Shown one piece after another: positions 1 through 27,099 of a stretch of DNA of 27,099 bases. Made by a program: the position numbers and the translations under genes. The DNA comes from a virus. The stretch's first letter is position 1, and every line of letters begins with the position of its first letter. Location of the stretch: the IMG/VR virus record IMGVR_UViG_3300032282_002121, positions 1 through 27,099 of that record; one strand, given 5' to 3'. Under the pieces are notes generated by a model. It was not told where the DNA came from, made no database searches, and saw only the letters and a program-made list of their open reading frames with translations.

Positions 1-282
1 GCCACAGCTGATTTTATGTTTGCAATCATCTCGACCGAAGAGTTTGAGTCACTCGGTCAAGTCCTGGTTAAGCAGCTCAAGAACCGTTATTCTGACGTTG
101 GGTCTAACCGCAGGTTTATGCTTGGGGTGGATCGCCGAAAGATGCGTTTCTATGATGTAGAGCAGGACGCTCAGGAGAATCTACTTGACGGACCAGTCAT
201 GGACAACACCAAGTTCGGTCAGGAAGATAAGAACCGGTCTGCCGGTAAGTTTGACAAGAAAATGTTTGAGGCATTCAAGTGA
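1..282 (+). CDS. Replicative DNA helicase, gp41/DnaB-like, C-terminal fragment
   Basis: The reading frame is open from the first base of the window, so this is the 3' end of a longer gene; the ATG at 16 is internal. The 93 visible residues resemble the end of the T4 gp41/DnaB-type hexameric helicase, including the stretch FMLGVDRRKMRFYDVEQDAQ followed by a DGPVMDNT-like tail. By family knowledge the protein unwinds the lagging-strand template at the phage fork and works with the primase encoded at 10858. The Walker motifs lie upstream of the window and cannot be checked. The stop overlaps the next start (GTGA). Confidence 0.75.
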   Translation, partial: ATADFMFAIISTEEFESLGQVLVKQLKNRYSDVGSNRRFMLGVDRRKMRFYDVEQDAQENLLDGPVMDNTKFGQEDKNRSAGKFDKKMFEAFK

Positions 283-467
283 AGTATGACATCATCGACC
301 TGAGCGACGAGGGGCTCTACTGCATCCGGGAGATCCCCACGGACAGGATCATCATGGCCAGCGACAGGGAAAAAGTCATTGACGACTACGTCATGAAGCT
401 AAATCGTGGGGCCGGTTTTAACGGCTGGACGCCAAATTTCTTCTTTCTTGACGACTTCGTTGTATAA
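279..467 (+). CDS. Small protein of unknown function
   Basis: This 62-residue ORF starts with GTG and overlaps the helicase stop by four bases, an arrangement typical of translational coupling. I do not recognise a domain. The protein is acidic near its N-terminus (DIIDLSDEG) and ends with an aromatic and hydrophobic tail rich in Phe. It has no signal peptide or clear membrane segment. The late promoter at 463-470 overlaps its last codons, so it probably belongs to the replication transcript upstream. The GTG start is inferred from the overlap and the frame. Confidence 0.55.
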   Translation: MKYDIIDLSDEGLYCIREIPTDRIIMASDREKVIDDYVMKLNRGAGFNGWTPNFFFLDDFVV

Positions 468-470
468 ATA
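463..470 (+). promoter_or_regulatory. T4-type late promoter (TATAAATA)
   Basis: The octamer TATAAATA is the consensus -10 element read by the gp55-type late sigma factor of T4-like phages. Expected initiation is about 6-7 bases downstream, near 477, just before the closing stem of the structured RNA that begins at 482. No coding gene starts for another 170 bases, so the first product would be the RNA. Confidence 0.6.
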
Positions 471-476
471 AACTTC

Positions 477-589
477 ACTGACGGACTGGTATGCGCTGCA
501 GCGCAAGAGGCACAGAGTATTCTACATTAGTAAGGAAGAGTCGGGATCACGGTGGGGTTCCGCCCGACCCAGTCTGCTTTAATCATATC
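477..589 (+). ncRNA. Putative structured phage small RNA
   Basis: This non-coding interval lies between a late promoter and an intrinsic terminator. An 8-bp closing stem joins 482-489 with 569-576 (one G-U pair). Inside it are a perfect 14-base palindrome at 492-505, giving a 5-bp hairpin with a TGCA loop, and a second hairpin that pairs 540-545 with 563-568 and has an inner 3-bp helix at 550-552/560-562. The second hairpin abuts the closing stem, so the two could stack coaxially. The linker 506-539 is largely unpaired. It does not fit a tRNA. Structure is by eye; no energy calculation was made. Confidence 0.5.
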
Positions 590-616
590 GGGGAGGCCTT
601 CGGGCCTCCCCTTTTT
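590..616 (+). terminator. Strong intrinsic terminator
   Basis: A perfect 9-bp GC-rich stem pairs 590-598 with 603-611 around a stable TTCG tetraloop and is followed by five T residues. It would end the upstream replication transcript and the putative small RNA, and it insulates the AT-rich gene at 650. Confidence 0.9.
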
Positions 617-622
617 CATTTG

Positions 623-630
623 AATAAATA
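623..630 (+). promoter_or_regulatory. Variant late promoter (AATAAATA)
   Basis: This octamer has one mismatch from TATAAATA and sits 20 bases before the start of the AT-rich nuclease-like gene at 650, directly after the terminator. Initiation near 637 would give a short leader containing the ribosome binding site GAGGG at 641-645. Confidence 0.45.
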
Positions 631-649
631 GTGTAAAACTGAGGGTAGT

Positions 650-1615
650 ATGGCTAGTTTAGGATCCATGAGCACTGGTAATATCTTGGCATGGGATAAG
701 TATGTCAAGAATAATCCGCTCTGGGATTCTAAAAAAGAATATGAAATAGAGTATGATAGCGATGCTACGCTCTATGATTCTTCTATGAAAGCCATAGACG
801 TACTAAAGTCCAAGACAAAAATTTACATTACAGACAAAAATATAACTGTAAAAGATAATAAGAAATATGCTAAGGTACGTGCTGGAAGTAAATCTGGCCT
901 GATACTAATAACGAAAATTAGAAAGCCCACCGGTAAAAATACTCTCAAAGATGAACAGATGGCCATTGCGTCATTTGATGCAATGTTCAAGCAAATTGGT
1001 CATCCTATTGATATCAAAGTTGGCAAGAATGTTTATAAGGACATAGTAGGCGTAGTAAATGTAAGCGGAACACCGAAGGCAGATTTTGCGCTAATCAATA
1101 AGTCTAAGCAAAAGGTGATATTCATTTCACACAAAAAAGCAGGTGGTCCTGAAGCTTTTCAGCAGTATGGTGGTGTTACGGAAAAAGCTGGCGCCGCGAT
1201 TTATAACCACAGAGAAGTAAAAAGCTTCATGGCTAACGTGGCACAAAATATAAAAAACGGAAAATTATTGAAGCCTCTGTATACCAAAGTAAAAGATCAG
1301 CATCTTATTGGTATGTCCATCTACGGTCCAAATTTTGGTAATTCAAAACATAGTGAAGAAAATGTTACTTTGATTGGACAGGGTACTCCGATACTTAATA
1401 AAAAAAATGATGATATGTATGAATTAACTTTCTCTAGTCATATGTCAACAAATCCAGATCTTAAGCATTTTACCGGAGGTTATTTGCCGGTGTTAGGTGC
1501 TACATATCGTGAGGGGCGTGGATTTGAGTTTAATGGAAAACGTTATGATGGAGCCAGACTCGGAATATATCCAGTAAAACTACTGTCTGGAAGATCCGGC
1601 GCAGAAGAAGTATAA
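650..1615 (+). CDS. Putative PD-(D/E)XK-like nuclease, AT-rich insertion
   Basis: This 321-residue protein is preceded by GAGGG five bases before ATG. Residues 139-163 contain SGTPKADF followed by FISHKK. Spacing and context resemble the core of PD-(D/E)XK nucleases, with D145 as the metal ligand and H161-x-K162 at the (D/E)XK position; E102 could complete the site. The assignment is by motif only. Codons are strongly A/T-ending, unlike all flanking genes, and the gene sits between a terminator and a late operon with its own promoter, the layout of a recently acquired 'moron'. Its stop overlaps the next start (TAATG). A restriction-like, homing or virion role cannot be told apart. Confidence 0.5.
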   Translation: MASLGSMSTGNILAWDKYVKNNPLWDSKKEYEIEYDSDATLYDSSMKAIDVLKSKTKIYITDKNITVKDNKKYAKVRAGSKSGLILITKIRKPTGKNTLKDEQMAIASFDAMFKQIGHPIDIKVGKNVYKDIVGVVNVSGTPKADFALINKSKQKVIFISHKKAGGPEAFQQYGGVTEKAGAAIYNHREVKSFMANVAQNIKNGKLLKPLYTKVKDQHLIGMSIYGPNFGNSKHSEENVTLIGQGTPILNKKNDDMYELTFSSHMSTNPDLKHFTGGYLPVLGATYREGRGFEFNGKRYDGARLGIYPVKLLSGRSGAEEV

Positions 1616-2325
1616 TGCTATCACTATCAGAACTCTTACTTGAACAGAAGCGCAAGATCCTCCATGTGTTTGACATGGACGAGACGCTGTTTCATTATCC
1701 GGACAAGAAGACGGAAGCAAAGATTCATGTCAAGAATCCTGAGGGAAAGCGCGTCAAGTCGCTGACCAACGTACAGTTCAACAATCATAAGCTAGAGCCG
1801 CATCACAGCTACGATTTCTCTGAATTCAAGTCGGCCGACACATTTGCCAAGTCTGCGCACCCGATCAACAAGATGATCAAGCGCCTGAAGAACATCCATC
1901 GCCGCAACCCGCACGTAGAGATCCTCACGGCCCGTTCTGACATGGACGACAAGGATAAGTTCGGCGCGCATCTGAAGAAGCACGGCATCGACATCGACAA
2001 GGTACACGTCCGTCGAGCCGGTAACTTGGACAAGGGCACGCCGGCCGAGCGTAAGCGCAACATCGTGTCCAGCCTGATCAAGCAGCACGGGTACCACGAA
2101 GTCCATCTCTACGACGACTCCGAAGACAACCTCACGCACTTTCTAAACCTGAAGCATCATCATCCCGAAGTCAAGCTGGTGGCCCATCACGTACAACATA
2201 ATAAAGACACCGGAGACACGCAAGTAAATAAGGCTGTAGCAAATCGCTTCAATGACGAGAGTGAGCACGGCGGCATGTCGTTCTACTCGCCAGACGAACG
2301 CAAAAGAATCAAGGACGGTACATGA
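1615..2325 (+). CDS. HAD-family phosphatase, similar to polynucleotide 3'-phosphatases
   Basis: The 236-residue protein carries HAD motif I as D20-M-D22-E-T24, motif II in ILTARSD (T105), a basic loop near R146-R148 as motif III, and motif IV YDDSEDN (D167, D168). D20 would be the nucleophile that forms the aspartyl-phosphate. The layout resembles the phosphatase half of T4 polynucleotide kinase, but the substrate is inferred. The N-terminus MLSLSELLLEQ resembles a weak capsid-targeting peptide with an L-x-E site. It overlaps genes on both sides by one to four bases and probably forms one operon with the ligase-like and nucleotidyltransferase genes. Many His and Lys residues mark the whole cluster. 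Confidence 0.75.
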   Translation: MLSLSELLLEQKRKILHVFDMDETLFHYPDKKTEAKIHVKNPEGKRVKSLTNVQFNNHKLEPHHSYDFSEFKSADTFAKSAHPINKMIKRLKNIHRRNPHVEILTARSDMDDKDKFGAHLKKHGIDIDKVHVRRAGNLDKGTPAERKRNIVSSLIKQHGYHEVHLYDDSEDNLTHFLNLKHHHPEVKLVAHHVQHNKDTGDTQVNKAVANRFNDESEHGGMSFYSPDERKRIKDGT

Positions 2326-3536
2326 AGAGCTTCGTGAATTTCCTGACAGAGGCGGCAGAGGAAGAGGGCGGCAAGCCCCTGAAGCACCTGACGCACCTAG
2401 AAGACCACATCATTCACTCCGGCAACGAGGGTGTAAAGAAGGCCGGTCATGCTCTGGAGGGGACACACGCCGCTCTGCTCGGCAAGAAGTCAGACATGCA
2501 CATCACCACGAAGTACGACGGCGCGCCGTCTATCGTCTTCGGGTACCATCCCAAGAACGGCCGCTTCTTCGTAGGCAGCAAGTCGGTATTCAACAAGAAT
2601 CCCAAGATCAACTACACTGAGAAGGATATCGAGCAGAATCACGGTCACGCTCCCGGCCTGGTCGATAAGCTAAAGAAAGCTCTGAAGCACCTGCCCAAGA
2701 TCACTCCAAAAGCCGGCGTGTATCAGGGCGACGTCATGCACACCAAGGAAGACATTCAGAAGCACGGCAAGAAGCTAAGCTTCACACCAAATACCATCAC
2801 GTATTCTACGGACGAAGACAGCGCTCAGGGCAAAGCCATCAAGAACTCTAAGTTCGGCGTCGTGGTTCATACCAAGTACGAGGGCAAAGGCGACCTGCAT
2901 AACATGCACGCCACGCCAAACGTAGACAGAGACAAGTTCAAGCACCATCCCGACGTACACAACATCGATCCTACCATCAAGGCAGACTCTTCGCACTACA
3001 TGCCAAAGGACCAGCAGAAGTATCACGACGCCATGTCCAAGGCGAAGGCCGCCTACGCCAAGATGCATCCCGACGCTCTGGATAAGATCAAGGGTCATGC
3101 CGTGCCCCTGGAAGCGCACGTCAACGACATGGTCCGTAAGGGAGGACACCCGTCTACTGAGGGGTTCGTCAAGCACGTCACGAACTCTATTACCAAAGAC
3201 ATGGACAAGGTAAAGAGCGACAAGGCTAAGCAGCAGCGTAGAGAGAAGCTAGACGCTTTCCTTCACCACGTGTCGTCAAATAAGAAGCACTACGACCAGG
3301 CGCTGGAACTGCATAAGCATCTTCAAGACGCCAAAGACGTCCTGACCCATGTCATGGCAAAGAACCAGGAATTTGAGCATCACATCGGCGGAGCCAAGAC
3401 CGGACCCGAGGGAGCAGTGGCCGTCAGCAAGCACGGTGACATGACGAAATTCGTAAATAGAAAACAATTCTCGCGCCAGAACTTCCTGGCCGGTAAGATG
3501 CAGCAGGCCAAGAAAGAAAAAAATGAAGAAGTATAG
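2322..3536 (+). CDS. Conserved phage protein with ligase-type nucleotidyltransferase motifs (DUF6267-like)
   Basis: I place this 404-residue protein in a family common in marine T4-like phages (from memory DUF6267). It contains, in order, motifs expected of covalent nucleotidyltransferases such as RNA and DNA ligases: K64-Y-D-G67 (motif I, the AMP-accepting Lys), GVYQGD at 132-137 (motif III position, Gln in place of the usual Glu), FGVVVH at 178-183 (IIIa), E363-G-A-V (IV) and K376-F-V-N-R (V), 13 residues after motif IV. A long Lys/His-rich insertion separates IIIa and IV. The N-terminus MKSFVNFLTEA matches the T4 capsid-targeting pattern. Ligase activity is an inference. Confidence 0.6.
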   Translation: MKSFVNFLTEAAEEEGGKPLKHLTHLEDHIIHSGNEGVKKAGHALEGTHAALLGKKSDMHITTKYDGAPSIVFGYHPKNGRFFVGSKSVFNKNPKINYTEKDIEQNHGHAPGLVDKLKKALKHLPKITPKAGVYQGDVMHTKEDIQKHGKKLSFTPNTITYSTDEDSAQGKAIKNSKFGVVVHTKYEGKGDLHNMHATPNVDRDKFKHHPDVHNIDPTIKADSSHYMPKDQQKYHDAMSKAKAAYAKMHPDALDKIKGHAVPLEAHVNDMVRKGGHPSTEGFVKHVTNSITKDMDKVKSDKAKQQRREKLDAFLHHVSSNKKHYDQALELHKHLQDAKDVLTHVMAKNQEFEHHIGGAKTGPEGAVAVSKHGDMTKFVNRKQFSRQNFLAGKMQQAKKEKNEEV

Positions 3537-4146
3537 AGACTTCCTGGCTGAAGAAGCCGATGCTCCCAGGCGTCCCGTGGTCATGGCCTTTGGCCGCATG
3601 AACCCGCCTACCACCGGTCATGCCAAGCTGGTAGATAAGGTCCATGAGCTGGCGAAGAAACACGGCGCACATCATCAGGTCATCCTGTCCGGATCACACG
3701 ACAAGGCAAAGAATCCGCTGGATCCAGAGACGAAAGTAAAGCACGCCAAGCGCTTCTTTCCCAACACGCATATCAGGGCTGCCACCAAAGCCGAGCCCAC
3801 GCTGCTGCATCATGCCGCTCGTCTAAACAAGGCGGGTCATGACCATCTTATCATGGTCGCCGGGTCCGACCGCGTGCACGAGTATCATAAGCTATTGAAC
3901 ACATATAACGGCAAGCCAGACAAGAAGGGTCACATTCCGTTCAGCTTCAAGAAGATCAGTGTCGTGTCGGCCGGCCATCGCGATCCAGACGCAGAGGGGG
4001 CCGAGGGAATGTCTGCCTCGAAGATGCGTGAGCACGCCAAAAACAACAACTTCAAAGAATTCAAGAAGGGCATTCCTTCACACGTATCTCATGAACACGC
4101 CAAGGAGCTATTCCATGACGTACGCAAGTCGGCGGGGCATGAATAA
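3523..4146 (+). CDS. HxGH-type nucleotidyltransferase (cytidylyl/adenylyltransferase-like)
   Basis: The 207-residue protein has the nucleotide-binding signature G24-R-M-N-P-P-T-T-G-H33 and a second signature SASKMRE at 164-170, equivalent to the ISSTxxR motif of NMNAT, PPAT and cytidylyltransferases. It would transfer a nucleotide from NTP to a phosphate-bearing acceptor; the acceptor is unknown. Its first ten residues, MKKYRDFLAE, are very close to the capsid-targeting peptide of T4 internal proteins (MKTYQEFIAE), including an L-x-E protease site. It overlaps the upstream ligase-like gene by 14 bases and the next gene by one, so the cluster is translationally coupled. Confidence 0.8.
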   Translation: MKKYRDFLAEEADAPRRPVVMAFGRMNPPTTGHAKLVDKVHELAKKHGAHHQVILSGSHDKAKNPLDPETKVKHAKRFFPNTHIRAATKAEPTLLHHAARLNKAGHDHLIMVAGSDRVHEYHKLLNTYNGKPDKKGHIPFSFKKISVVSAGHRDPDAEGAEGMSASKMREHAKNNNFKEFKKGIPSHVSHEHAKELFHDVRKSAGHE

Positions 4147-5468
4147 TGGCACAGTTTAGAAAAGACACGCATCAGTATTTAAATCAAGAGAGGACGATCT
4201 TCGAGGTCGTCATGCTCGCCGATCAGTTTGGTAATCTGATTGGACCGGCTAACCCGTCTGGAGCGGCAGTCGACGCTTTCGGTAGATCGCGCGCCTCGCT
4301 TCCGTTCACACTGTTTGAGTCGAGCTATCGCTACGGCGACAACGGTAAGTTTGCTACCGCAAATACTACAGGCGGCTCATTTGGATTTATAGCCAATACT
4401 GCTTCTGTGGACCTAACCGTCAGCACCACTTCCGGCGCATCGGTATATAGAGAATCGACTAAAGTATTCGCTTATCAGCCTGGTAAGTCTTTACAGATAC
4501 TTAGCACGTTTGTCATGAATCCCGCCAAGACAAACCTTCGTCAGCGCGTCGGCCACTTCACAGCTAACAACGGGTTTTATCTAGAGCGCTCAAGCCTAAC
4601 TACTTCTGGAGTATGCTTTGTAGAGAGATCATCCGTTACAGGTGCTGTAGTAAACACTCCTGTAGATCAGGCTAGCTGGAACGTAGACAAGCTCGACGGC
4701 ACTGGAGCTTCTCTCATAACTCTGAACTTAGACGACCCGCAGATCCTGTTTGTCGACATGGAGTGGCTCGGTGTCGGGTCTGTCAGAATGGGATTCGTCA
4801 TCAATGGTCAACTCATCATCTGCCACGTATTCAACCACGCCAATATAGACACTGCTGCTAAGGGTGCCTATATCCAGACTGCTACTCTGCCGGTAAGATA
4901 CGAGATCGAGAATACTGGAGTGACTTCTGGTTCCAGCACGCTAAAACAGATCTGCTCGTCTGTGATATCGGAGGGTGGCTACGAACTCATCGGTAAGTCG
5001 AGAGAAGTCGGCCTCGAGCCAACATCGGCTAGCCAGATAGCTCTCACGTCAGCGGGTACTTATTATCCGGTGATGTCGATCAGGCTGAATCCAGCGTTTC
5101 CAGACGCCGTCGTAGTGCCAAAGCAGATAAGCCTGCTTCCCGTTAACGCGTCCCACTATAGATACAAGATCTTAGTAGGTGCGACTATTAACGGCGCGGT
5201 GTGGGCAAACGTGACCACAGATTCTATAGTTCAGTATAATACCAATACGACAGCTACCGTATCCGGCGGAAACTCCGTAACTTCTGGATACATCACGTCT
5301 ACAGTTCAGGCAGCCGGTTCTGTTCAGCTGGTAGACAGCCTGTTCAAGTATCAGCTCGAGAGAAACTCTCTGGCTAATACTACGACAACGTTTACTCTGG
5401 CCGTCACGGCTGGTACCAGTACGTCAAACGCGGCCGGCGGCATCATCTTCGAAGAGGTAGTGTACTAA
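4146..5468 (+). CDS. Putative virion structural protein
   Basis: This 440-residue protein is rich in Ser, Thr, Val, Ala and Asn with short alternating hydrophobic stretches, which suggests a beta-rich virion component such as a fibre, decoration or baseplate-associated protein. The N-terminal third contains a conserved-looking segment around FGRSRASLPFTLFES and YRYGDNGKF. No enzymatic motif, signal peptide or coiled coil is visible. Overlapping starts and stops on both sides (TAATG) place it in the late operon. I cannot assign the exact virion location. Confidence 0.6.
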   Translation: MAQFRKDTHQYLNQERTIFEVVMLADQFGNLIGPANPSGAAVDAFGRSRASLPFTLFESSYRYGDNGKFATANTTGGSFGFIANTASVDLTVSTTSGASVYRESTKVFAYQPGKSLQILSTFVMNPAKTNLRQRVGHFTANNGFYLERSSLTTSGVCFVERSSVTGAVVNTPVDQASWNVDKLDGTGASLITLNLDDPQILFVDMEWLGVGSVRMGFVINGQLIICHVFNHANIDTAAKGAYIQTATLPVRYEIENTGVTSGSSTLKQICSSVISEGGYELIGKSREVGLEPTSASQIALTSAGTYYPVMSIRLNPAFPDAVVVPKQISLLPVNASHYRYKILVGATINGAVWANVTTDSIVQYNTNTTATVSGGNSVTSGYITSTVQAAGSVQLVDSLFKYQLERNSLANTTTTFTLAVTAGTSTSNAAGGIIFEEVVY

Positions 5469-6025
5469 TGAGTAAGAAGAGGGGTCTCTGGGACAACATT
5501 CACGCTAAGCGCAAGAGAATTAAGCAAGGTTCTGGCGAGCGCATGCGTAGACCGGGAGAGAAGGGCCGTCCAACCGCAGCTGACTTCAAAGCTTCGCAGG
5601 CTAACGAGGAGATGACTGCCACGAGCGGCGAAGTTCGTGGCATGGGATACGTCTCCGGAGACCCGGCCGCCTTTCCAGACGCCATTCAGAGATACGTCGC
5701 CGGTAACGTAGTAGACAGCGACCAGCAGAATAACCAGCTATTCAAGAAAGTCAAGGAAGTGCACGGCGCCCTTCATAGCAAAAAGACAGCCTATGAAAAG
5801 CGTACACAAAAGGAATCAGTCGAAATGCAAGAGGCTACGAATCCGGCCGCAAAGAGAGTCAAGCTCATCAAGCGAGTATTGAAGCCAGCTCATGACAGCT
5901 CCAAGCATTTCAAGACCAAAGAGACGGTAGAACCGCAGTCAAGAGACTCAGACGATCCAGACTCGCGCTTTGACGCCACAGACTCGGCGGTTCGTATCTA
6001 CAAGAAAGATACGCCGGGTCAGTGA
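5468..6025 (+). CDS. Conserved basic phage protein, unknown function
   Basis: The 185-residue product begins with a strongly basic segment, GLWDNIHAKRKRIKQGSGER, then MRRPGEKGRPTAADFKASQ. This N-terminal pattern recurs in small proteins of marine phages and large viruses, but I do not know a function. The middle contains a short Pro/Ala segment, and the C-terminus is acidic and polar. The N-terminus could bind nucleic acid or the head interior. It follows the structural gene with a one-base overlap and ends just before a late promoter. Confidence 0.6.
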   Translation: MSKKRGLWDNIHAKRKRIKQGSGERMRRPGEKGRPTAADFKASQANEEMTATSGEVRGMGYVSGDPAAFPDAIQRYVAGNVVDSDQQNNQLFKKVKEVHGALHSKKTAYEKRTQKESVEMQEATNPAAKRVKLIKRVLKPAHDSSKHFKTKETVEPQSRDSDDPDSRFDATDSAVRIYKKDTPGQ

Positions 6026-6028
6026 AGT

Positions 6029-6036
6029 TATAAATA
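6029..6036 (+). promoter_or_regulatory. T4-type late promoter (TATAAATA)
   Basis: This is a perfect late consensus octamer 18 bases before the start of the gene at 6055. Predicted initiation near 6043 gives a leader of about 12 bases. It would drive the DUF6321-like gene, Dps and the head-core protein late in infection. Confidence 0.65.
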
Positions 6037-6054
6037 CTGCAAAACGGAATTAAC

Positions 6055-6342
6055 ATGAGCACACTAGACACCATCAAGAGAGTCATCCTCGAGGCGCAGT
6101 ACAAGGGAAGAGAAGTTCCCTTGAACAAGCCAATGAAGGGCGACGTCAAGAAGTCTAAGGTGTTCGTGAAGGATCCAAAGACCGGTAACGTCAAGAAGGT
6201 CAACTTCGGCGATAAGAACATGACCATCAAGAAGGACCAGCCGGGTCGAAAGAGATCTTACTGCGCCCGTTCGTCGGGTCAGGGTAACTTAAACAAGAAG
6301 ACCAGCGCTAACTACTGGTCTCGCCGCGCCTGGAATTGCTAG
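6055..6342 (+). CDS. DUF6321-like small basic protein
   Basis: The 95-residue protein has the family pattern GREVPLNKPMKGD, then VFVKDPKTGNVKKVNFGDK, then a C-terminal RxSxxARxxG...KTSANYWSRRAW segment. The family is widespread in T4-like phages and has no known function. The N-terminus (DTIKRVILEA) ends in an I-L-E sequence that would suit a T4-type prohead protease. High Lys and Arg content fits DNA or head-interior association. It lies directly downstream of a late promoter and its end overlaps the ribosome binding site of dps. Confidence 0.7.
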   Translation: MSTLDTIKRVILEAQYKGREVPLNKPMKGDVKKSKVFVKDPKTGNVKKVNFGDKNMTIKKDQPGRKRSYCARSSGQGNLNKKTSANYWSRRAWNC

Positions 6343-6350
6343 GAGATATC

Positions 6351-6788
6351 ATGGAAAAACTGATCGCACAGATGAAGGTGGTACAGGCTTCAGTATTTGC
6401 CCTGTATCTCAAGGCACACAACTACCACTGGAACGTAGAGGGCCCGGACTTCGGTCAGTACCACTCCTTCCTGGACGGGCTGTACAACGAGTGGTGGGCA
6501 TCAGTAGACGCTATCGCCGAAGAGATTCGCTCTACTCGCTCTTACGCTCCGGGTTCTTTGAGCCGCTTCAAGGAGCTGTCGGTAGTAGAAGACGAAGTCA
6601 ACATTCCCACTCCGCTCAGCATGCTCGCCAAGCTCAGAGACGACAACGCTAAGGTCATCGAGGAGCTAGTCAAGGCTCGAGCCATGGCAGAGGACGCTAA
6701 GGCGTTCGGCCTAGTAAACTTCTTTGAAGATCGTATCGATAAGCACTATAAGAATGACTGGATGCTTAGGGCTTATACGAGGTCGTAA
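6351..6788 (+). CDS. dps: Dps-like ferritin (DNA-protecting mini-ferritin)
   Basis: The start is ATG at 6351, with AGGAG at 6342-6346; a TTG-initiated extension to 6336 is possible in frame but has no ribosome binding site of its own. The 145-residue protein has all five Dps ferroxidase positions at the E. coli spacing: H26 (in HWNV), H38, D42, D53 and E57. Dps proteins form 12-mers that oxidise Fe(II), store iron and protect DNA from peroxide. In phage this could protect DNA during infection or inside the head. It is embedded in a late block and overlaps the next gene by one base. Confidence 0.85.
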   Translation: MEKLIAQMKVVQASVFALYLKAHNYHWNVEGPDFGQYHSFLDGLYNEWWASVDAIAEEIRSTRSYAPGSLSRFKELSVVEDEVNIPTPLSMLAKLRDDNAKVIEELVKARAMAEDAKAFGLVNFFEDRIDKHYKNDWMLRAYTRS

Positions 6789-8365
6789 TGGGAACTATAA
6801 CGCAGGGTAAGTTTGTCGGATCTAGCTCGGCTTTCAAGTCTCGTATGACAAAGAAAGCCAGCTCTGGTATTGCCCTAGGTACAGCTCGTAAGCAGGACCT
6901 AGAGACGAAGGCTATCAATGACAAGCGCGATCAGGAACAGGCAAAGACAAAAGAGATATCTCGCAGAGAGAAGGAAAGAAAAGCTATGCAGAGCGACCTG
7001 GAAAAGCGAGTATCTGAACAGACCAACCCGAATAGGAATACCGATCTCAGACGTAAAGTCGTCAATGTCGGTCGTCCTGACACGGCCAAAGATCCTATGG
7101 ACGTCCGTGCTAAACTGGTTAAGCAAGCAGAAATCAAGAACAAAATAATCGACGAAAATCAGGAGAAATCGATGACGCTTCAGAAGTACCATAACCTGTC
7201 GGACGACCTAGTAGCAGCGGTTCGCGGCGTGCTCGAGGGCAAGAATCCGTTCGCCAAGAAGGACGACGAGGACAAGAAGAAGCCGTCTAAGGAAGACGAT
7301 GACGCCGACGACAAGGACACGAAGGCGAAGAAGGACGACGACTCCGACGACGAGGACGAAGGAGACGACGATCAGGACAAGATGGTCGGCAAGGACGGCA
7401 AGAAGACTAAGGTCGACATCTCTCCGAAGATGAAGACTGCCAACGAGGAGCTGAAGGGCGGCCAAAAGAAGCTCGACAAGAACCACAACGGCAAGCTCGA
7501 CGCTCAGGACTTCAAGATGCTCCGTAAGGAAGAACTCGAGCATATCGAAGAAGGCATGACTCATACCGTTTGGTTCCAGAAGGGAACTAAGGTAGGCGCT
7601 CGTTCAGCTCGTGGTGTCGGCGTAACAGCCAAGAACGATAAGCACGCCATCGAAGTTGCTAAGCAGCAGTTCCCGGATCATAAGAATGGCTGGTTTGTCG
7701 ACAAGATCAAGTCGCATGCCAAGGAAGAAGCCGAGCAGATCGACGAAATTTCAAAAGGAAAAGCTATTAAGGCATATGCTTATGCTGCTAGCGTCGGTGA
7801 TCAAATGACAGATAAGATGTCTGATCAACATGATCGTTTAAGAGGCCATATCAAGAGAAAGTTCGGTGATAAGGCTGCAGCGCATGCTGATAATGCTGCA
7901 TTTGCGGAATATTGGGGTCGTGGGACACCAAGACCAGGAAAAGATAAGTTAGCATCAAATCTTACAGCAGATAAGATGCGTAAGACTCAGTCTGGTATGA
8001 TTCATAAGCAAGATCTTGATAAGAAAAAGAATGAGATCAAGAGACGTATGAAAGAAGAAGTCACTCTCTCCGACGACGAGACAGCTCGCATTCTCGCTAA
8101 GCTAAACGAAGCCAAGGGCGACGACGAGGATCAGCATGACGGTCCGGAGCATATCGTGATGCAGCTGCGCAAGGCTAAGTCGCTGGGCGCGGCCAACCGT
8201 CCGATTCACTTCCATGACGGCTCGAAGGTCAAGGTATCTTCTGCGCACGTTCAGAAGGCGCTGGACATGCACGGCTCGTTCAAGAAAGCTCCAGAAAAGG
8301 ATGAGTTCACGCAGAAGCTGCAGGCTTCACACGCCTCGTTCAAGAAAGCTCTGGGAGAGCAATGA
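6788..8365 (+). CDS. Modular acidic/basic protein with EF-hand, probable prohead core or internal head protein
   Basis: This 525-residue modular protein has a coiled-coil-like charged region (about 30-110), a helical segment with KYHNLSDDLVAAVRGVLEG (about 133-151), a Lys/Asp-rich stretch (about 155-200), a textbook EF-hand loop (D230-K-N-H-N-G-K-L-D-A-Q-D241), repeated acidic 'KEE..IEE/IDEI' linkers, an AT-rich inserted module (about 320-423) and a C-terminal 20-residue tandem repeat ending in SFKKA. Proteins of this style in marine T4-like phages are annotated as prohead core proteins, and the linkers may be prohead-protease sites. M129 has its own AGGAG (7161-7165), so a shorter second product beginning MTLQKYHN is possible. 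Confidence 0.55.
   Translation: MGTITQGKFVGSSSAFKSRMTKKASSGIALGTARKQDLETKAINDKRDQEQAKTKEISRREKERKAMQSDLEKRVSEQTNPNRNTDLRRKVVNVGRPDTAKDPMDVRAKLVKQAEIKNKIIDENQEKSMTLQKYHNLSDDLVAAVRGVLEGKNPFAKKDDEDKKKPSKEDDDADDKDTKAKKDDDSDDEDEGDDDQDKMVGKDGKKTKVDISPKMKTANEELKGGQKKLDKNHNGKLDAQDFKMLRKEELEHIEEGMTHTVWFQKGTKVGARSARGVGVTAKNDKHAIEVAKQQFPDHKNGWFVDKIKSHAKEEAEQIDEISKGKAIKAYAYAASVGDQMTDKMSDQHDRLRGHIKRKFGDKAAAHADNAAFAEYWGRGTPRPGKDKLASNLTADKMRKTQSGMIHKQDLDKKKNEIKRRMKEEVTLSDDETARILAKLNEAKGDDEDQHDGPEHIVMQLRKAKSLGAANRPIHFHDGSKVKVSSAHVQKALDMHGSFKKAPEKDEFTQKLQASHASFKKALGEQ
8270..8351 (+). repeat. Two-copy 60-bp-spaced repeat at the end of the core-protein gene
   Basis: Positions 8270-8291 and 8330-8351 match in 21 of 22 bases, exactly 60 bases apart. 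The encoded unit is QKxxxxHxSFKKA, so this is a 20-residue protein repeat. Confidence 0.7.
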
Positions 8366-8526
8366 GGAAATTCTTAAGCTTCGTCGAAGCTAAGAAACAA
8401 GACAAGAAAAAGAAGTCGGAGCCTAGCGCCCCGACTTCTACCTCGTCCCCGCTGCGAGGTGCTAATCAGGACTATTCGGGGGTCAGTCCTAGTCATGACC
8501 ATACCGACTATACAGTAAGCGACTGA
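8362..8526 (+). CDS. Small late protein with capsid-targeting-like N-terminus
   Basis: This 54-residue ORF starts at an ATG that overlaps the stop of the core-protein gene (ATGA). It begins MRKFLSFVEAKKQ, again resembling the T4 internal-protein targeting peptide MKTYQEFIAEA, then continues with a Lys-rich and Ser/Thr/Pro-rich tail and no folded domain that I can see. A packaged internal head peptide is plausible but not shown. Confidence 0.55.
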   Translation: MRKFLSFVEAKKQDKKKKSEPSAPTSTSSPLRGANQDYSGVSPSHDHTDYTVSD

Positions 8527-8564
8527 GAATATAAACAAATGACACATAAACATCATATAATCAC

Positions 8565-8744
8565 ATGTATGGAATAACTGGAAAAAATCATCCGAGATAT
8601 GGAGTCGTTGGAGCGGCCGCTGGAAAGCGTTGGTACAATGATCCTATAAATAACAAAGAAATTTATTGTGTTGAGAATAATCAACCAAACGGATATGTCT
8701 TAGGACGACTAAAAAGAAGGAATAAAGAGCATGCAATGGGGTAG
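8565..8744 (+). pseudogene. Decayed homing-endonuclease fragment (NUMOD-like)
   Basis: This 59-residue ORF lies in an AT-rich spacer between late genes. It starts with MYGITGKNHPRYG, resembling the NUMOD3 DNA-binding motif, and then has a KRWYNDPINNKE...GYVLGR unit. That unit parallels the two WYNNGIINKF/ITNGIINKF...RGK repeats in the minus-strand HNH protein at 17145-17675. No catalytic domain remains, so it is most likely the C-terminal remnant of a homing endonuclease. Its last bases overlap the start of the next gene. Whether it is translated is unknown. Confidence 0.5.
8645..8652 (+). promoter_or_regulatory. T4-type late promoter (TATAAATA)
   Basis: This perfect late octamer lies inside the endonuclease remnant, about 80 bases upstream of the virion gene at 8731, which has its own AAGGA ribosome binding site at 8717-8721. 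It is the likely late promoter for the 8731-9747 virion genes. Confidence 0.55.
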
Positions 8745-9480
8745 AAACGATCAGGCTGTTACCGCCAACAGCACGACAACTAAAGAGACGTCGAACGGCG
8801 CGCCGATCGGTACCTATGCGCTGGTCAAGGGCTCTGGCCTGTCAATCAGCATGGTGGCCAACGCGCACTATGGTAACACGTCTGCTGGATCTCGCGCCAG
8901 CGTAGACGCAACGATGTTCAGCAACGTCACACCGGGCGCCTTCATTAATAACATGGCAACCGGCGTATTTGGCGTAAGCGCCCAGGAAATGGCGAACAAC
9001 ACTCTGAATAATTCTCCGGAACACGCCGCACATGCCGGTTGGACGTATCGTAAAGCCGGTACAGGCCCGATCGTCTCGGTATCAGCCAACGTCACTGGAG
9101 CATCGGCGTATAACAACAACGACTTGCTGGTTGTCAGATCGACTCAGGCCGGCGGTAACGCTACCATCTCCATGACGACAAATGCAACCGGTGGCAACCT
9201 GGTCCTAGTCATCGCGAATGCTGGCGCAGGATTCCTAGTGACATCGATTCCTACGTCAAACCTGGTCATCACCAATTCTACGGGTGGAACCGCGGCCGGT
9301 AACAGCACAGTAACCATCTTCACGGTTACAGCTGGTGGCCGCGCCGGCCGTGTACACTCAGAGACTCTGGTAGCTATGGGCTCTCTCGGCACGAATAGCA
9401 CATCTTCTACCGGTGTATATGGCGCTACAGATACGGTGGCCGACGCCTCTTCGGATAATACTCAGTATCCGGGCAGATAA
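8731..9480 (+). CDS. Putative virion structural protein (Gly/Ser/Thr/Asn-rich)
   Basis: The 249-residue protein has a low-complexity composition (Ala, Gly, Ser, Thr, Asn, Val) and begins MQWGRNDQAVTANSTTTKET. A segment HAGWTYRKAGTGP near residue 100 is typical of virion proteins in marine T4-like phages. The second half looks like a beta-rich fibre or Ig-like domain. It is probably a head-decoration or fibre component; the exact role is not visible. It follows a late promoter and a good ribosome binding site, nine bases before ATG. Confidence 0.6.
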   Translation: MQWGRNDQAVTANSTTTKETSNGAPIGTYALVKGSGLSISMVANAHYGNTSAGSRASVDATMFSNVTPGAFINNMATGVFGVSAQEMANNTLNNSPEHAAHAGWTYRKAGTGPIVSVSANVTGASAYNNNDLLVVRSTQAGGNATISMTTNATGGNLVLVIANAGAGFLVTSIPTSNLVITNSTGGTAAGNSTVTIFTVTAGGRAGRVHSETLVAMGSLGTNSTSSTGVYGATDTVADASSDNTQYPGR

Positions 9481-9498
9481 TATCCTAGGTAGCTGGTA

Positions 9499-9747
9499 AT
9501 GACCGATACCGCAAAAAAGACATCCGAGCTGGCTACGGCTAACACCATAGCCGGCTCGGACCGTTTAGTGTTCCTGTATCAGGCGAACTCGTCTGCTCCC
9601 TCGACACGCACTATCACGGTAAAGAATTTTACTACGAATCTGATTTCGGGTCCGTATACAAATGACGCGGCCGCCAATACGGCCGGAGTGGCCCTAAAAG
9701 GTCTATATTACGACGCATCGGGTAACGTAAAGATTCGCTTAACATGA
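9499..9747 (+). CDS. Small virion-type protein
   Basis: The 82-residue protein begins with a KKTSELATANTIAGSDRLVFLY segment and ends GVALKGLYYDASGNVKIRL. Both ends are typical of short structural proteins encoded beside the preceding virion gene in marine T4-like phages. Beta-rich composition and lack of catalytic motifs suggest a fibre or decoration accessory. Its stop lies immediately upstream of the next ATG. Confidence 0.55.
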   Translation: MTDTAKKTSELATANTIAGSDRLVFLYQANSSAPSTRTITVKNFTTNLISGPYTNDAAANTAGVALKGLYYDASGNVKIRLT

Positions 9748-9748
9748 T

Positions 9749-10138
9749 ATGAATGAAACTTTAAATGATGATAACTTCCTGATCTACGCGGCAAAGCACT
9801 ACGATAATTCTCATTGTTGCTCCACCGACGAGTTCCTGGAAGACCTGAAAAGATTGAAGTATATCAAGAAGCTACTGACTAGGTACGCCGAGACTGGCGA
9901 GCTCAAGGAACGCTTGATCTTAAATCATATCATAGTATTGAACAATATGTTTGGCGCCGAGCATGTGTGCAGGATCCTGTACCTTAAACTCGGCGATTAT
10001 TTTAACTACATCATGCCGTTCTTGGTGCTGTTGAATGTCCTTCCGGACAAGTTGTATAATATAAGAGAGCAATCTGTGGTGGACTTAGATATGATCACCA
10101 TGGATACGAAGATAGTAGATAAGCTGAGGAAGATCTGA
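9749..10138 (+). CDS. Conserved T4-like phage protein, unknown function
   Basis: This 129-residue protein is predicted mainly helical. It contains FLEDLKRLKYIKKLLTRY, then GELKERLILNHIIVLNNMF and a C-terminal hydrophobic region (MPFLVLLNVLP). I recognise the pattern from conserved hypothetical proteins in cyanophage-like T4 genomes but know no function. It is coupled to both neighbours: one base separates it from the previous stop and its stop overlaps the next ATG. Confidence 0.65.
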   Translation: MNETLNDDNFLIYAAKHYDNSHCCSTDEFLEDLKRLKYIKKLLTRYAETGELKERLILNHIIVLNNMFGAEHVCRILYLKLGDYFNYIMPFLVLLNVLPDKLYNIREQSVVDLDMITMDTKIVDKLRKI

Positions 10139-10410
10139 TGTCGAAAAAGAAGAAGCAAGACAGAACTGCCCGTAGAGCTCTTGAGCTATTCAAAGACAAT
10201 CGCTTCGCTAAGCGTGTCGTGAAGAGCAAGAAGGCTTATGACCGTAAGCGTGACAGAAGAGTGGTAAACGAGACAGAGTCTGCCACTCCAGTCAACGCCA
10301 TGGGCGCGTCTTCTACTACGCAGGGTCCGATCCAGACTTATGACCCGCTCCTGAAGCTCGGCAAGAACAAGCTCATGAAGTTCTCCATGTTCAAGAGAAA
10401 GCCTGTCTAA
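10138..10410 (+). CDS. Small basic conserved phage protein
   Basis: The first half of this 90-residue product is very rich in Lys and Arg. The second half has a conserved-looking NAMGASSTTQGPIQTYDPLL segment. No known domain is visible. Nucleic-acid or head association is possible from charge alone. It overlaps the genes on both sides by a single base. Confidence 0.6.
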   Translation: MSKKKKQDRTARRALELFKDNRFAKRVVKSKKAYDRKRDRRVVNETESATPVNAMGASSTTQGPIQTYDPLLKLGKNKLMKFSMFKRKPV

Positions 10411-10805
10411 TGGCCGTCTCTAGCAGAACGTCAGATATACGTCGGGCTATAGAGAAGCTAATCGACATTCACGGAGACATCAGCAAGATGCTGGCTCTTC
10501 ATGAACAAAGACTGACTCAGCACGAGAAGACGCACGAAGCTCTGGCCAACGACGTAGAAAAACGTCGTCTGGAAATCAGAGACGTCACTGGCGACTTGTA
10601 TAAAGAGATCGACCAGAAGACTACTGGAATTATGGAAGAAATCAAAAAGAACGCCGAGAAGACTTTTGATCAGCACAGCAAGCTAAACGAAAAGATCACG
10701 AATCTTTCGCGATTCATCTGGACCGGCATCGGCGCCAGCATCGGTCTAAGCGTCATAGTTTCCATGGTTACTGTAGGCGTTAATATCTTTCACGTGTTGA
10801 AATAA
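10410..10805 (+). CDS. Membrane-anchored coiled-coil protein, XhlA-like topology
   Basis: The 131-residue protein has an extended helical, heptad-rich region (about 1-100) followed by one C-terminal transmembrane helix (about 103-128, FIWTGIGASIGLSVIVS...). This tail-anchored layout matches XhlA-type holin accessories and related phage membrane proteins. A lysis or membrane-organising role is an inference. It ends the late transcript just before an early-type promoter. Confidence 0.5.
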   Translation: MAVSSRTSDIRRAIEKLIDIHGDISKMLALHEQRLTQHEKTHEALANDVEKRRLEIRDVTGDLYKEIDQKTTGIMEEIKKNAEKTFDQHSKLNEKITNLSRFIWTGIGASIGLSVIVSMVTVGVNIFHVLK

Positions 10806-10808
10806 CAG

Positions 10809-10837
10809 TATACAACCCGTGTCATCGTTGGTATAAT
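10809..10837 (+). promoter_or_regulatory. Host-type promoter for the primase/nrd block
   Basis: A -35 element TATACA (10809-10814) and a perfect -10 TATAAT (10832-10837) are separated by exactly 17 bases, and TGG just before the -10 makes an extended -10. It belongs to a set of four alike promoters in this window (also at 21832, 25418 and 26487). Initiation near 10844 leaves a leader of about 14 bases before ATG 10858. The host sigma-70 holoenzyme is the likely reader, which suggests early or middle expression. Confidence 0.75.
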
Positions 10838-10852
10838 AGGTTATTACCTATT
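10835..10852 (+). promoter_or_regulatory. Inverted repeat over the primase transcription start
   Basis: A perfect 7-base inverted repeat (AATAGGT, loop TATT, ACCTATT) overlaps the end of the -10 box and the predicted +1. It could be an operator or, only in its downstream half, part of a short 5' RNA. Confidence 0.4.
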
Positions 10853-10857
10853 CATCA

Positions 10858-11904
10858 ATGGTGTCTATCATGGACTGGCTGGAAAGCAAGTACATCGGCC
10901 TAGTGTCGCCTAGGCTGACCGGCTTCAAGAAGAAGTCAGGAACTAGTTACAACTTCAGGTGTCCCATCTGCGGGGACTCCAAGAAGAGCAAGAACAAGGC
11001 TCGAGGCTGGATCTTTGAGAAGTCCGGCAAGAGTCGGTTCTTCTGTCATAACTGCAACGCGTCTATGAGTCTGCCCAAGTTCATTCAGACTCTCGACGAA
11101 TCTCTCTACAAAGAGTACAAGCTCGAGATGATGCGAGAGGGAGCCTCCGGGTTCATCCCTCCAAAGGTCATGCCTCCGGTAGGTTTCAACTTCCGGCCGG
11201 TGTTCGAGAACTCAGAGCCGCTTAAGGGTCTGACTCGAGTGTCTGCTCTCCATCACAACGACCCCATCAAGAAGTACGTGATGGAGAGAAAGATCCCTAC
11301 CGAGTGTCACTACAAGCTGTTCGTCACCGAAGCTTTCTGTAAGTACGTCAACACTCTTATCCCCGACAAGTTCTCGGAGTCGGCTCTGGCTAAAGACGAG
11401 CCGCGCCTAGTTATTCCCTTCATCAACAAGGACTCTAAAGTACACGCCCTGCAGGGTAGGTCCATGGACCCGAGGTCTAAGTCTAAGTACATCACCATCG
11501 TCTTGGACGAGAGCGTGCCCAAGATCTACGGCCTAGATACTCTTCAGACTGGTAAGACATATGTCGTGGAGGGACCGATCGACGCCATGTTCCTGCCCAA
11601 CGCTCTGGCTACGGCCGGCGGAGACCTTCGCCTGGCTCAGACCGTGGCGGCGGCGGAGGACATGGTAGTGGTGTACGACAACGAGAGACGAGCCGCCGAG
11701 ACGGTGAAGAAGATGGGTAAGGCAGCGAAGCAGGGATACAAAGTTTGCTTCTGGCCAGAAAATATAGTGTACAAGGATATCAATGATATGGTAAGATACG
11801 GAAACATGTCGATCGACCAAGTAGTAGCGGCGATCGACTCTAACACCTATTCTGGTCTACGTGCAGAGATGGAGCTGAGCAAGTGGAAGCGCGTCGCAGT
11901 CTAA
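10858..11904 (+). CDS. DNA primase, gp61/DnaG-like
   Basis: The 348-residue protein is close in length to T4 gp61. The N-terminus has a four-Cys zinc ribbon (C35, C38, C63, C66 in CPICGDS and CHNCNAS). A TOPRIM core follows with E238 in VVEGPID, D242 and D274 in VVYDNE. It synthesises RNA primers for lagging-strand replication and partners with the gp41-type helicase ending at 282. The start at ATG 10858 has no clear Shine-Dalgarno sequence, and ATG 10870 (MDWLESK) is an alternative. A host-type promoter lies directly upstream. Confidence 0.9.
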   Translation: MVSIMDWLESKYIGLVSPRLTGFKKKSGTSYNFRCPICGDSKKSKNKARGWIFEKSGKSRFFCHNCNASMSLPKFIQTLDESLYKEYKLEMMREGASGFIPPKVMPPVGFNFRPVFENSEPLKGLTRVSALHHNDPIKKYVMERKIPTECHYKLFVTEAFCKYVNTLIPDKFSESALAKDEPRLVIPFINKDSKVHALQGRSMDPRSKSKYITIVLDESVPKIYGLDTLQTGKTYVVEGPIDAMFLPNALATAGGDLRLAQTVAAAEDMVVVYDNERRAAETVKKMGKAAKQGYKVCFWPENIVYKDINDMVRYGNMSIDQVVAAIDSNTYSGLRAEMELSKWKRVAV

Positions 11905-12077
11905 AAGAACAAGAACTCTTCTACTCGAAGCTCGAGGGCAAACACGCCGCCATCGACGACATCACGAAGAAAGACTACTCTTTCATCTCTCTGTCTATGT
12001 GCTACAGTCATAACAGGCAAGCGCAACTAAACTTTATTGAGGCTTATGGAAATGCATCACGCGAAATTAGTGGCTAA
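11883..12077 (+). CDS. Small conserved phage protein, unknown function
   Basis: This 64-residue ORF starts with GTG, overlaps the primase end by 22 bases and has GGAG about eight bases upstream. The sequence contains LKEQELFYSKLEGKH and a SLSMCYSHNRQAQLNFI segment; the charged helical style is typical of small T4-like phage proteins. I know no function. It overlaps the thyX start by 26 bases. Coding potential is supported by context, not by a recognised domain. Confidence 0.5.
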   Translation: MEARRSLKEQELFYSKLEGKHAAIDDITKKDYSFISLSMCYSHNRQAQLNFIEAYGNASREISG

Positions 12078-12717
12078 GACGACATCGGTCGATAAGCTGG
12101 CATGCGACAGCGGCGACGAGTTCATCGCCTACGCGGCTCGAGTATCTAACCCCGGCAACCAGGCGAACACTGAGACCGGCACCAGGCTGATCAGGTATCT
12201 GCGTAAGAACAAGCACTGGTCGCCGTTCGAGATGGCGCACGCCGTGATGGAGATCACTACTACCCGTGACATTGCTCGACAGATCCTGCGTCATCGATCG
12301 TTCTCTTTCCAAGAGTTCTCTCAGCGATACGCAGACCCGACCAAAGACCTCGGCTTTATCACTCGAGAGGCGCGCCTGCAGGACTACAGTAATCGCCAGA
12401 ACTCGATCGACATCACTGAAGATCAAGCTCTGAAGGACGAGTGGGTAGACAGGCAGAACGCCGTACTGGATAGTGTGAAGCGTAACTACAGCTGGGCGAT
12501 CGCCAACGGTATCGCCAAGGAGCAGGCTCGAGCCGTGCTGCCCGAGGGTCTGACCGTGTCTCGCATGTATATGGCCGGGTCTGTTCGCTCGTGGATCCAC
12601 TATTGCCAGCTGCGCATGGATAAGAGCACGCAGAAAGAACATCGCGAGGTCGCCACGTCCTGCTGGTACGAGCTGACAGAACACTTCCCGTCCCTGCGTG
12701 ACACCCTGCAAGACTAA
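12052..12717 (+). CDS. thyX: Flavin-dependent thymidylate synthase ThyX
   Basis: The signature RHRxxSxxxxSxR is present as R80-H81-R82-S-F-S85-F-Q-E-F-S90-Q-R92. ThyX methylates dUMP to dTMP using FAD, NADPH and methylene-tetrahydrofolate. The chosen start is ATG 12052 because GAGG lies nine bases upstream; ATG 12046 and a TTG further upstream are in frame. The protein has 221 residues, a normal length. It sits between primase and nrdA, so dTMP and dNDP synthesis are co-expressed. Confidence 0.95.
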   Translation: MHHAKLVAKTTSVDKLACDSGDEFIAYAARVSNPGNQANTETGTRLIRYLRKNKHWSPFEMAHAVMEITTTRDIARQILRHRSFSFQEFSQRYADPTKDLGFITREARLQDYSNRQNSIDITEDQALKDEWVDRQNAVLDSVKRNYSWAIANGIAKEQARAVLPEGLTVSRMYMAGSVRSWIHYCQLRMDKSTQKEHREVATSCWYELTEHFPSLRDTLQD

Positions 12718-12748
12718 CTAAATACACAATAACAATCGGAGATAATTG

Positions 12749-15040
12749 ATGACGCTGACCGTAATCAAGCGTGACGGCCGCCGCGAGCCGTTGAACCTCG
12801 ACAAGTTTCACCGTGTAACTATGTGGGCCTGCGAGGGCTTGAGTAACGTGTCAGCGTCAGAGATCGAGATGAAGTCTCACATCCAGTTCTATAACGGGAT
12901 GAAGACTTCCGAGATCCAGGAGACTTTGATCAAGGCCGCGGCCGAGCTGATCGACGAAGATCATCCCAGCTACCAGTACGTAGCCGGCCGTCTGATCAAC
13001 TATCACCTGCGCAAGGAAGTGTACGGCCACTACGAACCGAAGCCGTTATGGGAGCACTACCACGACGTGCTTCAGGACGGGTACTACACGTCTGACTACA
13101 TCACCGGTGACAACCCGTACGACATCAAGGACTTCATCGAGCTGGGTAACTACATCCAGCACGATCGCGACTACAACATCGCGTATGCCGGCATGGAGCA
13201 GTTTCGTGGCAAGTACCTCGTAAAGAACCGAGTGACTGGCAAGATCTACGAGACGCCGCAGGTGGCGATGATGCTCATCTCCATGATCCTATTCAAGAAC
13301 TACGAGAAAGACAGACTACAGTGGGTAAAGGAATTCTATGATGCAATCTCTACTTTCCAGATCTCTCTCCCGACTCCGATCATGGCTGGACTCCGCACTC
13401 CACAGAAGCAGTTCAGCTCTTGCGTTCTCATCGAGACTGATGACAGCCTTGACTCGATTACTGCTACCGCCTCTGCGATCACTAAGTACGTTTCTCAGAA
13501 AGCTGGTATTGGAGTCGGTGCCGGTCGTATTCGCGCTATCGGCTCTCCTGTTCGCAATGGAGACACTTCGCATACTGGCGTGGTTCCATTCTACAGACTC
13601 TTTCAGTCAGCGGTACGATCGTGCAGCCAAGGAAGTGTCAGAAACGGGGCAGCAACTCTTTATTACCCTGCTTGGCATCTGGAAGTAGAAGACCTCCTCG
13701 TTCTGAAGAATAACAAGGGCACCGAGGACAATCGTATTCGTCACATGGACTACTGCGTGCAGTTCAACAAGGTGATGTACGAGCGCCTCCTGTCCGGCGG
13801 TAACATCACCTTGTTCTCGCCTCACGACGTTCCGGAGATGTACGACGCGTTCTTCACTGACGTAGATCGTTTCCGTGAGCTGTATGAGAAGGCTGAGAAG
13901 AACACCAAGCTTCGCAAGAAGTCTGTACCTGCTATCGAGCTGTTCTCCACTTTCTTGCAAGAGCGCAAGGATACCGGTCGTATCTATCTGATGAACGTGG
14001 ACCATGCCAACGACCACGGCGCGTTCGTCAAAGACATGGCTCCGATTCGCCAGTCGAATCTCTGCTGCGAGATCGACCTGCCGACCAAGCCAATAAATAA
14101 TGTCCTAGACGAAGAGGGAGAGATCTCGCTTTGCACTCTGGCGGCAATCAATTGGGGAAAGATTAAAGATGTTAGCGATTTTGAGCGGCCTTGCACTCTT
14201 GTTGTTAGGGCTCTCGACAGTCTGCTGGACTATCAGGATTATCCTGTGGCGGCTGCGGAAGTATCCACTATGGCGAGAAGACCTCTCGGCGTGGGCATCA
14301 TTAACCTTGCTTACTGGCTTGCTCGTAACGATATTAGTTATAGCAATATCGATAACGCAGGACTCACAAAACTACACGAGTTCGCAGAAGCGTGGTCCTA
14401 CTATCTTATTAAGGCCTCAGTGACGCTGGCCGAAGAGAAGGGAGCTTGTCATAAGAGCAATGAGACTAAGTACGCTCGCGGTGAAATGCCTGTCGATACT
14501 TACAAGAAAGAACTCGACGAGCTGGTCAAGCCAAACTACTTCATGCCTTGGGATGCCCTGCGTCGTACCGCCCAGCGCGTGGGTATTCGTAACTCTACAC
14601 TGATGGCGTGCATGCCGGCCGAGACCTCGGCCCAGGTGTCCAACTCCACCAACGGCATCGAGCCGCCTCGCTCGCTTGTGTCGGTCAAGCAGAGTAAAGA
14701 CGGAGTCATGAAGCAGGTGGTTCCGGACGTACGTCGCCTGAAGAACAAGTACGATCTGCTGTGGAGCCAGAAGTCGCCCGAAGGTTATCTCAAGATCTGC
14801 GCAGTTATTCAGAAGTTTGTGGATCAGGGTATCTCGGTCAACACCTCGTATAACCCCAAGTTCTACGAGGGTGAGCAGATCCCGATGTCTGAGCTGATCA
14901 AGCACATGATCATGTTCTATAAGTATGGCGGCAAGCAGCTATACTACTTCAACACGGCAGACAATGCCGGTGAGATCTCACTTCCTGAACTCGAAGCAAC
15001 TAAGGCAGAGGAAGCCGACTGTGAAAGCTGCACTATTTAG
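12749..15040 (+). CDS. nrdA: Class Ia ribonucleotide reductase, alpha subunit
   Basis: The start is ATG 12749, with GGAG seven bases upstream. This 763-residue protein reduces ribonucleoside diphosphates to deoxyribonucleotides with NrdB. The N-terminal 90 residues form an ATP-cone-like region (VIKRDGRREPL). Catalytic residues occur at the same numbers as in E. coli NrdA: C225, N437, C439, E441 and C462. The radical-transfer pair is Y732-Y733, and the C-terminus ends CESC-T-I, offering the Cys pair that accepts electrons from glutaredoxin. Two segments (about 13316-13690 and 14090-14420) have T-ending codons unlike the rest of the gene. No intron or intein interrupts it. Confidence 0.97.
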   Translation: MTLTVIKRDGRREPLNLDKFHRVTMWACEGLSNVSASEIEMKSHIQFYNGMKTSEIQETLIKAAAELIDEDHPSYQYVAGRLINYHLRKEVYGHYEPKPLWEHYHDVLQDGYYTSDYITGDNPYDIKDFIELGNYIQHDRDYNIAYAGMEQFRGKYLVKNRVTGKIYETPQVAMMLISMILFKNYEKDRLQWVKEFYDAISTFQISLPTPIMAGLRTPQKQFSSCVLIETDDSLDSITATASAITKYVSQKAGIGVGAGRIRAIGSPVRNGDTSHTGVVPFYRLFQSAVRSCSQGSVRNGAATLYYPAWHLEVEDLLVLKNNKGTEDNRIRHMDYCVQFNKVMYERLLSGGNITLFSPHDVPEMYDAFFTDVDRFRELYEKAEKNTKLRKKSVPAIELFSTFLQERKDTGRIYLMNVDHANDHGAFVKDMAPIRQSNLCCEIDLPTKPINNVLDEEGEISLCTLAAINWGKIKDVSDFERPCTLVVRALDSLLDYQDYPVAAAEVSTMARRPLGVGIINLAYWLARNDISYSNIDNAGLTKLHEFAEAWSYYLIKASVTLAEEKGACHKSNETKYARGEMPVDTYKKELDELVKPNYFMPWDALRRTAQRVGIRNSTLMACMPAETSAQVSNSTNGIEPPRSLVSVKQSKDGVMKQVVPDVRRLKNKYDLLWSQKSPEGYLKICAVIQKFVDQGISVNTSYNPKFYEGEQIPMSELIKHMIMFYKYGGKQLYYFNTADNAGEISLPELEATKAEEADCESCTI

Positions 15041-15057
15041 ACTTGGATTCTTTTGGA

Positions 15058-15065
15058 TATAAATA
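15058..15065 (+). promoter_or_regulatory. T4-type late promoter (TATAAATA) for the homing endonuclease
   Basis: This perfect late octamer is followed, seven bases further on, by GGAGG at 15072-15076 and ATG 15082. The endonuclease therefore carries its own late promoter, as in other free-standing phage homing genes. Confidence 0.65.
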
Positions 15066-15081
15066 GTTCATGGAGGATATC

Positions 15082-15660
15082 ATGAACTATAAAAACCACT
15101 ATGACAAGTTAATAATCAGAGCCCAATTACTTTCTAGAGGAAGAACAGATACTTATTGTGAGCAACATCATATTATTCCAAGATGCATTGGCGGATTAGA
15201 TACCGGTGATAATTTAGTTTTGCTGACACCGGAAGAACACTATATTGCTCATCTTTTGTTGGTTAAAATATATCCACTTGAAACCGGTTTGATATATGCA
15301 GCTAATATAATGGCAAATAGAAATAATAAACAGTATGGTTGGATTAAAAGAAAATTTTCTATACAAAATTCTATAGATCATACCGGAATGTATCATACCA
15401 AAGAAGCAATTGCTAAAATGAAATTGGCAATTGAAAATAGAAAACAAAAAGATCCCGAATTATTTTTGGCTAAGCAACGATATGCAGGATCTCAACCAAA
15501 GAAAAAGAAAGATGGTTACTTTAAACCAAAAAGCAAACAGCATGCAGCCAATATCTCTTCGGCCGCTAAAAAAAGACCAAGATATCCATGTAATGTCTGT
15601 GGTAAACAGATTACAAAAGCTAACATTCAAAAACATATGAGAATTCATGTCGGTATTTGA
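15082..15660 (+). CDS. HNH homing endonuclease with C-terminal zinc finger
   Basis: ATG 15082 is chosen because GGAGG lies six bases upstream; ATG 15070 is upstream in frame but has no ribosome binding site. The 192-residue protein has an HNH core, H29-H30-I-I-P-R...GDN44-LVLLTPEEH53...H57, a NUMOD3-like middle, and a C-terminal C-x2-C-x11-H-x3-H finger (CNVCGKQ...KHMRIH). It would cut a specific site, probably in nrd genes of phages lacking it, and spread by repair. It is very AT-rich and inserted between nrdA and nrdB. Its stop overlaps the nrdB start by 14 bases. Confidence 0.85.
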   Translation: MNYKNHYDKLIIRAQLLSRGRTDTYCEQHHIIPRCIGGLDTGDNLVLLTPEEHYIAHLLLVKIYPLETGLIYAANIMANRNNKQYGWIKRKFSIQNSIDHTGMYHTKEAIAKMKLAIENRKQKDPELFLAKQRYAGSQPKKKKDGYFKPKSKQHAANISSAAKKRPRYPCNVCGKQITKANIQKHMRIHVGI

Positions 15661-16738
15661 TATTAAAGACAAAAAAGATCATATTAAGAAAAAACTTTTC
15701 TTTGATGATACAGTAACAATGGCTAGATTTGATAAAGTCAAATATCCATTTTTAGATAAATTGACGGAACGTCAGCACGGTTTCTTTTGGCGGCCGCAAG
15801 AAGTAGATGTTGGTCGTGACGCTAAAGACTTTCGTGCGCTCAGTAAGCATGAGCAACATATCTTTACATCTAATTTGAAGCGCCAGATCCTTCTTGATTC
15901 TGTTCAGGGCCGCGCTCCTACTGCTGCATTTGGTCCTATCTGTTCACTACCAGAACTCGAGCTGTGGCTGTCGGCTTGGACGTTCTCTGAAACTATTCAC
16001 TCAAAGTCTTATTCATATCTAATTCAGAACGTATATTCTGACCCATCGAAAGTGTTCGATGAACTGATGGATGTAAAAGAGATCGTTGATTGTGCTTCTG
16101 ATATCGGCAAGTACTATGATATGCTAATTGAATTAACTGTAGCTCTGGCTGCAGAGAATACATTCTATGATGAGCATGAACATAAGAAAGCTCTGTGGTT
16201 AGCTCTTATGTCCGTCAATATCCTTGAAGGCATTCGCTTCTATGTTTCTTTCGCGTGCTCATGGGCATTCGCTGAAGTAAAGAAGATGGAAGGTAATGCC
16301 AAGATCATTAAGCTGATCTGCCGAGATGAGAACCTGCATCTGGCTGGTACTCAGCAGTTGCTTAGGGTTCTCCCACAAGATGATAAGGACTTTGTAAAGA
16401 TTGCAAAGCAGACTGAGAAGCAATGCACAGAGATGTTTATCTCTGCCGTAGAGCAGGAGAAGGCTTGGGCCAAGTACTTGTTCAAGGACGGATCGATGAT
16501 CGGTCTAAACGAGCAACTGCTTTGCCAGTATATCGAGTGGATCGCTCATAAGCGTATGACCGCGGTCGGTCTAGAGTCGCCGTACAAAGGCGGGTCTAAC
16601 CCGCTGCCGTGGACTCAGAAGTGGATTTCTGGCGGCGAGGTACAGGTCGCTCCGCAGGAGACCGAGATCACCTCGTACGTCGTCGGCGGCGTTAAGCAGG
16701 ACGTTAGCAAAGATACTTTCAAGGGTCTAAGCCTGTAG
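15647..16738 (+). CDS. nrdB: Class Ia ribonucleotide reductase, beta subunit
   Basis: The 363-residue protein generates the tyrosyl radical used by NrdA. Ligand and radical residues match E. coli numbering: D84 in LLDSVQG, and E115, H118 and Y122 in SETIHSKSY. A later E-N-L-H segment supplies the second iron ligands. It starts inside the endonuclease reading frame (ATG 15647). Codons are strongly A/T-ending for the first 45 or so residues, remain AT-leaning to about 16400, then become C/G-ending like neighbouring genes. The protein is intact. Confidence 0.97.
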   Translation: MSVFDIKDKKDHIKKKLFFDDTVTMARFDKVKYPFLDKLTERQHGFFWRPQEVDVGRDAKDFRALSKHEQHIFTSNLKRQILLDSVQGRAPTAAFGPICSLPELELWLSAWTFSETIHSKSYSYLIQNVYSDPSKVFDELMDVKEIVDCASDIGKYYDMLIELTVALAAENTFYDEHEHKKALWLALMSVNILEGIRFYVSFACSWAFAEVKKMEGNAKIIKLICRDENLHLAGTQQLLRVLPQDDKDFVKIAKQTEKQCTEMFISAVEQEKAWAKYLFKDGSMIGLNEQLLCQYIEWIAHKRMTAVGLESPYKGGSNPLPWTQKWISGGEVQVAPQETEITSYVVGGVKQDVSKDTFKGLSL

Positions 16739-16746
16739 CATAAATA
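16739..16746 (+). promoter_or_regulatory. Late-promoter variant (CATAAATA)
   Basis: One mismatch from TATAAATA, six bases before the GIY-YIG gene's first ATG. Initiation near 16752 would leave almost no leader. Confidence 0.4.
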
Positions 16747-16751
16747 GGTTC

Positions 16752-17150
16752 ATGACATGGACCTATGGAATGAAAGAATTTGTGAGTGAGGATATCGGGG
16801 ACCACTACGGCTTCGTATACCTCATCACGAACACTGTCAACAACAAGAAGTATATCGGCAAGAAATGGTTCTGGTCTTCTAGAAAGAAGAAGATCAAGGG
16901 GCGTAAGCGTGCCAAGAGACTGAAGCTCGAGTCAGACTGGCAGAAGTATTATGGCTCATCCGAGGAGCTATGCGCCGACGTAGTCAAGTACGGCGAGGAC
17001 AAGTTTGCTCGCGAGATCTTGGTGTTGTGTAGGACCAAGTCAGAAGCTACGTATCACGAGGCCAGGTTGCAGTTCGAGTATAGAGTGCTCGAGTCTGACG
17101 ACTGGTACAACAAGTGGATATTCTGTAGAGTCAGGAAGAGCAACCTATAG
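16752..17150 (+). CDS. GIY-YIG family endonuclease-like protein
   Basis: The 132-residue protein has the GIY-YIG fold pattern: YGFVYLITN near 19-27, then KKYIGKK, a basic stretch (KKKIKGRKRAKR), a SDWQKYYGSSEEL motif and a late YHEARLQF Glu. Relatives are common in T4-like phages beside nrd genes, and some are homing nucleases. Codon use matches neighbouring genes, so this copy seems long resident. ATG 16752 is used; ATG 16770 (MKEFVSED) is a plausible start. It meets the minus-strand gene tail to tail at CTATAG (17145-17150), where both stops overlap. Confidence 0.75.
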   Translation: MTWTYGMKEFVSEDIGDHYGFVYLITNTVNNKKYIGKKWFWSSRKKKIKGRKRAKRLKLESDWQKYYGSSEELCADVVKYGEDKFAREILVLCRTKSEATYHEARLQFEYRVLESDDWYNKWIFCRVRKSNL

Positions 17151-17675
17151 AGAGAGGTAGTCGTACTTCTCTAGCTTAGAGTAGTTTAGCTTGCCTCTCC
17201 ACCATCCGTCTGGTATGGGATTGACTGGATCCCAAAACTTATTGATTATGCCGTTCGTGATTCGTATCTTGCCGGCATGATTGGGTGGCAGCTTGTCTTT
17301 GGGCGGGACCATCCTGCCCCTTTCCCAACCCATCTTCTTGAACAGGTGGACTTCTGCCGGGTCCACGAACTTGTTAATGATGCCGTTGTTGTACCACACT
17401 CTACCGGCTTGAATGTGGTCGGGATTCATCTTCTTCTTGGGATGCTTGAAACTCTCGCCCTTGATGTCTGGATGCTTCGAACAATATACACACCTTAGAG
17501 CAACATTGTCGATATTTTTGTTGTACAATTGGCCGTCTCTATGGTACAATACTAAATAATCAGGCAGTCGCTTATCAGCCTGGAGCTTCTTCAGCCAGAT
17601 GCCGACTCCGCAGATCTCACAGCTGCACCCTCGCTCTAGAGCGAGCCACATCATTAGTTGTTGATTTGCATCCAT
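17145..17675 (-). CDS. HNH endonuclease with two NUMOD-like repeats, antisense to all neighbours
   Basis: Start codon at 17675 (MDANQQL), giving 176 residues. A C19-x2-C22, H45-R-D-G, N53..N56 and C62-x2-C65-x2-H68 pattern fits an HNH zinc-type nuclease core (the usual D before the His is Tyr here). Two repeats follow: W94-Y-N-N-G-I-I-N-K-F...RGR (about 91-121) and I-T-N-G-I-I-N-K-F...RGK (about 135-162), which resemble DNA-recognition units of homing nucleases. It is the only convincing minus-strand gene here. The in-frame region upstream to 17948 is only the antisense of tRNAs and is excluded. Confidence 0.7.
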   Translation of the reverse strand: MDANQQLMMWLALERGCSCEICGVGIWLKKLQADKRLPDYLVLYHRDGQLYNKNIDNVALRCVYCSKHPDIKGESFKHPKKKMNPDHIQAGRVWYNNGIINKFVDPAEVHLFKKMGWERGRMVPPKDKLPPNHAGKIRITNGIINKFWDPVNPIPDGWWRGKLNYSKLEKYDYLSL

Positions 17676-17680
17676 GACGA

Positions 17681-17688
17681 TATTTATG
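17681..17688 (-). promoter_or_regulatory. Minus-strand late-promoter variant (CATAAATA)
   Basis: On the minus strand CATAAATA lies five bases before the start codon of the HNH gene, the same variant and the same very short spacing as at 16739. It may give a near-leaderless transcript. Confidence 0.4.
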
Positions 17689-17699
17689 AAGAGTCTGTA

Positions 17700-17789
17700 A
17701 TGCCTTGGCCTAATAAGAACCGACCGCGCAAGGGTCGACGTAAGATCGGATCGAAGAAGCGCAACAACAGGAATAGACGTAAGAAGTAA
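17700..17789 (+). CDS. Tiny highly basic ORF
   Basis: This 29-residue ORF reads MPWPNKNRPRKGRRKIGSKK then NNRNRRKK. Nearly half the residues are Lys or Arg, so it could bind nucleic acid. It ends five bases before tRNA-Gly. The ribosome binding site is weak, and coding is suggested only by its composition and by similar tiny basic ORFs that I recall in T4-like phages. Confidence 0.35.
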   Translation: MPWPNKNRPRKGRRKIGSKKRNNRNRRKK

Positions 17790-17794
17790 AATTT

Positions 17795-17868
17795 GCGGGC
17801 GTGGCGTAATGGTAACGTACCTGGCTTCCACCCAGTAGTCGAGAGTTCGAATCTCTCCGTCCGCACCA
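17795..17868 (+). tRNA. tRNA-Gly (UCC)
   Basis: A 74-base cloverleaf with encoded CCA. The acceptor stem pairs GCGGGCG with CGTCCGC, the D-arm stem is GCGT/ACGT, and the T-arm is GAGAG-TTCGAAT-CTCTC. The anticodon loop CTTCCAC carries U33 and anticodon UCC. Position 27-43 is mismatched (C-U) and the discriminator base is A. Confidence 0.85.
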
Positions 17869-17873
17869 ATCAA

Positions 17874-17947
17874 GCGTCCGTGGCGTAATGGTAACGTACT
17901 GGTCTGCCAGTCCAGTGTCGAGAGTTCGAATCTCTCCGGACGCGCCA
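17874..17947 (+). tRNA. tRNA-Gly (GCC)
   Basis: A 74-base cloverleaf with encoded CCA, five bases after the first tRNA. The acceptor stem pairs GCGTCCG with CGGACGC. D- and T-arms are identical to those of the upstream tRNA, implying duplication. The anticodon loop CTGCCAG gives anticodon GCC, with a U-U mismatch at 31-39. The discriminator is G, unusual for a bacterial tRNA-Gly. Confidence 0.75.
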
Positions 17948-17962
17948 ATTTTTAGGTGATAT

Positions 17963-18154
17963 ATGTGGTTAGAAACTTGGGCATTTTTCCAGGTACTTGG
18001 TATTTGGATTCAGATTTTCTTTGCTATACTATGTGTTATTTTCATAGTATACTTGTCGATCCAAGAATCCAAGTTTCAACGAGAACAAGAAATTAAACGT
18101 AAGAAGAATCATGTAGATTTGAGTAAGTACTATGAGAAAGAAACTAAATCTTGA
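17963..18154 (+). CDS. Small membrane protein
   Basis: The 63-residue protein has one strongly hydrophobic helix at about 6-32 (WAFFQVLGIWIQIFFAILC then VIFIVYL) followed by a charged, Lys-rich cytoplasmic tail. AGGTGA lies just upstream of ATG. AT-leaning codons distinguish it from most neighbours. No family is recognised; roles in membrane remodelling or superinfection exclusion are only guesses. It overlaps the next gene by 23 bases. Confidence 0.55.
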   Translation: MWLETWAFFQVLGIWIQIFFAILCVIFIVYLSIQESKFQREQEIKRKKNHVDLSKYYEKETKS

Positions 18155-18611
18155 CGAAGTCCGTGCGTTCATTAAGAGCACTTCTGCATCCACCAAAATA
18201 TATCTCGGATCGGATTCTGAACGATATAACTCCGGCGACGTGTGGTATGCGGATTACATCACGGCTGTCGTCATCCACTATGATGGGTGTAAAGGCTGCA
18301 AGCTCTTCGGTGAAGTCGTCACTGAGCGCGATTATGATCAGCGTAAGGACCGCCCTCGCTTCAGACTCATGAATGAGGTGTACAAGGTAGCGGGTCTATA
18401 TCTCGAACTGGCAGAAGCCATCGGGGAACGTCACTTCGAGATTCACCTAGATATTAACTCTGACGAGAAGCAGGGTTCTAACTGCGTAATGCAGGAAGCC
18501 ATCGGGTATATCCGCGGCATGTGCAACGTGATTCCTATGGTCAAACCAAACGCATTCGCTGCTACGTACGCCGCAGATCGTTACAAGAGCATCGTTAAAC
18601 ACGCCATCTAA
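18132..18611 (+). CDS. YkuK-like (DUF458) RNase H-like protein
   Basis: The 159-residue protein carries KIYLGSDSE at 22-30, a V-V-I-H strand, HLDINSDEK near 105 and a C-terminal VKPNAFAATYAADR segment. This order matches the YkuK/DUF458 family, which has an RNase H-like fold with acidic residues that could bind metal. Cellular function in the family is poorly known, so nuclease activity is an inference. It follows the membrane ORF and precedes glutaredoxin by nine bases, with a GAGGAA ribosome binding site between. Confidence 0.7.
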   Translation: MRKKLNLDEVRAFIKSTSASTKIYLGSDSERYNSGDVWYADYITAVVIHYDGCKGCKLFGEVVTERDYDQRKDRPRFRLMNEVYKVAGLYLELAEAIGERHFEIHLDINSDEKQGSNCVMQEAIGYIRGMCNVIPMVKPNAFAATYAADRYKSIVKHAI

Positions 18612-18620
18612 TGAGGAAAC

Positions 18621-18881
18621 ATGCACGTTGAGATCTATACTCGTCCCGGTTGCGGCTTCTGTGACGCAGCCAAAGACTTGCTAAAGAACACGGGAATCCC
18701 GTACGTGGAGAATCGACTGGATGTCGACTTCACACGGGAGACCCTAGTAGAAAGGTACTCTACGGCGAAGACCTATCCGGTCATCGTCGTGGACGGGTTC
18801 TATATCGGCGGATTTACTGAGCTAAATAAGCTGGTAGAAGAAAGAGTTAGAAACTCACGAAAGCTATTGATCGGAGACTAG
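18621..18881 (+). CDS. Glutaredoxin
   Basis: This 86-residue thioredoxin-fold protein has the dithiol active site C10-G-F-C13, the cis-Pro in TYPVIVV and the glutathione-binding-type GG in IGGF. It reduces the C-terminal Cys pair of NrdA, so it supports the ribonucleotide reductase encoded upstream. GAGGAAAC before ATG is a good ribosome binding site. It could equally be an NrdH-like redoxin; the active-site sequence leans to glutaredoxin. Confidence 0.9.
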   Translation: MHVEIYTRPGCGFCDAAKDLLKNTGIPYVENRLDVDFTRETLVERYSTAKTYPVIVVDGFYIGGFTELNKLVEERVRNSRKLLIGD

Positions 18882-18884
18882 AAC

Positions 18885-19166
18885 ATGGAATACAAGCGCG
18901 ATACTATCCTGGAAGACCTGCGAAACAACATCGTGGAAGTGACCTTTACGAAGGTTAACGGCGAGCGCCGTTCCATGCGTTGCACGCTGATGACTAACTA
19001 TCTCCCCGAGGTGCATCAGAAGAATCCCGAAGAGCAGGAGAAGGAAAAGAATTTCCACAAGGAAAATCCTGACGTCCTAGCCGTGTGGGATGTTCAGAAC
19101 GGCGGCTGGCGCTCGTTTCGAATCAACTCTGTCGACTACGTACAGATCCTCGATAACGTCTACTAA
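18885..19166 (+). CDS. DUF2693-like protein
   Basis: The 93-residue protein has VEVTFTKVNGERRSMRCTLM, then an acidic, Glu-rich linker, then DVQNGGWRSFRINSVDYV. This 'modify the number of residues then WR-FR' layout is that of DUF2693, a small T4-like phage family of unknown function, possibly an SH3-like fold. It follows glutaredoxin by three bases, so it belongs to the same transcript. Confidence 0.7.
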   Translation: MEYKRDTILEDLRNNIVEVTFTKVNGERRSMRCTLMTNYLPEVHQKNPEEQEKEKNFHKENPDVLAVWDVQNGGWRSFRINSVDYVQILDNVY

Positions 19167-19183
19167 CAAGGAATCAAATAAAA

Positions 19184-19537
19184 ATGAGTCACTGGGGCTT
19201 TCATCTCATGTTAGACTGCTCGGGCTGTTCTCCCGATGCCATCACCAGCGAACACGTGATCTACAACTTCACGAAGCAGCTGGTCAATGATATCGACATG
19301 GTGGCTTACGGAGAGCCGCAGATCGTGAACTTCGGTTCTGGCAACAAGGCTGGATACACTCTGGTTCAGTTGATCGAGACTTCGAACATCTGCGCACACT
19401 TCGTCAACGAGACGAATACCATGTACCTAGACGTCTTCTCGTGCAAGACGTTCGAGCCCTCTGTGGTGGTAGACCTTGTGATGCGTTACTTCAAGGCTAA
19501 TAAGATCAGGCAGAACTTCGTAACCCGTCAGGCTTAA
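19184..19537 (+). CDS. speD: S-adenosylmethionine decarboxylase homologue
   Basis: The 117-residue protein matches the bacterial class of AdoMet decarboxylase: S67 aligns with the pyruvoyl-forming Ser63 of T. maritima, H72 with His68 and C87 with Cys83, at identical spacing. AdoMetDC makes the aminopropyl donor for spermidine. However, the residue before S67 is Thr rather than the usual Glu, and the residue after it is Asn, not His, so processing or substrate may differ. Homologues in phages are known, and some related family members have shifted to arginine or ornithine decarboxylation. It follows a weak AAGGAA site and abuts the next gene. Confidence 0.8.
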   Translation: MSHWGFHLMLDCSGCSPDAITSEHVIYNFTKQLVNDIDMVAYGEPQIVNFGSGNKAGYTLVQLIETSNICAHFVNETNTMYLDVFSCKTFEPSVVVDLVMRYFKANKIRQNFVTRQA

Positions 19538-20802
19538 TGTCCGACATAGTATTTCTTGTTGAGAGTATTGACAGATATGGTCAACCATATACTCTCAGTG
19601 ACAGACTGAAGTCCCTGTCTCCGGAATGGATCGAGCATTATAACTCCGAAATACTTAAAACGTATATCAACTGCATTGGAAAGAAGATTACTTTTCAAGC
19701 TTATCATGCAGTTGAAAATTTTGATCCTAACAAGAAATACTACTACTTCATTTGTCTGGATCACTTCAACTTTGATTTTCCAGTGTTCTTTCAGATGCTG
19801 GGCAAGTCAAAGTTGAAGCGACTCCATGACAACAATATTCCTTTACTATTCGCGCACGACTTAGAGACGATTCCGCACCTGGAATACACTGCATTTGTGA
19901 AGCAGCTCGAGTGGTTGTTCCTGATGCGAGGCGTATATTCTGGTGTAGAAAACGAAATCATCGTGCTGAATGCCGGCGAGATAGTGCCACGGCAGGCCGC
20001 ATTCATCAAGCAGTGGTTCTATAATAAGTTCAAGTTCATTCAGAGTCCGCTGCTACTCAAATATTCAGCCAATGAGTTATGCGAGATATATCCGGCCGAA
20101 GACGAGCTCGAGCGTCTAAACGGTCTAGAAAAAGAACGGCAGTTTACGTGCCTGAATAGAACGCCGCGATTTCATAGATCGACACTTATTCATGGATTGA
20201 AGTCGCAGAATCTGGATGGTGAAGGCTTCATTAGCAACGGCCATCTTACTCAATACAACACCCATAGCATAACTTCCGAGACTGCCTACGCCACGGCGGT
20301 CAAGAATCAAATAGTCCAGAATAACGGCTCGCTCCCCGTAATGACTCTGGACGAGTATACATTTACCGACAATCGACCAAAATCTCTGCCCGCTTTCCCA
20401 GAACAACTGTGGAAGACGTATTATGACATCGTGTCAGAGACCGGCGTAGTATACTTCTATCCTGACCCGTTGGATCTTTCCCTGATTACAGAGAAGACGG
20501 TAAAGTCTATACTGATGATGCGGCCGTTCATGATCAACGGCGGTCCATACTCTTTAAAATCTCTGAAGAGATTCGGTTTCAAGACATATGACTTCCTATT
20601 TGATGAGAACCATGATGACGTAGAGAATCTAATAGATCGTCAGGAGATCATAGTCCAGAACGTCCGGAATTACGTCAATAAATATTCTGAACTTAGCGTC
20701 AAGATCAATGCTCACAGAGATGTAGTGCGCTTCAATCGCCATCGTCTATTGAACGTGGATTACGAACAACTACTTGCCAATGAATTAATGAGTGTATCAT
20801 GA
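19537..20802 (+). CDS. Glycosyltransferase-like protein (fucosyltransferase-like C-terminus)
   Basis: The 421-residue protein contains FTCLNRTPRFHR (about 203-214) and a C-terminal ITEKTVKSILMMRPFMINGG segment (about 317-336), followed by FGFKTYDFLFDENHDD. The T-E-K-(T/F)...PF...GG pattern resembles the donor-binding part of alpha-(1,3)-fucosyltransferase-like proteins seen in T4-like and giant viruses. The acceptor is unknown. It overlaps the next glycosyltransferase by four bases. Codon use in the first 90 codons is more AT-rich than later. Confidence 0.55.
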   Translation: MSDIVFLVESIDRYGQPYTLSDRLKSLSPEWIEHYNSEILKTYINCIGKKITFQAYHAVENFDPNKKYYYFICLDHFNFDFPVFFQMLGKSKLKRLHDNNIPLLFAHDLETIPHLEYTAFVKQLEWLFLMRGVYSGVENEIIVLNAGEIVPRQAAFIKQWFYNKFKFIQSPLLLKYSANELCEIYPAEDELERLNGLEKERQFTCLNRTPRFHRSTLIHGLKSQNLDGEGFISNGHLTQYNTHSITSETAYATAVKNQIVQNNGSLPVMTLDEYTFTDNRPKSLPAFPEQLWKTYYDIVSETGVVYFYPDPLDLSLITEKTVKSILMMRPFMINGGPYSLKSLKRFGFKTYDFLFDENHDDVENLIDRQEIIVQNVRNYVNKYSELSVKINAHRDVVRFNRHRLLNVDYEQLLANELMSVS

Positions 20803-21824
20803 ACAATTATGACTTGCTTGAGAAGAATGAAGTGTCGGCAAACGCGCAGGGCGGAACGGAGCTTATGCTTCGTTCCATCTATGACGGCACGATTCCACGT
20901 GATCTCCTAGAACAGTTTCAGATCATTCCTTCTAGGCCGCGAGACCTAAAGGAAGACAAGATTCGTGTAATGAACGTGCACGACCTTCCAGAAGATCCCG
21001 AGTCGGCCAAGTTCAGAGACCCGCAGTTCCGATTGAACTTTCATAAGTTCGTCTTCGTCTCTAACTGGCAGTACTCGCGTTATCAATACGTCCTCGGCAT
21101 GGAGTACTCTGATCGCGACGTGGTCATCGAGAACGGCATCACGCCGCTTACACCGGACTGGAACAGCAAGATGCAGGACGACAAGATTCGTCTGGTCTAC
21201 TGCTCCACTCCTCATCGCGGCCTAGAGATCTTAGTGCCGGTATTCCAGCGACTGGCTGAGAAGCACCCCGAGATTCACCTCGACGTGTTCTCCAGCTTCA
21301 AGATCTATGGCTGGGATGACGCAGACAAGAACTTTGAGCCGCTGTATAAGATCATCAAGGATCACCCCCAGATGACTTATCATGGATTTCAACCAAATGA
21401 CGTTGTCAAGGATCATATTACCAAGTGTCATATCTTAGCGTATCCCTCGATCTATCTCGAGACCGGGTGTCGAGTCCTGATGGAGTCGATGTCGGCTGGC
21501 CTATCTTGCGTGCACCCAAACTACGGCGCCCTGCCCGATACGTCTGGATCTCTGACTCACATGTATCACGGCGCTGCAGACAAGATGACGCACGCCAACA
21601 TCTTTGCAGCAAATCTGGACTACGTGATCGAGCAGTATAAGACTAACAGACAGGCAATGAATAAGAGAGCCGAAGCTGTTGCTGCATACGCAAACCAACG
21701 CTTCGACATCAGGCTTATCCTGCAGAAGTGGCAGGATAATCTAACAGAACTGGCAATGATGTATCCGGTGGGTATTAGAGCGCCCAAGAAGCATGAAAAG
21801 AAATTTATTTACAGGGTCGGATAA
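20799..21824 (+). CDS. Family 4-type glycosyltransferase
   Basis: The 341-residue protein has the GT-B features of family 4: a Gly-rich N-terminal loop (NAQGGTEL, 16-22), YCSTPHRG near 134-141, and the E-x7-E donor-binding motif E221-T-G-C-R-V-L-M-E229. It transfers a sugar from a nucleotide-sugar donor; the target may be hypermodified DNA, a virion protein or host envelope. The pairing with the preceding fucosyltransferase-like gene suggests a shared glycan or nucleobase modification. Confidence 0.8.
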   Translation: MNNYDLLEKNEVSANAQGGTELMLRSIYDGTIPRDLLEQFQIIPSRPRDLKEDKIRVMNVHDLPEDPESAKFRDPQFRLNFHKFVFVSNWQYSRYQYVLGMEYSDRDVVIENGITPLTPDWNSKMQDDKIRLVYCSTPHRGLEILVPVFQRLAEKHPEIHLDVFSSFKIYGWDDADKNFEPLYKIIKDHPQMTYHGFQPNDVVKDHITKCHILAYPSIYLETGCRVLMESMSAGLSCVHPNYGALPDTSGSLTHMYHGAADKMTHANIFAANLDYVIEQYKTNRQAMNKRAEAVAAYANQRFDIRLILQKWQDNLTELAMMYPVGIRAPKKHEKKFIYRVG

Positions 21825-21831
21825 AAAGTAG

Positions 21832-21860
21832 TGTACATTCGGCCGAAATATAAATATAAT
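21832..21860 (+). promoter_or_regulatory. Host-type promoter overlapping a late octamer
   Basis: TGTACA (21832-21837) and TATAAT (21855-21860) are 17 bases apart. The spacer also contains a full late octamer TATAAATA at 21849-21856. The gene at 21887 could therefore be read both early and late. Confidence 0.7.
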
Positions 21861-21886
21861 GGTACTATGTGTACTGTAGAAAATCA

Positions 21887-22270
21887 ATGACGGCACAAAT
21901 CATCAACTTCCCCGTGAAGAACGCCCGACCAATAGTTACTCCTCCGGCTAGCGAGGAAGACGTAATGGCGGGCGTAGATAGTATGAAGCTCATTCATGTG
22001 AATGAGACTCTCATGGCAATATCCCAGATGCTCTTCGAGCGCCTGTATGCTGCCGGCTTTGACTTCTCCGACTTTAAGTCAGAGAACGAGTTGAAGTATG
22101 GATCTTTCCTAGTAGAGACACTACACTCTCTGCTCTGCAAGTACTACGACGTCTACCATCCGTTCCAAGACGTGGCCGACAAGATCTTCGTCCGGGACGA
22201 GAACGACGAGTTTACGATCGTAGACGAAATCCACATGAAGTTTATCGACAAGTCTAAGAAAGACACCTGA
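21887..22270 (+). CDS. Conserved phage protein, unknown function
   Basis: The start is ATG 21887 (MTAQIINFPVK), since a GTG at 21869 would leave almost no leader after the promoter. The product has 127 residues with an acidic C-terminus and a helical core rich in Leu and Met (VNETLMAISQMLFERLYAAG). I know no family function. It directly precedes rnh and follows its own promoter, so it may be an early regulatory or replication accessory protein; this is only context. Confidence 0.55.
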   Translation: MTAQIINFPVKNARPIVTPPASEEDVMAGVDSMKLIHVNETLMAISQMLFERLYAAGFDFSDFKSENELKYGSFLVETLHSLLCKYYDVYHPFQDVADKIFVRDENDEFTIVDEIHMKFIDKSKKDT

Positions 22271-22280
22271 GAGTTATATC

Positions 22281-23129
22281 ATGCTTATTCTGGACCTCAA
22301 TCAGGTCATGCTCTCCAATCTCATGGTACAGATTGGGAATCATACCAATGCCGCGGTAGACGAGAACATGGTGCGGCACATGATCCTCAACACCATTCGC
22401 TCGCTCAACGTCAAGTTTCGTAACGAGTACGGCGAGCTGATCATCGCGGCCGACGGAGCCAACAGCTGGCGCCGCGACTACTTCCCCTACTACAAGGCAA
22501 ACCGCCGCAAGAGCCAGCAGACGTCTGAGCTCAATTGGGCCAGCATCTTCGAGTGCATGAACAAGATCCGTGCGGAGCTCAAGGAGTTCTTCCCGTATCG
22601 TGTCATTCACATCGAGCGTGTCGAGGCCGACGACGTGATCGGCACCCTGGTCAATGACTTTCATAAGACCGACTCCATCATGATCTTGTCTGGCGACAAG
22701 GATTTCAACCAGCTCCACTACGACGGCGTCAAGCAGTACGATCCTACTCGCAAGAAGATGATCGTCTGCGAGGACCCCGAGCTGTACCTCGAAGAGCACA
22801 TCATGCGAGGCGACAAGGGCGACGGCATTCCTAATATCCTGTCACCCGATAACTGCTTCGTCGTGGGTGAGCGCCAGAAGACTCTGACTCAGAAGAAGGT
22901 GGAAGAGCTGATCGAGACCGGCCTGCCCGGTAAGTTCGACCACGAAAATTATCGTAACTACATGCGCAACTCTCGCCTGATCGACCTTCGGTTTACGCCC
23001 AAGGAGTACAAGGAGAAGATCCGCGCTTCGTACGAGGAGCAGGAAGGCAAGAACGGCTCCAAGATGATGAACTACTTCATTGCCAATCGACTTAAGAACC
23101 TGATGGAATCTATGGGAGACTTTACATGA
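22281..23129 (+). CDS. rnh: RNase H / FEN-like 5'-3' exonuclease (T4 rnh type)
   Basis: The 282-residue protein has the acidic residues of T4 RNase H and other FEN-like nucleases: D5 in LILDLN, D58 in AADGANSWR, the E-A-D117-D118 pair, D139 in SGDKDF and D178/D181 near GDKGDGIPN. It removes RNA primers and flaps from lagging-strand fragments, working with the primase and helicase. The final stop overlaps the next ATG. Confidence 0.9.
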   Translation: MLILDLNQVMLSNLMVQIGNHTNAAVDENMVRHMILNTIRSLNVKFRNEYGELIIAADGANSWRRDYFPYYKANRRKSQQTSELNWASIFECMNKIRAELKEFFPYRVIHIERVEADDVIGTLVNDFHKTDSIMILSGDKDFNQLHYDGVKQYDPTRKKMIVCEDPELYLEEHIMRGDKGDGIPNILSPDNCFVVGERQKTLTQKKVEELIETGLPGKFDHENYRNYMRNSRLIDLRFTPKEYKEKIRASYEEQEGKNGSKMMNYFIANRLKNLMESMGDFT

Positions 23130-23557
23130 AACTAGGTGTAGCGGAGATCTTGGAGAAAGTATCCAAGATTAACCGCAAGGCTGATAAGATCGCAGAGCTG
23201 AGGAAGCACGACAACTTCGCTCTGCGTACTATCTTGCAGGGAGCTTATCATCCCAACGTCAAGTGGCTGCTACCCGAGGGCGCGCCGCCGTTCAAGAAGA
23301 ACGAGCTGGTTGACCTCGAGGGAGTCCTGTACTCAGAAGCTCGTAAGCTGTACCTGTTCGTAGAGGGCGGCAAGAACGACCTGAAGCCGCTTCGGCGAGA
23401 GACTCTGTTCGTAGAACTGCTGGAGTCGCTGGCTCCGGCCGACGCAGACCTACTCTGCGCTGTCAAAGACAAGAAGATCCCTTACAAGGGCATCACTCCG
23501 CAACTAGTCAAAGAGGCATTTCCGGGACTCCTGGGCGATGAGCAAGAGCAGAAATAA
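23126..23557 (+). CDS. DUF6433-like phage protein
   Basis: The 143-residue protein begins with a charged helical region (EILEKVSKINRKADKIAELR), then LRTILQGAYHPNVKWLLPEG and PPFKKNEL. I recall this pattern as a conserved family (DUF6433) in cyanophage-like T4 genomes; function is unknown. It overlaps rnh by four bases and the next gene by 20 bases, suggesting one replication transcript. Confidence 0.65.
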   Translation: MKLGVAEILEKVSKINRKADKIAELRKHDNFALRTILQGAYHPNVKWLLPEGAPPFKKNELVDLEGVLYSEARKLYLFVEGGKNDLKPLRRETLFVELLESLAPADADLLCAVKDKKIPYKGITPQLVKEAFPGLLGDEQEQK

Positions 23558-23726
23558 TAGGTACCGTGATCGGTACGACGACGACTTCGAGTATGAGTAT
23601 AATCCGTACGGTCGTAAGTCAGAATACCTCGAGAAGAAGCGTGCTAAGCGCATGCAGCGCGCGATGAAGACCCGAGACGTAGACGGCCTTCTCGAGCAAA
23701 ATGACGACTACGACGACGAAGTCTAG
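23538..23726 (+). CDS. Small charged phage protein
   Basis: The 62-residue ORF has an acidic N-terminal block (YDDDFEYEYNPYGR) then a basic block (LEKKRAKRMQRAMKTRDVDGLLEQ) and an acidic tail. Similar small proteins occur at this position in marine T4-like phages. No function is known. It overlaps the DUF6433-like gene by 20 bases. Confidence 0.55.
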   Translation: MSKSRNNRYRDRYDDDFEYEYNPYGRKSEYLEKKRAKRMQRAMKTRDVDGLLEQNDDYDDEV

Positions 23727-23745
23727 CTAAATAACAGAGAAACAG

Positions 23746-23991
23746 ATGCCGACATATACATTCATAAACAAGGAGACCGGAGAAGAGACGACAGAGTACC
23801 TGTCTATCTCCGATCTCGACAAGTTCTGTAAGAAGAATAAGCACCTTGAGCAGGTCATCGGGGCCCCTGCTATTGGCGACACGGTTCGCCTCGGTCTCAA
23901 GAAGCCGGATAACGCCTTCCGAGACCACCTCAAAGAGATCAAGAAGAAGCACTCTCGAGGATTCACGAAGAGCACCGTCAACACCTTCTAG
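23746..23991 (+). CDS. Conserved small T4-like phage protein
   Basis: The 81-residue protein reads MPTYTFINKETGEE at the start, then GAPAIGDTVRLGLKKPDNAF and a Lys-rich C-terminus. This is a common small protein in T4-like phages whose N-terminus resembles FmdB-type proteins, but the zinc ribbon cysteines are missing. Function is unknown. Confidence 0.6.
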   Translation: MPTYTFINKETGEETTEYLSISDLDKFCKKNKHLEQVIGAPAIGDTVRLGLKKPDNAFRDHLKEIKKKHSRGFTKSTVNTF

Positions 23992-24000
23992 TAGAGTACA

Positions 24001-24753
24001 ATGCAGCAGAGAAGACTGACGAGAAAAGAAAAAAGAAAACTTCGCCAGGCTGGTATAGATGAGGAAGTCGGTCATGATTATCTATTCAAGCATAGCTTTC
24101 AGATAAAGTCGATCTCTCCGCTGACAGACAATCAACGTCTGGCATTTGAGTACTTCGAAGAAGAGAACAACATACTGCTTCACGGCGTGGCTGGTACGGG
24201 CAAGAGCTTCCTCTCCCTGTATCTGGCATTGAAGCAGGTCCTCGAGGGCAAGTCGCCCTACGAGAAAGTGGTACTAGTGAGAAGCGTGGTTCCCACGCGT
24301 GACATGGGCTTCCTGCCCGGTAATAATAAAGAGAAATCTAGAGTATATGAAGCACCCTATACAGCAATCTGCACTGAACTCTTTGGGCGAGGAGATGCTT
24401 ACGCGAATCTCTGCACTAAGGGCTTCTTGGAGTTCATATCTACTTCTTTCGTACGCGGCACTACTTTTAATGATTGCATCATTATCGCCGATGAGATCCA
24501 AAATATGGACCTTGGTGAGCTCGATTCTGTAATCACTCGAGTAGGCAAGAACTGCAAAGTCTTGATGTGCGGAGACTTTCGCCAGTCAGACTTTCGCAGA
24601 GAGCACGAGAGATCCGGCATCATCAAGTTCATGAGCATCATCAAGGCGATGCGTTCGTTCGAGTTCGTGGACTTCCAAGAGCAGGACATCGTAAGAAGCG
24701 CGCTAGTGAAAGACTACATTATCACCAAAGACAGACTAGGTATCAGTGTTTAA
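24001..24753 (+). CDS. phoH: PhoH-like ATPase
   Basis: The 250-residue protein has Walker A G62-V-A-G-T-G-K-S69 and Walker B IIIADE with D164-E165, plus a G-D-F-R-Q segment typical of the PhoH family. PhoH proteins are P-loop ATPases related to superfamily 1 helicases; their role in phage infection is unsettled, though linked to phosphate stress in bacteria. It sits between a small T4-like gene and the RecB/Cas4-like nuclease. Confidence 0.9.
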   Translation: MQQRRLTRKEKRKLRQAGIDEEVGHDYLFKHSFQIKSISPLTDNQRLAFEYFEEENNILLHGVAGTGKSFLSLYLALKQVLEGKSPYEKVVLVRSVVPTRDMGFLPGNNKEKSRVYEAPYTAICTELFGRGDAYANLCTKGFLEFISTSFVRGTTFNDCIIIADEIQNMDLGELDSVITRVGKNCKVLMCGDFRQSDFRREHERSGIIKFMSIIKAMRSFEFVDFQEQDIVRSALVKDYIITKDRLGISV

Positions 24754-25408
24754 GCATGCATTATTTGAGCGTTTTGAGTTACCGTCAGAGATCATAGACG
24801 AGAAGCGCTACTACACCACACCGACGGGGGAGAAGTACCCGTCGGTGACTACTGTTATAGGTAAGTACACGGACAAGAGCGGCCTACTTGCTTGGCGCAA
24901 GAGAGTAGGAGAAGAAGAGGCGAACAGAGTCTCCGCCGTTGCTGCCAATCGCGGTACTCGCGTCCACAACATCCTCGAGAAGTACGTACTAAACGATCCC
25001 ACGTACGCAGAAGGCGTCATGCCCATCAACCTGGCCATGTTCAAAGACATGAAGAATGTCCTAGACAACCGGCTGGGTGAGATATACGGCATCGAGCATC
25101 CTCTCTACTCTCATCGTCTTCGAACCGCCGGTAAGACAGACTTGATTGCGGAGTTCGATGGAGTCAAGTCTATCGTAGACTACAAGACTGCCAAGAGATA
25201 CAAGAAAGAGTCAGACATCCTCAACTACTTCTTGCAGTCTACTTGTTATGCTCTTATGACGGGAGAGAGGACTGGAATACACATCCCCCAGATCGCCATC
25301 GTCATCGGCGTAGACAACGACGAGCCTCAAGTCTTTATCAAGAAGACTGCAGATTACGTCTCTGCCGTAGTCAAGATGTTCAAGCACCACAATATCTCAA
25401 TCTTTTGA
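24746..25408 (+). CDS. RecB/Cas4-like PD-(D/E)XK exonuclease
   Basis: The 220-residue protein has motifs of the RecB/Cas4 nuclease group: R-G-T-R-V-H74, an E117 in IEHPL, A-G-K-T-D132 and V-D145-Y-K147-T. A GTG start at 24746 overlaps phoH by eight bases, and no nearby in-frame ATG offers an alternative. It likely resects DNA ends in phage recombination or replication. A Cas4-type iron-sulphur cluster is not evident from the Cys content, so it is more RecB-like. Confidence 0.75.
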   Translation: MFKHALFERFELPSEIIDEKRYYTTPTGEKYPSVTTVIGKYTDKSGLLAWRKRVGEEEANRVSAVAANRGTRVHNILEKYVLNDPTYAEGVMPINLAMFKDMKNVLDNRLGEIYGIEHPLYSHRLRTAGKTDLIAEFDGVKSIVDYKTAKRYKKESDILNYFLQSTCYALMTGERTGIHIPQIAIVIGVDNDEPQVFIKKTADYVSAVVKMFKHHNISIF

Positions 25409-25417
25409 AAATAACAG

Positions 25418-25446
25418 TGTACATTCAGTGGCACTTGGGGTAAAAT
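25418..25446 (+). promoter_or_regulatory. Host-type promoter for the DUF932 gene
   Basis: TGTACA (25418-25423) and TAAAAT (25441-25446) are separated by exactly 17 bases. Initiation near 25453 gives a leader of about 43 bases before ATG 25496, with AAAGGA as ribosome binding site. Confidence 0.7.
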
Positions 25447-25495
25447 GATTTTATTGGATGGGAACATCCAGTCTGAATCGAAAGGAAACTACATT

Positions 25496-26449
25496 ATGGC
25501 TCATGAAATCGAAGATGTGAATGGCGTCCCCGCAATGGCTTATGTCGGTCAGGTTCCCTGGCACGGCCTAGGCAAGGAAGTCCCGGCCGACCTGACCCCG
25601 GCGCAGATGCTCCAGGCTGCTCAGCTCGACTGGACCGTCGAGAAGATCCCGGCTTTTGCCACGATCAACGGCAAGAAGGTCCGTGTCAACCGCTCGGCTC
25701 TAGTCCGCAACAGCGACCACAAGATGCTCGACGTCGTCACCGACGACTGGAATCCGGTCCAGAACCAGGAAGCCTTCGAGTTCTTCAACGAGTACATCAT
25801 GGCTGGTGACATGGAGATGCACACCGCCGGCTCGCTCAAGGGCGGTCAGGTCGTGTGGGGTCTGGCTCGAGTGAAGGAGTCGTTCGAGCTGTTCAAGGGC
25901 GATCGCATCGACTCGTATCTGCTCTTCTCGAACTTCCACAAGTACGGCTACTCGACCGACATTCGCTTCACTCCGATTCGCGTCGTGTGCAACAACACTC
26001 TGACGCTGTCGCTGAACTCGGCCGTCGAGCGTATGGCCAAGATCTCGCACCGCAAGGAGTTCAAGGCTGAAGACGTCAAGAGCATGCTGGGTATCGCCAC
26101 GGACAAGCTCACGAAGTACAAGGAGATGGCTCAGTTCCTCGGCTCCAAGCGAGCCACTCACGAGCACGCTCTCGACTACTTCTCGACCATCTTCCCCGGC
26201 GCGGAAGACGAGGAAGAGATCAAGTTCTCGCGTAACGCCAAGCTGGCCCTCGAGATGATGCACACTCAGCCCGGCGCCGAGTACGCTCGCGGCACCTTCT
26301 GGCAGCTGTTCAACACGGTCACGTTCATGACCGACCACATCATGGGCCGGAACGTCGACAACCGTCTGACCAACGCCTGGTACGGCCACAACAAGACGCT
26401 CAAGACTCGAGCGCTCGAGACCGCCGTAGAGATGGCCAACGCGGCCTAA
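25496..26449 (+). CDS. DUF932 / phage-plasmid-like protein (TIGR03299 type)
   Basis: The start is ATG 25496 with AAAGGA about nine bases upstream; an ATG at 25445 overlaps the -10 box and cannot be used from that promoter. The 317-residue protein has the family features: YVGQVPWHGLGKEV near the N-terminus, WTVEKIPAF, and a conserved IRVVCNNTLTLSL segment. The function of this family is unknown; it occurs on phages and plasmids. Codons are strongly C-ending and more GC-rich than in neighbours. It is a single-gene unit with its own promoter and strong terminator, which suggests high, separate expression. Confidence 0.85.
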   Translation: MAHEIEDVNGVPAMAYVGQVPWHGLGKEVPADLTPAQMLQAAQLDWTVEKIPAFATINGKKVRVNRSALVRNSDHKMLDVVTDDWNPVQNQEAFEFFNEYIMAGDMEMHTAGSLKGGQVVWGLARVKESFELFKGDRIDSYLLFSNFHKYGYSTDIRFTPIRVVCNNTLTLSLNSAVERMAKISHRKEFKAEDVKSMLGIATDKLTKYKEMAQFLGSKRATHEHALDYFSTIFPGAEDEEEIKFSRNAKLALEMMHTQPGAEYARGTFWQLFNTVTFMTDHIMGRNVDNRLTNAWYGHNKTLKTRALETAVEMANAA

Positions 26450-26455
26450 TAGAAC

Positions 26456-26484
26456 GGGGGAGGGCAACCTCCCCCTTCTTTTTT
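26456..26484 (+). terminator. Strong intrinsic terminator
   Basis: A perfect 8-bp stem pairs GGGGGAGG (26456-26463) with CCTCCCCC (26468-26475) around GCAA, followed by TTCTTTTTT. It ends the DUF932 transcript. Confidence 0.92.
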
Positions 26485-26486
26485 AG

Positions 26487-26515
26487 TGTACATCGGCTGA
26501 CCGTCTTGGTATAAT
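26487..26515 (+). promoter_or_regulatory. Host-type promoter with extended -10
   Basis: TGTACA (26487-26492) and TATAAT (26510-26515), preceded by TGG, are 17 bases apart. Predicted +1 is near 26522, the first base of the next ATG, so the transcript may be leaderless. Confidence 0.8.
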
Positions 26516-26521
26516 AGGCAC

Positions 26522-27099
26522 ATGGCAAAATCAAATCCTAGTCGTCGTCTCTTCAAGCGCGAGAAGAAGACTCGCGTGTCTAAGACCGAAGAGTACTTGG
26601 TCAACACTCGGTACCTAGGCGCAGAGCCGAAGTACACCGGCGAAGTGCTGACCGATCTTCAGCTCACTACCGCTTATACGTGGTACAGCTACATGTGCCG
26701 AGCTTCAGACGCTCGCGAGTACATCGTAGAGTACATGGACAAGATCGGTAAGAAGAATGTCGCTCGCCTGATGCGCAGCGTCCCCGACGGTCAGGTCCCC
26801 CTGACTGCCGGCTGGATCTGCCGCATCCTCACGCGCGGCGGCAAGATCACCGACCGCACCAAGGAGTTCCTCCTAGACCGAGTCACTCGTTCCATCGAGC
26901 GCAGTCAGACTGCGGCCGAGGAAGAAGCCAGGACTCCGTCTCGTCCGTCTCGAGACGTGCAGGCTTCCATTCGTGACAAGGCTCGCGACATCATCGGCGA
27001 CCTCGAGAGCATGATCGACAACGCCCAGCCGTTCAACATCTACGACTACATGCAGAAGAAGAACATCCCGGCCATCTACGCCGCGTACATCGCGGACTA
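26522..27099 (+). CDS. Unknown phage protein, truncated by the window end
   Basis: The frame is open from ATG 26522 to the last base, at least 192 residues. The N-terminus is very basic (MAKSNPSRRLFKREKKTR), followed by LTDLQLTTAYTWYSYMCRASDAREYI, a helical region with SVPDGQVPLTAGWICRIL, and a Glu/Arg-rich linker near 130-150. I recognise no family. The strong dedicated promoter suggests an early product. There is no Shine-Dalgarno sequence because the promoter places transcription at the ATG. Confidence 0.6.
   Translation, partial: MAKSNPSRRLFKREKKTRVSKTEEYLVNTRYLGAEPKYTGEVLTDLQLTTAYTWYSYMCRASDAREYIVEYMDKIGKKNVARLMRSVPDGQVPLTAGWICRILTRGGKITDRTKEFLLDRVTRSIERSQTAAEEEARTPSRPSRDVQASIRDKARDIIGDLESMIDNAQPFNIYDYMQKKNIPAIYAAYIAD

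Follow-up and report, generated by a model that had tools for sequence, protein, structure and literature searches.

An altered processing site in a phage SpeD homologue points to a pyruvoyl-dependent L-ornithine decarboxylase of the SpeDC type

The whole stretch of viral DNA analysed here (the window; 27,099 nt of the record IMGVR_UViG_3300032282_002121) contains at positions 19184-19537, on the plus strand, an intact ORF of 117 codons with its ATG at 19184 and its TAA ending at 19537, the stop codon overlapping the ATG of the next ORF. An earlier, sequence-only reading had recognized in it a homologue of S-adenosylmethionine decarboxylase (AdoMetDC, SpeD) in which both residues flanking the pyruvoyl-forming serine are replaced, and had suggested that the enzyme could act on a different substrate, for instance arginine or ornithine, or have lost self-processing. 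The locus raises the question of whether the altered motif is a lesion or the mark of a different decarboxylase and, in the latter case, which substrate is used. The features on which the argument turns are listed below, with residues placed by alignment to the AdoMetDC of Thermotoga maritima (T. maritima).

19168-19172, plus strand: AAGGA, read from the sequence 11 bases 5' of the ATG, likely ribosome-binding site
19184-19537, plus strand: speDC-like gene, predicted pyruvoyl-dependent L-ornithine decarboxylase proenzyme of 117 aa (ORF, PF02675, motif counts, tree, and model compared with T. maritima AdoMetDC)
19367-19369, plus strand: codon of Gln62, taken as SpeDC diagnostic residue 1 (T. 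maritima V58; number assigned in this analysis)
19379-19384, plus strand: codons of Thr66 and Ser67, self-cleavage site predicted from the family (T. maritima E62-S63); Thr66 is diagnostic residue 2 by our assignment
19397-19402, plus strand: codons of His72 (T. maritima H68) and Phe73, the latter taken as diagnostic residue 3
19424-19426, plus strand: codon of Tyr81, taken as diagnostic residue 4 (T. maritima A77)
19442-19444, plus strand: codon of Cys87 (T. maritima C83), catalytic acid/base by homology

Family, predicted fold and active-site residues

The product of 19184-19537 is a member of the class 1b AdoMetDC/SpeD family. It matches the Pfam family AdoMet_dc (PF02675) at 1e-21, with 77.7 bits against a cut-off of 25, and PHROG 3125 (S-adenosylmethionine decarboxylase) at 4.1e-22; against TIGR03330, the NCBIfam equivalog for true AdoMetDC, it scores 40.9 bits, under the cut-off of 75.65. 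A search of PDB chains with the single protein gave no match up to E = 1, and an alignment-profile search of the PDB matched AdoMetDC weakly (best 0.00082). The AlphaFold2 model, built from 43 aligned relatives, has a mean pLDDT of 95.8 and a pTM of 0.89 and retains the whole fold, its top PDB matches being the AdoMetDC of T. maritima (1vr7, 1tlu; TM 0.87; Z 17.9 and rmsd 1.8 over 113 residues). The fold predicted for the phage protein agrees with that of the prokaryotic AdoMetDC, although the identity to the T. maritima enzyme is 19-20%.

Residues 65-68 of the phage protein read E-T-S-N, and H72 and C87 are also present. In the alignment, S67, H72 and C87 fall on S63, H68 and C83 of T. maritima, ungapped from S67 to C87, and these are the residues that PMC10407285 describes as essential for self-processing. 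Around them, E62, H64, T69, P71 and A77 of T. maritima are replaced by T66, N68, F73, N75 and Y81. The exact family spacing of serine, histidine and cysteine that had been claimed for this protein is borne out by the alignment, as are the two substitutions at the processing site, Thr66 for the Glu before the serine and Asn68 for the His that follows it; spacing and substitutions are far beyond chance.

Signature, phylogeny and selection

A conserved set of Gln, Thr, Phe and Tyr is given as diagnostic of SpeDC, an AdoMetDC-derived pyruvoyl-dependent L-ornithine decarboxylase (Li et al., 2023, PMC10407285). In the phage protein these four residues correspond to Q62, T66, F73 and Y81, which are conserved in this region and distinguish it from AdoMetDC; their positions were assigned in this analysis, and only one fit is obvious. 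A scan of viral contigs returned 387 stretches matching a search pattern, all of them (387/387) confirmed relatives, and the best 80 were examined without dereplication, among them one (L001) identical to the phage protein; a scan of bacterial and archaeal genomes gave at least 544 confirmed relatives, the best 80 of which were likewise examined. Both sets were picked by similarity to the phage protein, so that agreement with it is partly built in. With this reservation, Q62, T66, S67, N68, H72, F73, Y81 and C87 are all present in 80/80 of the viral relatives (best 80 of 387), and Q62, T66, S67, H72 and C87 in 80/80 of the cellular ones (best 80 of at least 544), where F73 occurs in 79/80, Y81 in 78/80 and the four residues Q/T/F/Y together in 77/80. 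Position 68 is more variable in the same best 80 of at least 544 cellular relatives, with Leu in 57/80 and Asn in 17/80, and in these alignments Asn68 is a milder, mostly phage-side feature.

Two controls were free of this selection by similarity. For the first, 61 genomes of the order that includes Methanoculleus were searched using only the Pfam family, and 39 of them had matches; of 40 places, the 30 given as loci were all counted, and Q/T/F/Y together, as well as Leu at position 68, were found in 30/30 of these Methanomicrobiales homologues. The second consisted of 37 loci related to the SpeD of cyanophage S-PM2, of which two partial ones (L239 and L240) were dropped. All of the 35 full-length proteins carry E66, H68, T73, P75 and A81 (35/35), and none has Q/T/F/Y together (0/35). 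The S-PM2-type and Q/T/F/Y-type proteins separate cleanly. The change at Thr66 is a clade signature and not a lesion.

Two side observations concern the distribution of the family. Desulfobacter latus encodes a 310-aa fusion of two SpeD domains (L170:1033-1965) that adjoins a spermidine synthase-like gene; the fusion has lost the Thr-Ser processing site in its second domain, and an intact SpeDC-type gene is found separately in the same genome. PMC10407285 describes a comparable fusion from Victivallis. When plasmids were searched with an archaeal homologue, three records were returned, two from Leptospira and one from Rhizobium.

The tree comprised 56 rows, namely the phage protein, 16 of the 80 viral and 25 of the 80 cellular relatives, nine references, and five loci of the Pfam-type and archaeal sampling, and it represents the assayed SpeDC proteins through their Methanomicrobiales relatives, not through the assayed sequences themselves. 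The phage protein falls in a phage clade of 18 rows (100/93), one of which, L090, is a contig binned as Bacteroidetes. This clade is sister to a contig from a proteobacterial bin (97/85), and both are nested in a clade of 45 rows (96/84) with bacterial and archaeal SpeDC-type proteins. The protein of Sinorhizobium phage phiN3 lies just outside the 45-row clade with weak support (93/17), the pelagiphage proteins, including that of HTVC201P, lie further out than phiN3, and T. maritima, S-PM2 and B23 stand at the opposite side of the tree; phiN3, L115, HTVC201P and B23 have long branches, and their positions are unsure.

In comparisons with six relatives, third codon positions are 25-47% identical and first and second positions 76-86%, and dN/dS is ~0.07 and ~0.14 in two pairs, dS being saturated in the other four. 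The speDC-like gene is under strong purifying selection and is kept as a protein. The proposed loss of self-processing is unsupported, because the self-processing residues S67, H72 and C87 are retained, a clade with active, self-processed members in the literature carries the substitutions throughout, and purifying selection is strong. Nor is the protein the isolated oddity that the earlier reading implied, its substitutions being the normal, clade-wide signature of a described subfamily.

Substrate and competing explanations

According to PMC10407285, ornithine is decarboxylated, and arginine and lysine are not, by proteins from seven organisms, including three Methanomicrobia. Methanogenium cariaci, Methanospirillum hungatei and Methanoculleus all belong to the order sampled here, Methanomicrobiales. 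As for phages, five homologues of 117-122 aa from freshwater phages, assayed by the same group of authors, are all reported to have ornithine decarboxylase activity, UCP01 (117 aa, from a freshwater myovirus) acting on both ornithine and arginine and UCP04 having trace activity on arginine (PMC9992855). In tblastn searches of the phage collection, these assayed phage SpeDC proteins, LBP and UCP01-UCP04, were not among the matches.

The protein studied here resembles SpeDC in size, family, the S/H/C residues, Q/T/F/Y as placed here, clade and a freshwater-type phage carrier; it differs in Asn68, where Leu is found in 30/30 of the Methanomicrobiales homologues and in 57/80 of the cellular relatives (best 80 of at least 544). 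We consider it very probable that the gene encodes a phage SpeDC, that is, a class 1b AdoMetDC homologue turned pyruvoyl-dependent L-ornithine decarboxylase, and the protein most likely belongs, as an ordinary member, to an enzyme group already described in phages and bacteria. The earlier suggestion of another substrate, arginine or ornithine, gains support from the four diagnostic residues as placed here and from the tree, with ornithine as the better choice of the two.

Self-cleavage and the use of ornithine would be expected by analogy with the relatives described in the literature. The proenzyme of 117 residues would cut itself between Thr66 and Ser67, so that the 66 N-terminal residues form the beta chain and the 51 C-terminal residues the alpha chain, the latter headed by the pyruvoyl group into which Ser67 would be converted, with His72 and Cys87 acting in both processing and decarboxylation. 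The pyruvoyl group would then form a Schiff base with L-ornithine, CO2 and putrescine would be released during infection, and the putrescine may be used directly or via host enzymes in phage replication. Some activity on arginine, as in UCP01, is perhaps present too, and may be weak.

A larger role for arginine is nevertheless quite unlikely. The protein would then be a pyruvoyl-dependent arginine decarboxylase (SpeDA) or a dual enzyme, its agmatine being converted to putrescine by the host, and this explanation draws on UCP01, the 117-aa freshwater myovirus homologue that is reported active on ornithine as well as arginine (PMC9992855), and on the homologue of pelagiphage HTVC201P, which is reported to act on arginine only (PMC9992855). 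The latter shares Q62, T66, S67, H72 and C87 with the protein of the window, is likewise carried by a phage, and its gene adjoins ribonucleotide reductase. It differs, however, in having His68 and in Ser73 and Gln81 in place of F73 and Y81, and it branches separately, outside the SpeDC clade. Moreover, an arginase/agmatinase-family gene is absent from 29/29 related phage records, which are possibly fragments, and ornithine activity is reported for 5/5 assayed phage SpeDC proteins, arginine activity for one, and a trace of it for another (PMC9992855). Where PMC10407285 treats the diagnostic residues, it gives no simple sequence signature for SpeDA.

Still less probable is a true AdoMetDC in which Thr and Asn are tolerated on either side of the processing serine and which feeds a host spermidine synthase. 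Family membership and the occurrence of true speD in cyanophages speak for it, and so does phiN3, whose protein is the nearest named phage match (32.5% identity) and is reported to be a true AdoMetDC despite clustering with ornithine decarboxylases (PMC9992855). The phiN3 protein (L082:2989-3405), of the same class 1b fold, has Q, F and Y in the alignment but Asp at the remaining diagnostic position, that of Thr; since it is reported as an AdoMetDC, three of the four residues do not exclude that activity. It departs from the protein of the window at the processing site itself, which reads D-S-H in phiN3 and T-S-N here. The residue before the pyruvoyl serine is Glu in T. maritima, in S-PM2 and in 35/35 of the S-PM2-type controls, and Asp in phiN3, so that an acidic residue at this place, an observation from three references and 35 controls, accompanies true AdoMetDC and is lacking in the phage protein with its Thr66. 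The score under the TIGR03330 equivalog cut-off argues in the same direction. A Pro said in PMC10407285 to be completely conserved in true AdoMetDC, and to separate it from SpeDA, is replaced by N75 (T. maritima P71), but this carries little weight, as phiN3 has Asp there and a Pro stands beside a short insertion in 13/80 of the viral relatives (best 80 of 387).

That the protein is a decayed or non-processing homologue without enzyme activity, perhaps with a regulatory role such as that of the trypanosome prozyme, is scarcely credible: its motif departs from the canonical ESH and degraded SpeDC domains do exist, for example the second domain of the D. latus fusion without Thr-Ser, but S67, H72 and C87 are kept in 80/80 viral (best 80 of 387) and 80/80 cellular relatives (best 80 of at least 544), the codon-position pattern and low dN/dS against relatives are those of a maintained protein, and the confident model retains the whole fold, so that loss of function was rejected with catalytic triad, fold and selection intact.

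The SpeDC assignment leaves room for a more specific proposal, which we regard as rather doubtful, namely that the change from Glu/Asp to Thr before the pyruvoyl serine would alone be the main substrate gate, an acidic residue selecting AdoMet and Thr selecting amino acids, and that the phage clade with Asn68 may also be shifted in range, for example towards dual use of ornithine and arginine. The idea arises because the three AdoMetDC references that are reported as active have Glu or Asp, phiN3 doing so together with the other three SpeDC-type residues, whereas the SpeDC clade and HTVC201P have Thr. In human AdoMetDC adenine is held by the backbone of the residue that precedes the serine, a point that was not used as evidence.

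Genomic context and significance

The window encodes, by PHROG matches, ThyX, NrdA, NrdB, a glutaredoxin, PhoH, a primase, exonucleases and a virion structural gene. Among known phages, the only close match at the DNA level is a 141-base piece of a ribonucleotide reductase gene in Erwinia phage AH04. Two conserved neighbours, identified by PHROGs, lie directly upstream of the speDC-like gene:

18621-18881, plus strand: glutaredoxin-like gene
18885-19166, plus strand: small phage gene, phrog_1086

The order glutaredoxin, phrog_1086, speDC is kept in the relatives, with matches to the two neighbours in 68/80 and 64/80 viral loci, respectively, within <=5 kb (best 80 of 387). The ORF directly downstream (19537-20802, 421 aa) has no PHROG at 0.001 and is matched in only 5/80 related loci, while the neighbours on both sides of it are widely kept. 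Elsewhere in the window, a homing-endonuclease-like gene (15070-15660) lies between nrdA and nrdB, a gene after nrdB (16752-17150) matches homing endonucleases, its best PHROG being labelled NAD synthetase, and two adjacent tRNA-Gly genes, with anticodons TCC and GCC, occupy 17795-17947 on the plus strand.

Other polyamine genes were sought in the window and in related phages. Of 34 translated ORFs, the PHROG context scan covered 30, leaving aside 9499-9747, 23746-23991 and 25445-26449, with the speDC-like ORF scanned separately; among these 30, no other polyamine gene was named by PHROG matches. In 29 records chosen from the 80 viral loci, mostly longer contigs and possibly fragments, spermidine synthase (PF01564) and arginase/agmatinase (PF00491) were absent from 29/29. 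The missing spermidine synthase is weak evidence for a SpeDC, the records being fragmentary and phages with a true speD being able to use the host enzyme. A phage-encoded polyamine pathway was rejected on the absence of PF01564 and PF00491 from the 29/29 records, which are possibly fragments, and of further polyamine genes from the scanned ORFs of the window.

Different arrangements are seen in other phages. In Microcystis phage MaAM05 (L083:2492-5270), two different SpeD homologues are clustered with annotated speE and speB, and this cluster could be a complete route from arginine to spermidine, provided that the second of the SpeD homologues acts as an arginine decarboxylase. In the Pelagibacter phages HTVC109P, HTVC115P and HTVC201P (L085, L086 and L088), a speD homologue precedes the gene of the ribonucleotide reductase alpha subunit, either directly or at a distance of no more than a few genes, and the speDC-like gene of the window is also near nrd genes. 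From this pairing with nucleotide-synthesis genes, a role in large-scale phage DNA synthesis may be imagined, but this is only a guess.

What looked like a broken active-site motif is thus characteristic of an enzyme group already described, and this SpeDC-type group is common in T4-like phage contigs, a single viral contig scan having given 387 stretches, all confirmed. The annotation speD in such phages would mislead toward the AdoMetDC of the spermidine pathway, when synthesis of putrescine is more likely. Finally, phiN3 offers by comparison a simple idea of the residue that may determine the substrate, the alternation of an acidic residue and Thr before the serine being a possible switch.
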